This document shows positions 1-64,000 of a stretch of DNA of 64,000 bases, piece after piece. The stretch's first letter is position 1. Each line of letters opens with the position of its first letter. Origin of the DNA: Brachyspira innocens ATCC 29796. GTDB lineage: Bacteria; Spirochaetota; Brachyspiria; Brachyspirales; Brachyspiraceae. Made by a program: the position numbers and the translations under genes. The notes under the pieces were generated by a model. It was not told where the DNA came from. It did not search any database and worked only from the letters and a program-made list of their open reading frames with translations. The stretch spans positions 23,694 through 87,693 of the forward strand of contig NZ_ARQI01000124.1 in assembly GCF_000384655.1 (NCBI RefSeq). The letters are read 5' to 3'.

Positions 1-445
1 CTAAAGTTCCTTTATAAGCAGCCTGTATATAATAAGCAGGACCGCCTATTATATGACCGTCTTTATATGTTTTAAATTTCTGTGCTAAAGTAGCCTCTGC
101 AAATATTGTAGACATTCCCAAAAAAGCAGATACCCACATCCAAAATATAGCACCAGGTCCTCCTGCTACCAAAGCTGTTGCAGCACCAGCCAAATTTCCA
201 GTACCAACCTGAGCTGCTATTGAAGTTGCTAAAGATTGAAAAGAACTCATACCATGTTCATCGGCGGCATTCCCTTTTAATGATACTGAGCCAAATGTAG
301 ATTTGAAACTGTCTTTAAACTCTCTTATCTGTATAAATCTCAAACGTATAGTAAAATATAAACCTGTACCGCATAAAAATATAAGTAATGTATAATCCCA
401 TAAAAATGAATTAATTCTCGAGACTAATTGTTCAATAATATCCAT
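1..445 (-). CDS. AGCS family amino acid:Na+ symporter, N-terminal part
   Basis: This is the N-terminal part of an alanine/glycine:cation symporter, an inner-membrane carrier that imports small neutral amino acids with Na+; the rest lies beyond the window edge. It is a close paralogue of the complete gene at 645-2045: both share the GTGNLAGAATAL and GGPGAIFWMW segments and the GGPAYYI motif. The ATG at 445 was chosen because GGGAG lies just upstream on the minus strand; an ATG at 457 overlaps that site. It is the last visible member of the minus-strand block that follows the glycine reductase genes, so glycine or alanine uptake is a reasonable inference. Confidence 0.9.
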   Translation of the reverse strand, partial: MDIIEQLVSRINSFLWDYTLLIFLCGTGLYFTIRLRFIQIREFKDSFKSTFGSVSLKGNAADEHGMSSFQSLATSIAAQVGTGNLAGAATALVAGGPGAIFWMWVSAFLGMSTIFAEATLAQKFKTYKDGHIIGGPAYYIQAAYKGTL

Positions 446-563
446 CAATTCTCCCATAATAAATGCAAAAAATATCCATTCTTACATTTATAAATAAATT
501 AAGATAAAAATATTACTAATAAAATTATTAGCAAATAGAATGTAAATATAATATTAGATTTAA

Positions 564-595
564 AGTGTCTGACAATAAAAAATATGTCAGACACC
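564..595 (-). terminator. Hairpin between the two AGCS genes
   Basis: A 10-bp perfect stem (565-574 with 585-594, sequence GTGTCTGACA and its complement) closes an A/T-rich loop. On the minus strand it follows the stop of the symporter at 645-2045. The U-run after it is poor (UUUAAAU), so termination may be partial and the second symporter may be co-transcribed at a lower level. Confidence 0.55.
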
Positions 596-644
596 TTAAA
601 ATCAATAAAGTATAATTTTTTGAATTAATAAGAAACTATATTTA

Positions 645-2045
645 TTATTTTTTATTTAAATCATTATATTCTTTAAATAAAGCAGAAGCAACTCCGCCTA
701 AAGCTAAAAGACCTAATAGGTTTGGTATAACCATTAATCCATTAAAAGTATCTGCTAAAGACCATACTAAATCAACTTTTAATGCTGAACCTAAAAGAAC
801 GAAACAAACAACTAAAACAGCATATACTTTAGTAGCTTTTACACCAAATAAGTATTTAATATTTTGTTCTCCAAAGAAATACCAACCTACTATTGTAGTG
901 AAAGCAAAGAAGAACAAACATACGGCAACAAATACTACTCCAAAGAATCCAAAACCCATTCTAAATGCTTCCTGAGGCAAACCTACACCTTTTAATATTT
1001 CTGGTATATCAGCTGCAGAAGCTAAAGGATATATTTGAGTTTGTAATATGTTAGAAGTAAGTATTACTAATGCAGTTAAAGTTACAACTATAAATGTATC
1101 AAAGAATACACCTATCATAGCAACAACACCTTGTTCGCAAGGATGTTTAACTTTAGCCAAAGCATGGGCATGAGGAGTAGAACCCATACCAGCTTCATTA
1201 GAGAATAAACCTCTAGCAACACCGAAACGCATAGCCTGCTGAATTCCTATACCTAATCCGCCGCCTATAACAGCCTGAGGATTAAAAGCACCTGTGAATA
1301 TTAAAGCTATAGAACTAGGAAGATTTTTAATATTCATTATTACAATTATTACAGAACCTATAATATAGAATAAAGCCATTATAGGAACTATTTTTTCTGT
1401 AAATGATGCTATTCTTCTTAATCCTCCTATAAATATAAATGCAGCAATTACAGCACATACTATACCAACATAAATAGGTTTAACACTAGGAAAAGCATTA
1501 ACAAAAGCTCCGCTTATAGAGTTAGACTGAACCATATTTCCCATAAATCCCAAAGCTAGTATAATAAATATAGCAAATAAACCAGCTAAAAATTTACCAA
1601 AAGCTCCTTTATAAGCAGCACTTATATAATAAGCAGGTCCCCCTATAACATGACCATCTTCTGTTGTAGTTTTGTATTTCTGACCCAAAGATGCCTCAAC
1701 AAATATTGTTGCCATACCAAAGAATGCAGACATCCACATCCAGAAAATAGCACCAGGTCCTCCTGCTATCAAAGCTGTTGCAGCACCTGCTAAATTACCA
1801 GTACCTACTTGAGCAGCAATTGCTGTTGCTAGAGACTGGAAAGAACTCATACCTTCTTTGTCTGCTGCCTTACCTTTTAAAGAAAGTCCGCCGAAAGTTC
1901 TATTCCAGCCATCTTTAAACTTAACTATTTGCACGAACTTAAGTCTGATAGTGAAGTAAATACCTGTTCCGCATAGCAGAATTATCAACAAATAATCCCA
2001 CAAAATACTGTTTACTTTAGCTACTATGTTTGATATAACTTCCAT
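645..2045 (-). CDS. AGCS family amino acid:Na+ symporter
   Basis: Complete 466-residue symporter of the alanine or glycine:cation family, with about 10-11 hydrophobic segments. Family landmarks are GTGNLAGAATALIAGGPGA near residue 100 and FSNEAGMGSTPHAHA near residue 290. The open frame extends 17 codons further upstream, but the start at 2045 (M-E-V-I-S-N) is preceded by AGGAG and aligns with the start of the paralogue at 445. The gene lies 149 bases after grdD with a terminator between them. It probably supplies glycine or alanine as substrate for, or overflow from, the reductase; this is inferred from position, and the substrate cannot be read from sequence alone. Confidence 0.93.
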   Translation of the reverse strand: MEVISNIVAKVNSILWDYLLIILLCGTGIYFTIRLKFVQIVKFKDGWNRTFGGLSLKGKAADKEGMSSFQSLATAIAAQVGTGNLAGAATALIAGGPGAIFWMWMSAFFGMATIFVEASLGQKYKTTTEDGHVIGGPAYYISAAYKGAFGKFLAGLFAIFIILALGFMGNMVQSNSISGAFVNAFPSVKPIYVGIVCAVIAAFIFIGGLRRIASFTEKIVPIMALFYIIGSVIIVIMNIKNLPSSIALIFTGAFNPQAVIGGGLGIGIQQAMRFGVARGLFSNEAGMGSTPHAHALAKVKHPCEQGVVAMIGVFFDTFIVVTLTALVILTSNILQTQIYPLASAADIPEILKGVGLPQEAFRMGFGFFGVVFVAVCLFFFAFTTIVGWYFFGEQNIKYLFGVKATKVYAVLVVCFVLLGSALKVDLVWSLADTFNGLMVIPNLLGLLALGGVASALFKEYNDLNKK

Positions 2046-2080
2046 AATAAACTCCTCTGATTTTAATATTTTAATGAAAA

Positions 2081-2128
2081 TAAAAAATGGAAACACTAGA
2101 TATTATTTTTTAAATCTAATGTTTCCAT
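2081..2128 (-). terminator. Intrinsic terminator after grdD
   Basis: TGGAAACA (2088-2095) pairs with TGTTTCCA (2120-2127), extended by a TAGAT/ATCTA stretch. On the minus strand the stem is followed by ATTTTTTATTTT. This should end most transcription of the grdEABCD operon before the symporter genes. Confidence 0.75.
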
Positions 2129-2194
2129 AATTTGCAAATTTAGTAAAAAAAGTTACTATAATCGTAATTAGTCTTTACAGCAGATAATCTTAAC

Positions 2195-3370
2195 CTAAGA
2201 TATAAATCCGCCTTTTCTCAAAATATTCTCTGCATTTTCTTTGTTCTTATCACTCACTAATATGATAGGTCCAGTACAGCCCATACCAGACTCAGCATAT
2301 ATACCATTTTCCATAACCAAATCAACAGCTGCATCCAAATCCATAACTTCAACACCAGGGATTTGTGCAGTTACAACTTCTTTGGCTACAGAAGGTTTTG
2401 CTTTTTCTCCGCCTGAAGAAGCATTTGCTTTAGGTTTTAAACTATCTAAAATAGCATCAAAACCATATTTTTTTACTTCTTCTTCTTCTTTGTTCATAAC
2501 ATCTATTAAATTACCGCTTATACATTGATAAGCATATTCAATAGCACCAGCAATAACATTAGAACCAGAAGCTCTTGAAATAATGAATATAGGTGTTTTA
2601 AATCCGAATCCTATACCAGGACCATAACCATATCCTATAGCCTCATAGCTTCCGCCGCTGTTGAATGAGGAGAACATTTTTATAAGTATGTTTCCAGTAA
2701 GAGAGTCGCATACAACAACATCAACAGCACCAGTTATAAGGTCATTTCCTCTCAAAACGGCACCGCCATCAGCACGGTTAGAAGCTCCGAATTTAATATT
2801 ATAACCGTTAGAAGCTAATTCTTTTAAAGCTCTCTCTACAGTACGTGCAGAATCAATATTTAATATACCAACTGTTGGTTCTTTAATACCGCAGACTTTT
2901 GCTGTTATTATTCCGTAAATAGCATTTTTAAACATAGCCTGATCTCTGACAGTAGCAGAAGTACCTGTAGTAGTAGCTATATATGTTTCTTTTCCATTAG
3001 CCTGAGATATAACTCTTCCTACAGTAGATACTCCTATAGGGAAAGGATAATGCATAGTAACACAAGCATCCAATTCTCCTTTAGAGAGCATTTCTTCCAT
3101 TATTTTATGAGCTTTCTCATCGCAGTCAGTTTCTATTGTTTGTAATCCTGTAGAGTTTTTCTCACCAATTAAAACAACTTCAACATTTTTGTTTCTGCTC
3201 ATAGCTATTACACCGCCAAGAGATACTGCCTCTGCACCATGCTCAGAACCTCTATTTGTAATACCAACACGTACTTTTTTTCCGAATTGACCTGTTTCTA
3301 AAGCATTAGCAAGTGAAAGGAAAGTTTCACCTATCATAGATTTTATAGCTGAATTAGAAGCATCACTCAT
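2195..3370 (-). CDS. grdD: Glycine/sarcosine/betaine reductase complex, component C subunit alpha (GrdD)
   Basis: GrdD is the smaller subunit of protein C, which takes the selenium-bound carboxymethyl/acetyl unit and releases acetyl phosphate, the ATP-yielding step of Stickland glycine reduction. The 391 residues include DACVTMHYPFPIG (Cys103) and, near the end, SGMGCTGPIILV (Cys365). These appear to correspond to the two conserved cysteines of the family. AAGGAGG precedes the ATG, which lies 11 bases after the grdC stop, so the two subunits are probably translationally linked. It is the last gene before the terminator at 2081-2128. Confidence 0.95.
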   Translation of the reverse strand: MSDASNSAIKSMIGETFLSLANALETGQFGKKVRVGITNRGSEHGAEAVSLGGVIAMSRNKNVEVVLIGEKNSTGLQTIETDCDEKAHKIMEEMLSKGELDACVTMHYPFPIGVSTVGRVISQANGKETYIATTTGTSATVRDQAMFKNAIYGIITAKVCGIKEPTVGILNIDSARTVERALKELASNGYNIKFGASNRADGGAVLRGNDLITGAVDVVVCDSLTGNILIKMFSSFNSGGSYEAIGYGYGPGIGFGFKTPIFIISRASGSNVIAGAIEYAYQCISGNLIDVMNKEEEEVKKYGFDAILDSLKPKANASSGGEKAKPSVAKEVVTAQIPGVEVMDLDAAVDLVMENGIYAESGMGCTGPIILVSDKNKENAENILRKGGFIS

Positions 3371-3381
3371 CTAATACCTCC

Positions 3382-4968
3382 TTACTCGCCTAACATGCTT
3401 TTAGCGAAATCTCTCATAGCATTAGCAATAAGTTTATTAACTTCTTCTTTTGAAACACCTTCGCTTGTACCTTTATCACCGCTGTTTTTTTCGATAATAA
3501 CAGATATACCGTCAAAAAGATTAGTCATTCTTCCTAAGAATAATGAACCTTTACCTATAAGCATTACACGATTAATTTTACCAGACATAATGTCCTCAAT
3601 AGCATAACCCAAATAAGGTACTCCAGATGGTATATGACCTTGAGTTGGAGCCCAACCAGACATACCATGTTTATCAACAAATTCAGCTATTTGACTTCTT
3701 TCTAGGTCTCCTTTTTTTACACCGATGGCAGCTATCATTTTATAATTAGCTTCTGGAACATCACCAGCACCAGCAGGTTTAGTTACATCAGGGTTTTGCA
3801 TTTCTACAGTATATTTATCTATATCTGTAACTTTTAAGTTTGCTTTTTCCAAAGGATTTACTATCAAAGATGTCATAACTGCCTGAGGAGCAGAACCAGT
3901 AGCAACGGTGTGTCTTCCAAGTACATCTGTTCTTATAACAGGGTGTACTCCGTCATTCTCACTGATAAGTACAGCAAAAGCACCTAATATATCTTCGATA
4001 ATAGGAAGATTTTTAGTTACATGGCTTTTACCATTCATACCCAATTTAGCAGTAGCACCTCCTGCAACTATTACTACATTTTTATAAGAACCAGCTTTTA
4101 CTAAAGAAGCAGCAGTTACTAAAGCATGTGAAGGAGCGGCACAGAATCCTCTAATATCAAAACCTGTAGTGTTAGGTATTCCAGCAACTTCAGCTATACT
4201 TTTAGCGAAGTTACCGCCACCTCTTTGGTTCATATCACCGCAAGCCTCTTCAGAACATTCAATAACCAAATCGATTGTTTTAGGATCAATATTTTTCTTT
4301 CTAATAAGTTCTTTTAAAGCCATAATACCAGAAGCTTTAACTGCTAAGTTTTCAAAGATAACATGTGCACTCAAGTTAATATCAACATCATGTGCTCTTT
4401 TTATACAGCCTACTAATTTTTCATTGAAATATAAACCTTCAGCATGTTCTTCTTTTATTAATCTTTCTATTTCATCGATTTTAGTTTCGCATTTTACCTG
4501 AGCTAAATCTTTTTTAATTTCATCTTCTGTTTTATATTTAGATTCTGAAGCAATATAAGCATCTCTCATTTTTTTCTCAAATTCAGCTTCTAAATATACT
4601 AATTCAAATACATCAGATATTTTCATCATAAAGATAAATTCATCTTCAGCGAAAATTTCACCGAATTTACCGTTTCTTTCACCTTTACAAGGCACACCTA
4701 TCCAGCTTCCTCCTGCTTTTTTTACTTCTTCAGAAACTTGAGATGCAAGTTTTTTTAATTCTTCAGGGTGAAGATTACCAATATAAGTTTGGTTAGGGGC
4801 ATAATTTACAACATCTTCAAAAGGTCTAAGATGTTCTTTAAGTTTTTTTAAATAGTCCGAATCAGGATTAACTTCTCTTTCTACTGTTTGCGTAGTACCG
4901 TTATTGACTACCATATCAGGTGCATGTACTATAGCATAAGCAGCAGCTTTTAATACAGCATAACTCAT
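3382..4968 (-). CDS. grdC: Glycine/sarcosine/betaine reductase complex, component C subunit beta (GrdC)
   Basis: GrdC is the larger subunit of protein C and has a ketoacyl-synthase/FabH-like (thiolase-type) fold. With GrdD it forms the acetyl-enzyme that is phosphorolysed to acetyl phosphate. Motifs include SEEACGDMNQRGGGNFAKS and DIRGFCAAPSHALVTAASL. The frame is open from 4983, but GGAG sits 9 bases before the ATG at 4968 (M-S-Y-A-V-L-K), whereas the upstream ATG has no ribosome site, so I use 4968 (528 residues). A 148-base spacer holding a strong hairpin separates it from grdB. Confidence 0.95.
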   Translation of the reverse strand: MSYAVLKAAAYAIVHAPDMVVNNGTTQTVEREVNPDSDYLKKLKEHLRPFEDVVNYAPNQTYIGNLHPEELKKLASQVSEEVKKAGGSWIGVPCKGERNGKFGEIFAEDEFIFMMKISDVFELVYLEAEFEKKMRDAYIASESKYKTEDEIKKDLAQVKCETKIDEIERLIKEEHAEGLYFNEKLVGCIKRAHDVDINLSAHVIFENLAVKASGIMALKELIRKKNIDPKTIDLVIECSEEACGDMNQRGGGNFAKSIAEVAGIPNTTGFDIRGFCAAPSHALVTAASLVKAGSYKNVVIVAGGATAKLGMNGKSHVTKNLPIIEDILGAFAVLISENDGVHPVIRTDVLGRHTVATGSAPQAVMTSLIVNPLEKANLKVTDIDKYTVEMQNPDVTKPAGAGDVPEANYKMIAAIGVKKGDLERSQIAEFVDKHGMSGWAPTQGHIPSGVPYLGYAIEDIMSGKINRVMLIGKGSLFLGRMTNLFDGISVIIEKNSGDKGTSEGVSKEEVNKLIANAMRDFAKSMLGE

Positions 4969-5006
4969 CTTTTTAATCTCCAATGTTTATTTTTTATTTA
5001 ATAATG

Positions 5007-5059
5007 AAATAAGGGGGGACATACAAGTATAATTAAATATTTGTACTCCCCCTTTATTT
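5007..5059 (-). terminator. G/C-tract hairpin between grdB and grdC
   Basis: AAATAAGGGGGG (5007-5018) pairs with CCCCCTTTATTT (5048-5059), giving 12 pairs including one G-U, around an AU-rich loop. No continuous U-run follows on the minus strand. It may be a partial terminator or a stabilising/processing hairpin that lowers grdC-grdD output relative to grdB. Confidence 0.6.
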
Positions 5060-5116
5060 AATAAATTATTTTTTATTTATATATAATAGTATATATAAAT
5101 ATTTTCAATTTTCAAA

Positions 5117-6415
5117 TTAATCTTCAAAAACTGTTTGTGTATCTACAGGAGTTGTCAAAGCTTTTAATGCTCTTTCAACTAATGTACGTCTTAATTTTTT
5201 CTCATCTTCTTTAGACAAATTAGGATTGCCTAGAGGGTGAGGTATAGCAACTGCTGGAACTATTCTGTTAGCACCAACTGTTAAAGATATAGGAACAATA
5301 GTACAAATATGGACTACAGGTATTCCAGTAGCTTCTATTGCTTTAACCATCGTTGCACCGCAACGAGTACAAGTTCCTCAGGTTGATGTTAATATAACAG
5401 CCTGAACTCCGTCTTTAACTAAAGTTTGAGCAAATTCAGTAGCAAATGCTTTAGAACTTTTTACTGAAGTACCATTACCAGTAGTAGTATAGTAATAAGG
5501 ATAAAGCTCTCCTATTTTACCTTCTTTCTGTAAATCTTTTAATACATCAACAGGTAATACTCTGTTAGGGTCTTGGTTAGCATAAGTAGGGTCATAACCG
5601 CCATGTGCTGTTTCTCCCATATCATCTATAGAGTATCTTCCATATTTAGAAGCTGAAGAAGATTCTATATGGTCTGGGTTTCCTGATGGTACTATACCGC
5701 CGCTTGTAACCAATGCTATTTTAGCTTTAGTGATATCTTTAATAGCTTCACCTGGTGTTACTCTATCAAAGTCTGGCATTGGATATTCTGTAGTAAATGC
5801 TTCACCTTTAATTTTTTGTATAAGCATATCAACAGCTCTTTCAGCACCGCTTTTTTCTCTGAATAATACTTTACGTATTCCTCTTGGTATATAGCCTTCA
5901 GCATCTGGAGTTCCCAATTCTTCTTTTTTAAGAAGTTTAGAAGCTAATTTAGCTATAACTGGCAAAGCAGCTCTCATACCTGCAGCAGAATCTTTAGTAG
6001 AAACGATATAAACATCTTTCTTAAACATATCTGCACCAGGGTTTTCAATATACATACCAGTAACAGCTGGAATTTTTAATTCATCTTGTATCATTTTAGC
6101 AACAGTACCGCAAGCTGTACCGTAACGTCCTGCATTAAAAGCAGGTCCTGCTATAACTAAATCTGGGCTGAAGCTTTTTATCATTTCTAAAACTTCTGCT
6201 TTAGCTTTATCTAGGTTTTCATTGAAATAAGAGTCACCGCATATAACAGTGCCTACTATTTGTGCATCAATACCTAGCTTCTTAAACTCGCCTTGTAATC
6301 CTGCACCAGGACCTACAACTCCGTCTCTTTTCTCTGGAGCTATATCAGCCTTTTCCTCTCCGCCGATATTAGCGAAGAACTGATTAATATAATGAACTAT
6401 TTTATATTCTGGCAT
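5117..6415 (-). CDS. grdB: Glycine reductase component B gamma subunit, selenoprotein GrdB
   Basis: GrdB is the selenoprotein subunit of glycine-specific protein B, which binds glycine as a Schiff base on GrdE and passes a carboxymethyl group to the selenocysteine of GrdA. The frame is 432 residues when the TGA at 5378-5380 is read as selenocysteine (residue 346). The context is ILTST-Sec-GTCTRCGATMVKAIE, the family's Sec-x-x-C-x-x-C region. Without recoding it would break into two fragments. A SECIS hairpin lies just downstream. AGGAGG precedes the ATG. It sits between grdA and grdC. Confidence 0.97.
5351..5380 (-). promoter_or_regulatory. grdB selenocysteine UGA codon and SECIS hairpin
   Basis: On the minus strand the in-frame UGA (5380-5378) is followed by 14 bases and then UUGC-GGU-GCAA (5363-5353). 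With its flanks this makes a perfect 6-bp stem CGUUGC/GCAACG around a GGU loop. The GGU lies at +19 to +21 after the UGA. From memory of the E. coli fdhF SECIS, the SelB-contacted GGU loop sits at the same offset. This hairpin supports decoding of the UGA as selenocysteine. Confidence 0.9.
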
Positions 6416-6441
6416 TTAAGCCTCCTAATTTTTTAATATAA

Positions 6442-6499
6442 GGCAACCAAATATTAAATATAAGGCTGCCGATTTTTTAAAAAAACCAAACTGGTTTTT
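6442..6499 (-). terminator. Two hairpins between grdA and grdB
   Basis: On the minus strand, AAAAACCA/TGGTTTTT (within 6481-6499) forms an 8-bp stem followed by UUUAAAAAAU. Next comes GGCAGCC/GGTTGCC (6470-6464 with 6448-6442). These probably attenuate or process the message after grdA, so that GrdA, a carrier needed in excess, is made at higher level than GrdB. The role is inferred. Confidence 0.5.
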
Positions 6500-6566
6500 A
6501 ATTACAATGGATTTTTTATTTTTAGAGAATTTGTTTTATCAAAAAATTATAAGTTTATATAGTGTA

Positions 6567-7043
6567 TTATAAATATTTGCAGTTTTCATCACGCATTTTT
6601 TTAATTTCTGCGATGATTTCATCTACGTTTAATGTCATTTCTGCCATACCAATCTGTTCATCATAAACAGCAGGATCTACTGCTTCTTTGAATTCTGGTT
6701 CTACGGCATGGTAAGCTGCTAAGCCTAATTCTACTCCAGCTAAAGCACCAGCATAAGTAGGGTCTCCTATCATTACTGTTTCAGCTGCTAAACCTGTAGC
6801 TTCTGCTTCTGCAGCACCGAATAATACTACTATATTTTCTCCTCCAAATTTTTCTGTAAATTCTTTAATTCTCTTTTGATTCTCTAAATCCATCGCTCCT
6901 GCGGCTGTTCAAACAAAACACTCCGTAGCAGCAAACAAAACTTCTGCGTCTTGTACTGTTTCAACGCATGCTTTGATAGCTTCTCCAGGAATGCCGTCTC
7001 TATCGCCAATGATAATTACTTTTTTACCATTTAAAATACTCAT
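6567..7043 (-). CDS. grdA: Glycine reductase complex selenoprotein A (GrdA)
   Basis: GrdA is the small acidic carrier selenoprotein of glycine reductase. Its selenolate takes the carboxymethyl group from protein B and hands it to protein C, and it is re-reduced by the thioredoxin system. Read from the ATG at 7043 through the TGA at 6909-6911 the product is 158 residues, the usual family length. Selenocysteine is residue 45 in CFV-Sec-TAAGAMD, the redox-active Cys-x-x-Sec. AGGAGG precedes the start. Short stems are possible after the UGA (for example CGC-AGGA-GCG), but the SECIS is less obvious than in grdB. Confidence 0.96.
6909..6911 (-). other. In-frame selenocysteine codon of grdA
   Basis: TGA in the context C-F-V-(TGA)-T-A-A-G-A-M-D. 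The flanking residues match the conserved GrdA active site, and both sides of the stop are in the same frame. Confidence 0.93.
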
Positions 7044-7096
7044 GGCTTTCCTCCTAAAAATTTTGTTTATATTTTAAAAAATCAGCATTACAAAAC

Positions 7097-8383
7097 TTAT
7101 AGTCCTGTAGCACTAAATTTATTAAAACCTAATTCGTTTGTAGCACCAGTTATAACCTGCAATTCTGCTTCAATAGAACCATCTGGTTTTAATGATCCGT
7201 CAAATCCGCCTGCTATTTTATCTGTATAATCTAACATACCTATTACTTTATCCATTTTTGGTAAATTAATAACTACATTAGCATTACCTGCTGTTACTAC
7301 TGCATTTGCTGATACATCAGAATCTGCCAAAGACTGTGAAGCTCCGTCTCTTCCAGCATACTCATCTGTTATGATACAAGTTTTTATGCCGAATGCTTCT
7401 GCTTTTTTACAGTTCATTATTAAATCTGCATCTGGATTACCGAATCCTTCTTCAGAGATAATTACCGCATCTAATCCGAAGTATTTAGCTAATTTTGATG
7501 ACCAATCTGATGAACGCATTTTATCTGCTAAAAATACATTTTCATTTGTTATTATAACACCCATAAAGTTAATATCTTTACCATGTTTTTCATATAAAGC
7601 TTTAATTACTGGGTTATTCAAGTGGTGATAAGTTGTATTTTTATCACAAGCTGATACACAGTTACCGCTTACTATAGCACCGTCCATTACTTCTGTTGGA
7701 TAAATAAATGTAGGAACTATTTTTTTAGCGTCTACACCATAAACATAAGTATCATGTAATAAACCTTGAGTTTGAAGCATATATATATAGCCAACTTTTG
7801 GTAAATTAGGATACATTGCAGCTTGTTCAAATATAGGTTTAGTTTCATAGCTGTAAGTATTATCTGGTTTTAAATCTTTAGCTAATTTTCCCAAATAAGA
7901 TGCTACTCTTAAACCTGCTCCTCTTACTGCTGCTTCATAATCATGTTTTTCTATAGGCTCTATTGGCTCTATAAGCAAACATAAATTATTAAGTTTAGAG
8001 AATGGAGTATAATCAGCTCCAGGTCCTGTCATATCTATAATACCTTCTTGGAAACCTACTATTTTACCGCAAGTAACAACAGCTGCACCTTTTAAAACAT
8101 GAGTTTTACCTTCTCCAACTGTATCTACTTTAGATATCATACCTGGAAATATACCGCCTCTGCCGTCAACTTTTACTCTAGGTTCAATTACATCTTTTAC
8201 TGGAGTAATACGTACTGATTCTCCAGGACGAGCTACATCAATTTTTACGCTTTTTAACTTATCGTCCTCAAGCACAATTTTTGTAACTTCTTCCTCATTT
8301 ACATAGAGTACTCCGTTCTCGACTTTTGAAATTTTGTCAAGCTTTATATCTTTAATATAAATCTCGCCTATCTCTAACTTCAT
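7097..8383 (-). CDS. grdE: Glycine reductase component B alpha/beta precursor (GrdE)
   Basis: GrdE is the proprotein of protein B. It is cleaved into two chains and gains an N-terminal pyruvoyl (carbonyl) group that binds glycine as a Schiff base. The 428-residue product carries the cleavage region SGNCVSACDKNTTYHH, with the cleaved pair at Asn241-Cys242, the spacing known for the family. AAAGGAG lies just before the ATG. It is the first full-size gene of the grdEABCD transcript and follows the unusual leader at 8427-8627. The maturation step is known from the clostridial homologue, not seen here. Confidence 0.95.
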   Translation of the reverse strand: MKLEIGEIYIKDIKLDKISKVENGVLYVNEEEVTKIVLEDDKLKSVKIDVARPGESVRITPVKDVIEPRVKVDGRGGIFPGMISKVDTVGEGKTHVLKGAAVVTCGKIVGFQEGIIDMTGPGADYTPFSKLNNLCLLIEPIEPIEKHDYEAAVRGAGLRVASYLGKLAKDLKPDNTYSYETKPIFEQAAMYPNLPKVGYIYMLQTQGLLHDTYVYGVDAKKIVPTFIYPTEVMDGAIVSGNCVSACDKNTTYHHLNNPVIKALYEKHGKDINFMGVIITNENVFLADKMRSSDWSSKLAKYFGLDAVIISEEGFGNPDADLIMNCKKAEAFGIKTCIITDEYAGRDGASQSLADSDVSANAVVTAGNANVVINLPKMDKVIGMLDYTDKIAGGFDGSLKPDGSIEAELQVITGATNELGFNKFSATGL

Positions 8384-8426
8384 ATAGTCTCCTTTATATT
8401 TTTTATTTTTATATAATTTATATAAA

Positions 8427-8627
8427 TTAAATTATATCAACAAAAAAGAGCAGAAACATATTTTTAAAATATATTCCGCTCTTAAAATTACACAATAACT
8501 GATATACATGAATTTTAATCCCTGAGAAATTTAATGTTCGCAAATTATGTAATTCTGAAATAGAATTATAAAATACATTACTCATTGCACCGCAAGATAA
8601 ATTATTTACTCAGCTATTAAATTTCAT
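8427..8627 (-). CDS. Candidate selenocysteine-containing leader peptide upstream of grdE
   Basis: A 66-codon frame starts at ATG 8627 (AGGA at 8640-8637, 9 bases upstream; a second in-frame ATG is at 8633). It reads M-K-F-N-S, then an in-frame TGA (8610-8612), then 60 open codons to TAA at 8427-8429. A hairpin identical in core sequence and distance to the grdB SECIS follows the TGA. The 3' part of the frame runs through the intrinsic terminator at 8442-8483. After the TGA the peptide continues VNNLSCGAMSNVFYNS and resembles no protein I recognise; the Cys-Gly-Ala it shares with GrdB is simply what the hairpin encodes. It may be a regulatory leader rather than a functional selenoprotein. A stand-alone small selenoprotein is the main alternative. 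Confidence 0.6.
8442..8483 (-). terminator. Intrinsic terminator inside the grdE leader
   Basis: On the minus strand AAGAGC pairs with GCUCUU, with further GAA/UUC pairing above a mismatch, followed directly by UUUUUUG. It lies between the leader promoter and grdE and inside the read-through frame of the leader ORF, so a ribosome that passed the UGA would cover it. Confidence 0.85.
8583..8612 (-). promoter_or_regulatory. SECIS-like hairpin in the grdE leader
   Basis: The layout is UGA (8612-8610), N14, then UUGCGGUGCAA (8595-8585). The 11-base core and the 14-base spacing are identical to grdB, while the intervening 14 bases are mostly different, so this is not simply copied DNA. The four-pair stem can be lengthened by two pairs past one bulged U. 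Confidence 0.75.
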
Positions 8628-8667
8628 TAACATATATCCTTTTTAATATTTTTATTTACACTATATA

Positions 8668-8695
8668 AATATAACAATTTTTTTATTATTGTCAA
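8668..8695 (-). promoter_or_regulatory. Promoter of the grdE leader/operon
   Basis: TTGACA (8695-8690), a 16-base spacer, and TATATT (8673-8668) preceded by TGT (extended -10) on the minus strand. The predicted start is near 8661, about 35 bases before the leader ORF. It gives grdEABCD a promoter separate from that of grdX-trxB. Confidence 0.75.
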
Positions 8696-8717
8696 CATTT
8701 TTTAATTATTTTTTTAT

Positions 8718-9677
8718 TTATTCAGTAAATTTTTCTTCTATATACTTGTTTGCTGAAATACCCGCTATTGCTCCGTCTGCTGCTGCAGTAATAACCTGTT
8801 TAAGCATTTTTGGTCTTAAATCTCCGCAAGCAAATACACCCTCAACATTTGTTTTCATTTCTTCATCTGTAAGGATATATCCGTCCTGCATAGCAACTTT
8901 ACCTTCAAACAATTTTGTCAAAGGAACATAGCCAACAAATATAAATACTCCAAATGTTCCGTCTTCTTCATCTGCCTTATATTCATATTTCTCGCCTGTT
9001 TCATTGTTCAAGAATATAGCAGATTCAACTATTCCGTCACCTTTAAGTTCCAAAAGTTCTGTTCTGAATTTTATTTCAATTTTTGGATTTGCTTTAGCTT
9101 TTTCTTCGATAGAATTAGCACAGCGTACATAATCTTTTCTTACTATAAGTGTTACTTTTCTAGCAAATTTAGATAAATACATAGCTTCTTCTACAGCTGT
9201 ATCGCCTCCTCCAACGCAGAAAACTTCCATACCTTCAAAGAAATTAGCATCACAAGTAGCACAGTAAGAAACTCCTTTACCTGTGTATTCCAATTCACCT
9301 TTACAGCCTAATTTTCTAGGCTGAGCACCTGTAGCTATTATAACTACTTTTGATTGATAAACAGTTCCATCAGATAGAGTTACTTCTTTAATCTTTCCAT
9401 CAAGTTTAACATCTGCAACTTCTTTATGTTCTATCTCAGCACCAAATTTTTTAGCCTGTTCTATCATTTTATTAATAAGATGTTTAGGGTGTCTTCCCTC
9501 TTCTGACTCTTCATAAAAACCAGGGTAATTAGCTATTTCATCAGTTATGCTAATCTGACCTCCGAAACTTCCTTTTTCAAAAAGAACTGTTTTTAATCTG
9601 GCTCTAGCAGAATATATACCAGCGGCCAAACCAGAAGGACCGCCGCCTATTATAATACAATCATATAAATTACTCAT
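8718..9677 (-). CDS. trxB: Thioredoxin reductase
   Basis: FAD-dependent thioredoxin-disulfide reductase, 319 residues. It has the N-terminal FAD motif GGGPSGLAAGIYSAR, the redox-active pair C139-A-T-C142, the NAD(P)-binding VGGGDTAVEEA and the C-terminal FACGDLRPK motif. It supplies reducing power through thioredoxin to glycine reductase protein A, in line with its place between grdX and grdE. AAGGAG precedes the ATG, 23 bases after the grdX stop. No thioredoxin gene follows it in this window, unlike many clostridial grd operons. Confidence 0.95.
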   Translation of the reverse strand: MSNLYDCIIIGGGPSGLAAGIYSARARLKTVLFEKGSFGGQISITDEIANYPGFYEESEEGRHPKHLINKMIEQAKKFGAEIEHKEVADVKLDGKIKEVTLSDGTVYQSKVVIIATGAQPRKLGCKGELEYTGKGVSYCATCDANFFEGMEVFCVGGGDTAVEEAMYLSKFARKVTLIVRKDYVRCANSIEEKAKANPKIEIKFRTELLELKGDGIVESAIFLNNETGEKYEYKADEEDGTFGVFIFVGYVPLTKLFEGKVAMQDGYILTDEEMKTNVEGVFACGDLRPKMLKQVITAAADGAIAGISANKYIEEKFTE

Positions 9678-9700
9678 ATATAATCTCCTTAAAATTCGTA

Positions 9701-10096
9701 CTATAAAATACTTTCTATAGCTCCCGAAACAAGTTTGTAATCTATTAACTTAAAATCCTCATCTATGGTTTCAGTAAGTTTTCTTCTAGGCTTATCCAAA
9801 AAATTCATAGTTAATGCTATAGAATTTTCTATCAATTCTAATGACTCCAAATCAAGTTCGCCGTTATTATTAGAAAGTGCTATACTTTTATACGGAGTCT
9901 CATAAGGCTTTATACTGCTCACTATTGGGTGAGTTAAAAGCTTATAGCATAAATGTATATAATCTCTAGCCTTATAAAGTATACCCATAAAATCCAAATC
10001 TGGCAAATAGATTATCTGTATATTATTACTATTTACCTCATTAAATTTAGGATTATTTGTTATCAAAATATTTTTTTTATTGATATTCACGTCCAT
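9701..10096 (-). CDS. grdX: GrdX family protein
   Basis: A 131-residue protein matching the GrdX family that precedes trxB in glycine reductase operons; its biochemical role is not established. Recognisable features are the N-terminal ILITNNPKF and the central LLTHPIVSSIKPYETPYKS. No Shine-Dalgarno sequence is visible before the ATG, and the best promoter puts the transcription start only about 5 bases upstream, so the message may be nearly leaderless. It is co-transcribed with trxB (23-base gap). Confidence 0.8.
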   Translation of the reverse strand: MDVNINKKNILITNNPKFNEVNSNNIQIIYLPDLDFMGILYKARDYIHLCYKLLTHPIVSSIKPYETPYKSIALSNNNGELDLESLELIENSIALTMNFLDKPRRKLTETIDEDFKLIDYKLVSGAIESIL

Positions 10097-10107
10097 ATTA
10101 CATGCGT

Positions 10108-10135
10108 ATGTTATATTATTTTAAATATTTGTCAA
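10108..10135 (-). promoter_or_regulatory. Promoter of grdX-trxB
   Basis: TTGACA (10135-10130), a 16-base spacer, and TAACAT (10113-10108) on the minus strand. The -35 is perfect and the -10 imperfect. The predicted start is around 10100, against an ATG at 10096. Confidence 0.55.
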
Positions 10136-10207
10136 GATATTATTTAAACAATATTTAATTTTATTTAAAAAATATTAAAATAAAACAACATATTACTATA
10201 TATAATA

Positions 10208-10259
10208 TTACGGTACATAACTGTTTTTAAACACTTAAAAACAATATTATATACCGTAA
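10208..10259 (-). terminator. Hairpin after the frameshifted permease
   Basis: TTACGGTA (10208-10215) pairs with TACCGTAA (10252-10259), with an inner TGTTTTTAA/TTAAAAACA stem. It follows the permease stop on the minus strand, but there is no good U-run after it, so it could also be a regulatory palindrome upstream of grdX. Confidence 0.45.
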
Positions 10260-10271
10260 ATAGTACATTTT

Positions 10272-11557
10272 TTATGATTTTTTATTTGACATTTTCATTA
10301 TAAAATATACTATAGCTCCTATAACCAAACCACCCAAACCAAATATTATTTTTTTCAAGTCTGACTGTGATAATAGCCACAAACTAACAACTGTAGCAAC
10401 TATTGGAATAACTGGTCCAAAAGGAAGCACAAAACCTCTTTCCATATTAGGTGCTTTTTTTCTCATTACTGGAACTGCCAAACATGTTGGTATATATTGA
10501 GCAAAACGTGATACTACCTTATAGCTGCTAATGTAGTAAAACTTCCTGTTAATGTTACTAAAGCTGTCAATACTACTGATATTATTACTGCTACATAAGG
10601 AACATCTTTTGAGTTTCTTTTTGAAATTATACTTGGAAGCTGATGTTCATCTGACATAGCAACGCCAGCACGAGGAGTTAAAAATGAAGAAGCTATATTT
10701 ATACCGCCTATAGATATTAAAGTACCTGCTGTTACCATAGCACCAGCCCATTTTCCTAAAAACTTTTCTGCTGCTGTTGCAACTGGAGTGCTTGTTGTAG
10801 CAAGAGAAGCTCCCAATATACCTATACTATTTACCTGTATAAGTATATATATTATAGCCACCAATATTAAAACTATACATATAGCTAATGGTACATTCTT
10901 TTTGGCATTATCCATATCTCCTGCCGCAACACCTATTGATTCAAAGCCTGTAAAAGCATAAAATATAAGTAGTGCCGCACTTCCAAAAGTACCTTTTAAT
11001 ACCACTTCTCCGCTTTCAGAAACTGGATTAACAAAGTTTTCGCCTTTTATAAAGAAAATACCTATAGTAACAAACAATATTAAAGGTATTAATTTACCAG
11101 TAGTTACTATATTGTTCATTATTTTTGATATTTTTACACCCATTATATTCATTATACCAAGAAGTACAAGTATACTTATAGCTATAATTTTTTGAACTAC
11201 TGGATTTTGTGCAGGAGTCCAAACAGCACCTAAAGCAGTAGGGAACCCCATAGCCATAGCTGCCCAAGCAATAATCATTATAGCCCATTTCATTATACCA
11301 ACTTCAAAACCTACAAAATCTCCAAATGCATCTTTGGCATAAACGTAAGGACCTCCATTGCTTTTATACATTCCACCCATTTCAGCAAAACATAATGCTA
11401 TACTGATAACCAAAAAAGCATCAAAAACTATTACACCTATACTAGTTACTCCAACTTCAGCATATGCCTGATTTGGAAGCAAAAATATACCAGTACCTAC
11501 TATTGCATTTATACCTAATAATACTATACTAAACAATCCTAATTTATTTGATGACAT
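10272..11557 (-). pseudogene. APC family amino acid permease, frameshifted
   Basis: Inner-membrane amino acid/polyamine permease of the APC superfamily with about 12 segments, opening with GLFSIVLLGINAIVGTGIFLLP. The first frame ends at TAG after TGSFTTLAAIR. The missing C-terminus continues in the -1 frame (VVSRFAQYIPTCLAVPVMRKK) around 10515-10521 and runs to 10272. The whole span is 1286 bases, one short of a multiple of three, which fits a single-base deletion. The stop is TAG, so this is not selenocysteine, and no slippery heptamer is seen. It may be a true pseudogene or a sequencing error. It follows the C26 hydrolase by 21 bases. Confidence 0.8.
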
Positions 11558-11578
11558 ATAAAAACTCCTTATTTAACA

Positions 11579-12307
11579 CTATTTCTTGGCCTTTGAAACC
11601 AATTTTTTAAAAATATCTAAAGCAAAATCATGATGGGCATGCATCATCTCTGGATGAAACTGCACCCCAAGCACAAATTTACCGTCTTCCATATATTCTA
11701 TGCTTTCAACTATACCATCTTTGGAATATCCAGTAGCAATTAATCCTTTACCCAAATCTTTTATAGCCAAATGGTGAAAAGAATTAACCCTTACACTCTC
11801 ACCTACTATCTCTCTGATAATGCTTCCCTCTTTAGTTGTCATACTATGTGTAGCTTCATAAGGTTTGGCACTTTGAGAATGTTTGATATAGCAATTATCT
11901 ATAAGCGATAAATCCTGATACAAACTTCCTCCAAAAGCAACATTAATAATCTGACAGCCCCTACATATACCGAGTATAGGTTTATTCATTTCTAAAGCAT
12001 ATTTAACTATCTTTAATTCATGATTATCTCTTCTTGGAAATATTCTACCTAATTTGGAATGAATTTCTTCGCCCCAATAAATAGGATCAACATCATACCC
12101 ACCCGATAACAAAACCCCATCAACATGCGACACTTGCTCCTTTATATCCTCATCATTGTCTATCATAGGTACAATATAAGGAATTCCGCCTGCTTTAGAC
12201 ACCGAAAGAACATAGTCATCATTAACATAAGCTCTCTCATATCCAGAAAATACCCCATCATTATCATTACTTAAAATACTTCCGCTTATTCCTATTATAG
12301 GTTTCAT
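11579..12307 (-). CDS. Gamma-glutamyl-gamma-aminobutyrate hydrolase-like class I glutamine amidotransferase (peptidase C26)
   Basis: A 242-residue stand-alone glutamine amidotransferase-fold hydrolase of the PuuD/peptidase C26 type. The nucleophile lies in PILGICRGCQIINVAFGG and the His-Glu of the triad in VLGVQFHPEMM. Such enzymes cleave gamma-glutamyl amides. It is co-directional with and 21 bases upstream of an APC permease, so import and hydrolysis of a gamma-glutamyl or amino compound is a reasonable guess. TTGGAG precedes the ATG. The exact substrate cannot be assigned. Confidence 0.85.
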   Translation of the reverse strand: MKPIIGISGSILSNDNDGVFSGYERAYVNDDYVLSVSKAGGIPYIVPMIDNDEDIKEQVSHVDGVLLSGGYDVDPIYWGEEIHSKLGRIFPRRDNHELKIVKYALEMNKPILGICRGCQIINVAFGGSLYQDLSLIDNCYIKHSQSAKPYEATHSMTTKEGSIIREIVGESVRVNSFHHLAIKDLGKGLIATGYSKDGIVESIEYMEDGKFVLGVQFHPEMMHAHHDFALDIFKKLVSKAKK

Positions 12308-13444
12308 ATTAACTCCAATATTTTTATATATAGTTTAATTATAATAAATATATTATTCATATTCAAGCAATAATAACATAAATAATACTTTTTTATTTAT
12401 TTTTTATAATTTTATAATATTTTATAGGTAAAATATATTTACTTATAAAACATTATAAAGTATTACTTTTAATGATATTACTACAAATAAACAATTATAA
12501 TATACCAAAAAATAAATTACATATCACAAAATATTATTAAATATAATTTTACTTAATATCCTTTTTATATTTCTTCTATTTTTTACATGTTTTTACATAT
12601 ATTCATAATATATAAATATATAATAGAAGAAATAAATCTATTTTTTAATTTCAATAAATATTATTTATAGTAAAAATATCAGCTTATATTTTATCTTTAT
12701 TTGTTAACAAGAATTATATTTAATTATATTTATTAATACTTTTTACGATTTTTTATATACTCTAAAAATACTGCCTCTCATATATAACAATAATAATAAA
12801 TAGGAAATACCCCCTATAATAAAGATATGGTAGTTAATATTATTATGATAGTTAATATAAAGTAAGGTATGGTATTAACAAAAACTGCTATTATAAAAGA
12901 GATATATTAAATTTTCATTATTTATATAAAATATAAAATTAATAATATACTTAAATAATTTTTTTAATAATTATTTTTGATGCACTTTTTACAGCATTCG
13001 CTCTGCGGGCTTATCCAAAATAAGAGGTGTGTATCATAAGAATGGTAACTCTGTAACTCTGTAACTTCAAATCCATGCAAATATTCAAAACAAATTTATT
13101 TTTGACAAAATATATTTGTTTAGGTATATACCAATATATTTGAAACATATAATGGTGCTGTTTAAGAATTATTTTAACAATATTTAAGCAGTTTATAAAG
13201 ATAAAGAACAATAAAAACCTCAAAAATTATTTATTAAAATAATATAATTATAAAAATTGTATGTAGGCAGGTTTTAAAATAAGTTTAATATTAATAAAAA
13301 ACATAAAAAAACATGTATTATTTATATACAGTAATAGATTTTTACATATATAAATTTTATACAATCATATTTATTTTGATACAAAATTGAATATATAAAA
13401 ATAAAATAAACAGTATAAAAATAATACATAGTACAGTATTTATT

Positions 13445-13460
13445 TGGCACATTTTTTGCA
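13445..13460 (+). promoter_or_regulatory. Sigma-54-like -24/-12 element upstream of clpB
   Basis: TGGCAC-N5-TTGCA, with GG and GC 12 bases apart as in the sigma-54 consensus. An overlapping sigma-70 reading (TTGGCA, 15-base spacer, TATAAG at 13465-13470) is also possible. Whether this organism encodes RpoN cannot be seen from the window. No CIRCE element was found. Confidence 0.4.
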
Positions 13461-13529
13461 TACATATAAGCATAGCAGTTAAATGCTAAAAACAAATTAT
13501 TTAATTAAAACTTAAATAATTAATTTATA

Positions 13530-13560
13530 AAGGAGTAAGGCGGTATTAAAAAAGCCGTCT
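13530..13560 (+). promoter_or_regulatory. Distant ribosome site and hairpin in the clpB leader
   Basis: AAGGAG (13530-13535) is 37 bases before the clpB ATG, too far for normal use. Between them AGGCGG/CCGTCT (13538-13543 with 13555-13560) forms a 6-bp stem. An in-frame TAG at 13567-13569 rules out a start closer to the ribosome site. Folding would bring the site to about 14 bases from the ATG, so structure may control ClpB translation. Confidence 0.45.
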
Positions 13561-13572
13561 ATTAATTAGAAT

Positions 13573-16152
13573 ATGGATTATAATAAATATACAATAAAAG
13601 CCCAAGAAGCTATAAATGAAGCTGCAAATATAGCTAACGGTGAAGATCATAATGAAATAAAAAGCGAACATTTACTTCTAGCATTATTAAAACAAGAGGA
13701 CGGACTTATTCAGCCTTTAGTAGAAAGAATAGGTGTTCCTATAAATACATTAATAGATAAAACTCAGAGATTAGTTGATGAAAATGTAAAAGTAACTGGT
13801 GAAAATGTACAGCTGCATTTATCATCTAATGCTGGTAAAATCTTAGCAAAAGCAGAAAAAGAAGCCAATGCTTTAAAAGATCAGTATGTATCTACAGAGC
13901 ATATATTTTTAGCACTTGTTGAAGCTGACAATAAAGCAGGAGACATGCTAAGAAAAAGCGGAATATCTAAAAAAGAAGTTTTGAGTGCATTAAAAGTATT
14001 AAGAAACGGTCAAAGAGTTAATAGCCAAGACCCAGAAGCAAAAATGCAGGCACTAGATAAATACTGCCGCGATTTAACAGAATTAGCCAAAGAAGGAAAA
14101 ATAGACCCTGTTATAGGACGTGATGAAGAGATAAGGCGTGTTATGCAGGTATTATCAAGAAGAACAAAAAATAATCCAGTACTTATAGGTGAGCCTGGTG
14201 TTGGTAAGACAGCTATTGTTGAAGGACTTGCTAGAAGAATAGTTTCTCAAGATGTTCCTGAAGGACTTAAAAATAAAAGATTATTAGCTTTGGATTTGGG
14301 TGCTTTAGTAGCTGGTGCTAAATTCAGAGGAGAGTTTGAAGAGAGATTAAAAGCTGTTATTACTGAAATAGAAAAATCAGAAGGTAACATAATATTGTTT
14401 ATAGATGAGCTTCATACTTTAGTAGGCGCAGGTGCCACTGAAGGAGCAATGGACGCTTCTAATTTATTAAAACCTGCATTAGCAAGAGGCGAATTAAGAG
14501 CAATAGGTGCTACTACTTTAGATGAATACAGAAAATATATAGAAAAAGATAAAGCACTTGAAAGAAGATTCCAGCAAGTTTATTGTAAAGAACCTAGCGT
14601 TGAAGATACTATTTCAATACTTAGAGGCTTAAAAGATAAATACGAAGTTCATCATGGTGTAAGAATAAAAGATGATGCATTAGTTGCTGCTGCTGTATTG
14701 TCAAACAGATACATAACTAACAGATACCTGCCAGACAAAGCTATTGACTTGGTAGATGAAGCTGCAAGCCAATTAAAAATAGAAATAGACAGTCAGCCTA
14801 CTGAACTCGATAAATTGGAAAGAAAAATATTACAGCTTAATATAGAAAAACAGGCTCTTTCAAAAGAAAATGATCCTGCTTCTAAAGAAAGATTACAAAA
14901 ACTTGAAAAAGAATTATCCGAGCTTTCTGAAGAGCGTAATGCTATGAAGCTTCAGTGGGATAATGAAAAAGGAAGAATTGAAGAAACTAGAAAATTAAAA
15001 GAAGAACTTGAAGAGCTTAATATAAAAGAAACTCAGTATACGAGAGAAGGAAATCTAGCAAAAGCTGCCGAAATAAAATACGGTAAAATTCCAGAACTTC
15101 AGAAAAAACTTGATGAGGCTTCTAAAGCAATGGAAGATGCTAAAAACTCAGATAAAAAAAGATTATTAAGAGAAGAGATTTCTGAAGATGATATAGCAAG
15201 AGTTATATCCGTATGGACTGGAATACCTGTAAGTAAAATGCTTGCTAGCGAAAAACAAAAATACTTACAGCTTGAAGAAGTATTACATAAGAGAGTTGTA
15301 GGACAAGATGAGGCTATAACTTCTGTTGCTGATGCTATTAGAAGAAATAGGGCTGGACTTTCTGATGAAAATAAACCTCTTGGAAGTTTCTTATTCATAG
15401 GACCTACTGGAGTTGGTAAAACTGAGCTTGCTAAAACTCTTGCGGATTTCTTGTTTAGTGATGAGAAAGCACTCACAAGAATAGATATGAGTGAGTATAT
15501 GGAGAAATTCTCTGTTACTAGACTTATAGGAGCTCCTCCGGGATATGTTGGTTATGATGAAGGCGGACAATTAACAGAGGCTGTAAGAAGAAGACCTTAT
15601 TCTGTTATACTTTTTGATGAGATAGAAAAAGCTCACCCTGATGTATTTAATGTACTTCTTCAGGTATTAGATGACGGAAGACTTACTGACGGACAAGGAA
15701 GAATAGTAGATTTTAAAAATACTATTATAATAATGACTAGTAATTTAGGTTCTGATTTAATTCTTGAAGCTAATGATATAAAAGACATAAAAGAAAAAAT
15801 TCAGGAACTACTTAAAATGTCATTTAGACCAGAGTTCTTAAACAGAATAGATGAGATAATAACATTTACTAGACTTGACAAAAAATACATTGCTGAGATA
15901 GTAAGAAATCAAATAGCAAGAGTTGCAAACAGACTTAAAGACAGAAGAATAACTTTAGATGTAAGCGATGAAGCTATAGATTATATTGCTGATATTGGTT
16001 ATGATCCTCAATTTGGAGCAAGACCATTGAAAAGAGCTATACAAAACTATATAGAAAATCCTCTAGCTAAAGAAATGCTTGCAGGCAAATATTTAGAAGG
16101 AGATACTATAAAAGTTGTAAAATCAGGCGATAGTTTAGTATTTGAAAAATAA
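13573..16152 (+). CDS. clpB: ATP-dependent disaggregase ClpB
   Basis: Hsp100 disaggregase of 859 residues that works with DnaK to extract proteins from aggregates in the cytoplasm. In order: a double Clp-N repeat (about 1-145), NBD1 with Walker [10 protein letters not shown] and Walker [13 protein letters not shown], the coiled-coil middle domain (about 400-525), NBD2 with Walker [10 protein letters not shown], and the ClpB C-terminal domain with [19 protein letters not shown]. The length and the middle domain separate it from ClpA and ClpC. The ATG at 13573 is fixed by an upstream stop. It is a single-gene unit ending at a strong hairpin. Confidence 0.97.
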
Positions 16153-16175
16153 CTTTTAATTATTTAATTTAATAA

Positions 16176-16205
16176 AAGGCTTACTAATAATAATTAGTAA
16201 GCCTT
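16176..16205. terminator. Bidirectional terminator between clpB and the ROK kinase
   Basis: A perfect 13-bp stem, AAGGCTTACTAAT (16176-16188) with ATTAGTAAGCCTT (16193-16205), and a 4-base loop. It lies between convergent genes with A/T tracts on both sides. Confidence 0.85.
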
Positions 16206-16248
16206 AATTTATTTTAAATATTTTTTATTAAATATTTTTACTCAAAAT

Positions 16249-17205
16249 TTAATTATTTCTAAAAAATAAAGCAGCACAGCCTAAAACACCCGCATCATTA
16301 CCCAAAGAAGCAGGTTTAATTTCAACATTATTAACCATCATTCTAAGTCCGTAATTTCTTACTCCTCTGTTAATATGCTCTATCATCATATCAAAATCCT
16401 TACAAAGCCCTCCGCCTATAAGAACTAAATCCAAATCAAGCATATTCAAAGCCTGTGCTATAGACATACCCAAATAATAAGAACACTCAGCAATAGTTTC
16501 TTTAGCAAGTTCATCGCCTTTTTTGGCAGCATCAAATAAAGCTTTCGCCTTACCTTTATCTAATTCTTCATAAGTAAGCGATGTAGGAATAACACCTTTA
16601 TGAATCTTTTGCTTAGCCATAGCAATAAAACCTGTAGCAGAAGCATAACGCTCTATACAGCCGCTTGAACCGCAGTTGCATTTATCACCATCTGGAACTA
16701 CAAATACATGTCCAATCTCTCCAGCTCCGCCCAAAGCACCTGTAAATAATTGTCCATTAAGTACAAATCCGCCTCCTACACCTGTACCAAGAGTAATAAA
16801 CATTACAGACTGATACGCTTTTTCTTTACCGCTTCCATATTTAGCCTCTCCTAAAGCAGCCATACTAGCGTCATTAGCTGTTTTTGTAGGTAAATTAAAT
16901 TTATCTCCTATGTCTGCAAACTTTAATCCTTTAAGACCAGGTATATTTTCTGCTCCTCCCATATGAAGAGTTTCTCTGTTCATAACACCTGGGCAATCTA
17001 TTCCTAAACCAACAGCTTTATAATCATTAGGAATATTACTTTTTAATTTTTCTACAAACTCAGAAATAACTTTTTTATGCTCTTCTGTAGTATGTTTTGG
17101 ATCAACGTCAAAATTATCTTTATATAAGATATTTCCGTTTTCTTCTATAACAGCACCTTTCATAGAAGTGCCGCCTATATCTATGGCTATAACTACATCT
17201 TTCAT
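16249..17205 (-). CDS. ROK family sugar kinase (glucokinase-like)
   Basis: A 318-residue ROK (repressor/ORF/kinase) enzyme without the N-terminal helix-turn-helix, hence a kinase. It has the ATP motif DIGGTSMKGAVI, catalytic ENIPGLKG...ANDASMAALGE, LGTGVGGGFVLNG and the ROK zinc motif CNCGSSGCIERYAS. It should phosphorylate glucose or an N-acyl hexosamine; the family also includes N-acetylmannosamine kinase, which would fit the nearby sialidase. AGGAG precedes the ATG. A KdgK-like kinase lies 73 bases upstream in the same direction. Confidence 0.88.
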   Translation of the reverse strand: MKDVVIAIDIGGTSMKGAVIEENGNILYKDNFDVDPKHTTEEHKKVISEFVEKLKSNIPNDYKAVGLGIDCPGVMNRETLHMGGAENIPGLKGLKFADIGDKFNLPTKTANDASMAALGEAKYGSGKEKAYQSVMFITLGTGVGGGFVLNGQLFTGALGGAGEIGHVFVVPDGDKCNCGSSGCIERYASATGFIAMAKQKIHKGVIPTSLTYEELDKGKAKALFDAAKKGDELAKETIAECSYYLGMSIAQALNMLDLDLVLIGGGLCKDFDMMIEHINRGVRNYGLRMMVNNVEIKPASLGNDAGVLGCAALFFRNN

Positions 17206-17278
17206 GTTTAATACTCCTAATTTATATTTATTATACTATTTTAGTACAATAATACGAATTGTCAACAATAAATTAAAA

Positions 17279-18301
17279 TTATCTCTGTATTCGTCCTGAA
17301 GCGTCCCCATTATAAACTGTCATAACCTCATCAACAGTTACAACATTAAAATCACCCTCTATAGAATGTTTTAAACAGCTGGAAGCCGCTGCAAACTCAA
17401 GTGCTTCTCTGTCATCTCTAGCATTTAAAAATGAATATATAAGTCCAGCAGCAAAACTATCTCCTCCCCCTACCCTATCTACTATTTTTATAAGATACTC
17501 TTTTGAGAAAAAATATTCACTGCCATTATAAAGCATACAAGACCATAGATTCTCACTAGCAGAAATTGAGCCTCTTAAAGTTATACCAACTTTTTTTATA
17601 TTAAATCTATCTGCTATTTCTTTGGCTACTTCTTTATATCCTTCATGAGAGAGTTTGCCTTCTATTATGTTACTATCTTTTGCCTTTATACCGAATACTT
17701 TTTCAGCATCTTCTTCATTAGCTATACATATATCAGCATAAGGCATTAATTTGCTCATAGTCTCATTAGCCTCTTTTGATGTCCATAATTTCTTTCTGAA
17801 ATTCAAATCTAAACTTACAGTCAAATTTTTTTCTTTAGCCTTTTTGCAGGCTTCAATACAAACTTCAGCAACATTCTTACCAAGTGCAGGCGTGATTCCT
17901 GTAATATGAAACCATTTTGCATTTTCAAAAATTTTATCCCAATCAAAATCATCTTTAGTACATTTTGACATAGAAGAATTAGCCCTATCATATATAACTT
18001 TAGAGCCTCTTTGACTAGCACCTTTCTCTAAAAAATATATACCTATTCTATCTCCGCCGAAAACTATATTTGAAACATCAACCCCATATCGTCTTAATTC
18101 ATTAATACAAGCCTGAGAAATATCATTTTTAGGAAGTTTGGTTACAAATGAAGTATCAACTCCAAAATTTGATAAAGCAAAAGATACATTAGCCTCTCCT
18201 CCTCCAAATCTTGCATCATAAGAATCAGTCTGTACAAATCTCAAATTAGAAGGAGGTGAAAGCCTTAGCATTATTTCCCCGAACGTTATAACTGAAGCCA
18301 T
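17279..18301 (-). CDS. PfkB family carbohydrate kinase, probable 2-keto-3-deoxygluconate kinase
   Basis: A 340-residue ribokinase-fold kinase. N-terminal ITFGEIMLRLSPP and FGGGEANVSFALSNFG are typical of KDG kinases; the C-terminal signature is VDRVGGGDSFAAGLIYSF with the catalytic Asp. The expected reaction is ATP-dependent phosphorylation of 2-keto-3-deoxygluconate at C6, feeding the Entner-Doudoroff aldolase. No aldolase is seen beside it, so the substrate is inferred from similarity only. AAAGGA precedes the ATG. Confidence 0.82.
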   Translation of the reverse strand: MASVITFGEIMLRLSPPSNLRFVQTDSYDARFGGGEANVSFALSNFGVDTSFVTKLPKNDISQACINELRRYGVDVSNIVFGGDRIGIYFLEKGASQRGSKVIYDRANSSMSKCTKDDFDWDKIFENAKWFHITGITPALGKNVAEVCIEACKKAKEKNLTVSLDLNFRKKLWTSKEANETMSKLMPYADICIANEEDAEKVFGIKAKDSNIIEGKLSHEGYKEVAKEIADRFNIKKVGITLRGSISASENLWSCMLYNGSEYFFSKEYLIKIVDRVGGGDSFAAGLIYSFLNARDDREALEFAAASSCLKHSIEGDFNVVTVDEVMTVYNGDASGRIQR

Positions 18302-18407
18302 AGAAAATCCTTTAATAAATCACATAATTAACATAATTTAATTAACATAATAGTACATTATATTTATAATTATTTCAATGAAATTATATAAATAAAATCT
18401 GCAAATA

Positions 18408-18438
18408 AAAAAGAAAGGAAATAACTTCCTTTCTTTTT
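18408..18438 (-). terminator. Terminator after the sialidase gene
   Basis: AAAAAGAAAGGAA (18408-18420) pairs with TTCCTTTCTTTTT (18426-18438): 13 bp with a 5-base loop. On the minus strand a run of Us follows. It is placed 20 bases after the sialidase stop. Confidence 0.8.
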
Positions 18439-18458
18439 ATAGTTTCATATAGTATAAA

Positions 18459-19925
18459 TTACCATTTTCTAAAAACAGTTTTATCAGGAACAGTATAAAA
18501 ATCTTTATCACTTTCTGGTAAATTATCAGTAAGCCATCTTAAATTGAACCTTCTAAATACAATATTATAAAGCTCTTTACTAGTTTCTGGCAATCCTTGT
18601 CCACCCTGTTCTTCAGCTAATGATACTATTGTTCCGTCCCTTAATCTTGCCAAAGCAGAGTACCCAGCTCTTCCAGAATTTAATACTCTTAATTTTTTCC
18701 AAGACTCTCCCTCATCGTAGCTTATGAAAGCTGTTAAATTTCTCCTATCTGAATTTGAATCTAATGCCAAATGTATAAGTCTGTTTTTATTATATCCTTC
18801 TTTTGTAGAAGTGAATAAAATACCCTCAGCATTGCAAGCTCCGTCATAAAAATTGCCATTAGGAGTAATCTCTTCCCAAGAAGATCCTATATCTCCCATA
18901 GATCTAAACCATACCCTATTTTTTACAGCAGCTTTCCAATTCCCAGAACGTACAGATAATAAAATTCTTCCGTCATTTAATTGAGTAACTACTTTAGGTT
19001 CATCTTGTGTACCTAATTTTCTTTTAGCTATACTTCTAACTGTCCAACTATGTCCATTATCAGTAGAAACTATAACAGCAGCAGCGGCAGTATTATTTTT
19101 AGTTCCTTTATTTACAAGCATGGCACCCATTAAAGTACCATTAGCAAGTCTTGCTCCAGTACCTGAAGCAGCAAAACCTCTGTCATAATCTTTTAAAAGT
19201 CCCTGTCCGAAATTATTAATATTTCCTTCAGCAAGTTCCCAATCGCTCCAATTAAGACCATCATCTGTACTCCTTGATATCATAATTTTAGATTGACCGC
19301 CTATTTCCCTTGCATAACCTCCACCTGCAGCACATAAAACAACTAAATCGCCATTAGCACATGAAAAAAATAAAGAATCCCCATGAGCAGTTTTATTATC
19401 AGAAGCTATAGGAGGTATAGTTATTTCTGTTCCCCAATTTATACCTCCGTCTGTACTTCTCCTTACAACAATATCTATTGCTTTTGAACCAGCAAAACCA
19501 ACATCTTCATAACTATCCTTTCTATAATCAGCAACTGCTATTATTGTATTTTTTTCTGAAACTGTTATTCCCGGTATCCTATATATTTTTTTTGGTTTAT
19601 TAGGTTTATTATTTTCTATCTCACTTCTAAAAATTATAGTTTGCTCCATAAAAGGCTTAACTTGTTCTTCAGGAGCTAAAAACCATTCTGGTTCATCTTC
19701 TTCAACAATATCCGGCGGTACAACAGGAGGTATAACGGGCGGTGCAACAGGAGGTACAGTAGGAGGCAATACATCATTACCTCCATCATTTTCCTGAGAA
19801 TTCCCGCCAGAACTATTTACATTATTTGGGAAAAAAGGATTTAACCTTTTAGAACATGAAACTGCACCGAATATTAACATACCAATAACAATACTAATCA
19901 ATAAGATAAGATATTTCTTTTTCAT
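18459..19925 (-). CDS. Exo-alpha-sialidase lipoprotein (GH33-like)
   Basis: Neuraminidase that removes terminal sialic acid from mucin or host glycans. The start at 19925 (M-K-K-K-Y-L) follows GGGCGG; an open extension to 20000 lacks a ribosome site. A lipoprotein signal ends at AVSC (about residue 24), then comes a Pro-rich linker (PPTVPPVAPPVIPPVVPP). The catalytic propeller begins with YRIPGI (the RIP arginine motif) and carries four Asp-boxes: STDGGINW, STDDGLNW, STDNGHSW and SYDEGESW. The lipid anchor suggests membrane or surface location. It lies upstream of two sugar kinases but is separated from them by a terminator. Confidence 0.92.
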   Translation of the reverse strand: MKKKYLILLISIVIGMLIFGAVSCSKRLNPFFPNNVNSSGGNSQENDGGNDVLPPTVPPVAPPVIPPVVPPDIVEEDEPEWFLAPEEQVKPFMEQTIIFRSEIENNKPNKPKKIYRIPGITVSEKNTIIAVADYRKDSYEDVGFAGSKAIDIVVRRSTDGGINWGTEITIPPIASDNKTAHGDSLFFSCANGDLVVLCAAGGGYAREIGGQSKIMISRSTDDGLNWSDWELAEGNINNFGQGLLKDYDRGFAASGTGARLANGTLMGAMLVNKGTKNNTAAAAVIVSTDNGHSWTVRSIAKRKLGTQDEPKVVTQLNDGRILLSVRSGNWKAAVKNRVWFRSMGDIGSSWEEITPNGNFYDGACNAEGILFTSTKEGYNKNRLIHLALDSNSDRRNLTAFISYDEGESWKKLRVLNSGRAGYSALARLRDGTIVSLAEEQGGQGLPETSKELYNIVFRRFNLRWLTDNLPESDKDFYTVPDKTVFRKW

Positions 19926-20098
19926 TTTTAATCCGCCCTGTATAAAATATAGCATGTATTTTTCATAAATAAGTGATTTAAACATAACAAAAAAGAACAA
20001 TAAGTAAAGTATTTTTTTTAAAAATATTTTTTTATTGACTATAATTTTAAAATTATTAGTATTATATAGTTAATATTAATAATTTTAATGGAGTTTAT

Positions 20099-20770
20099 AT
20101 GATAAAGAAAAGAATATTTACATTAATAATATTGCTTATAATGATATGTAAAACAACATTTACACAAGTTAAAGGCGGGTTTGAAGCAATAGTTAATGTT
20201 CCTATAGGTATGGGTATTACCATAATTCATAATAATGTAGAAGTTAAAGGAAATCCTAAAGGCAAAGTGAATTTTCAAGGCGGCATTGAGCTAAATCTAG
20301 GATATATGTTTCAAATAAAAGAAAGAATGGGAATTAGTTTATTAGGGGTGATGGGATATAGTTATACTGAAACTAGATATTCCAAATATGATAATAAAGT
20401 GCACTATCAATTTACTGATAATGATATATATTTTGGTATAATGCCTAAATTTGATTTTTATTCATGTTCAATAGGATTAAATATAGGGTATAAAATAACA
20501 CTTACCCCAAACTCTTTATATTATAGTCCAGAAGCTGGAAATATAGAAATAAAACATGATCATTATGCCAGACTTTATATTAGAGGAACTTTTGATTATT
20601 CTTTTTTTGCAGGTATAGACTCAGCAATAAATCTAGGATTTTATGTAGGATATGACTTTGGAAGCTACTGGGCACAAACAAGTGAATATTTAAATGTGGT
20701 TAAAGATGAAACATTCGGCAATGCAGATATAGGTATTCAATTAGGATACAGATACGGGCCTAAATTCTAG
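20099..20770 (+). CDS. Predicted outer-membrane beta-barrel protein, unknown function
   Basis: A 223-residue exported protein with an N-terminal signal (KKRIFTLIILLIMICKTTFTQ). Alternating short amphipathic segments rich in Gly and aromatics follow, and the chain ends in LGYRYGPKF, as expected for a small beta-barrel. No named family is recognised. GGAG lies 5 bases before the ATG. It is divergent from the sialidase and ends at a hairpin shared with cysE. A porin-like or surface role is inference only. Confidence 0.7.
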   Translation: MIKKRIFTLIILLIMICKTTFTQVKGGFEAIVNVPIGMGITIIHNNVEVKGNPKGKVNFQGGIELNLGYMFQIKERMGISLLGVMGYSYTETRYSKYDNKVHYQFTDNDIYFGIMPKFDFYSCSIGLNIGYKITLTPNSLYYSPEAGNIEIKHDHYARLYIRGTFDYSFFAGIDSAINLGFYVGYDFGSYWAQTSEYLNVVKDETFGNADIGIQLGYRYGPKF

Positions 20771-20787
20771 CAATAAAATTTAATACT

Positions 20788-20824
20788 AATAAAGCCCGAA
20801 TTCTATTAAAATTCAGGCTTTATT
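20788..20824. terminator. Bidirectional terminator between the barrel protein and cysE
   Basis: AATAAAGCC with GGCTTTATT and an inner AATT/AATT stretch form a long stem between convergent genes. Confidence 0.8.
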
Positions 20825-20846
20825 AAACTATAATACACTTTTATAT

Positions 20847-21569
20847 TCACATATCATTATTAAGTGTTAACCTTTTATTTTCCTCAACTGATTCTAATAC
20901 TATACAGTTAGCACCAATTATAGCATTTTCTCCTATAACGGTATTGCCTCCAAATATAGAAGCATTAGCATATATTGTAACATAATCACAAACTGTGGGG
21001 TGTCTTTTTAGTCCTTCCAAACTCCTGCCATTAGTTAAAGATAATGCCCCCAAAGTTACGCCCTGATATATTTTAACATGATGACCTATAACAGTGGTCT
21101 CTCCTATAACAATTCCAGTACCATGATCTATAAAGAAGTAATCGCCTATAGTCGCTCCAGGGTGAATATCTATGCCAGTTTTTGAATGTGCAAATTCTGA
21201 TATTGTTCTAGCTATTAAGTACTCATTTTGATTATAAAATATATGTGCTATTCTATAATGAAAAATAGCCCTAAATCCGGGATAAGTTAATACTATTTCA
21301 TCATAAGATTTTGAAGCAGGATCAGACTGATAGAAAAACTCTAAATCTTTCTGCAGACTTAATGTAATATCATCAAGCTGCTCTATAAAATCAAGCAAGT
21401 AAGAATCATTAGTAACTATATTCATATAAAGTTTTGCTATATTTTTTTTTACAATATCTTTATTAGGACTCTCTCTAAAAAAATTAGGAAAAGCATAATC
21501 TCTAATAAGTTTAACAATCTCTTTTATATCTTTTTGATTAGGAAGTTCATTAAAAGTTTTGAGTTTCAT
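20847..21569 (-). CDS. cysE: Serine O-acetyltransferase
   Basis: Makes O-acetylserine from serine and acetyl-CoA, the first step of cysteine synthesis. It has an N-terminal helical domain and then a left-handed beta-helix of hexapeptide repeats (HPGATIGDYFFIDHGTGIVIG, GHHVKIYQGVTLGA). The catalytic His are in HPGA and DHGTG. The ATG at 21569 follows AAAGGAT and lies 11 bases after the cysK stop; the frame can be extended to a TTG at 21590 overlapping cysK, which is less likely. Chosen length is 240 residues. It uses serine from a pathway also encoded in this window (40647-44272). Confidence 0.93.
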   Translation of the reverse strand: MKLKTFNELPNQKDIKEIVKLIRDYAFPNFFRESPNKDIVKKNIAKLYMNIVTNDSYLLDFIEQLDDITLSLQKDLEFFYQSDPASKSYDEIVLTYPGFRAIFHYRIAHIFYNQNEYLIARTISEFAHSKTGIDIHPGATIGDYFFIDHGTGIVIGETTVIGHHVKIYQGVTLGALSLTNGRSLEGLKRHPTVCDYVTIYANASIFGGNTVIGENAIIGANCIVLESVEENKRLTLNNDM

Positions 21570-21580
21570 AAATATATCCT

Positions 21581-22495
21581 TTAATTCCAAGAGTATCTCT
21601 CACCAGTGTCAGGCAAAATACAAAGCATTTTTATTTTTTTATCCGTTTCCTTTAATTCTTTAGATAAATCTATAGCGGCATAAACACTAGCTCCAGATGA
21701 TATTCCTACATATAATCCCTCATTAAAACAAATTTCTCTAGCTGTATTTATAGCATTATCATTTGATACATCTATTATCCTTGATATCACAGTTAAATCC
21801 AAAATTTCAGGTACAAAATTAGCACCTATACCCTGTATCTTATGAGGTGCTGCACGACCTTTAGTTAAAAGAGGTGAAGATTCAGGCTCTACTCCAATAA
21901 CTTTTGTATCTTTTTTATTATCTCTCACATACTGCCCAATTCCAGTTATAGTGCCTCCAGTACCAATACCTGCAAAAATATAATCAACGTCAAGCATATC
22001 TCTGAATATTTCAGGAGCTGTAGTTAAATAATGTGCCATAACATTAGACTCATTAACAAACTGACCTGGTATAACAGAATCTGGTATTTTTTTATTTAAT
22101 TGATTAGCCCTTTCAACTGCTGCATCCATTCCGCCGTCAACCAATTCAAGTTTAGCACCATAATCTCTTATCAATTTTCTTCTCTCTTCCGACATAGACG
22201 AAGGCATAACTATTATAACATTAAGTTTTAAATACCTGCCAATTGCTGCCATCGCAATTCCAGTATTACCAGATGTAGGCTCTATTATCGTAGAACCTTC
22301 TTTTAATTTTCCATCTTTAAATAAATCCAATATTATTTGCTTTACAGCTCTATCCTTTATTGAACCAGCTGGATTACTCTTCTCAACCTTTCCATATAAT
22401 TCCACATTTTTATTTAAATTAAATTTTGATTCTATATTACTTAGTCTCAATATAGGGGTATTTCCTATTAAATCAAGTATGCTTTTATATACCAT
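21581..22495 (-). CDS. cysK: Cysteine synthase (O-acetylserine sulfhydrylase)
   Basis: PLP enzyme that replaces the acetyl group of O-acetylserine with sulfide. Landmarks are SILDLIGNTPILRLSNIE, NPAGSIKDRA with the PLP lysine, PTSGNTGIAMAA for phosphate binding, and FAGIGTGGTITGIG. The ATG at 22495 has GGAG at ideal spacing; the frame could start at a TTG four codons earlier. It is followed directly by cysE, with which the enzyme normally forms the cysteine synthase complex. A PqqD-like gene lies 67 bases upstream. Confidence 0.95.
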   Translation of the reverse strand: MVYKSILDLIGNTPILRLSNIESKFNLNKNVELYGKVEKSNPAGSIKDRAVKQIILDLFKDGKLKEGSTIIEPTSGNTGIAMAAIGRYLKLNVIIVMPSSMSEERRKLIRDYGAKLELVDGGMDAAVERANQLNKKIPDSVIPGQFVNESNVMAHYLTTAPEIFRDMLDVDYIFAGIGTGGTITGIGQYVRDNKKDTKVIGVEPESSPLLTKGRAAPHKIQGIGANFVPEILDLTVISRIIDVSNDNAINTAREICFNEGLYVGISSGASVYAAIDLSKELKETDKKIKMLCILPDTGERYSWN

Positions 22496-22562
22496 ATTAC
22501 TCTCCAAAATAACATATACATCTAATATATATTAATATCTTAATAAAAACAATACCTATAAA

Positions 22563-22976
22563 CTAAACTTTACTTATATCAACATCTTCTTTACTTTTTA
22601 CTTTTTTATACTTTATCCAACCTCTATTTTGTATATAATGCATAAAGCGTATAAGTCTTATAAGAGCATCTTTAAAACTGTCATCAGTTTTTGCCTTCTG
22701 AAGTCTTGCTATCTCAAATATACATCTCTCTCCATCTATACTAAGCCAAGCAGAGGTTGAAAGAGCATCAAATTCTATATCTTTATTAATCTTCTTTTTT
22801 AAAAGCCAAGCAGAAATTTTGGTTATAGGGTTATTAGTTTCCAATATAAGAAGGACATTACCATTATCATTAATTTTCCAATTATTATGAATTATTTCTG
22901 GAACATAAAGTACAAAATTATGCTCATCTTTTTCTTTTAAAAAACTTTCTAATATATTATCTTTTTTTTCAGCCAT
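22563..22976 (-). CDS. Small PqqD-like winged-helix protein, function unknown
   Basis: A 137-residue soluble protein. The centre, LSTSAWLSIDGERCIFEIARL, followed by a helix-rich ALIRLIRFMHYIQNRGWI, resembles PqqD-type peptide-binding domains that present substrates to modifying enzymes, but the match is judged by eye. It is the first gene of a probable transcript with cysK and cysE. No radical SAM enzyme or precursor peptide is nearby. A MITE-like element ends 52 bases upstream. Confidence 0.55.
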   Translation of the reverse strand: MAEKKDNILESFLKEKDEHNFVLYVPEIIHNNWKINDNGNVLLILETNNPITKISAWLLKKKINKDIEFDALSTSAWLSIDGERCIFEIARLQKAKTDDSFKDALIRLIRFMHYIQNRGWIKYKKVKSKEDVDISKV

Positions 22977-23028
22977 ATAATTTTCTCTCTAATGATATAT
23001 ATTATATCAAAAAAACAATAAATTACTA

Positions 23029-23342
23029 TAGACTTGTTTCAAAACTAAACCAATATATAATTACACTATTATATTTTTTAGTGTTTTTATTTTACAAGTG
23101 GGGCTTTGCCCCACACCCCACTTCTTTTGCCGCCTAGGCACCTACTCGGTGGTGACCCATACGAAGTACGCCTGCGGCGAGAAGCAGGCACAGCCCGCCG
23201 CTCTGCGTGCCTTCGGCAGCGAAGGACTGCATATTTATATATTAAAATAATAAATTATAAAACATATAAAACATTATTTTAATAATTTATAAATTATTAA
23301 ATTTTATACATAATCTTGTCAAGTACTTTTGAAACAAGTCTA
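23029..23342. mobile_element. MITE-like element with perfect TIRs and target duplication
   Basis: A 314-bp insertion bounded by a perfect 16-bp inverted repeat (TAGACTTGTTTCAAAA at 23029-23044; complement at 23327-23342). It is flanked by an 11-bp direct repeat ATAAATTACTA (23018-23028 and 23343-23353), the expected target-site duplication. It has no transposase frame. AT-rich arms surround a very G+C-rich core (about 23096-23230) with hairpins such as GTGGGGC/GCCCCAC. It looks like a non-autonomous element mobilised by a transposase in trans, lying between the OPT gene and the cys operon. Confidence 0.85.
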
Positions 23343-23438
23343 ATAAATTACTATTAACAATATTAAAAATATATAAAAAAATCATAATGCAATACCAAAA
23401 AGTAAAGCATTATGACTTTTATAAATTATGTATTATAA

Positions 23439-25373
23439 TTATTTTTTATCTTTAGAAGTAGTATATTTGTATACCCAAGCACAGAATAAAGCAAATATAA
23501 TAAATGTTATTAAATTGCTTTGAGGTACTATTTTTGCTCCAAAATTTATAGAAATATTCAATGCTGCCATTATACCTATAAATATACCTACTATAGCATC
23601 TCCAGCTACCAATCCAGAAGCAAGTAATATACCTTTTTCTGAAGCCTCATTTTTATCTTCTTCATTGCCTTTAAATTTTATTTCTACTAACTTTCTTACA
23701 ATTCCGCCTATAAATATAGCAGTACTTAATGTGATAGGCAAATAAAGTCCTAAAGCAACTGCAAGTATAGGAAGTTTTGCTATGGCACAAAATATTGCAA
23801 TAGCAGCCCCTATTATAACCAAAGTCCAAGGAAGCTGGGCTGTCATTATACCTTCAACTATAAGTTTCATTAAAGTAGCCTGAGGAGCTGGAACTGCATC
23901 AGAACCTATACCATAAGCGTTTTGCATAAGTATAACAGTGGCACCAGCACCTATAGAAGCAATACCTAATGCTATAAACATACCAAATTGAATTTTTTTA
24001 GGTGTTCCGCCTATAATGTATGTAGCCTTTAACGACTGAGCAACACCGCCAGCAACAGCAGTAGAAACACATACTATACCGCATACTAAAAGAGACATTC
24101 TTATACCGTCATCACCTACATTACCTGTTAATTTAAATATTGTTGCCACTATTAAAAGCGTAGCTATAGTCATACCAGAAACTGGATTATTACTAGCCCC
24201 TATAACTCCAACCATTCTTGCAGATACAACGGCAAAGAAAAAACAAAATATTACAGCCAATATACCGCCTATTATTCCGCCTCCAATGCTAGGTATAAGC
24301 CAAGTAGCCAAAAATCCAAATACAGCTGCCGCTATAAGCCATATAATAGGAGCATCCTGATTTATTCTATCTGTTTTTTTAGAAGAACCATGTTCGCCTT
24401 CCAACATACCTGCTAAAGATTTTCTAAAAGAACTAATAATTGTAGGCATAGATCTAGCCAAAGAGATAAATCCTCCCATAGCAACAGCACCTGCCCCAAT
24501 ATATCTTATATAACTTCCCCAAACTTCCTGAGCTGACATATCAGTTATAGGTACAGATGAAGGAAAAACTGCTGTAGGGATAAAATTTCCAAAGTATTTA
24601 ATCAAGGGTATAAGCCCAAGCCATGCCACAATACCTCCTGCAAACATAAGAGATGATGTTTCAAGCCCTATAATAAAACCTACTCCCAAAAGAGAGGCTA
24701 ATGTATCTATACCAAGCATAGTCTTTTCATAAGGTTTTATTATATAGGTAGCACTCTCTTTCCAAAATCCAAATCCGCCTGAAAATAGTTTATAAAGCAT
24801 TCCAGTTGCTATACCTGTTATCATATATTTAAAACCTTTACCACCCTCGCTTCCTATAACCAATACTTCTGACTGTGCCATAGATTCAGGATAAATCAAA
24901 CTTCCATGCTCTTCTACTATCAAATATTTTCTAACAGGAGTAATAAAATAACAGCCCATAAAACCGCCTATTATAGTAACTATAATAACAGTAAGCATAG
25001 AAAGACCCATTCCAAATAATATTAAAGCTGGAAGTATGAATATAATACCTCCCGCTATAGACTCTCCTACAGCAGCCAATGATGCAGTAAAGTTTGCTTC
25101 AAGAATATTATTTCTTTTGAAAATGGCTTTAAATAATCCTGTTGCAAGTATAGCACCAGGTATACCAGCAGATATTGTAAGCCCTACTTTAAGCCCCAAA
25201 TAAGTATTGGCTGCTGCAAAAAGTATAGCAAACAAAATACCCAGTATTATTGAATAGCCTGTCATCTCTGGCATAACTACTGTTGATGGAATAAATGGAA
25301 TATAATCCTCCCCTTTTATACCTCCATAAGCATCTTTTGATAATTTTCTAGCTTCTTTGTTTAAGTCTGACAT
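23439..25373 (-). CDS. OPT family oligopeptide transporter
   Basis: A 644-residue integral membrane protein of the OPT family with about 15-16 hydrophobic segments. N-terminal YIPFIPSTVVMPEMTGYSI and NTYLGLKVGLTISAGIPGA are characteristic. OPT members import peptides by proton symport. It lies 76 bases downstream of pepD on the same strand, so uptake and cytoplasmic hydrolysis of peptides is the likely combined role, feeding amino-acid fermentation including glycine reduction. Confidence 0.92.
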   Translation of the reverse strand: MSDLNKEARKLSKDAYGGIKGEDYIPFIPSTVVMPEMTGYSIILGILFAILFAAANTYLGLKVGLTISAGIPGAILATGLFKAIFKRNNILEANFTASLAAVGESIAGGIIFILPALILFGMGLSMLTVIIVTIIGGFMGCYFITPVRKYLIVEEHGSLIYPESMAQSEVLVIGSEGGKGFKYMITGIATGMLYKLFSGGFGFWKESATYIIKPYEKTMLGIDTLASLLGVGFIIGLETSSLMFAGGIVAWLGLIPLIKYFGNFIPTAVFPSSVPITDMSAQEVWGSYIRYIGAGAVAMGGFISLARSMPTIISSFRKSLAGMLEGEHGSSKKTDRINQDAPIIWLIAAAVFGFLATWLIPSIGGGIIGGILAVIFCFFFAVVSARMVGVIGASNNPVSGMTIATLLIVATIFKLTGNVGDDGIRMSLLVCGIVCVSTAVAGGVAQSLKATYIIGGTPKKIQFGMFIALGIASIGAGATVILMQNAYGIGSDAVPAPQATLMKLIVEGIMTAQLPWTLVIIGAAIAIFCAIAKLPILAVALGLYLPITLSTAIFIGGIVRKLVEIKFKGNEEDKNEASEKGILLASGLVAGDAIVGIFIGIMAALNISINFGAKIVPQSNLITFIIFALFCAWVYKYTTSKDKK

Positions 25374-25449
25374 AATATTTCCTTAAAAATTATTTTTTCG
25401 GTCATTTTCATAAATAATCATTTTGGAGATAAATTAAAATAAAAAATAA

Positions 25450-26889
25450 TTATTTTATATTTATAATTAACTCTTTTAAAACTTTCCACATTCTATCAAC
25501 TGAAGATATACTTAAATGCTCTTTCGGAGTATGAACATCATATATATTAGGTCCCATACTAATCATATCAACATCAGCTAAAGGTTTTTTTAATATTCCG
25601 CATTCCAAACCTGCATGTATAGCCTCTATTTTTGCATCTTTTCCAGTAATTTTTTTATATGCATTAAGAGCTATATCTTTTACTTTAGAATTAGCATCAT
25701 ATTCCCAAGCAGGATATTCGCTTGCTCTTTGATAATTGGCATTTGTTCTTTTGGCAGCTGCCTCTACTCTTAAAGCTATTTCATTTGATGAACTTGATAT
25801 TGAACTTCTTATTGATATTGTAAAAGTTAATTTATTATTTTCTTCTTTTAATATACCATTATTAGCACTTGTCTGAACTAAACCTTCAATATCTCTGCTC
25901 ATATAAAGTACACCATCTGGGGAAAGCATAATAAAATCTATAACATTGCTGCTCAATTCTTTACTATAACATTCTTTTACATTATCAGCTTTTGAAACTG
26001 TTATTTTTATATCTGGATCTTCTACTCTGTATTCAGCTTTTATATTATTTGAAAGGTCTTCTATAATTTTTTGTACTTTTCCAGTATCTTTAGCAGTAAT
26101 AACAGCATCAGCATGTTTTGCTATAGCATTATGTTTAGCACCTCCTTCTATGCAGGCTATATTTATATCATCTTTCACAGCATATAAAAGTCTTCCCAAA
26201 ACTTTAATGGCATTAGCTCTTTGATTATTAATTTCTATACCAGAATGTCCGCCTTTAAGACCAGAAACTTCAATTTTTAATGCATCATTATTATTTGCTT
26301 CCTTTTTTATATCAAAAGATACTAATGTATTAAGTCCTCCAGCACAGCTTACCAAAAATATACCTTCTTCTTCTCCATCTATGTTAATTAATGTTTTACC
26401 GTCTAAATGTTCAGCAGTAACAGCAGAAGCTCCATCCATACCTGTTTCTTCAGCAGTTGTAATCAATAATTCTAAAGCAGGATGCGGTATATCTTTAGAA
26501 TCGAACAAAGCAAGTCCCATAGCCACAGCAATACCGTCATCGCCTCCCAAAGTGGTATCATTAGCTCTTAAAATATCACCTTCAACTATAAGTTCTATAG
26601 GGTCTTTTCTAAAATCATGTTTGGATTCTTTTGTTTTTTCACAAACCATATCCATATGTCCCTGTATTATAACAGGTTTAATATTTTCAAATCCGCTTGA
26701 AGCTTTCTTTTTCATAATTACATTATTTTCTTTATCCTGATAAACTTCAAGTCCTCTGTCCTTAGCAAACTTTACTAAAAAATCACTTACTTCTTTTTCA
26801 TGTCCAGATTCTCTAGGAATTTTACTAAGTTCAGAAAACCACCTGAAAACCTCTTTAGAATCAAGACTGTCAAAATTACTTAAACACAT
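25450..26889 (-). CDS. pepD: Aminoacyl-histidine dipeptidase PepD (M20 family)
   Basis: Cytoplasmic metallo-dipeptidase of the PepD/Xaa-His type, 479 residues. Metal-site motifs are IIQGHMDMVCEK (His, Asp), TLGGDDGIAVAMGLAL, TTAEETGMDGA (catalytic Glu) and the C-terminal EAIHAGLECGIL. The lid domain follows GGHSGIEINNQRANAIK. AAAGGAG precedes the ATG. It is first in a two-gene unit with the OPT transporter. Confidence 0.93.
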   Translation of the reverse strand: MCLSNFDSLDSKEVFRWFSELSKIPRESGHEKEVSDFLVKFAKDRGLEVYQDKENNVIMKKKASSGFENIKPVIIQGHMDMVCEKTKESKHDFRKDPIELIVEGDILRANDTTLGGDDGIAVAMGLALFDSKDIPHPALELLITTAEETGMDGASAVTAEHLDGKTLINIDGEEEGIFLVSCAGGLNTLVSFDIKKEANNNDALKIEVSGLKGGHSGIEINNQRANAIKVLGRLLYAVKDDINIACIEGGAKHNAIAKHADAVITAKDTGKVQKIIEDLSNNIKAEYRVEDPDIKITVSKADNVKECYSKELSSNVIDFIMLSPDGVLYMSRDIEGLVQTSANNGILKEENNKLTFTISIRSSISSSSNEIALRVEAAAKRTNANYQRASEYPAWEYDANSKVKDIALNAYKKITGKDAKIEAIHAGLECGILKKPLADVDMISMGPNIYDVHTPKEHLSISSVDRMWKVLKELIINIK

Positions 26890-26931
26890 AAAAACTCCTT
26901 AAAATTATTAATAATTTTTAACATCTAATAT

Positions 26932-26959
26932 ATGGTATAAAACAATAATTTTATACCAT
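26932..26959. promoter_or_regulatory. Palindrome upstream of pepD
   Basis: ATGGTATAAAA (26932-26942) pairs with TTTTATACCAT (26949-26959): 11-bp arms with a 6-base loop, in the 401-base gap between divergent pepD and nrdB. It may be an operator. A second weaker inverted repeat (ATGATA/TATCAT) lies at about 26970-26993. The rest of this gap is plain AT-rich DNA apart from the nrdB promoter. Confidence 0.5.
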
Positions 26960-27217
26960 TGTTAAATTATGATACATAAAGCCATATATCATAACAAATA
27001 TTTTTATTTACTTATACTACGAATTTATATTATTAATACTTTTAATAAAACTATTCAAAGTCCTATATTATATAAATACTTCATAAATAATACTTAATTG
27101 TTCTATTTTATAACAATATAGATATGCAGTCAATAATAATGATGAATATTATAATTACAATTGTATAAATATATATGAAAAGTTAAATAAATTTATATTT
27201 ACAGCAGTCAAAATTCC

Positions 27218-27246
27218 TTGACAAATATAAAAAAGAAAATTAGAAT
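27218..27246 (+). promoter_or_regulatory. Promoter of nrdB-nrdA
   Basis: TTGACA (27218-27223), a 17-base spacer and TAGAAT (27241-27246), about 38 bases before the nrdB start. No NrdR-box pair was recognised nearby. Confidence 0.7.
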
Positions 27247-27290
27247 AACTCATCGAATTTTAAATATGTATAAAAAGTTATGAGGGAATT

Positions 27291-28364
27291 ATGAAAGTAG
27301 TAGATATAGATAAAAAACCAGAAAATGAGAAAATATTTTTTGGAGATTTCGGACATTATATAAGAATTGATTCTGTAAGTCATGAAATAGCAAGAAAATT
27401 AAAAGAGGCAAGCGAAGGTAATACTTGGTTTTCTAAAGAAGTTGACTACAAATCTGATAAAACTAGATTTTCTTCACTTCCCGAAGATGCTCAAAGGGCT
27501 TTCAAACTCAATATAGCATATCAGACTTTAATGGACAGCGGTGTTACAAGCGGATTTTCATCTATATTAAACAGAATAGTTACAAGTTCAATATGGTCTA
27601 TACTATATGCAAGAATAGCCATAGAAGAAAATATACATGCAGAAAGTTATTCATACGGACTTTCTGAAGTTTTTGGTCATCAGGCCAGCGAAACATTAGA
27701 TTTGGTATATAATGATGAGTTTGTAAAGCATAGAATGGAAAAAGAAGTTGAATTATTCGGAAATGTTGATGAATTATGTAATATTGAAAACTCTAATGCC
27801 TCATTAGATGAAAAAAAACAAGCTATATTAAAACTATTAATAGGAATATATTTACTTGAAGGTATAAAATTCCCATTCTCTTTTCTTGTAACTTTTACAA
27901 TAAATAACAGTTATGATAATGCTATAGCAGGATTTACAAAAACTATTAAACTAATAGCACATGATGAGCTTAATGTCCATGTACCTACTGGTAAAAATCT
28001 AATGACAATATTAAGAAAAGAAGCTAATCAGGGATTTTCCCACCTATTTAAAAATGGCTGGTTTAATGATACAGCAAGAGCAATAACAGAGTATACAGTT
28101 AATGAAGAGATAAAATGGGCTAAATACCTATTTGACGGCAAAGAAGTTTCTGGAATTAACTCATCTATAAGTGAGCATTTTATTAAATATTGGGCTGGTA
28201 TAAGATTAAAAGATATAGATGTAGAAACCGAATATTTATCTGAGAAGAAATCTGATATAATAGACTGGTTTAACAGCTATAGAGATATAAACAAACAAAA
28301 TGCAGCTTTGCAGGAAACTACTAATACATCGTATCAAAAAGGTGCATTAAAAAACGATTTATAA
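27291..28364 (+). CDS. nrdB: Class I ribonucleoside-diphosphate reductase, beta subunit
   Basis: Ferritin-like radical-generating subunit, 357 residues. Metal ligands can be followed: LMDSGV (first Asp), EENIHAESY (Glu, His and, four residues on, the radical Tyr position), LLEGIKFPFSF (Glu) and AHDELNVH (Glu, His). The Tyr is present, so it is a Tyr-radical type rather than a Tyr-less form. A promoter lies upstream and nrdA follows after 42 bases, so the order is beta before alpha. A class I enzyme needs oxygen for activation, notable in an anaerobe that can meet low oxygen at the gut wall. Confidence 0.95.
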   Translation: MKVVDIDKKPENEKIFFGDFGHYIRIDSVSHEIARKLKEASEGNTWFSKEVDYKSDKTRFSSLPEDAQRAFKLNIAYQTLMDSGVTSGFSSILNRIVTSSIWSILYARIAIEENIHAESYSYGLSEVFGHQASETLDLVYNDEFVKHRMEKEVELFGNVDELCNIENSNASLDEKKQAILKLLIGIYLLEGIKFPFSFLVTFTINNSYDNAIAGFTKTIKLIAHDELNVHVPTGKNLMTILRKEANQGFSHLFKNGWFNDTARAITEYTVNEEIKWAKYLFDGKEVSGINSSISEHFIKYWAGIRLKDIDVETEYLSEKKSDIIDWFNSYRDINKQNAALQETTNTSYQKGALKNDL

Positions 28365-28406
28365 TATAAATTTATAGTTAAAAGCAAAACTAATGGGATA
28401 AAAATT

Positions 28407-30722
28407 ATGATAGAACTTACAAAAGATAAGAAGCATATAATTATAAAAAGGGATGGAAGAGAAGAACCCTTTAATGAAGAAAAATTAAGAAAAGTTATTA
28501 ATTGGGCTACTGGAGGAATAGATGCTTTTACCAATCAGCTTTTGGAAGGACTGAATATTAAAATTAATGATAAAATGAAAATAGAAGTATTGTATGATGA
28601 ACTCATTAATACTGCTGTTAATATGATAAGTCCGCTTTATCCTGTATATGATACTATAGCAGAAAAACTATATTTAATGAAAATATATAAAGAAACATGC
28701 GGGCTTAAAAAAATTGGATCATACCCTCATATAAAAAATTTCCTAAAAAAAGGAATAAAATACAAAATATACGATAAAGATATAGTAAAACTATTTTCTG
28801 ATAAAGAGTTAGATAAAATTAACTCTATGATAGATCCTAATAGAGATTTGCTTTTCACATATAAAGGTTTGGCAATATTTTATAAAAAATACTGTAAAAA
28901 TATAGGTAATAAAAAATTAGAACTTCCTCAAATAACATATATGGCTGCTGCTATGTTTTCTTTTTATAATGATTATTATAAAGGTGAAAATAAAGATAAA
29001 CTTGAAATAAGCAAAGCTGAAAGATTAAAATACATAAAAAAAACTTATGATATGCTTTCAAGACATGAAGTTACATTTGCAACACCAAGAATAGCAAACA
29101 GTATGACTATAAAAGCACAGTTGGCAAGCTGTATATTAAATACCCCAGATGATGATACTTGGAGTTTGAATCAGACTGACGGAAATATGGCATTATACTC
29201 AAAGTTTTCAGGCGGTATTGCTTATGATGCTTCATATATACGTGCTTCAGGGTCTACTATACAAACTAACAGGGGACGTTCTGACGGACCGATACCTTTT
29301 ATAAAAAGAGTAGAACAAACTATATCATCATTTAATCAGGGAGGAGTACGTAAGGGAGCTTGCGTTATTACTTTTCCTTGGTGGCATTTAGATGTATTAG
29401 ACCTTATTATGCTTAAAGATGGCGGAGGAACTGAAGACACTAGAGCCAGAAAATTGGTTTACTCTATTAGAATAAGTAATATATTCAGAGAACGTGTTAA
29501 TAAAGATGGCTATGTAACATTATTTGACCCTAAAGAAACTCCGCTTCTTAATGAAGAATATGGAGAAAAATTTAATGTTGCTTATATGTATTATGAAAGT
29601 AAATCTTCTATAAGAAAAAAGAAAATTAAAGCTAAAGATTTACTCTTTCAAATATTAAAAGTAAGACAGGAAACAGGAAATTTATATCTTACTTTTGTAG
29701 ACAATATCAATGAACAGAATATGGTTAATAAATTTGTAGGGGCTTCTAACCTTTGTCAGGAAATTGTTATACCATCATATCCTTCAAAACTTATAGATGA
29801 AAAATATGTTATAAATGAAGAAGGAGAATATGAAATTATACAAAGAAAAAAGAGCGGTGAAATAGGCATATGTAATTTGGTGTCTATAAATTTAATGTCT
29901 TGGGTAAACTTTGATGAAGAAAAGAAAAAATCATTCTGCTATACTCTTTTAAGAGGCTGCGATAATATAATAGATACACAGTTTTATCCAGTTAAAGAGG
30001 GAGAAATAGCAAATAAGAAAAACAGACCTATTGGTATAGGAGTTATAAACTACGCAAATCTTCTTGCTTCTAATAAATTAAAATACACTGACAGAGAGGC
30101 TTTGGAGTTTACAAATAAGGTATTTGATGATTTATACTATCATATATATCAAGCTTCAAATATACTCGCAAAAGAAAGAGGACCTTATAAAACATTTAAT
30201 GAATCAAAATGGAAAGACGGACTTACTCCTTTTCATATGTCATTATTAAATAAAAGCAACAAACTAAATGTATCTTTAGATAAAGATAAATGGGATAAAC
30301 TTGCAGAAGAAATAAAAACAAGCGGAGTACGTTTTTCATTCCATGGGGCTATAGCACCAACTGCTACATCAGGTAAAAGTGTATCTGCTACAGAATCAAT
30401 AGAGCCTATAGTAGATTTATTCTTTGTAGAAGAAGGTATACAAACTCTTCCTAGTTTAGTGCCTAATATAAAAAAGAACAGAGAATATTATCAGAGATGC
30501 TGGTCTATACCTGCTAAAACTATTATAGAGCTTGCTGCTGTAAGACAAAGATATATAGATCAGTCTCAGTCATTAAATCTTTATTATGTAAAGCCTGATT
30601 CTGCCAAAGAGCTTTGGGACGATATTCAATATGCTATGGATTTGGGGCTTAAAACATTATACTATATGAAAACGCCTAAATCCAACTTTGAGCTAGAAGA
30701 AGTTTGTGAGTCATGTACATAA
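28407..30722 (+). CDS. nrdA: Class I ribonucleoside-diphosphate reductase, alpha subunit
   Basis: Catalytic subunit of 771 residues that reduces ribonucleoside diphosphates. An N-terminal ATP-cone (IIIKRDGREEPFNEEKLRKVI, about 10-100) implies allosteric activity control. The active-site cysteines are in AQLASCILNTP and ASNLCQEIVIPS, and the C-terminal redox pair is CESC two residues from the end. The GTIQTNRGRSDGPI-like region lies near residue 285. It ends at a strong terminator and is transcribed with nrdB. Confidence 0.95.
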   Translation: MIELTKDKKHIIIKRDGREEPFNEEKLRKVINWATGGIDAFTNQLLEGLNIKINDKMKIEVLYDELINTAVNMISPLYPVYDTIAEKLYLMKIYKETCGLKKIGSYPHIKNFLKKGIKYKIYDKDIVKLFSDKELDKINSMIDPNRDLLFTYKGLAIFYKKYCKNIGNKKLELPQITYMAAAMFSFYNDYYKGENKDKLEISKAERLKYIKKTYDMLSRHEVTFATPRIANSMTIKAQLASCILNTPDDDTWSLNQTDGNMALYSKFSGGIAYDASYIRASGSTIQTNRGRSDGPIPFIKRVEQTISSFNQGGVRKGACVITFPWWHLDVLDLIMLKDGGGTEDTRARKLVYSIRISNIFRERVNKDGYVTLFDPKETPLLNEEYGEKFNVAYMYYESKSSIRKKKIKAKDLLFQILKVRQETGNLYLTFVDNINEQNMVNKFVGASNLCQEIVIPSYPSKLIDEKYVINEEGEYEIIQRKKSGEIGICNLVSINLMSWVNFDEEKKKSFCYTLLRGCDNIIDTQFYPVKEGEIANKKNRPIGIGVINYANLLASNKLKYTDREALEFTNKVFDDLYYHIYQASNILAKERGPYKTFNESKWKDGLTPFHMSLLNKSNKLNVSLDKDKWDKLAEEIKTSGVRFSFHGAIAPTATSGKSVSATESIEPIVDLFFVEEGIQTLPSLVPNIKKNREYYQRCWSIPAKTIIELAAVRQRYIDQSQSLNLYYVKPDSAKELWDDIQYAMDLGLKTLYYMKTPKSNFELEEVCESCT

Positions 30723-30751
30723 TTATATTTATCATATAAATTTAAAAAAAT

Positions 30752-30779
30752 GAGAGGCGGTTAATACCGCCTCTTTTTT
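30752..30779 (+). terminator. Terminator after nrdA
   Basis: GAGGCGG (30754-30760) pairs with CCGCCTC (30767-30773), a 6-base loop, then TTTTTT. A textbook intrinsic terminator. Confidence 0.92.
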
Positions 30780-30816
30780 AACCTCGTATATTATATTTTA
30801 TGGAATTATATAAAAA

Positions 30817-31350
30817 TTATCTATAATAGTAATATCTCATTCTATATGTGTTTAATTGCTGTAATTGTTCATCTGTTAGAACATCAAGCATAGAAACATC
30901 TTTTTCTATTCTAAGATAGTCTATTTCTTTTTCTAGATCTTTCTTTTGACTTATTAAATCTTTTACTACATTTAAGTCTATATCTATTTTTTCTCTTTCA
31001 ATTTTAAATTTATAATCTATATTTCTTTTTTGATATTCTAGATCATTAATTTTTAGTTCATATTCATAAGCAATAGAACTCATTTCGTTAAGCTGTTCAT
31101 CTGACAAATATATACCAGCATTTCTGCACATTCTGTATATATCGCCTTTAGGTCCTCCTGCTCTAGGTCTTGGAGCTGGTTCTCTAACTCTAGTTTCTCT
31201 CTCTCTTGGTGCAGCTTCTCTTCTATCTCTTGGTTCTGCTTCATATCTTCTCCTATCACCAGCAGCAGGATCTGGAGGAGGCACTTGAGCAAAAACCATA
31301 GATGACATTAAAGTTATAATAAGTGTTGTTAATAATATTTTTGTTTTCAT
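30817..31350 (-). CDS. Spy/CpxP-like periplasmic protein with Pro/Arg-rich segment
   Basis: A 177-residue exported protein: signal peptide ending MVFAQ, then a Pro/Arg/Glu-rich segment (about 25-68), then helices with a long charged coil. Two LTxxQ-type motifs are visible (LSDEQLNEM and LTDEQLQQL) as in Spy/CpxP/ZraP proteins, which are periplasmic chaperones or metal/stress sensors. It ends in a run of Tyr and Arg (YRMRYYYYR). It is a single-gene unit between nrdA and aconitase. The assignment is by motif and architecture. Confidence 0.65.
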   Translation of the reverse strand: MKTKILLTTLIITLMSSMVFAQVPPPDPAAGDRRRYEAEPRDRREAAPRERETRVREPAPRPRAGGPKGDIYRMCRNAGIYLSDEQLNEMSSIAYEYELKINDLEYQKRNIDYKFKIEREKIDIDLNVVKDLISQKKDLEKEIDYLRIEKDVSMLDVLTDEQLQQLNTYRMRYYYYR

Positions 31351-31524
31351 TGATTAATCTCCTACTTTTAATTTTTTTATTTGATTGTTTCTATTTGCTT
31401 TATTAGACGAACAGTATAAATAAAAGTTCCTAAAAAAATAAAAAAATTATAATGCTATTGATAAAAAATGAATATTGTTATATAGTAATACTCTATAGCA
31501 ATATTATTATAAAAGGTATTAATC

Positions 31525-33780
31525 ATGGAAATTTACGATATTGAAATGATAAGAAATTTTTATTCAAACTATTCTAACAAAGTTAATAATGTAAAACAAA
31601 AATTAAACAGAGCATTAACATTATCAGAAAAAATATTATACGCTCACCTATACGATGAAAAAAATATAAAAGATTTTAAAAGGGGAGAAGATTACGCAGA
31701 TTTTAGACCAGACAGAGTGGCAATGCAGGACGCTACAGCTCAAATGGCATTACTTCAATTTATGAATGCTGGAAAAACATCTTCTGCCGTACCTGCTACA
31801 ATACACTGCGATCACTTGATAGAAGCATGCAAAGGTGCTGAAGAAGATTTGAAAAATGCACTTAATATAAATAAAGAAGTTTATAATTTTTTGGAAAGTG
31901 TTGCAAAAAAATACGGACTTGGTTTTTGGGAAGCAGGTTCTGGTATAATACATCAAATAGTATTAGAAAATTACGCTTTTCCTGCAGGCATGATGATAGG
32001 TACAGACTCTCATACTCCTAATGCGGGTGGACTAGGAATGCTTGCTATAGGTGTTGGCGGAGCTGATGCTGTGGACGTTATGACTGGAATGGAATGGGAA
32101 TTAAAAATACCTAATATAATAGGCGTAAAATTAACAGGTTCTTTAAACGGCTGGGCTAGTGCTAAAGATGTTATATTAAAATTGGCAGGCATTTTAACAG
32201 TAAAGGGAGGCACTAATTCTATTATAGAATATTTCGGAGAAGGTGCTTCTACCCTATCCGCTGCTGGAAAGGCTTCTATATGCAATATGGGTGCGGAAGT
32301 GGGAGCTACTACTTCAATATTTCCTTATGATAATAATATAAAAGAATATTTAATTGCTACAGGACGTGAAGAGGTGGCAAAATTAGCAGAAGAAAATATT
32401 GACAACTTAAAAGCTGATAAAGAAGTATATGATAATCCAGAAAAATATTATGATAAAATAATAGAAATCAATTTATCCGAATTAGAACCGTACTTAAACG
32501 GACCATTTACCCCAGATGCTGCATGCACAATAAGTGAGTTCGCTAAAAAGGTAGAAGAAAATAAATACCCTACTGCTATGGAAGTCGGATTAATAGGTTC
32601 TTGTACTAATTCTTCTTATCATGATTTAAGTAAAGCTGCTTCTATTGCACGTCAGGTTATAGATAAAAAATTAAAAGTAAAATCAAAAATAATTATTAAT
32701 CCCGGTTCTGAAGCGTCATATAATGCTGCATTAAGAGACGGTATAATAGATGACTTCAAAAAAATTGGTGCTGTTATAATGACTAATGCCTGCGGACCTT
32801 GTATAGGACAATGGAACAGACAGGAGAAAGACAACACAAGAGCAAACTCTATAGTAACATCTTTTAATAGAAACTTTGCAAAACGTGCAGACGGTAATCC
32901 TAATACTCATGCATTTGTTGCTTCTCCAGAAACTGTAATGGCTTTGAGTATAGCAGGCGATTTGAGATTTAATCCACTTAAAGATACACTTACAAATGAA
33001 GAAGGAAAAGAAGTTAAACTCGATGCCCCTATAGGAATAGCTTTACCAAAAAACGGATTAAACACAGAAAATAAAAAAAGACAGAATAATCCAGACCAAA
33101 AAATTGAAATTGTAATAGATGAAGATTCTAAACGCTTACAATTATTAAAGCCTTTTGATAAATTCAATATTAATGATTTTAATAATATGCCTCTCTTAAT
33201 AAAAGTTAAAGGTAAATGCACTACAGATCATATATCAATGGCTGGACCTTGGCTAAAATTCAGAGGACATTTAGAAAATATATCAGACAATATGTTAATG
33301 GGAGCCGTTAATTTCTTTAATGATAAAACAAACTCTGTATTCAATCAATTAAATAATGATTATGAAGAAGTTTCAAAAACAGCTAAAGAATACAAACAAA
33401 AAAATATATCATCTGTAGTAGTAGCAGAAGAAAATTACGGAGAAGGTTCAAGCAGGGAACATGCTGCAATGGAGCCTAGATTTTTGAATGTTAAAGCAGT
33501 TCTTGCTAAAAGTTTTGCTAGGATACATGAAACAAACTTAAAAAAACAAGGTATGCTTGCCATAACTTTTAAAGATAAAGATGATTATAATAAAATACAG
33601 GAAAAAGACAAAATAACTATATTAGGACTTGATAATTTTAAGCCTAAACAAAACTTAACTGTTAAACTTATTCATGAAGATGGAAGAGAAGATACATTTG
33701 AGGTTATGCATACATATAATGAAGCACAGATTGAATGGTTTAAAAACGGCGGGGCTTTGAACACTTTAATGAAAAATTAA
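31525..33780 (+). CDS. Aconitate hydratase, mitochondrial-type
   Basis: Converts citrate to isocitrate, 751 residues, the size of mitochondrial-type aconitases rather than bacterial AcnA (about 890) or AcnB. The 4Fe-4S ligands are in GSCTNSSY and ACGPCIGQW, and active-site motifs are [21 protein letters not shown] and [12 protein letters not shown]. Its partners icd and gltA lie at 37753-40432, split from it by the ankyrin/Rpn block. A similar trio of mitochondrial-like aconitase, IDH and citrate synthase is known from Bacteroides, so transfer between gut bacteria is plausible. Confidence 0.94.
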
Positions 33781-33977
33781 GTTTAAGTTATAAAGTTAAT
33801 TAAATGTACGGCATATCTTAAATGTAAGATTTAAGTTATTTGTATATTAGAGCTGTTGAAATTTTATAAATGTATACATCTAATTATAAAATATATAATA
33901 TGATTTTATCTAAATAAATAATATATAAAAATGCAGTCTTTTTGCTTCTTTGTGTCACGCCACAGGCGGACAGCGTC

Positions 33978-34008
33978 CAAAAGAAGTGGGGTTTGGGGCA
34001 AAGCCCCA
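33978..34008. repeat. Dispersed G+C-rich repeat (inverted copy of the MITE core)
   Basis: Thirty-one bases that match the reverse complement of 23099-23129 with one mismatch, including the hairpin GGGGC-AAA-GCCCC. It sits in the 379-base gap between aconitase and the first ankyrin gene; the rest of that gap is AT-rich apart from a short G+C-rich lead-in at about 33954-33977. No TIRs are seen around this copy. Confidence 0.75.
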
Positions 34009-34102
34009 ATCATTAAAACTGTAAACATTATTTTAAATTTATTGTATAAACATATCATTATATGTATGTATAAAATTGTAACATATCTATTAATTTAAAA
34101 AA

Positions 34103-34131
34103 TTGACAAAGCAAAAATGTTTTACTATAAT
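34103..34131 (+). promoter_or_regulatory. Consensus promoter of the first ankyrin gene
   Basis: A perfect TTGACA (34103-34108), a 17-base spacer and TATAAT (34126-34131), 29 bases before the ATG. It is the strongest sigma-70 match noticed in the window. Confidence 0.85.
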
Positions 34132-34159
34132 TAGTAATATAAAAATTGGGGATCATTTT

Positions 34160-35245
34160 ATGAAAAAAATAATTATAACGGCTTTAATATTAATTGGTAT
34201 AATAAATATAATAAGCTGCGGTTCTGGTAAAAGCGAAAAAACAAATAATTCAGAAGTAAATAATGAAAATAAATTAAATAATAATGAAGAAATCTATCAG
34301 GGATATGCTTCTAATGATATGTGGAGTATATATAAAACTACAATGTTAGAAGATGAAGAAAAATTATTTAATGAAATTGATTCTATAAAGGATAAAAAAT
34401 CTTTCGATGAATGGCAATTAAAAAATCCGAGTAAATCTTCTTTAGTATTTGCCATTGATAAATTTCCTACAGAAGAAAAAGCTATCGAATTAATATATTA
34501 TGGTGCTGATGTAAATATGAAAGATGATAATGACAGTAGGACTCCTTTAGAATTAGCTTCAGAAAATGGATATTTGAAACTTGTAAAAGAACTTATCAAA
34601 CAAGGTGCTGATGTAAATTTTAGAGAAGATGAAGGAGATATAGACGCTTTATATTATGCAGTAGAGTCTGAAAAAAATTATCATTTGGAAGTAGTGAATG
34701 AATTATTAAATGCAGGAGCAGACACTGATATTATTTATGGGACTAAAGAAGAAAATGAAGATAATATATTATATCCTGCTATAAAAAGATGCAATTTAGA
34801 AAAAGTTAAACTTCTTACTGAACATGGAGCTGATATAAATTATTCAAATTTTGAGTACGGTCCTGTAATTGCTTATGCTATTTCTCAAGAATGTATTGAT
34901 ATAGTAAAATATTTAGTTTCTCAAGGTGCTGACCCTGCTATGACATATACCAATGGTTATTCATATTCAGGTAAAAGTTATTCATTACTTAATGCTGCAG
35001 TAGGAAATAAAACTACAGAAATAGCAGAATATTTAATAGAACAAGGTGCTGATATTAATACTCAAACTGATAGTGTTTCTGATTTACCTTTAATATTTAT
35101 TGCTCTTAGAGCTAAAAATATTGAACTAACTAAACTTTTGATAGAGAAAGGTGCAGATACTTCTGTTGTTGATAAAGACGGAAAAACAATTTTTGATTTA
35201 GCTAAAGAACAAGGCTATGATGAGATTGCAGCTTTAGAGAAATAA
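34160..35245 (+). CDS. Ankyrin-repeat lipoprotein (copy 1)
   Basis: A 361-residue lipoprotein. The start at 34160 follows GGGG 8 bases away; a longer frame from 34103 runs over the promoter and is rejected. The signal ends at the lipobox NIISC, followed by an Asn/Glu-rich linker, then about six ankyrin repeats from residue 90 to the end (for example TPLELASENGYLKLVKEL and EIAEYLIEQGADINTQT). Ankyrin repeats bind proteins; the lipid anchor suggests periplasmic or surface location. It is a near relative of the gene at 35521, sharing the opening nucleotides. Confidence 0.9.
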   Translation: MKKIIITALILIGIINIISCGSGKSEKTNNSEVNNENKLNNNEEIYQGYASNDMWSIYKTTMLEDEEKLFNEIDSIKDKKSFDEWQLKNPSKSSLVFAIDKFPTEEKAIELIYYGADVNMKDDNDSRTPLELASENGYLKLVKELIKQGADVNFREDEGDIDALYYAVESEKNYHLEVVNELLNAGADTDIIYGTKEENEDNILYPAIKRCNLEKVKLLTEHGADINYSNFEYGPVIAYAISQECIDIVKYLVSQGADPAMTYTNGYSYSGKSYSLLNAAVGNKTTEIAEYLIEQGADINTQTDSVSDLPLIFIALRAKNIELTKLLIEKGADTSVVDKDGKTIFDLAKEQGYDEIAALEK

Positions 35246-35252
35246 TAAAGTG

Positions 35253-35404
35253 AGAAAAAGCCGCCTCGATAAGTCATTATCGAGGGGATCATAGGCTTTT
35301 TCGAGCATAACAACAATAAATAAAAAATCGAGCAGCTGATAACTTTAGTTGTCAGCTATATTAAAAATAAAAAATTGAGCGTCTATCAGCTAAAAGCTGA
35401 TAGA
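35253..35404. repeat. Cluster of three hairpins with a dispersed 19-base repeat
   Basis: After ankyrin copy 1 come GAAAAAGCC...GGCTTTTTC enclosing CCTCGATAA/TTATCGAGG (35253-35302), then AGCTGA...TCAGCT (about 35333-35356), then TCTATCAGCT/AGCTGATAGA (35382-35404). Between the first two lies TCGAGCATAACAACAATAA (35301-35319), which recurs at 36682-36700 and, inverted, at 42905-42921 and 42977-42991. The first hairpin probably terminates copy 1. Confidence 0.7.
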
Positions 35405-35520
35405 GATTTTAAAGCTAGATTTTTTATATATAATAATAAGTTTATCAAAATTAGTATTTTATTTACTTTTATATTTAGTTGTGATATTATAATAAAAAAT
35501 AATGATTAAGGGGTAATTAA

Positions 35521-36618
35521 ATGAAAAAAATAATTATAACGGCTTTAATATTAATCAGTATAATAAGCTGTAATTCTAAAAAAACTGATAGTACAGAAGT
35601 AACTGCAAACACTAATGCCGTTAATACCAATAATACAGAAATATCTAATAATGATGAATATGCTGAAGATAATAATACTGAGGAAATTAATACTGATACT
35701 GAAGAAATTAGTGAAGTACCAGAATGGGATTTGGAGGCTTTTAATGATCTTAAAAATGTAAAAGATGCAGAGTCTCTAAAAAGCTGGGAAGAAAAACATG
35801 GGGAAAGAAGTTTAATAATGGCAGTAAAATACGGTGATAAAAAAATGGTTACTGAATTACTTTCTTATGGTGCTAATGCTGATCAGACTTATGTTGATAA
35901 TGATAGTCCATTAAAAACAGCTTCTGCAAAGGGAGATTTAGAACTTGTAAAAGAGTTTATAAAAAGAGGGGCAAATGTTAATTTTAGAGGAGAAGGAAAT
36001 ATTGATGCTTTACATTTAGCAGTAATGTCTACAAATGAAAATAGTTTAAAAATAATGAAAGAATTATTAGATGCAGGTGCTAAAGTAGATATTGAGTACG
36101 GCTGGGAAGAACCTGTTCCTATATTATTTGAAACAATTGGATATGTTGGAGAATCAAAATGTTATTTAGAAAAATTTAAAATGCTTGCTGAATATGGAGC
36201 TGATATAAATTATGTTGATAATTATGGCGGATATCCTTTAATTCATTATGCTGTTCAGTCAGGCTGTTTAGATATAGTAAAATACTTAGTTTCAAAAGGC
36301 ACTGACCCTGCTATGAAATATGAACTTGAAGAATACTATCCAAATGTAAATATCTCATTATTGGCTGGAACTCTTTATAATAGTGATACAGAAATGGCAA
36401 AGTATTTAATAGAGCAAGGTGCCGATGTAAATACTCCTATACCTTCAGAAGATGGTTATCCTTTACTGCTTCAGGCTATTGACAATGGAAATACATCACT
36501 CGTAAAACTTTTAATAGAGAATGGAGCAGACACTACAGTTGTAAATAAGGAAAAGAAGACAGTATTTGATATAGCTAGAGAAAAAGGCTATGATGATATT
36601 GTAGCTTTAGAAAAATAA
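35521..36618 (+). CDS. Ankyrin-repeat lipoprotein (copy 2)
   Basis: A 365-residue lipoprotein paralogous to 34160-35245. The first 11 residues (MKKIIITALIL) are identical, the lipobox is SIISC, and an acidic Asn/Thr-rich linker (about 20-65) precedes about six ankyrin repeats (for example SPLKTASAKGDLELVKEFIKRGANVNF and EMAKYLIEQGADVNTP). AAGGGG lies before the ATG. Tandem duplication followed by divergence is the simplest history. The binding partner is unknown. Confidence 0.9.
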   Translation: MKKIIITALILISIISCNSKKTDSTEVTANTNAVNTNNTEISNNDEYAEDNNTEEINTDTEEISEVPEWDLEAFNDLKNVKDAESLKSWEEKHGERSLIMAVKYGDKKMVTELLSYGANADQTYVDNDSPLKTASAKGDLELVKEFIKRGANVNFRGEGNIDALHLAVMSTNENSLKIMKELLDAGAKVDIEYGWEEPVPILFETIGYVGESKCYLEKFKMLAEYGADINYVDNYGGYPLIHYAVQSGCLDIVKYLVSKGTDPAMKYELEEYYPNVNISLLAGTLYNSDTEMAKYLIEQGADVNTPIPSEDGYPLLLQAIDNGNTSLVKLLIENGADTTVVNKEKKTVFDIAREKGYDDIVALEK

Positions 36619-36681
36619 TATAAGCGAGCCTACCGAGTAGGTACCCTTTGGGTAGCCAGCAAATAAATTTATTTATTCATT

Positions 36682-36719
36682 GCGAGCATAACAACAATAA
36701 AAGGCTTTAGAGAAATAAT
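36682..36719 (+). repeat. Dispersed repeat plus remnant of an ankyrin gene 3' end
   Basis: GCGAGCATAACAACAATAA (36682-36700) is followed by GCTTTAGAGAAATAAT (36704-36719), identical to the last 16 bases around the copy 1 stop (35231-35246). This suggests a third ankyrin gene or its tail was here and was lost by recombination. A G+C-rich hairpin region (36627-36660) containing ACCGAGTAGGTACC, shared with the MITE core, lies just before. Confidence 0.55.
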
Positions 36720-36725
36720 GAAATT

Positions 36726-37655
36726 ATGAGCGAAACAAAAAATATTAATGTATTAAACGATTATTTTGTGAGATATCTATTCTCATCTAAAGATAGTAAC
36801 CTTATACTACTAGATTTTATTAATTCAACAATGCTTGATTCTGGTATGAAAACTTTTAGAAGTGTTGAGATTTTAACTCCGTCGCCAAAGGCGGGCAGTC
36901 GCCTTAACTATAAAGAAAATTTTGAAGACAAAGAAAGTATAGCACCGAAGGTGGCACGCAAGGTGGACAGATGTCGCAGACGCCCAGATGTTAAATGCAT
37001 CACCCAGAATGGAACTGTTGTTATTATAGAAATACAATTACAAGGCAATTCAAGGTTTCCAGAACGCATACTATATTATTGGGCTTCTAATTACAGTAAA
37101 TTATTAAAACATGGTGAAAAATATGATGCTCTTACCCCAGTAATAAGTATTAATTTACTTGATTTCAATTTAGATGATTATGATAATATACATTCCTGCT
37201 ATATGATTTATGATACCAATAATAAAAGACTTCTTACAGATCATTTGCAGATACATATAATAGAATTAAAAAAGTTTAAATATAATTTACTCAAGCCTGA
37301 TTTGAATTGCTGGCTTAAATTTTTTACTATGAAAGATAATAGGGAGGAAATTATGTCTGAATTAGTTAAAGAAAAACCTATAATGGAAGAAGTACAAAAA
37401 AGATATAACAACTTCATAAAAGACAGGCTAATGATGAATGAATATGATAAAAGACAGGCATATCTATACGGAAATCAAATAATGCTTGAAGAAGAACGAA
37501 GATTGGGAAAAGAAGAAGGTATAAAAGAAGGTATAAAAGAAGGAATCAAAGAAAATCAAATAACAACAGCAAGAAATATGAAAAATGATAAAATAGATTT
37601 CAATACTATTTCAAAATATACAGGATTAAGTGTAGAAGAAATAGAAAAATTGTAA
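36726..37655 (+). CDS. Rpn family PD-(D/E)XK nuclease/putative transposase
   Basis: A 309-residue member of the Rpn/PDDEXK_2 family (recombination-promoting nuclease, often labelled transposase). The catalytic core is PDVKCITQNGTVVIIEIQLQG, followed by FPERILYYWASNYSKLL. The C-terminus has the usual KEEGIKEGIKEGIKE repeat. Two G+C-rich in-frame stretches look inserted: 36879-36905 (SPKAGSR region) and 36942-36986 (APKVARKVDRCRRRP), just before the catalytic Asp. The ribosome site is weak. Members are often multicopy and highly variable. It sits in the block that splits the citrate-cycle genes. Confidence 0.82.
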   Translation: MSETKNINVLNDYFVRYLFSSKDSNLILLDFINSTMLDSGMKTFRSVEILTPSPKAGSRLNYKENFEDKESIAPKVARKVDRCRRRPDVKCITQNGTVVIIEIQLQGNSRFPERILYYWASNYSKLLKHGEKYDALTPVISINLLDFNLDDYDNIHSCYMIYDTNNKRLLTDHLQIHIIELKKFKYNLLKPDLNCWLKFFTMKDNREEIMSELVKEKPIMEEVQKRYNNFIKDRLMMNEYDKRQAYLYGNQIMLEEERRLGKEEGIKEGIKEGIKENQITTARNMKNDKIDFNTISKYTGLSVEEIEKL

Positions 37656-37752
37656 ATTTTTTATTAATAAATATAAATACTTAGTTGTTATAAAATAATA
37701 AAATCAATTTCATTGATAACAACAAATTAATTAAAAGTAATAGGATTTTTAT

Positions 37753-39012
37753 ATGAGCAAATTAGAAATGAAAAACGGTAAATTAATAGTACCAAATCAA
37801 GTAACAATACCTTTTATAGAGGGTGACGGAGTAGGAGCAGAAATCACACCTGTTTCGCAAATGATAGTAAATGAAGCTGTGAAAAAAGCATATAACGGAG
37901 AAAAATCTATTGAATGGAAGGAAGTTCTTGCAGGAGATAAGGCACAAAGAGAATTAGGCACTCCTCTTCCTAATGACACTATAAATATTTTTAAAGAATA
38001 TCTTATAGGTATAAAAGGACCTTTAACTACTCCTGTTGGAGAGGGCATGCGTTCTTTAAATGTAACACTTAGACAGACTTTAGATTTATATGTATGTTTA
38101 AGACCTGTAAGATGGTTTAAAGGCACTTCTTCTCCTATAAAAGAGCCTAATAAAGTTAATATGGTGGTATTCAGAGAAAATACAGAAGATATATATGCGG
38201 GTATAGAATGGAAAACAGGCACAGAAGAAGCTAAAAAATTTTATAACTTCCTAAAAAATGAAATGGGAGTAACAAAGGTAAGATTTCCAGAAACTTCATC
38301 TTTCGGAGTAAAACCAGTATCAGAAGAAGGTTCAAAAAGACTTATACGCTCTGCTATAGAATACGCTATTGAAAACAAACTTCCTTCTGTAACATTAGTT
38401 CATAAAGGAAATATAATGAAGTTTACCGAAGGCGGATTCAAAAAATATGGATACGAACTTGCAAGAAAAGAATTTGCTAATGAGACTTTCACTATGGAAG
38501 AATATGCCGAGATAAAAAAAGAGTTAGGCGAAGATAAAGCAAAAGCAAAATTAAAAGAAGCTAAAGAAAATGGAAAAATTATAATAAAAGATAATATTAC
38601 AGACGCTTTTCTACAAAACACATTATTAAAACCTGAAGATTTTTCTGTAATAGCTACATTAAACTTAAACGGTGATTATATTTCGGATCAATTAGCAGCA
38701 ATGGTTGGAGGAATTGGCATAGCACCGGGCGGAAATATTAATTATAAAACAGGTCATGCTATTTTTGAAGCAACTCATGGCACAGCCCCTGACATAGCTG
38801 GAAAAAATAAAGCCAATCCTTGTTCATTGATACTATCTTCTGTTATGGCATTAGAGTATCTTAATATGAATAAGGCAGCAGAGTTAATAATAAATGCATT
38901 AGAAAGATCTTTTGAAAGCGGATATGCTACTGAAGATTTGGCTAGCTTTATGAATGATGGAGTATCGCTTGGTACTAAAGAGTTTGGAGAAAAAATACTT
39001 TCTCTATTATAA
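37753..39012 (+). CDS. icd: Isocitrate dehydrogenase, predicted NAD-dependent
   Basis: Oxidative decarboxylation of isocitrate to 2-oxoglutarate; 419 residues of the E. coli Icd type. Substrate motifs are TPVGEGMRSLNVTLRQTLDLYVCLRPVRW and VVFRENTEDIYAGIEW. The cofactor loop reads HGTAPDIAGKNKANP: Asp and Ile stand where NADP enzymes have Lys and Tyr, and Ala replaces Val. Downstream, the NADP-contacting Tyr and Arg are Glu and Ser. These are the residues known to switch specificity to NAD. AGGAT precedes the ATG; gltA follows after 76 bases. Confidence 0.93.
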   Translation: MSKLEMKNGKLIVPNQVTIPFIEGDGVGAEITPVSQMIVNEAVKKAYNGEKSIEWKEVLAGDKAQRELGTPLPNDTINIFKEYLIGIKGPLTTPVGEGMRSLNVTLRQTLDLYVCLRPVRWFKGTSSPIKEPNKVNMVVFRENTEDIYAGIEWKTGTEEAKKFYNFLKNEMGVTKVRFPETSSFGVKPVSEEGSKRLIRSAIEYAIENKLPSVTLVHKGNIMKFTEGGFKKYGYELARKEFANETFTMEEYAEIKKELGEDKAKAKLKEAKENGKIIIKDNITDAFLQNTLLKPEDFSVIATLNLNGDYISDQLAAMVGGIGIAPGGNINYKTGHAIFEATHGTAPDIAGKNKANPCSLILSSVMALEYLNMNKAAELIINALERSFESGYATEDLASFMNDGVSLGTKEFGEKILSLL

Positions 39013-39088
39013 TTTTTATAATTTTATTTTTATTAAGAACAAACATTATATTTTATAAACTAAAAATTAATAATAAAAGGAGTTTATT

Positions 39089-40432
39089 ATGAAAAAAGAA
39101 TACCTACTATACAAACTATACGACCATTCAAGCAAACGTATAAAAATTGATAGCGAACTTTTTCAAAAATATAATGTAAAAAAGGGGCTTAGAAATGAAG
39201 ATGGTACGGGTGTACTTGTAGGTCTTACAAATGTAGGCGATGTTGTAGGATATGAAAAAGACGAAAATGGAAATGTATATCCTATAGACGGCAAACTATA
39301 TTACAGGGGATACAGTATAAATGATATAGCCGAAGATATATTAAAAAATAAACGTTTCGGTTATGAAGAAGTTTGTTATCTGCTTCTTTCTGGAAAACTT
39401 CCAGATGCTGAAAGACTTCAATCTTTTAGAGAACTCATAGCGGAAAATATGTATTTGGATAAAAAAACTATTATGAATATAATAGATTTGGAAGGTCAGA
39501 ATATTATGAATATATTATCAAGAAGTGTTCTTGAAATGTATATTCATGATCCTAATCCAGAAGATTTATCATTAGATAATTTAATGCTTCAATCTATACA
39601 ATTAATAGCAAGATTTCCAGCAGTTATTGCTTATGCTTACAATATGTATAAATATAGTGTCAACCAAAAATATTTGAATATTACGCTTCCTAAACCTAAA
39701 TACTCTATAGCTGAGAACTTTTTATATATGCTTAAACAAGAGTTCACACCTTTAGAAGCAAGAATGCTTGATTTATTATTAATACTTCATGCAGATCATG
39801 GCGGCGGTAACAACTCTACATTTACAGTACGCGTTACAAGCTCATCAAGAACCGATACCTATTCAAGCATATCCGCAGGAATAGGCTCTCTTAAAGGAGA
39901 TTTGCATGGAGGGGCTAATGCTAAAGTTATGGATATGTTTATTCATTTGAAAGAGGCTATAGATAATTGGGAAGACATAAATGAAATAGATGATTATCTT
40001 ACAAAAATGCTTAATAAAGAAGCATACGATAAAAGCGGTCTTATATACGGTATGGGACATGCTGTTTATACTTTATCAGATCCTAGGGCAGTTATATTAA
40101 AAGATTTAGCACGTCAGCTTGCTAAAGAAAAGAAAAAAGAATGCGAACTTCAATTTTTAGAATTAATAGAAGAAAGGGCTGTTGAATGTTTTATAAAAGT
40201 AAAAGGAGATAAAAAGAGAGTTTGTGCCAATGTAGACCTTTATTCTGGTTTTATATACGATATGCTTGGAATACCTAAAGAGATTTACACTCCATTATTC
40301 GCTATGTCAAGAATAGTAGGCTGGTGTGCACACCGAATAGAAGAGCTTAATTTTGATGACAGAAGAATAATAAGACCTGCATATAAAAATGTTATAGAAC
40401 CTCAAGAGTTTATTACTATGGATAAAAGATAA
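39089..40432 (+). CDS. gltA: Citrate synthase
   Basis: Condenses acetyl-CoA with oxaloacetate; 447 residues. The active-site motifs are HADHGGGNNSTFTVR, the GSLKGDLHGGANAKV loop and GMGHAVYTLSDPRA. An N-terminal extension of about 50 residues precedes the citrate synthase fold. AAAGGAG lies just before the ATG. With aconitase and Icd it makes 2-oxoglutarate, probably for glutamate synthesis, since no 2-oxoglutarate dehydrogenase genes are seen here. It ends at a strong terminator. Confidence 0.94.
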   Translation: MKKEYLLYKLYDHSSKRIKIDSELFQKYNVKKGLRNEDGTGVLVGLTNVGDVVGYEKDENGNVYPIDGKLYYRGYSINDIAEDILKNKRFGYEEVCYLLLSGKLPDAERLQSFRELIAENMYLDKKTIMNIIDLEGQNIMNILSRSVLEMYIHDPNPEDLSLDNLMLQSIQLIARFPAVIAYAYNMYKYSVNQKYLNITLPKPKYSIAENFLYMLKQEFTPLEARMLDLLLILHADHGGGNNSTFTVRVTSSSRTDTYSSISAGIGSLKGDLHGGANAKVMDMFIHLKEAIDNWEDINEIDDYLTKMLNKEAYDKSGLIYGMGHAVYTLSDPRAVILKDLARQLAKEKKKECELQFLELIEERAVECFIKVKGDKKRVCANVDLYSGFIYDMLGIPKEIYTPLFAMSRIVGWCAHRIEELNFDDRRIIRPAYKNVIEPQEFITMDKR

Positions 40433-40466
40433 TTAATAAAATATAGATAACAAAAAATTTATAATA

Positions 40467-40513
40467 AAAAATTAAAAGGAGTTTTATTTTATATAGAGCT
40501 CCTTTTAATTTTT
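40467..40513 (+). terminator. Terminator after gltA
   Basis: AAAAATTAAAAGGAG (40467-40481) pairs with CTCCTTTTAATTTTT (40499-40513), followed by T-rich sequence. Confidence 0.85.
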
Positions 40514-40579
40514 TATTATAAAAATCACAATAAATAAAACAAATTAATTCACTGTATTATAAATAATTAAAAAATAATA

Positions 40580-40612
40580 AAAAAGAGACTTAAAATATTT
40601 AAGCCTCTTTTA
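40580..40612 (-). terminator. Terminator after serB
   Basis: On the minus strand AAAGAG-x-CTTAAA/TTTAAG-x-CTCTTTT (single mismatch in the stem) is followed by UUUUAUU. It lies 35 bases past the serB stop. Confidence 0.75.
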
Positions 40613-40646
40613 TTAATAAACTTTTTATATGATAATTAATTTTTAA

Positions 40647-41267
40647 TTAAACATTATCTAATATAAGCCTTAAATCTTTTTTATCTATTATGATATTAGC
40701 TTCTTTTTTAAGAACTTCTTTGGCACAGAAAGCTGCCCTATTTTTAGCATACTTAAACATACTCAAATCATTAGCTCCGTCCCCAACTACTAAAGTATCA
40801 TCATAAGAAACATCAAGAAGTTTTTGAAGAGTTAAAAGCATATTTCCTTTACTGTCAGAAAACATCATCTCTCCGCCTACTTTACCTGTAAGCACATTGT
40901 CTTTCACATGAAAAATATTTGCAAACTCAGCATCCAAATTAAGTTTTTGAGCAAATAAAACAGTAGCATTTTTAAACCCGCCAGAAAAGCATACACATTT
41001 ATACCCTTTTTTATGAAGTTCATCAATAGTTTCTTTAGCTCCGTTCATTATAGGAAGAGAACTGCAAATTTCATTAACAGTTTCTAATTTTATTCCTTTA
41101 AGCAAAGATACTCTCATCTGAAGACTTTCAAAAAAATCAATCTCACCTCTCATTCCTTTTGCTGTGATATCGGAAATTTTATCAGCAAAATTAGTTTCTC
41201 TTGCAATAATATCTAAAGTTTCCCCGTCCATTAAAGTAGAATCAAAATCAAAAACTGCTAATTTCAT
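40647..41267 (-). CDS. serB: Phosphoserine phosphatase
   Basis: HAD-superfamily phosphatase, 206 residues, giving L-serine from O-phosphoserine. HAD motifs are FDFDSTLMDGE (nucleophile and acid Asp), CFSGGFKNAT, and VVGDGANDLSMFKYA with the Mg-binding Asp. It lies 20 bases after serA in the same direction, completing a three-step serine pathway. The serine can feed cysK-cysE and glycine metabolism. Confidence 0.93.
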   Translation of the reverse strand: MKLAVFDFDSTLMDGETLDIIARETNFADKISDITAKGMRGEIDFFESLQMRVSLLKGIKLETVNEICSSLPIMNGAKETIDELHKKGYKCVCFSGGFKNATVLFAQKLNLDAEFANIFHVKDNVLTGKVGGEMMFSDSKGNMLLTLQKLLDVSYDDTLVVGDGANDLSMFKYAKNRAAFCAKEVLKKEANIIIDKKDLRLILDNV

Positions 41268-41287
41268 TTTTATTTATCCTTATAATT

Positions 41288-42892
41288 TTATAAAGTATAC
41301 TCTGCTGTAAGTCTTACATATTTTGGCTCATGAACGCCTTCTATATTAGAAATTTTTGTTATAACATCATTTCCTATACTTCTATCAACATTTATAGCCA
41401 TTATGGACATATTGCTTCCTTTGATATTTTCTGATACGCTCATCGAACCAATATTAATACCATCAGCTGAAAGTACAGTTGCAACTTTCGCTATCATAGC
41501 AGGCTGGTTTATATGAGGAACAACTAATATATGAGGCTGAGGCTTAATTATAACATCATAATCATTAAGTTTAACTATTCTAGCAATATTTTTTGCTATT
41601 AATGAAACTGATACGCTTGTTACATCTTTATCAGTAATTAATTTTACTTTTAATATACCTGTAAATGTAGAAGGAGCTTCTGATTTAACAGTTTTTACTT
41701 CAATTCCTCTTTGCTTAGCAAGATAAGGAGCATTAACATAGTTAACATCTTGGAACATATAAGATAATGCACCTTTTAGTATAGCTACTTCAAGAGGCTG
41801 AATATCTAAATTAATTAAATCACCCTGAGCAGTTATTTCTAATGATTTTATTTTGCCATTAGCAAGCTGCATTATCATCTCGCCTGCATTTTCTGCTATT
41901 TTCATATAATCTTTAACTGGTTCTAATTTTTCAGGATTAAGAGAAGGTATATTAACTGCTGATTCAGTATATCCTCCAGAAAGTACCTGTTTTATCTGTT
42001 TGGCAACATCCAAAGCTACATTTATTTGTGCCTCTTTTGTACTTGCACCAAGATGAGGAGTAAGTATTAAATTATTATTTTTATACTGTGTTAAAGGGCA
42101 TGTTTCTATTTTAGGTTCATTTACAAAAACATCTACTGCTGCTGCTGCTATAGTTCCGTTTTCCAATGCCTGTTTCAAATCTTCTTCATTAACAAGTCCG
42201 CCTCTTGAACAGTTAATAATTATAGCAGTATTTTTCATTTTACTAATATTATCTTTATTTATTATATTATTAGTTTCTGGTGTTTTAGGTATATGAAGTG
42301 ATAAATAATCAAGTTTAGGTAAAAAATCATCTAAAGAAGTCTCATAAATAGCTCCAGTCTTTTGTACAATCTCTTCAGTAGCAAAAGGATCATAAACTAG
42401 TACTTTCATTCCAATAGCCAAAGCAATATGAACAACCTTTCTTCCAATTCTTCCAAATCCCATAACCCCTAAAGTTTTACCGAAAAGCTCATTACCTGTA
42501 AACTTGTCTCTTTCCCATTTAGCTTCTTTAGTTGATACGGCAGCTGGAACTATATTTCTTGATACGGCAAGCATTAAAGCTATAGTGTGTTCTGATGCAG
42601 CAATAGTATTTCCATCTGGAGAGTTTACTACTATTATACCCTTCTCTGTAGCAGCTTCTACATCTATATTATCCACCCCTACTCCAGCACGTCCTATAAT
42701 CTTTAAATTTTTTCCAGCTTCTATAATTTTTTTTGTAACTTTAGTCTGACTTCTCACCATTAAAGCATCATACTCACCTATAATGCTTACAAGTTCATCT
42801 TCACTCATTGTAGGAAGAAACACAGCCTCAGAAACATCAGCTATTATATCCTTTACACATTCATTTACCTTATCAGTTATTAAAACCTTCAT
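41288..42892 (-). CDS. serA: D-3-phosphoglycerate dehydrogenase
   Basis: NAD-dependent oxidation of 3-phosphoglycerate, 534 residues: the long form with an intervening domain and a C-terminal ACT domain (about 460-534) for serine feedback. Motifs are [16 protein letters not shown] (NAD binding), [17 protein letters not shown] and [13 protein letters not shown] with the catalytic His. AGGAG precedes the ATG. A 231-base spacer with a terminator and dispersed repeats separates it from the aminotransferase gene. Confidence 0.95.
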
Positions 42893-42904
42893 ATATAGTC
42901 TCCT

Positions 42905-42991
42905 ATTGTTGTTATGCTCGCCTTCGCCTATAATTATCTGCCAAACAAGTTTGTCAGATGGCTTCAGCTCTCTTTGTTATTGTTATGCTCG
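42905..42991 (-). repeat. Two copies of a dispersed repeat upstream of serA
   Basis: Read on the minus strand, GCGAGCATAACAACAAT (42921-42905) and TCGAGCATAACAATAA (42991-42977) flank a hairpin ATCTGACAAAC/GTTTGGCAGAT. The same word follows both ankyrin genes at 35301-35319 and 36682-36700. Confidence 0.65.
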
Positions 42992-43066
42992 AAAAAGACT
43001 ATAAGCTACTTGATAATAAATTATCAATACAGACTTACTAGCTTTTTATTATTACTAAAAAATAAA

Positions 43067-43104
43067 ATATTCTAATATAATTATTCCTAACTATATTAGA
43101 ATAT
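43067..43104 (-). terminator. Hairpin after the class V aminotransferase
   Basis: ATATTCTAATATA (43067-43079) pairs perfectly with TATATTAGAATAT (43092-43104) and on the minus strand is followed by UUUAUUUUUUA. It probably reduces read-through into serA. Confidence 0.7.
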
Positions 43105-43123
43105 ATAAAACAATCCAAAATAT

Positions 43124-44272
43124 TTATTTATTTAATTCTTCTATCAATTTTTTAACTCCGCTTCCTAATTCAAACTTATAACCAAGTTTAAGCAAACTAG
43201 CCTCCAAAGCACCAACCGCCATTATCAAATCACGTTCGCATACATATCCTAAACTGCCTATTCTAAATATTTTATTTTCCAAAGCACCCTGTCCATTTGC
43301 TACTATAATATCATAATCCTCTTTTAGAGTTTTTCTTATATCTGGAACACTTATACCTTCTGGAGGAAGTATTGAAGTTATAGCATAGCTTGCATTATTG
43401 TCATCTTCAACAAGAAGTTTTAACCCTATAGTTTTAACAGCAGCCCTTAAAGCAAGTGAAAGTTTTTTATGTCTTTTATTAACATTTTCAATACCCTCTT
43501 CTTTTATCATTTTTAAAGCTCTATGAAGAGAAGCTATCAAATTAACAGCAGGTGTAAAAGGAGTAGTATCTTTAGCTAAAGATTTTTTATGCTCTGACCA
43601 ATTAAAATAAAAACTAGGATATTTACATTTCTCATGCATTTTAAAAGCATCTTCGCTTGCTGTTAAAAATGAAAGACCAGGAGCTACCATAAATCCTTTT
43701 TGAGAACCTGATATAGCTACATCAATATTCCATTCATCTGTTTTAAACTCCATAGCACATAAACTAGTTATACCGTCAACTACAGATACGGCACCATGTT
43801 TCTTTATTATAGAACATAATGTCTTAACATCATTAGCAGCACCAGTTGAAGTTTCGCTATGAGTAAGTGTTACTATTTTTATATCTTTATCTTTATTTAA
43901 AGCCTCTTCAAGCATTTCTGGTTTTATAACCTGACCAGCCTCAACTTCAATCTTTGTTACAACAGCTCCCCTACTTGATGCAATTTTAGCCCATCTTGAA
44001 CCAAAATTACCAATAGACAAACACAATACTTTATCGCCTTCATTAATAAGGTTTTCCAAAGCAGCACACATTGCACCTGTTCCGCTTGCTGTAAATAAAA
44101 ATACATCATTCTTTGTTTGGAACACATATTTTAAATCTTCATACACTTCTTTGAGTATGTTTGAAAATTCTTTGCTTCTGTGTGCCATAGGGTGTTTTCC
44201 CATTTCTACTAATGCTGATTCAGGTACTGGTGTAGGACCTGGTATCATCAAAAAAGTTTTATCCTTCATCAT
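43124..44272 (-). CDS. Class V aminotransferase, probable phosphoserine aminotransferase
   Basis: PLP enzyme of 382 residues in the serine-pyruvate/alanine-glyoxylate group: N-terminal MIPGPTPVPESALVEMG, FTASGTGAMCAALENL, and the PLP lysine in AISGSQKGFMVAPGL. It is not a typical SerC. Its place directly before serA and serB implies that it performs the 3-phosphohydroxypyruvate to phosphoserine step, a replacement known in some archaea and thermophiles. Serine-glyoxylate or alanine-glyoxylate activity is the alternative. AAGGAG lies 10 bases before the ATG. Confidence 0.85.
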   Translation of the reverse strand: MMKDKTFLMIPGPTPVPESALVEMGKHPMAHRSKEFSNILKEVYEDLKYVFQTKNDVFLFTASGTGAMCAALENLINEGDKVLCLSIGNFGSRWAKIASSRGAVVTKIEVEAGQVIKPEMLEEALNKDKDIKIVTLTHSETSTGAANDVKTLCSIIKKHGAVSVVDGITSLCAMEFKTDEWNIDVAISGSQKGFMVAPGLSFLTASEDAFKMHEKCKYPSFYFNWSEHKKSLAKDTTPFTPAVNLIASLHRALKMIKEEGIENVNKRHKKLSLALRAAVKTIGLKLLVEDDNNASYAITSILPPEGISVPDIRKTLKEDYDIIVANGQGALENKIFRIGSLGYVCERDLIMAVGALEASLLKLGYKFELGSGVKKLIEELNK

Positions 44273-44298
44273 AGTGAAACTTCTCCTTAAAATTAAAA

Positions 44299-44343
44299 AT
44301 ACATTATAATGGTATGAAAAATATTTATACCATTATAATGTAT
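44299..44343 (-). promoter_or_regulatory. 17-bp palindrome overlapping the promoter of the serine cluster
   Basis: ATACATTATAATGGTAT (44299-44315) pairs perfectly with its complement at 44327-44343 around an 11-base spacer. On the minus strand the outer arm contains a TATAAT placed about 16 bases after TTGTAA, so a protein bound here would cover the -10. The RNA hairpin would be followed by UAUUUUUAAUUUU, so attenuation is also possible. The rest of the gap to 44512 is AT-rich. Confidence 0.65.
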
Positions 44344-44512
44344 ATATTTTTTTTTACAATACTACATCTAGTAATATTAGCGAAATTTTTTTATATTTAA
44401 TTCCAAAAATTAAGAAGATTTTTAGATAATTTACATTAATAGAATAAAAAATAATTGCTTTTTCTCATGTATTTTTTACATTTAAGGTACTAATATGATA
44501 AAGGATAAATAA

Positions 44513-45145
44513 ATGAAAAAATTACTAATTTTTATATTTATATTAATAGCAGCTGTATCATGTAATAATGCAAATAAAACAGGATCAAGTTATAATAACT
44601 CAAATAATAATACAGAACAGGGAAGCAACGAAGAGGGAAATAACAGCGGTACAGGACAAGGCGGAACTTCATCAACAGATAATAACAAAGAGTGGTTGGA
44701 TAAAACAGCAAATCAAAAAATATCAAAAATGAATTATTACTTTGATTCTAATGGGGACATAATTAACAATGGAGATGGAAATAAAATATATACATTTGAT
44801 AAATATTTGGGAAATAATACTGCAATATATTATTATGAAGGTGATCCTACAGATTTATATGATATAGGTGACCCAAACTCTCCATCAGGTCTTAAAGCAA
44901 AAGTGTACTGTCTTGTAAAAATACCTGCAAATGGAAATAATATATATTTTTTAGATGGAATACAGCCTCAAAATTGCACAGAACAATATGCTCAAAAAAT
45001 AACTTCTTTTGTTGCTGAAAATAATGACGAGCCAAATTGGAGTGATTTTCCGCATATGAATGAAAATGATATAAATACTACTATAGATATTAAAGATCAG
45101 AGATGGACTGATTGGGGATATTTTGGAGCAAATATAGTAGGATAA
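44513..45145 (+). CDS. Small lipoprotein of unknown function
   Basis: A 210-residue lipoprotein: signal KKLLIFIFILIAAVSC, then a low-complexity Asn/Ser/Gly stretch (about 18-55). A folded part with repeated aromatic and acidic residues follows, ending DQRWTDWGYFGANIVG. No family recognised. AAGGAT precedes the ATG. It is a single gene followed by a terminator. Confidence 0.7.
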   Translation: MKKLLIFIFILIAAVSCNNANKTGSSYNNSNNNTEQGSNEEGNNSGTGQGGTSSTDNNKEWLDKTANQKISKMNYYFDSNGDIINNGDGNKIYTFDKYLGNNTAIYYYEGDPTDLYDIGDPNSPSGLKAKVYCLVKIPANGNNIYFLDGIQPQNCTEQYAQKITSFVAENNDEPNWSDFPHMNENDINTTIDIKDQRWTDWGYFGANIVG

Positions 45146-45164
45146 TTTATTTAATAAAAAACTC

Positions 45165-45203
45165 AAAAGGTATTAGCTTAATTTTTAGGTTAATACCTTT
45201 TTT
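45165..45203 (+). terminator. Terminator after the small lipoprotein gene
   Basis: AAAAGGTATTA (45165-45175) pairs with TAATACCTTTT (45191-45201), followed by TTTAATTT. Confidence 0.8.
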
Positions 45204-45251
45204 AATTTCTTAATACTCACTTTTATAAAAAATATTTTAATACAAAACTCC

Positions 45252-45280
45252 TTGACAATACATCATCTTTTATATATTAT
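45252..45280 (+). promoter_or_regulatory. Promoter of the YfhO-like gene
   Basis: TTGACA (45252-45257), a 17-base spacer and TATTAT (45275-45280), about 50 bases before the ATG. Confidence 0.6.
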
Positions 45281-45331
45281 TTATAAAATACTTTCAATAA
45301 AATCATCATCAAAATAAGGAATATATAAATA

Positions 45332-47902
45332 ATGAAATCATTAAAAAAAGAAATTATATACCCTATTATATTTTTATTACTATCTATACTATTTTTTTAC
45401 AGCAATTTAACTTTTTCCTATCTTCAAATGGGAGATGTTATTCTTTGGGATATAAAAAATATTAAAGATGCTATATTAAGCGGCAATTTATATTTTTGGA
45501 ACAATGCTTATTTTACAATAGCTTCTTCTTATACAGTACCAATACACCCAAAATCTTTACTTATGGCACTTCTTCCAATGGAAATATATCCGCAGGTTAC
45601 AATTATATTTCATATAACTATAATGGGATACGGATTATTTTTATTTTTGAGAGAAAAAAAATTATCTATTAAAGCAGCGATATTCGGTGCTGTTGCTTTA
45701 ATGTTTTCTAATGCCATTATAACTTTAATACTTCCAGGTCATTTAGGTAAATTTGAAACATACTGTTATTTTCCTTTTGTATTATATTTTTTATCAAAGG
45801 CTATGAACACTGAAAAGTGGATTCACTTCTTTTTTACAGGTGCATTTTTAGGTATAGCATTTTTGGGCGGTGCTTTGGATGTTGCTATGTATTTCGCTTT
45901 ATTTTTATCATGTTATTTTTTATACCTGCTTTATAACAAAAAGAATGATAAAAAATTAATAGTTTTTTTAAAAGAAGATTTAAAAAAAATAATTCTCTTA
46001 TGTATAAAGTTTGCATTAGTAGCAGTATTTTCTTTTTTAATGTCTATACAAATAATAATGATTACAAGAAACACTCAAGATATGGGAGCTGCTGGAGTTA
46101 CTGACAAAAAACAATTATGGGAGTGGGCTACAAGATGGTCATACCCGCCTGAAGAAGTATTAGGATTTTTCATGCCCGGATTCTTCGGATACTATTCTGG
46201 AAGCGAAACTCACCCTTATTGGGGAAGAATAGCTAATATGGAAGGCGAGCCTAAAACTTCTAACTTCTCACTTACAGCTGCTAATATTGGATATATTACT
46301 TTCCTATTTATAATATTTGCAGTTTTTATAAGCAAGAAAAAATATAAAGAAAAATATTTCTGGATTGCAGCAGCATTATTTTTCTTAATAGCAAGTTTCG
46401 GAAGATATTTTCCTATAATATACGGAGCATTATTTCAAATACCAATATTCCAAGATGCTAGAAACCCAAATAAATTTATAGAAATTATACCAATACCATT
46501 TGCCATAATAGCATCATTTGCAGCCGACTATATATTCAAAGCGATAGAGGCTAAAAAAGAAGATAAACTCATTAAATATTTGGAAGATGACTACAAATAC
46601 ATAAATATAGCTCAAAAAATAATGTATATAATAGCAATTCTTTCTATAGTATTGGCATTAATAACCATACTCACTAACGGATTAATATATAATAGTTTTG
46701 TTGCTGATTGGAAAGAGGCTAATGCAGCATTAATCTCAAAAAATATATTTATGTCTTTTATAAGATTGGCACTTATATCTACAACTGCACTTTTACTAGT
46801 TAATACTTCTATATCATTAAAAGAAATAACTATAAAAGATAAATTTGCTGTAATAGTTCCTCTAATATGTTTTATACTATTTTCTGTATATGATCTAGGA
46901 CATATAGGTTTTCTTATAATAGGAAGTATTATAGTATTTTTATATGTTATTATTGCTAATAAAGAAGATCTATTTTATAAATATCTGCCTTATATGTTTA
47001 TAGCTGTTTTATTTTTGGATTTAACTCAAAGCGGAAATATGTTTATAGTAAAATCTAATTACAATCAAATGTATAAATCTACTCCAATAGTTGACCATAT
47101 ATTAAGAGAAGGCGGCAATAAAACTACAATGCCCATATTAATACCCTATTTATACAGATACACTACTCATACAATGCCTTACTACAATATCCCATTAACA
47201 GAACCTCCTGCTGCAAGCAGACTTTCAAAAGATATAACAGATACTTTTGCCTCTTTCAGAATAAATGATTATGTGGGATATCAGCCAAGACTTATGGATT
47301 TGCTTGGTGTAAGATATATTTTAAGCCCTACATATTTGGATCAGTCTGTGCTTTCAAATGATCTGACAAAGATAACAGAGTATCAGGATCAATTCTCTGC
47401 TGCTGTATTGTATGAACTTAAAGGATACAGAAATAAATATGAATTTGTTAATAATGCTTATAATGCAAAAGATTTTAATGACGGTTTGGGAAGATTAACT
47501 ATGCCTAATTTTAATTTGGCAAATGAAGTAATATTATTAAATAATTCAAATAACAATATAACATTAAATAATCCCAACTCTATTCATAGTGTGGAAATGC
47601 TTGAAGAAACTGACAATAAAATAGTATTTAATGTAAAAACTCCAGATGCTGGTGTACTTGTATCAAAGGAACGTTATAATAATGATTGGTCTGTTACTGT
47701 TAATGGAGAGAAAAAAGAGTTATTAAATGCTAATTTACTATTTAGAGGGGTTTATGTAGAAGCTGGAGATAACAACATAGTATTTGAATTTACTCCTTCA
47801 ATGAAATATGCCTACAGTACAATAATATGCTGGATAATATTTATAGTAATATCTATTATAAGTACAGTTTTGTATATAAAAAGATATAATAATCAAGAAT
47901 AA
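45332..47902 (+). CDS. YfhO family polytopic membrane protein (GT-C-like)
   Basis: An 856-residue protein with about 13-14 hydrophobic segments. It has an N-terminal YLQMGDVILWDI region with an acidic motif in the first external loop, and a soluble C-terminal part (about 590-825) before a last membrane helix. The late motif SKERYNNDWSVTVNGEK is the hallmark of the YfhO family, linked to transfer of sugars from lipid carriers in cell-envelope assembly. AAGGA precedes the ATG. It is monocistronic, so its glycan cannot be inferred. Confidence 0.85.
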   Translation: MKSLKKEIIYPIIFLLLSILFFYSNLTFSYLQMGDVILWDIKNIKDAILSGNLYFWNNAYFTIASSYTVPIHPKSLLMALLPMEIYPQVTIIFHITIMGYGLFLFLREKKLSIKAAIFGAVALMFSNAIITLILPGHLGKFETYCYFPFVLYFLSKAMNTEKWIHFFFTGAFLGIAFLGGALDVAMYFALFLSCYFLYLLYNKKNDKKLIVFLKEDLKKIILLCIKFALVAVFSFLMSIQIIMITRNTQDMGAAGVTDKKQLWEWATRWSYPPEEVLGFFMPGFFGYYSGSETHPYWGRIANMEGEPKTSNFSLTAANIGYITFLFIIFAVFISKKKYKEKYFWIAAALFFLIASFGRYFPIIYGALFQIPIFQDARNPNKFIEIIPIPFAIIASFAADYIFKAIEAKKEDKLIKYLEDDYKYINIAQKIMYIIAILSIVLALITILTNGLIYNSFVADWKEANAALISKNIFMSFIRLALISTTALLLVNTSISLKEITIKDKFAVIVPLICFILFSVYDLGHIGFLIIGSIIVFLYVIIANKEDLFYKYLPYMFIAVLFLDLTQSGNMFIVKSNYNQMYKSTPIVDHILREGGNKTTMPILIPYLYRYTTHTMPYYNIPLTEPPAASRLSKDITDTFASFRINDYVGYQPRLMDLLGVRYILSPTYLDQSVLSNDLTKITEYQDQFSAAVLYELKGYRNKYEFVNNAYNAKDFNDGLGRLTMPNFNLANEVILLNNSNNNITLNNPNSIHSVEMLEETDNKIVFNVKTPDAGVLVSKERYNNDWSVTVNGEKKELLNANLLFRGVYVEAGDNNIVFEFTPSMKYAYSTIICWIIFIVISIISTVLYIKRYNNQE

Positions 47903-48000
47903 TAATTTTTAAATATTAGAAAGCAAAATATAAAAGTTGTGAGCATATAGCAAATTCATTTGCTATATATTTTTAGCGAACAATTTTTATTAGCAATAAT

Positions 48001-48040
48001 AAAAAATACCTCTAATAATTTTATATTAGGGGTATTTTTT
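48001..48040 (+). terminator. Terminator after the YfhO-like gene
   Basis: AAAAAATACC-x-CTAATA pairs with TATTAG-x-GGTATTTTTT. It lies about 100 bases after the stop; a smaller hairpin (ATAGCAAA/TTTGCTAT) is at about 47946-47966. Confidence 0.75.
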
Positions 48041-48132
48041 TAATTTATTACAAATATATACGATAATCATGTAATAAATTATTAAAAAATAAAAATGCTT
48101 GTAAATAAGAAGTAAATTATTTGTAAAAAATA

Positions 48133-48160
48133 TTGACAAAATTTATAAATATGTTATAAT
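48133..48160 (+). promoter_or_regulatory. Promoter of the PepSY-like gene
   Basis: TTGACA (48133-48138), a 16-base spacer and TATAAT (48155-48160) with an upstream TG (extended -10), about 30 bases before the ATG. Confidence 0.8.
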
Positions 48161-48190
48161 ATAAGTATAAATAAAAAGAGGAGGTTATTT

Positions 48191-48616
48191 ATGAAAATAC
48201 TAAAAATCATATTAACAGTTATAATAATCTCCTCTAGTAGTTTATTCGCTGACTGGATTATTCCTCCTGAATCGCTTCCTAATAAGGCCAAGCAGTTCAT
48301 ATCTCAGGCATTTCCAGATGCTCAGATATGGTATGTAGAAAATGATGATGGTAAATATGAAACAGAACTATCAAATGGAATAAAAATAGACTTCTTATAT
48401 AACGGTGATTGGGTGGAGATAGAAGCTGAATATGTAGGAATACCATATAATGTTTTTCCTGCTAATGTGGCAAACACAATACGAAATACATATCCAAATA
48501 CTGTAATCATTAGTGCTGAAAAAAAATGGGGAACTTATGAAATAAAGCTTAATAATATGATGGAGCTTTATATATCTTCAGACGGTCAGCTTATAGGACA
48601 AAAATTTGACGATTGA
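48191..48616 (+). CDS. Periplasmic PepSY-like protein
   Basis: A 141-residue exported protein with a cleavable signal (about 1-20, ending SLFAD) and two tandem PepSY-like units (LPNKAKQFISQAFPDAQIWYVEND and ANVANTIRNTYPNTVIISAEKKWGTYEI). The repeated FPD/YPNT...Y-E-x-x-L pattern matches the small periplasmic PepSY-like family, whose role is poorly known (possible protease inhibitor or signalling protein). GAGGAGG precedes the ATG. The stop is TGA, showing that UGA is a normal stop here. Confidence 0.8.
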   Translation: MKILKIILTVIIISSSSLFADWIIPPESLPNKAKQFISQAFPDAQIWYVENDDGKYETELSNGIKIDFLYNGDWVEIEAEYVGIPYNVFPANVANTIRNTYPNTVIISAEKKWGTYEIKLNNMMELYISSDGQLIGQKFDD

Positions 48617-48641
48617 TTTACTTTCCATCCCATATACAATG

Positions 48642-48671
48642 CAGGGTATTAGTTTTAATGCTAATACCCTG
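48642..48671 (+). terminator. Terminator after the PepSY-like gene
   Basis: CAGGGTATTAG (48642-48652) pairs perfectly with CTAATACCCTG (48661-48671), followed by TAATTTT. Confidence 0.85.
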
Positions 48672-48782
48672 TAATTTTATATAACTACTTGATGCCAAAC
48701 TACTTTAATATTTATAACATAGCTTTGTTATTTGATTAAAGTTTTTTATAATATAAATAATACAATAATTAATATTATAACT

Positions 48783-51041
48783 CTAATCCTTATAATACTT
48801 ACTATAAAACTCATAACTTTTTATAACACGCTCTACATAATACTCAGTTTCTTCTATATCAATAAATCTTCCAGTACGATACATATTATTAGTTCCATAT
48901 TCAGCTTTCCATCTTCTTCCGCGTCCAGAACCTGCATTATAACTCGCTGCTACAAGTATATAATTGCTTGCTTTCTGACTGCTGAAAAGCCAGCCCAAAT
49001 GCGAAACTCCAAGATTAATATTTTGTTTAGGGTCTGTTAAATCTAAAGGATCATATCTGTATCTTGCTTTTTTGTTCTCAGCTGCTGCTGTTGTAGGCAT
49101 AAGCTGCATAAGCCCCATAGCACCAACCCAAGACCTAGCCTTAGGATCAAATAAACTCTCCTCTCTCATTATGCCGTATACAAATGCAGGCTCTATTTTA
49201 TAATATTTAGCCTCTGGTACTACATACTCATCAAAATATCTAGGATAAACTTTTCTTCTAAGCTCATCTGGGAGCAAATCTGTATTATCTGAATATGGAT
49301 ATCCAAAATATTTGCCTATATTTGCCGATATCTGCATAAGCCTTTTTGTATTTTCAGAGCTTATGAATATTTTTTCAGCAAAATAATATAAAGGATATGT
49401 TATCTGAGTTTTTTTAAATACTTTATCAAACTCTGTATATGCATTATCATAATCTCCGTAATAATAAAGAACTATAGCCTTATTAACTTCCCTTCTAGTT
49501 TGAAGAGAAAGTTCATTAAACAAATCATTCTCGCTCATTTTAGAATACATTTCTTTTACAAATCTGCTTTGCATAAGTATATTTTTAGCTATACTTCTAG
49601 CTTCTTTTTCTGTTTTATCTTCCTTCCCTGTAGAAGCATAAGTTAAAAACTGCACTTTATTAAGCATTTCCATAGATTTAGTAAAATTAGAATCAGTATA
49701 ATACTTTTTAGCTTCGTTTAAATAATAAGTATTGCTAAGTTTTACATTACTAATCATTTCATCGCTTGCAAGGCTTAATGCTCCTTTAATAAAATAATGG
49801 CTTTTACTGCTTAAAAGACTTTTCATTATATAGTCATCTCTTTTCTCATCATCTCCAAACTCTTCAGCAGTCCACATATTCCAAGATAAAGCAAAATCAT
49901 GCCTGAAACTAGGATATCTATCCTCCAATGCTTTAGTTGCAAAATAAGTTTCTGTTTTGTTTTTTAGCTTAAATGATTTTCTTAAATATGATTTTAAAGC
50001 AAGTTCTGTCTGCCAGCTTTTAGGAAATTTTTTCATAACATTTGTTAAATAAGTTTTTGCCTGAACAAGATTATTTCTATTTAAACTTACATTCACAAAA
50101 TTATTATATATTCTAGGCACATAATCATCTCTTGGATATTCTTTCAAAAAAGTATTATAAAGTTCAATCGATTTATCATAGTTTTTTAATTTATTGTAAT
50201 TGTCAGCGGAATAATAAAGTCCTAACCTTCTATGAGTTTTATTATTGGCATTTGACAAATACTCATCAAAAAGTTTTGCAGCATCTTCTCTCTCTCCTGC
50301 CTGCTGCTTTATTCTAGCCATATAGTATGTTGAATTGGCTTTATATAAATTATTATCATAAAAATATTCAAAATATCGTAAAGACGCTTTTCTATACCCA
50401 GCCTCATAAAGCTCTGTAGAAACCTTATATTTCAAATCATTATCAAATGACATTATATCATCTTCATAATTATTATTATAATATATAATAGCTTCTCTAT
50501 TTAAAAATCTGCTTAAAAGCTCATAGGCTATCATCTTAGCCTTATTGGTATCATCAGTATCTCTTAATGCTCTTATACCTACAAACTCTTTAATCCATTT
50601 TTGTGCTTTGCTGTTAAAAAAATTACTTACTGGATAATCATCTCTGTAAAACTCTGCCAATGCTTTATACTGCTCTGCATAGGGATACAAAGATGAACGC
50701 GGATACTCTTTCATAAGTAATGAATACAAATCTATAGCTTCATTATACATATTAGTATATAATGCACTTTTAGCCCCGTAATATATAATATAATCTTTTA
50801 TAAGCAAATCTTCTTCTGTATTCATTATATTTGTAAATTGACTGTATGCCTCTAAATATTTCTCTCTATTATAGAGTTCTAAAGCAGTTCCATAATTAAT
50901 CTTATTTTTTGATATAATATTTTCTTTTAACGATATAGCCTTAGCATCTAACATAGAAGTCATTATTATAATAATAACTTCAAAAAAAACGGCAAATAAT
51001 AATACTCTTTTATTAAATATATGAAGAATTTGATTTTTCAT
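48783..51041 (-). CDS. Slt-type soluble lytic murein transglycosylase with TPR-like domain
   Basis: A 752-residue exported enzyme that cleaves peptidoglycan glycan strands to 1,6-anhydro products. It has an N-terminal membrane/signal segment and a long alpha-helical region with TPR-like repeats (about 40-590, for example AIDLYSLLMKEYPRSSLYPYAEQY and SIELYNTFLKEYPRDDYVPRIY). The SLT catalytic domain follows: FVYGIMREESLFD with the catalytic Glu, GAMGLMQLMP, and VAASYNAGSGRGRRW. Same architecture as E. coli Slt70. TGAGG precedes the ATG. Confidence 0.92.
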   Translation of the reverse strand: MKNQILHIFNKRVLLFAVFFEVIIIIMTSMLDAKAISLKENIISKNKINYGTALELYNREKYLEAYSQFTNIMNTEEDLLIKDYIIYYGAKSALYTNMYNEAIDLYSLLMKEYPRSSLYPYAEQYKALAEFYRDDYPVSNFFNSKAQKWIKEFVGIRALRDTDDTNKAKMIAYELLSRFLNREAIIYYNNNYEDDIMSFDNDLKYKVSTELYEAGYRKASLRYFEYFYDNNLYKANSTYYMARIKQQAGEREDAAKLFDEYLSNANNKTHRRLGLYYSADNYNKLKNYDKSIELYNTFLKEYPRDDYVPRIYNNFVNVSLNRNNLVQAKTYLTNVMKKFPKSWQTELALKSYLRKSFKLKNKTETYFATKALEDRYPSFRHDFALSWNMWTAEEFGDDEKRDDYIMKSLLSSKSHYFIKGALSLASDEMISNVKLSNTYYLNEAKKYYTDSNFTKSMEMLNKVQFLTYASTGKEDKTEKEARSIAKNILMQSRFVKEMYSKMSENDLFNELSLQTRREVNKAIVLYYYGDYDNAYTEFDKVFKKTQITYPLYYFAEKIFISSENTKRLMQISANIGKYFGYPYSDNTDLLPDELRRKVYPRYFDEYVVPEAKYYKIEPAFVYGIMREESLFDPKARSWVGAMGLMQLMPTTAAAENKKARYRYDPLDLTDPKQNINLGVSHLGWLFSSQKASNYILVAASYNAGSGRGRRWKAEYGTNNMYRTGRFIDIEETEYYVERVIKSYEFYSKYYKD

Positions 51042-51231
51042 TGAACCTCATCAAAAATAGTTTTTATATAGTAATTATTATTTTATTATTTTTTTCATTT
51101 TTTGCAAACAAATTTTACATTTTGACTTACTATGATGATTATATATTTAATTAAAATTTTATAAAAAAGTATGTAATTTTCTTATTATTTTTTATATATT
51201 TTTATATATTCAAACAAAAAACGGAGGGAAA

Positions 51232-52602
51232 ATGAATTTAACAGAATTAAGAGATAAACAAAAACAATTTTTTAAAAGTTCAAAAACTTTATCATATGAT
51301 TTTAGAATAAAACAGTTAAAAAAATTACAATCAATGCTTATAAAATATGAAAGAGATTTTATAGATGCTCTGTATAAAGATATGCAGAAGTCAGAATTTG
51401 AGGCTATAGGTACAGAATTATTTTTTGTAATGGAAGAGATTAAAACATTCATAAAAAATCTAAAAAAATGGATGCATAATAAAAACGCAAAAAGAAATAT
51501 GGTTACTATAGACTCCAAAACCACTATAATAAATAAACCATTCGGAGTATCATTAATAATATCGCCTTGGAATTATCCTATACAATTAACCTTTCTTCCG
51601 CTTGTGGGAGCAATAGGAGCTGGGAATACCGCTATAATAGCACCTTCTCAATTAACACCTACTGTTTATGATGTAATATATAATTCTATAAAAGATACAT
51701 TTGATGAAGAGTACATTGCTGTTGTAGATAAAAGTATACCCCCAGAAAATGTAAGCAAAATAGAATATGATAAAATATTTTTTACAGGTTCTCCAAGAGT
51801 TGGAAAGATTATTATGTCTAATGCTTCAGAGTTTCTTACACCTGTAACATTAGAGCTTGGAGGAAAATCACCTGTTATAATTGATGATATAAAAGGAGAT
51901 AATTTTAATAAGGCTGTAAAAAGAATTATATGGGGTAAGTTTATAAACTCTGGACAAACTTGCGTATCTCCAGATTATATTCTCATAAGAGAAGACTTAA
52001 AAGAAAGATTTTTAAAAGCATTTAATGATGAAATAAAATTATTCAATGATGAAAAAAAGCTCCATAGAATAATAAATGAAAATCACTATAAAAGATTAAA
52101 ATCATATTTAAATGACGGCAAAATTATTTACGGCGGGGAATATGATGATAATAATTTGTCTATTTCTATAACATTAGTAGAACCTAAAGATTTAGAAACT
52201 AATATTATAAAAGATGAAATATTCGGAAGCATTTTCCCAATACTTTATTATAAAACAAAAGAAGAAGCTAGAGATATAATAGAAAAAGTATGTCCTAATC
52301 CTCTTGCTATGTATATATTCTCTGAAGATATTGATTTTAATTATTATTTTATAGAGAAAATAAGTTATGGAGGCTGTTCTGTAAATGATACTATAAGTCA
52401 TATACTGAATTCTAATGCTCCATTTGGAGGAGTTGGAAACAGCGGAATGGGTAATTATCATGGATATTATAGTTTTAAATGCTTTTCAAAAGAAACTACC
52501 GTTTTAACTAAGGGATATGGTTTTGAAGTAAAAACTAAATATCCTCCTTATTCTACAAAAATTAAGGAAGTTAATTTATTATATAATTTGGTAAAGAAAT
52601 AA
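51232..52602 (+). CDS. Aldehyde dehydrogenase family protein (class 3 type)
   Basis: NAD(P)-dependent aldehyde dehydrogenase, 456 residues, short form as in class 3/YwdH enzymes. Motifs are SPWNYPIQLTFLPLVGAIGAGN, FTGSPRVGKIIM, LELGGKSPVIID (general base Glu), and SGQTCVSPDYIL with the catalytic Cys. CGGAGGG lies 4 bases before the ATG. A terminator follows. Substrate likely a medium-chain or aromatic aldehyde; this is not determinable here. Confidence 0.92.
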   Translation: MNLTELRDKQKQFFKSSKTLSYDFRIKQLKKLQSMLIKYERDFIDALYKDMQKSEFEAIGTELFFVMEEIKTFIKNLKKWMHNKNAKRNMVTIDSKTTIINKPFGVSLIISPWNYPIQLTFLPLVGAIGAGNTAIIAPSQLTPTVYDVIYNSIKDTFDEEYIAVVDKSIPPENVSKIEYDKIFFTGSPRVGKIIMSNASEFLTPVTLELGGKSPVIIDDIKGDNFNKAVKRIIWGKFINSGQTCVSPDYILIREDLKERFLKAFNDEIKLFNDEKKLHRIINENHYKRLKSYLNDGKIIYGGEYDDNNLSISITLVEPKDLETNIIKDEIFGSIFPILYYKTKEEARDIIEKVCPNPLAMYIFSEDIDFNYYFIEKISYGGCSVNDTISHILNSNAPFGGVGNSGMGNYHGYYSFKCFSKETTVLTKGYGFEVKTKYPPYSTKIKEVNLLYNLVKK

Positions 52603-52629
52603 TTTTATTATATAACTCATAAAAATAAA

Positions 52630-52665
52630 AAAGGCTTGCATTAAAATCAATTAATACAAGCCTTT
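52630..52665. terminator. Terminator between aldehyde dehydrogenase and SpoIID-like genes
   Basis: AAAGGCTTG-x-ATTAA pairs with TTAAT-x-CAAGCCTTT between two convergent genes; A/T tracts on both sides make it usable in both directions. Confidence 0.82.
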
Positions 52666-52686
52666 AATTTTATATAGTTATAAATT

Positions 52687-53838
52687 TTATTTTCCCCAAA
52701 CATCAGGTTCAAATTGTTTATTAACTCTATTATAATCAACAATATCAATACCATTATAATAGAATTTCAAAATTTCTTTGTAGTCTTTTTTAACCTGAGC
52801 CATACCGTAAGCACCCCATTGGCACATACCTACACCATGTCCGCTTCCTTTACCAGTGATTATTATACCATTGTCTACTTTTTTAATAGTAAAATTAAGT
52901 GATGGTACTAGTTTAGGAGAAAGTGTAGTTCTGAAATCTCTTGAAGTAATATCACTGTCATCTATTTTTATATTAGTAGCTTTTCCAGATTTAGGATCAG
53001 TGCTAATACCAATAGAAGATTTTTCACTTGCATGTACAGAATAATTAGCTAAATCATTATTAAGTTCATTATAGCTTAAAGCATTAGTCCAAGGTTTAAT
53101 CTGAGCATTACAATAAGGGCAAGAAACACCTTCCAAATAAGGCACAGCTACACCGAATACATTTTCAGCACTGTCAGTATGTCCGCCGCATAAAGCACTA
53201 AAGTATGTAGCTATAACTTTACCTTTATAAACAGCAATCTCATATCTTGTTCTGTCAACAGCCTGTTCAACAGACCAATTCATTTTTTCTTTGCCGTTAT
53301 AAACCTGATATTTTGTAGTATTATCAACATCAAAAGGAAGTTTATTAGCATTTTTTAATATATGATACATTGCATAAGTACGGGCTGCAACTGCCTGAGC
53401 TTTTAATGCTTCCATAGGCCAATCTGGAGACATCTCATGAGGTAAAACACCTTTAACATAGTCTTCAATATTAAGCTCATTAACCACTATCATAGTATCA
53501 TTATATGGAATAAACATTAAAGAACCATAATATTCTTTTCCATTTAAAGTAAATCCGTCTTGTGTTTCAAAGACTATACCTTCTTTATAAACTCCTACTT
53601 CATTAACTTTTAAACCTAATCTGTTTTCTACAACCATTACAGTTTCATTAGTTAGAGCCGATATAATTTCACTTTCATATTTGTAATTGTACGCTTTATA
53701 AGGACCTTTGATATTAATAGTATATGGAGCTTTTACATCTGTTAATTGTACTCTGATAATATTTTGATTTGCAAATGCATATATACTATTCATTGCCAAT
53801 AATACTAGCAATAAAAAGAAATACTTTTTGACTCCCAT
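52687..53838 (-). CDS. SpoIID/LytB domain protein
   Basis: A 383-residue exported protein (signal ending SIYAFA) with the SpoIID/LytB lytic transglycosylase domain: VKGVLPHEMSPDWPMEALKAQAVAARTYA, YFSALCGGHTDSAENVFG, and C-terminal GHGVGMCQWGAYGMAQ. SpoIID enzymes cleave denuded peptidoglycan glycan strands; outside sporulating Firmicutes such proteins act in growth or separation. AAGGAGG precedes the ATG. It lies not far from the Slt-type transglycosylase gene (48783-51041). Confidence 0.9.
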   Translation of the reverse strand: MGVKKYFFLLLVLLAMNSIYAFANQNIIRVQLTDVKAPYTINIKGPYKAYNYKYESEIISALTNETVMVVENRLGLKVNEVGVYKEGIVFETQDGFTLNGKEYYGSLMFIPYNDTMIVVNELNIEDYVKGVLPHEMSPDWPMEALKAQAVAARTYAMYHILKNANKLPFDVDNTTKYQVYNGKEKMNWSVEQAVDRTRYEIAVYKGKVIATYFSALCGGHTDSAENVFGVAVPYLEGVSCPYCNAQIKPWTNALSYNELNNDLANYSVHASEKSSIGISTDPKSGKATNIKIDDSDITSRDFRTTLSPKLVPSLNFTIKKVDNGIIITGKGSGHGVGMCQWGAYGMAQVKKDYKEILKFYYNGIDIVDYNRVNKQFEPDVWGK

Positions 53839-53977
53839 AATTTTAACGCCTCCTTGCTGTAAATAAAATTATTCGCTAAAATTATCGGATATTTAAAAAC
53901 TTGCTTTACAATATAATTTTACATAGTTTTATTAAATTATACCGTATGCAAGTCTATTTAATTTTTATTAAAAACAA

Positions 53978-54979
53978 TCACATAGATATGATTATCTTAC
54001 CTTCTATACCGCCTTTAGACATAGTTTTAATAGCTTCTTTTGTATCTTCAATATTAAATACTTTAGAAAATATTTTAGGCTTTATATTTTTCTCTTCTAC
54101 TATTTTTGTAATTTCTTTAAGCTCTCTACCATCAGCTCTTACAAACATAAATCTATACTCTTTTCCTTCTTTCATAGCTTTTTTATCATATTTAGAGCCT
54201 GCCAAAGAAAATAAAGTTCTTTTTAAGAAAGGAAATTGATTAACTTCAGCAAATTTTTTATTAGGACTAGTTCTTAAACTCAAAATACGTCCGCCTTTCT
54301 TTAATACTGATAACTCTTTGTCAAACTCTTTTGCACCAAGTGTATCGATAACATAATCAGCTTCTGAAACTAACTCCCAATAATTTTCTTTACGGTAATC
54401 AATATATTTATCAGCACCCAAAATTATAAAATGCTCTTTTGACCTCTCATTACCAGAAACAATAACATTAAGCCCGAAATATTTAAAAATAGGAACTGCC
54501 ATCTCTCCGAAACTTCCAGATCCTCCAGTTATTAAAACAGTTTCACCAGTTTTAGCTTCTAATTCTTCTTTAAGTGCCTGATAAGCTGTAAGTGCTGTAA
54601 GAGGTATTGCTGCCGCTTCAATAAAACTGCAATTATTAGGCATAGAGGATAAAAACTTACTATCTACTGCAGCATAATCAGCAAAAGCACCTATTTTTTG
54701 TATAGGCATACGTGTATAAACTTTATCTCCAATATTAAAATCTTTTACATTCTTACCTATTTTTTCAACCACACCAGCAAACTCATTTCCTAATGTAAGA
54801 GGCATTTTATAATCCTGTATAAGTCTTACACTGCCTGTTAATATTAATATTTCAAGAGGGTTTACTGCAGCTGCCTTTATATTAACCAATACTTCATCAT
54901 CAGATATTTCTGGCATTGGTATATCTCTAATCTTTATATCAATATCTTTTGAATATCTGTCAATCTGTGCTGCTCTCAT
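53978..54979 (-). CDS. MDR family NADPH:quinone reductase-like oxidoreductase
   Basis: A 333-residue medium-chain dehydrogenase/reductase without the structural zinc cysteines, hence of quinone-reductase/enoyl-reductase type. N-terminal EVLVNIKAAAVNPLEILIL is followed by GNEFAGVVEKIGKNV, the Rossmann motif VLITGGSGSFGEMAV, and an ending GGIEGKIIISM. The likely cofactor is NADPH; the substrate is unknown. AGGAG precedes the ATG. It is monocistronic between SpoIID-like and aroF. Confidence 0.85.
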   Translation of the reverse strand: MRAAQIDRYSKDIDIKIRDIPMPEISDDEVLVNIKAAAVNPLEILILTGSVRLIQDYKMPLTLGNEFAGVVEKIGKNVKDFNIGDKVYTRMPIQKIGAFADYAAVDSKFLSSMPNNCSFIEAAAIPLTALTAYQALKEELEAKTGETVLITGGSGSFGEMAVPIFKYFGLNVIVSGNERSKEHFIILGADKYIDYRKENYWELVSEADYVIDTLGAKEFDKELSVLKKGGRILSLRTSPNKKFAEVNQFPFLKRTLFSLAGSKYDKKAMKEGKEYRFMFVRADGRELKEITKIVEEKNIKPKIFSKVFNIEDTKEAIKTMSKGGIEGKIIISM

Positions 54980-55054
54980 AATATCTCCTAAATTTTAATT
55001 TGAAAGATTATATAATATTTTTTATATAAATCAATATAAAATATTATGCAATAA

Positions 55055-55088
55055 AAAAGATGAACAGAATAAAATCCATTCATCTTTT
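55055..55088 (-). terminator. Terminator after aroF
   Basis: AAAAGATGAA (55055-55064) pairs with TTCATCTTTT (55079-55088), followed on the minus strand by UUAUU. It lies 29 bases after the aroF stop. Confidence 0.72.
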
Positions 55089-55116
55089 AAAAAATATAAT
55101 AATAATTTATAAGTAA

Positions 55117-56160
55117 TTATTTAGTATAAATTTTGCCGTTATGTTTTTCTTTTATTTTTTGAACAGTATCAGATATCATATTAACAGATTCCATAATATC
55201 AGCAAATACATCAGGCTTTATAGATTGTGCCCCATCGCATAAAGCATGCTCTGGATCATTATGCACTTCTATAATCATACCGTCAGCACCTGCAGAAATG
55301 GCAGCTAATGTGAGAGGAAGTGCCATCCATGATTTTCCGCTTGCATGCGAAGGATCTCCTATAACAGGCAAATGACTTAAACGCTTTATTGCAGGTATTG
55401 CACTTACATCAAATGTATTTCTAGTATAAGTTTCAAATGTTCTTATACCTCTTTCGCATAACACAACATTTTCATTACCTTGATTGAGTATATATTCTGC
55501 ACTCATAAGCCATTCTTCTATAGTGCTTGACAAACCTCTTTTTAAAAGTATAGGCTTTTTTAATTTTCCCACTTCTTTTAAAAGTTCAAAGTTCTGCATG
55601 TTTCTTGCACCAATCTGAATCATGTCAACAGTATTATCAAAATCTTCTAAATGCCTTATAGATACAATCTCACTTACAATAGGTATTCCAACCTCTTCCT
55701 TAGCAAGTTTTAATATTTTAAGTCCGTCCAAAGCTAAACCCTGAAATGCATAAGGAGAAGTTCTGGGTTTGAAAGCACCGCCTCTAAGTATAGAAGCACC
55801 AGAGGCCTTTACACTCTTAGCTATATTAATAACTTGCTCTTCACTTTCAACAGAACAAGGTCCTGCAATAATCGTAGGCTTTCCCTCCCCTATTTTTACA
55901 CCGCTTACATCAACTATAGTATCTTCTTTTTTGAATGCTCTGTTTGCTCTTTTAAATGGTTCCTGCACTTTCAATACTTTGGATACACCGGGCAAAGATG
56001 AAATTAAATCTCTGTCTATCTTTGAAGTGTCCCCAACCATTCCTATTACTGTATAGTCTACTCCTACACTTTTATTAATCCCAAGACCTGCTTCTTTAAG
56101 TCTTTCTATAATGTTATTAATATGTTCTTCTTTGGCATTTGGTTTCATTACCACTATCAT
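55117..56160 (-). CDS. aroF: 3-deoxy-7-phosphoheptulonate synthase (DAHP synthase)
   Basis: First step of the shikimate pathway: phosphoenolpyruvate plus erythrose 4-phosphate to DAHP. 347 residues with an N-terminal ferredoxin-like (ACT-like) regulatory domain (about 1-65) and then the KDPS-type barrel: IIAGPCSVESEEQV, GGAFKPRTSPYAFQG, LKRGLSSTIEEW, IGDPSHASGKSW. The Thermotoga-type enzyme with this domain is feedback-inhibited by Tyr or Phe. AAGGAG lies before the ATG. Upstream is a Phe/Tyr-rich leader peptide, so both enzyme and gene may respond to aromatic amino acids. Confidence 0.95.
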   Translation of the reverse strand: MIVVMKPNAKEEHINNIIERLKEAGLGINKSVGVDYTVIGMVGDTSKIDRDLISSLPGVSKVLKVQEPFKRANRAFKKEDTIVDVSGVKIGEGKPTIIAGPCSVESEEQVINIAKSVKASGASILRGGAFKPRTSPYAFQGLALDGLKILKLAKEEVGIPIVSEIVSIRHLEDFDNTVDMIQIGARNMQNFELLKEVGKLKKPILLKRGLSSTIEEWLMSAEYILNQGNENVVLCERGIRTFETYTRNTFDVSAIPAIKRLSHLPVIGDPSHASGKSWMALPLTLAAISAGADGMIIEVHNDPEHALCDGAQSIKPDVFADIMESVNMISDTVQKIKEKHNGKIYTK

Positions 56161-56278
56161 AATAAATTCTCCTTAAATAAAAAATTAATTAAAAATTGAT
56201 GAACTTAAATATAAAAATTAAGTATTAATAAAAAAGTTTAAATATATAAATTTGTTTTGGTTAGAAAAATAGATACTC

Positions 56279-56295
56279 TGGCGTCTTAAACGCCA
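56279..56295 (-). promoter_or_regulatory. Hairpin at the end of the aroF leader peptide
   Basis: On the minus strand UGGCGU (56295-56290) pairs with ACGCCA (56284-56279); the leader stop UAA sits in the loop. A U-run (UAUUUUUCU) starts about 9 bases after the stem, too far for a classical terminator, so the exact attenuation structure is uncertain. Confidence 0.5.
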
Positions 56296-56357
56296 TAATA
56301 GAAGAAGCAATAAGTGTAGATACTTTTGAAATTAAGTGAAAATAAATTACCTTTCAT
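56286..56357 (-). CDS. Phe/Tyr-rich attenuator leader peptide upstream of aroF
   Basis: A 23-codon frame (ATG 56357 to TAA 56286) encodes four Phe and four Tyr, clustered at the end as Y-T-Y-C-F-F-Y-Y-G-V, directly before a G+C-rich hairpin and about 126 bases before aroF. The ATG lies about two bases after the predicted transcription start, so it would be read as a nearly leaderless message. The composition is that of classical aromatic-amino-acid attenuators (pheA, trp). The rest of the spacer down to 56161 is AT-rich with no other feature. Confidence 0.75.
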   Translation of the reverse strand: MKGNLFSLNFKSIYTYCFFYYGV

Positions 56358-56365
56358 AGTAATAA

Positions 56366-56393
56366 ATTATATACAAAAAACATAAAAAGTCAA
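56366..56393 (-). promoter_or_regulatory. Promoter of the aroF leader transcript
   Basis: TTGACT (56393-56388), a 16-base spacer and a perfect TATAAT (56371-56366) on the minus strand. The predicted start is near 56359. Confidence 0.78.
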
Positions 56394-56426
56394 GCATTTA
56401 TAAATTTTAGAACTTATAAAATATAC

Positions 56427-56458
56427 AATAAGCATCTGCAAAAATACAGATGCTTATT
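56427..56458 (-). terminator. Terminator after deoD
   Basis: AATAAGCATCTG (56427-56438) pairs perfectly with CAGATGCTTATT (56447-56458), just past the deoD stop on the minus strand. The U-run is short. Confidence 0.75.
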
Positions 56459-56467
56459 AATTTAATA

Positions 56468-57166
56468 TTATGCTAAAGATAAGGCAACTTCCATCATATT
56501 AGTAAAAGTTTTCTCTCTTTGTTCAGCAGTTGTAGCTTCACCTGTAACAAGAGAATCCGAAATAGTAACCATACAAAGAGCATTCACTCCAGCATAAGCA
56601 GCATTCATATATAAAGCAGCAGCTTCCATCTCAACAGCCAATACTCCCATTTTAGCCCATTTCGGAGTTGCATTATTAGCTCCGTAAAATAGATCAGATG
56701 AAACTATATTTCCAACCTGATAATTAATCTTCATTTCATCAGCTTTATTAACAGCTTTTCTAAGTAATTCATAACTAGCTATAGGAGCAAAAGTTCCCGG
56801 AAGTTCATACTGAGAAGCATAATTAGAATCAGTGCATGCCCCCATTCCTATAACCAAATCGCCTATATGAAGTTTATCGGATAAAGCTCCAGCTGTACCA
56901 ATACGTATTAAGTTCTTACAGCCGTAAAAATGAATAAGCTCATAAGAATATATACTGCAGGAAGGCATTCCCATACCTGTGCCTTGAACAGAAACTTTTT
57001 TTCCTTTATAAGTACCAGTAAAACCAAACATATTTCTTATAGAGTTATACTGAACAACATTTTCCAAAAAATTTTCAGCTATAAATTTTGCCCTTAATGG
57101 ATCTCCAGGTAAAAGTATAGTTTCTGCTATATCGCCTTTATTTGCTCCTATATGAGGTGTAGCCAT
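56468..57166 (-). CDS. deoD: Purine nucleoside phosphorylase (DeoD type)
   Basis: Phosphorolysis of purine (deoxy)nucleosides to base plus (deoxy)ribose 1-phosphate. 232 residues, the size of hexameric bacterial DeoD. Motifs are [54 protein letters not shown], and [13 protein letters not shown] with the ribose-binding Glu; the catalytic Asp is in [18 protein letters not shown] precedes the ATG. It is monocistronic with its own terminator. Confidence 0.95.
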
Positions 57167-57303
57167 AGTATTTTACTCCTTTTATTTTTATATTATTTAT
57201 TTTTATTATAAATATTAATCTTTTTTATATCAAGTAAAAATGATGTCCAATTTTTTATTATAGATTATAGAAATATAAATAAAAATAATGTAATATAATT
57301 ATT

Positions 57304-57861
57304 ATGAGTAAAGTATTAAAACAATCAAAGGCTGTTCTCATTACGGCATTAATGTATAATGATATTAATATATATAATTTTACATTAGAAAAACTTATAA
57401 ATAATTTTGGAGAAATTGAAGTTATAAGTGATAAGTATTTATTTTCTCATTCTATTTATTATAAAGAAGAGATGGGAGATTCTTTAAGTAAAAGATTTAT
57501 AGTATTTAAGAATATGATAGAAAGAGATTATATAAGCGATGTAAAGAGAATTACAGACAATATAGAGAAAGAATATGTTGATGATAAAAACAACCGTAAA
57601 ATAAATATAGATCCTGCTATACTAACATTAGAAAACTTTATTTTAGTTACAAATAAAAACTTCACGCATAGAATATATTTAAAAGACGGTGTATTTGCTG
57701 ATTTGACACTTATCTACAAAAAGAAAAAAGGATACACAGAACTCCCTTGGACTTATGCAGATTATTCAAGCGATGAAACAAAAAAGTTTTTAAATAAAAT
57801 AAGAGAGCTATTCTATAACAGACTTATAGAAAGCTCTCCTTTTGGTTCTAATTGGAAATAA
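57304..57861 (+). CDS. DUF4416 family protein
   Basis: A 185-residue cytoplasmic protein matching the DUF4416 family found in spirochaetes and other anaerobes: KAVLITALMYNDINIY, RKINIDPAILTLENFILVTNK, HRIYLKDGVFADLTLIYKKKKGY and LPWTYADYSS. Function unknown. No ribosome site is visible before the ATG. It is convergent with the chemoreceptor at 57865 with only three bases between the stops. Confidence 0.82.
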   Translation: MSKVLKQSKAVLITALMYNDINIYNFTLEKLINNFGEIEVISDKYLFSHSIYYKEEMGDSLSKRFIVFKNMIERDYISDVKRITDNIEKEYVDDKNNRKINIDPAILTLENFILVTNKNFTHRIYLKDGVFADLTLIYKKKKGYTELPWTYADYSSDETKKFLNKIRELFYNRLIESSPFGSNWK

Positions 57862-57864
57862 TTT

Positions 57865-60129
57865 TTAAGAATCTTTTATTCCAGCAATTCTTACAAACTC
57901 TTTATCCCATACACCAATATGTTCTATTAAAAGTTTTGCTAAAAGCTCTGAAAAATCAGTTGCAACCTTTTTCCAATCGCTGCTGGATTTAAATTCTTTA
58001 TACTGATCATCAATAGCCTTTTCAAATCTTCTATGTTCTTCAAAATGTTCTTTAATTTTATGGTATTTATCTTTATTTGCCACCTGTATTTTCTGTTCTT
58101 CTGCAAAATGGTATTTAGTATAATTAATAGCACCTTTAAATGCCTCATCAACATCTGCTTTCACACCATTATATAAAGCAGAATGAACTTTGTTGGCATA
58201 TTCAATAATCTGAACATGCTGACTGTCTATAGTTTTATTATGTGTATAATACTGATCAAGCCATTCCAATTTCATAGCACCAACTTTAAAGAAACTCATA
58301 GCATCTGCTAATTCTTCCATCTGCTGTTCAAGCTCTTTTGATGACTCATTCATAGATGATACTAATGAACTATTTCCCTGAGTTTGAGCATCCATATTAG
58401 ACATAGCATTATTAATACTGTCTATACCTATTAACTGCTCTTTAGTAGTATTGGCCATATCAGCAATAACTTTAGTAGTCTCTTCTATCTTGCTTTCAAT
58501 ATCCTCAAATAGAGTTCTTGACATATTAGCAGAATCTGTAGCCTTTTTAACTTTTTCATTACTTTCACCAATGAAAGAAGTAATATTATTAACAGAACTT
58601 TGAGTAGTTTGTGCTAAGTTTCTAACTTCAGAAGCAACAACAGCAAAACCTCTTCCTTGATCTCCAGCTCTTGCTGCCTCTACTGAAGCATTAAGAGCTA
58701 ATATATTAGTCTGAAAAGCAATATCTTCAATAAATTTAACCAAACCGCTAATTTTTTGACTATATTCAAATGCCTGACTAGTATTCTGAGCTGTTTCAGC
58801 AATAATACTTCCAGCTTCTTCAACTGCATTTCTAGCATTTATCATCATATCATTAATTATAGCGGCATTTTCTGCTGTTTTCTTTATAGTGCTTGAAATC
58901 TCTTCTGTAGCTTCAGCAGTCTTTTCCAAATCAGCTGCCTGACTTAATGTTCTTGAAGCCAAGTCTTTATTGGAATAAGATAGTGAATATGCTGTTCTTT
59001 TTGTTAAAGCAACATTAGAATTAGCTATATTAATAATATTTTTTATAGATGTCTTCATATGGTCAAAACTCATTATAAGTTCAGCTGTTTCATCTTTTCT
59101 TGCAAGGTATTTTTCCTTGATATCAAAAGTTAAATCACCTGTAGAAATTAAATTAGCAAGTCTTAAAGCTTCTTTTAAAGGTGAAGTTAATCTTCTTGTA
59201 AATCCTGTTATCATTACAGCAACAATTATAATTATAACAAGTGAGAATAATATAGCGAATAATACTGTTCTGCCCAATGAAGCGTATAATTCGCTTTCTA
59301 ATATGCTTATAATAATATACCAGTTAGTATTGTCTATATTATAATAAGACATTAAATATCCCTGTTTATTAGTATCTTTATAATGAAGCATTCCATTACC
59401 ATTTTTGATAACTTCATCATAATAAGGAGCATTATTTTCTACAGTCAATATTCTATTTTTATCCTGATGAGCTAATACCATCTTATTGCTGTCTATAATA
59501 GATATTCTTCCGCTTTCACCTATTCTAGCATTTAAAATGTATCTATCCATCAAATCACCCCAATCAACATTGCCAGCTAATATTCCAATTACCCTTCCAG
59601 TATTATCCTTAATACCTCTCCATATTCTATAAGTTGGATTGCCTGTAGCTACTGATTTAGTAATAGTTGTCTCTCCGCCTGAATTATACCCTCCAGATAC
59701 AAACTTTTTCCAGCCTTCATCATTTACATTCATAGAAACATTATTTAATATTCCATTCTCAGAATCTATTATAGCTCTTCCATTTAAATCTAGTAAAATA
59801 AAATTAATAAATGAACTTCTTGAGCTTTTAAAATATTTTAATGCATCTTCCGCTCTAAGTCTTAAATTTGGATCTTCTTTATTCTGAAGGAAGCTAACCA
59901 GAGCTTCAGTAGTAACAAAATTTGCCATAGAGCTATTATTGTCATCTAGCCATAAATTAATAAGATTCTTATATGAAATAGATGTTGATTCAAAACCGCT
60001 CTCAATAGTTTCATCTATAGCTTTCATACTCAAAAATAATACAGTACCTATACTTAAAAACATTGACAGAACTATAGCTGTTATAAATAGTACAGGTATT
60101 TTAAATCTTAAACTATATATTTTCATCAT
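57865..60129 (-). CDS. Methyl-accepting chemotaxis protein with C-terminal bacteriohemerythrin
   Basis: A 754-residue receptor: N-terminal membrane helix, periplasmic dCache-type sensor (about 30-280), second membrane helix, HAMP, methylation helices, the conserved tip [36 protein letters not shown], and then a hemerythrin domain (about 625-750) with iron ligands in [31 protein letters not shown] and [13 protein letters not shown]. The di-iron site suggests oxygen sensing in addition to the periplasmic ligand. The start at 60129 (M-K-I-Y-S-L) matches the paralogue and has GGGG 7 bases upstream; earlier ATGs overlap that site. Confidence 0.92.
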
Positions 60130-60320
60130 TTTATCCCCATTCATATCATATATTACTTATTAAATAATAACATTTATAAGAAATAAATTCAATATAGAAT
60201 AAAATCTTATAAGTAACTATTCTTAATAATATATTATAAATTATCTATTAAAATATAAGAATTTTTTACAACATATTGTAATATTTTTTCAAATTTATAA
60301 GTTTTTAAAGAAAAAATGTT

Positions 60321-62570
60321 TTAATGATCAGATATTCCAGCAATTTTTACAAATTCTTTATCCCATACTCCAATATGCTGAATAAGCCATTTACTCAAAA
60401 TATCAGCCATATCAGACGCTGTTTTTTTCCAATCACTAGAAGCATTTAATTCTTCAATTTTTCTGCCAACCAAAGCCTCAAAATTTCTATGCTGTTCAAA
60501 ATGTTCTTTTATCTTTTTATATTTATCGGCATTTTCTTTCTGAAATTTCTCTTCATCAGAAAAATGATACTTGGTATAATCTAAAGTCATATTAAAAATA
60601 TTTTTAACCCTATCCAAATCATCTTCATATATAGCCGAATATATATCATTTATGAAATTAATAAGGTTCATATGCTGTTCATCTATATGAGAATTATTAG
60701 TATTATAATTATCCATCCATTCCAAACGATGAACTCCTGTTTTAAAGAAACTCATAGCACTAAAAAAATCATTAGTCTGTTTTTCTAATTCGGAAGAAGA
60801 AGTTTTCATAATATCAACAAGATTTGAATTTTCTTTGGTTTTAGAATCTATATTAAGCATAGAAGTATTGATTTTACGTACATCTTCTTCCTGCTTATGC
60901 ATAGTATTAACCATATTTTCCATAATTGTAGTAGTATTATCAATTTTTTTCTCTATATTAGAAAACAGCTTTTGAGACATAGTAGCTGATTCTGTAGCTT
61001 TTTTTATTTTATCATTACTATCTTCTATTAAAACAGTGATATTTTTAGCAGATTCTGAAGTACTCTGTGCAAGATTTCTAACTTCACTAGCTACAACGGC
61101 AAAACCTCTTCCATGATCTCCTGCACGTGCAGCCTCAACTGAAGCATTTAAAGCCAGTATATTAGTTTGAAAGGCTATATCTTCTATTATCTTTATGATA
61201 TCTCCAATTTTTTTACTGGATTCAAAAACTAAAGATGTATTTCTTGCTGTATCATCTATTATAGAGCCTGCATCCAATATATCATTTCTTGCATCAATCA
61301 TACTATCGCTTATAGACCTTATATTAGTAGTAGACTCTTCTATAGCTGAAGAAATATTTTTCATAAAAATACTTGTCTGATTTATATCTGCTGCCTGAGA
61401 TACTGTTCTGTCTGACAAATCCTTATTAGAATAATATAAACTATAAGCCGTTCTTTTAGTTTGAGATATATTTGAGTTTACAACCTTAATAATATCTTTT
61501 ATTACTCTTTTCATCTTATTAAAACTGTTTAATATCTCTCCTATTTCATCTTTTCTATTCAAATATTTTTCTGATATAACAGCAGTTAAATCTCCGTTTG
61601 CAATGTTTTCAGCCTCTTTAACAGCCTCATTTATAGGAGATATTACATGTTTAGAAAAACACCAAATTATTATAATAGATAATATGGTTAAAATTACTCC
61701 TACTACTATAGGTAATATAAGCATAAATTTTACTGGATTATAAAGCTCACTTTCTGTTATAGTTACTATTATATACCAATGAGGATAAATTATAGTATTG
61801 AAATAAAGCATACAAAGTTTGCCGTCATCGTTTTTAAAATGCTTTATTCCAGTTTTTAAATCTGTGATATCTTTTAAAACTTCAGAATCTTTCATATTTG
61901 TCAATACTTTACTTTCATCTTTATGGGCTACTATATTTTTATCTTCATCAATTATCATAATACTGCCTGTATCACCAAATTTATAATTAGATATAGAATG
62001 TCTCATAAAGTCTTCCCAGTCAATATGATATGATAATACCCCTATTTTAGTTCCATCAGGAGCATTTATATCTGAATACATTTTAAATACAGGCTTTCCA
62101 GTTATAGATGACTTTGAAATCCACATTTTTTCATCTTTTACATTATTTTTATAAAGATTAAAATCTGGATCCACACCTTGGTTAATACGTATTAAATTTC
62201 CTTCCTCAGAATCAAGTAAAATATTACCTTCAGTATCTAAAATTACAAAATGAAGAGAAGATTTTCTATAATTTTTGAAAGCAGTCAAACTATTCTCTGC
62301 AATTGAAGCATTTTCTTCTGTTCTATTTAATAAGTAATTGACTATACTATCATTTGTAGAAAAGGCATCTACTATTGATTGTTGTTGTTCTATCCATAGA
62401 TTAGCCGTACTTTCATAAGCAATGGCTGTAGTTTCAAATCCATTTTGAGCCGCTATATCAACAGACTTCAATGATATTAAAAACATTATAACAGTTATTA
62501 CAAATATTGATAATGTAATAGAAAGTCCCATAATAAGCGGTATTTTAAATGTTAAACTATGAAGTTTCAT
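60321..62570 (-). CDS. Methyl-accepting chemotaxis protein with C-terminal bacteriohemerythrin (paralogue)
   Basis: A 749-residue tandem paralogue of 57865-60129 with the same layout: helix, dCache sensor, helix, HAMP, tip ([36 protein letters not shown]) and hemerythrin ([46 protein letters not shown]). The sensor halves are much more different than the tips, so the two probably sense different periplasmic ligands and share oxygen input. The frame is open to 62690, but the start at 62570 (M-K-L-H-S-L) aligns with the paralogue and has AAGGG upstream. Confidence 0.92.
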
Positions 62571-62757
62571 TCTTAAACCCTTATTATAAAATTTTCTTAC
62601 ATTATAACATATATAAATAATTAAATCAAATATGAAATTATAATACATTATTTCACACTTAATTATCAATAAAATTAATATATTGTTCATATACTTTACA
62701 ATTTATAATTATTAAGTTATAATCTATCTTCAAAATACCTATAAGGGGTTATAAAAA

Positions 62758-63960
62758 ATGTCTGAAAATAAGTTAATGAATTCAAGCAGCAAAAAAATAA
62801 TATATTTTGTATTAGTATTTGTATTAATGATAATTTCTTCTATTCCTGCAAATGTATATATATTATTCTTTGATACTGAATACGATGCTGAAAAATTAAT
62901 TTATAATATGATTTTTAATAGTTTTTATTTTCAAGTGTTTTACTTTTTTTGTTATTCATTTTTATTTAGTATAAACAGCAATTTTGAAAATGTTAATAAA
63001 AAGACAATACTCATAACATTTTTATCATTTCTACTTGTATTTTTGCTTAGCATATTTACTTCAGCACCACTAAAAGATGAAGTACCTAATATGCTTGAAT
63101 TTTTTATGTCTAATATAATGATTAATAAAAGTATATTATTTTATATAATGTTTTTTATTATAATACTTTTAGCTGATAACAATTTTAATATAAAGAATAA
63201 CACATATAATAGTTTTACTAAGCTAGGAGATATAATTTTCTTTTCTACAATAGCAGCAATTATTGCATTTGTATTTTGGGTATTCATTGTTTTTTTATAT
63301 GATAAATTTATTTTTAGAGCTGATATAGTAAGTGATTTAGAACCGTTAATAGAAAAACTTATTTTTATGTCTATTGTATTCGTTCTTTCTCTAATACCTT
63401 TTATATTTTTCTTTGTGCAAAATAGATTTAAAACTGTTTTATCAATATATATTTCAAGAGTGTTATTATTTTTATATTCATTTTTAATATTTGCTTTATT
63501 TTTTGCATTACTATATGAACCTATAAGACCTTTTTACAATACCAAGTCTTTTATAATTTATAATGTATTATTAATTTTATCTGTTTTTACTTTATACTTT
63601 ATAAGAGCGGACTATAAGGCTGGGATTATAACAAAGGCAATGTATATAATATTTCCAATACTAGCATTTTTATTTAATATATTAGTATTAAGTTCGAGCA
63701 TATACAGAGTAATTATTTCTGAAAATAAAATAAATGAAATTTCTATTGCAGTTCTTAATGCTATAATAGCTATTAATTTAATATACATAATAGTACAAAA
63801 TATAAAGTCTATAATAAAGATATTTAAAAATAATATTAATATAAATGAGGCAGTGATTGGAAATAATAAAATATATAACTTCATTTATATTTATGGTATT
63901 TACTCATTTATTTTTTCTTTTATAGCTCCTATTGTAATGGTATTTTTAAAAAATAAATAA
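62758..63960 (+). CDS. Polytopic membrane protein of unknown function
   Basis: A 400-residue protein with about ten hydrophobic segments rich in Ile, Phe and Leu and short polar loops (for example NFNIKNNTYNSFTKLGD). No motif of a known transporter or enzyme is recognised. AAGGGG precedes the ATG. It is divergent from the chemoreceptor pair and followed after about 30 bases by another gene start in the same direction. Confidence 0.7.
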   Translation: MSENKLMNSSSKKIIYFVLVFVLMIISSIPANVYILFFDTEYDAEKLIYNMIFNSFYFQVFYFFCYSFLFSINSNFENVNKKTILITFLSFLLVFLLSIFTSAPLKDEVPNMLEFFMSNIMINKSILFYIMFFIIILLADNNFNIKNNTYNSFTKLGDIIFFSTIAAIIAFVFWVFIVFLYDKFIFRADIVSDLEPLIEKLIFMSIVFVLSLIPFIFFFVQNRFKTVLSIYISRVLLFLYSFLIFALFFALLYEPIRPFYNTKSFIIYNVLLILSVFTLYFIRADYKAGIITKAMYIIFPILAFLFNILVLSSSIYRVIISENKINEISIAVLNAIIAINLIYIIVQNIKSIIKIFKNNININEAVIGNNKIYNFIYIYGIYSFIFSFIAPIVMVFLKNK

Positions 63961-63991
63961 AAGTTTAATAATTTAAAGAGGTTTATGAATT

Positions 63992-64000
63992 ATGAAAAAG
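63992..64000 (+). CDS. Start of a further gene, cut by the window end
   Basis: ATGAAAAAG preceded by AGAGG at 63977-63981, about 10 bases away. The first three codons (M-K-K) suggest an exported protein, but too little is present to identify it. An ATG at 63985 in another frame is closer to the ribosome site than usual. Confidence 0.35.

Follow-up and report, generated by a model that had tools for sequence, protein, structure and literature searches.

To our knowledge, how bacteria match the transcription of selenoprotein genes to the supply of selenocysteine is a largely open question. It is posed in concrete form by the glycine reductase (grd) operon of Brachyspira innocens ATCC 29796, contained in the 64,000-nucleotide stretch of DNA analysed here (the window). 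Between a trxB-like gene and grdE there is a short reading frame that contains an in-frame UGA; a SECIS-like hairpin comes just beyond the UGA, and a predicted intrinsic terminator is placed inside the frame itself. An earlier note, made from the sequence alone, had read this arrangement as an attenuator. Our analysis of relatives leads us to a similar view: the Brachyspira grdE leader likely controls transcription by attenuation, sensing whether the cell can insert selenocysteine.

The operon and its leader

All genes considered here lie on the minus strand. The first gene past the leader is grdE (8383–7097), followed by the two selenoprotein genes of the operon, grdA (6567–7043, UGA 6911–6909; NF040748 above its cut-off) and grdB (5117–6415, UGA 5380–5378; TIGR01918 above its cut-off), the latter with an Rfam SECIS_4 match at 5377–5340. 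Beyond these are the genes of reductase component C (2195–4983), beta at 4983–3382 and alpha at 3370–2195 (NF040746 and NF040747, both above their cut-offs). Upstream of the leader are the trxB-like gene (9677–8718), whose TIGR01292 score of 338.4 falls just below the cut-off of 343.45 bits, and grdX (9701–10096; NF038093 above its cut-off). For grdE and trxB the family matches stay below cut-off, and the assignment also draws on the gene order in PMC2897892. According to the accessible part of that paper, which makes no mention of a leader before grdE, B. pilosicoli and B. murdochii have the grd operon and B. hyodysenteriae lacks it; the accessible part of PMC5330540 describes other, thioredoxin-like selenoproteins of Brachyspira. 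Selenocysteine machinery is general in the genus: SelB was found above cut-off in all 26 genomes and tRNA-Sec in 25, the exception (G021) being an 86% complete assembly with no GrdE match.

Every element described by the earlier note is where it had been placed. The leader frame (8627–8427) has a Shine-Dalgarno sequence AGGA (8640–8637), an ATG at 8627 (with an alternative in-frame ATG at 8633) and, as codon 6, a UGA (8612–8610) predicted to encode selenocysteine. Fourteen nucleotides past this codon is the core TTGCGGTGCAA (8595–8585); the frame stays open for 60 codons after the UGA and ends at a TAA (8429–8427), with 43 bases between that stop and the grdE ATG at 8383.

A promoter-like site, TTGACA-16-TATATT (8695–8668), precedes the leader and matches the consensus at 11 of 12 positions. 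It is the top-scoring site in the region, yet the 14 promoter-like hits there are close to the shuffled mean of 13.6. Matches of 10 or 11 positions occur before the leader in only four of 12 relatives, and matches of 11 in the window, L004 and L005. In four other loci (L007, L008, L013 and L015) the leader begins 24–38 nt past trxB and the best promoter-like match is at most 8 of 12; being so close behind trxB and lacking a good promoter, the leader would there act inside the operon.

A SECIS-like hairpin follows the leader UGA

The core forms part of a SECIS-like hairpin, UC-UUGC-GGU-GCAA-u-GA (8597–8582). As the earlier note had pointed out, grdB carries the identical 11-nt core at the identical 14-nt distance from its own UGA (5380–5378). 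The apical GGU loop starts 18 nt past the leader UGA, the same distance as in E. coli fdhF. The leader hairpin differs from the grdB SECIS (SECIS_4, RF01990) in that it sits within a non-conserved peptide, has another lower stem and has no Rfam match: a search of 8384–8717 returned no hit even at E up to 5. Taken alone it is weak (−3.6 kcal/mol, z +0.91, single-sequence fold against shuffles). It thus shares with bacterial SECIS elements a fixed short distance past an in-frame UGA – 14 nt in all 12 leaders described below – and departs from them in stability and in membership of a described family. In a consensus fold of 11 leaders the stem comprises six pairs (UC-UUGC/GCAA-u-GA), one of which shows a compensatory change from C-G to A-U in three sequences.

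The sequences past the UGA codons of grdA (6911–6909) and grdB (5380–5378) differ from one another, and only the core of grdB equals that of the leader. Leader and grdB also share the string TGAG; with string and core in common, the leader was perhaps derived from a copy of the grdB site.

The leader is conserved before the primary grdE in 12 of 13 Brachyspira genomes

A GrdE search of the 26 genus genomes gave a match in 14, with a primary grdE (89–100% identity) in 13, and the 450 nt upstream of each of these 13 genes were inspected. Twelve have the leader, and thus a short frame with its own ribosome-binding site ahead of the operon. The order of elements is the same in all: AGGA just 5′ of the start codon, the in-frame UGA, the core (UUGCGNYGCAA) after 14 nt, and an open frame that extends into a predicted terminator. 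The codon is TGA and the distance from it to the core exactly 14 nt in all 12; the core varies solely in its loop (GGU, GUU or GGC), and the frame remains open for 48–61 codons past the UGA. The alignment across Brachyspira that the earlier note had called for is therefore favorable to it, with UGA, spacing and core, open frame and terminator kept at 12 of 13 primary loci. None of the 12 leader-bearing genomes has kept the terminator while losing the UGA, the core or the open frame.

The thirteenth genome (G019) is without the whole element: trxB ends 35 nt before grdE, there is no UGA core there, and the grdB-type site is present. In the grdE tree G019 and G001 sit at the base, where their branching has low support (65/40). 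As far as sequence tells, G019 expresses the same operon without a leader, which counts against the attenuator reading. A second observation counts against it too. In L015 (G010:C1, about 1234865–1236216) the grdE frame is fused after approximately residue 375 to the frame of component C beta, and no grdB-type UGA site was found in G010; given the fusion and the missing site, grdA and grdB seem to have been lost by internal deletion. The leader of this locus is nonetheless intact and open.

At the paralogous grd loci of the genus (L016–L023, with L024 left out) no leader was seen by eye upstream, and there was no match to the UGA-N14-core pattern there. Two of these loci have peculiarities of their own. 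Upstream of the paralogous grdE-like gene L023 (G015:C8) the pentamer GCATC is repeated many times over, in a run that could vary in length and change expression. The second grdE-like gene of the genome from which the window comes (G000:C124:21279–22489, outside the window; L002 and L003) is split over two overlapping frames, perhaps through a frameshift or an assembly error.

A hairpin of this kind need not act through decoding. In the E. coli selAB 5′ leader a hairpin bound by SelB and Sec-tRNA reportedly acts without any UGA being decoded, and the presence of a SECIS-type core in the 5′ leader of a selenoprotein operon would suit the same arrangement here, with the bound complex acting on transcription or translation directly. 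Such a device would need neither a UGA at 14 nt nor a start codon preceded by AGGA nor an open frame, and all of these are kept in 12 of 12 leaders; we consider it improbable.

A predicted terminator within the reading frame

The predicted intrinsic terminator of the window (8483–8442; hairpin 8483–8446, T tract to 8442) lies within the leader frame. Its hairpin has a predicted stability of −16.4 kcal/mol (z −5.53), equalled by none of 200 shuffles. A simple terminator scan of the region listed no site, probably because the stem has a bulge. A U-tract terminator is predicted in all 12 leaders (−11.2 to −20.6 kcal/mol), the hairpin ending 55–63 nt before grdE, and in the consensus fold of the 11 aligned leaders four of its pairs have changed on both sides.

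The UGA lies 84–141 nt upstream of the hairpin, which itself begins 120–162 nt past the first ATG of the leader. The second stop of the frame falls in the terminator loop or beyond; measured from where the 5′ arm ends, it lies at −2 to +82 nt, so that in all 12 leaders translation past the UGA would reach the end of that arm to within 2 nt. Such an overlap of leader frame and terminator is a feature of pyrBI-type attenuation. The arrangement expected of trp-type attenuation was also sought: no antiterminator competing for the terminator 3′ arm is predicted in any of the 12 leaders, the arm pairing locally at 0.85–1.00 and with the distant leader at 0.00. A trp-type antiterminator was rejected on this ground, and in this respect the resemblance to trp-type attenuation drawn in the earlier note needs correcting.

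Could the leader act mainly by coupling its translation to that of grdE, or by exposing RNA to Rho, the intrinsic terminator being secondary? A ribosome leaving at the UGA would expose more than 100 nt of untranslated RNA, and in one locus (L012, G001:C1) the frame, once read through, extends beyond the terminator until its stop overlaps the start codon of grdE (ATGA), so that readthrough could there also couple translation to grdE. In the other 11 of the 12 leaders the frame ends 26–86 nt before grdE. Moreover, grdE has its own AGGAG ribosome site at all 12 leader-bearing loci, and the U-tract hairpin that this reading treats as secondary is present in every one, with compensatory changes among the 11 aligned. 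We hold this reading to be very improbable, and attenuation at the terminator to be the better account.

Within the genus, the UGA pattern is confined to leaders and grdB-type strings

The 26 genus genomes were searched for UGA-N14-YTGCGNYGCAR. The 31 matches comprise the 12 leaders and 19 grdB-type strings, the latter assigned by their letters; a reversed control gave none, nor is there any in the 12 genomes that lack a GrdE match.

This distribution bears on a further possibility, namely that the UGA is read through by other means than selenocysteine – by a near-cognate tRNA, or when release factor 2 is scarce – and that the leader senses the efficiency of termination. UGA is the leakiest stop codon, and the leader hairpin is weak. 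Against this, the 11-nt core and its 14-nt distance equal those of grdB, and within 26 genomes are met in leaders and grdB-type strings only. There is little prospect that non-selenocysteine readthrough is the correct explanation.

The frame is kept open while the peptide drifts

In the stretch between the UGA and the last base of the terminator 5′ arm, the 12 leaders together contain no stop in the UGA frame, as against 56 and 79 in the other two frames. The earlier note had held the open run of the window to be unlikely by chance. Taken alone it is only mildly so (P about 0.03 for the same stretch, first-order Markov model); with the comparative data the open frame is far more than chance.

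Leader sequences share ancestry, and for this reason neutral evolution was simulated on a tree, using the grdE topology with leader branch lengths and four starting sequences (3,000 runs each). In none of the 12,000 runs did all 12 frames stay open, the mean number of survivors being 1.6–2.7 of 12. Since the whole tree suffers from saturation of its deep branches and from uncertain alignment between groups, the simulation was repeated inside three close groups (11 sequences). Multiplying the largest probabilities then gives 6e-4, one group alone being uninformative (0.31–0.45).

The peptide tells a different story. Over six pairs without shared branches its pN/pS is 1.05 (bootstrap 95% 0.77–1.48), against 0.07 (0.06–0.09) for grdE in the same pairs; individual leader ratios scatter widely, from 0.26 to 5.29 in 15 pairs. 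Of the selection past the UGA for which the earlier note had suggested a test, maintenance of the open frame is thus apparent and constraint on the peptide is not. Because the frame is open while the peptide drifts neutrally, what is kept appears to be translation through the terminator and not a product. It is the pattern to be expected of an attenuator leader, in which translation rather than the peptide is selected, and in this respect the attenuation mechanism put forward in the earlier note gains support; it is not the pattern to be expected of a selenoprotein.

The leader was also considered as a gene for a small selenoprotein with a function of its own, the terminator merely overlapping its end. 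A start codon, a UGA with a SECIS core and an open frame, kept at 12 of 13 loci, are what such a gene would have. The product, however, shows no purifying selection, and the candidate was rejected on its pN/pS of 1.05; the C-terminus lies in the terminator loop in some genomes and 29–60 nt past the hairpin in others, and the peptide of the window has no Pfam match. We give the small selenoprotein hardly any credence. Least credible of all is chance, with a copy of the grdB UGA site having decayed beside an ordinary terminator: derivation from such a copy would suit the shared TGAG and core, but frame, spacing and terminator overlap have survived strong divergence of the intervening sequence.

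A long-range stem may include the start codon and UGA

The consensus fold of the 11 leaders (L012 was omitted as too diverged) recovers, unprompted, the terminator, the SECIS-like stem, a small stem and a long-range stem, here P1, that has no place in the earlier note's account. The small stem (alignment A2, columns 69–73 with 92–96) has unpaired cells. In the window the predicted 5′ strand of P1 (8627–8609) extends from the start codon to just past the UGA; its predicted 3′ strand (8526–8508) contains CTCAGGGATTAAA.

The evidence for P1 is of mixed strength. In single-sequence duplexes the same register is found in eight of 12 leaders, and in these the 3′ segment starts 85–97 nt from the UGA and ends 10–29 nt before the terminator hairpin. 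The duplex prefers another register in L005, L012, L013 and L015. It ranks within 25 of 500 shuffles, and so is significant individually, in only five of the 12, two of these in another register. For a 16-pair version in 11 leaders, 88.6% of cells pair, compared with 30–57% in slid controls, and none of 500 shuffles attained either this paired fraction or the covariation score. Considered separately, the two pairs changed on both sides were reached by 172 of 500 shuffles and the 12 further pair types by 402. Together these folding predictions lend P1 moderate support.

Occurrence outside Brachyspira

Among 392 genomes of the phylum, 14 outside the genus have GrdE, and no such leader was found in the 500 nt before one locus in each. 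An automatic scan of the best 80 of 541 named grdE loci (gap before grdE within 900 nt) detected a UGA frame of this kind in four of five Brachyspira-type loci, all five on contigs already counted among the genus genomes, and in none of the 75 others, four of which have no gap to judge; such a scan would overlook a leader placed at the head of a longer operon. The UGA-N14-core pattern itself has a match in at least 205 of the 392 phylum genomes. Among the matches listed, the seven hits in two other genera of the family (three genomes) are all grdB-type strings, and the remainder look like chance.

A covariance model built from the 11 leaders and run on 296 phylum genomes found one copy in each training genome and one weak hit (E 0.04); L012, which had no part in building it, gave 20.7 bits (E 0.74) at its own leader. 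Plasmid and phage collections contained no leader match. As far as searched, the leader thus appears tied to the grd operon and to Brachyspira. That it was found in one genus only, within the genomes searched, counts against the attenuator reading.

The earlier note knew of no described example of a selenocysteine-sensing leader. We likewise found none in the literature searched, from which most subscription papers were absent; the accessible parts of PMC5330540, PMC2897892, PMC13188914, PMC8659212, PMC4824070, PMC11955535 and PMC5373646 do not describe one.

A model for control of the operon

We propose that translation of the leader begins behind RNA polymerase and that the ribosome reaches the UGA after 5–11 codons. 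With SelB and Sec-tRNA available, selenocysteine would be inserted, and the ribosome would follow the polymerase along the 84–141 nt to the hairpin and cover the 5′ arm of the terminator, permitting transcription of grdEABCD. When selenocysteine is lacking, the ribosome would leave the UGA through the action of release factor 2; the terminator would then be able to fold and stop transcription approximately 60 nt before grdE. The earlier note had the ribosome stop at codon 6 and likened the device to trp-type attenuation; the decision is better described as one between release and recoding at a stop codon, not as stalling. An operon that is on with selenocysteine and off without it suits the presence of two selenoprotein genes.

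For P1 we can offer only guesses. It might form once the ribosome is lost and block re-initiation, making the choice of the pioneer ribosome final; alternatively, it might act as a pause signal for the polymerase, giving the ribosome time to close the gap during slow selenocysteine decoding. On the first of these, the sensor would be the expanded genetic code itself: a single UGA recoding by the pioneer ribosome, locked by a stem that hides start codon and UGA, would decide transcription of the operon. We think this fuller version probable.

The distances are compatible with work on E. coli. According to the accessible part of PMC4824070, repression of an intrinsic terminator is almost complete if translation stops only a few nucleotides away, whereas a stop more than ∼27–30 nt upstream leaves the terminator fully active. 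Since the leader fits these distances, release at the UGA should leave the terminator active, and selenocysteine insertion should bring the ribosome onto it. The same part of that source says that the first ribosome needs roughly 100–200 nt to catch the polymerase, and gives exceptions: a terminator 30 bp past a start codon remained largely efficient, another, placed in a long coding region 38 bp ahead of its stop, was only partly repressed and had 40% efficiency left, and, in general, terminators within a gene's first 100 bp evade repression while those in coding regions can be repressed only in part. Because of such exceptions, coupling over 120–162 nt is plausible rather than assured, and the efficiency of the switch is unpredictable. 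Slow selenocysteine decoding could, moreover, leave the ribosome too far behind the polymerase.

If the model is true, transcription of selenoprotein genes can be controlled in cis with no regulator protein, recoding of a stop codon can serve as a nutrient sensor, attenuation extends to the 21st amino acid, and the leader is a natural selenium-responsive switch. In relatives with the leader close behind trxB and no good promoter between them, trxB would be transcribed while the selenoprotein genes are off.

Relation to known leaders

Three known systems invite comparison. Thanbichler and Boeck reportedly identified a SECIS-like element in the E. coli selAB leader. The Brachyspira leader resembles it in that a SelB-type hairpin would serve as a regulatory element in a 5′ leader. 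It differs in that a UGA which can be decoded precedes the hairpin at the canonical distance, and in its reading frame and predicted terminator.

In attenuation of the trp and his type, the availability of a charged tRNA decides, through a leader peptide, whether an operon is transcribed. The Brachyspira leader would likewise make transcription depend on one charged tRNA by way of a leader peptide. It differs in having no predicted competing antiterminator, in its opposite sign – scarcity would switch the operon off – and in working by release, not stalling. The grd operon, furthermore, uses the amino acid rather than making it.

In pyrBI of E. coli the leader frame runs into an intrinsic terminator, and the supply of nucleotides is sensed through polymerase pausing. 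The likeness here is close: a leader frame extends into the terminator, and a ribosome close behind the polymerase would prevent its folding. What is sensed differs, since the choice in Brachyspira would fall at the UGA, between stop and selenocysteine, and not through pausing. With the frame overlapping the terminator and no antiterminator predicted for the 3′ arm, the anatomy of the leader supports a place nearer to pyrBI-type than to trp-type attenuation, with a recoded stop codon as the putative sensor.
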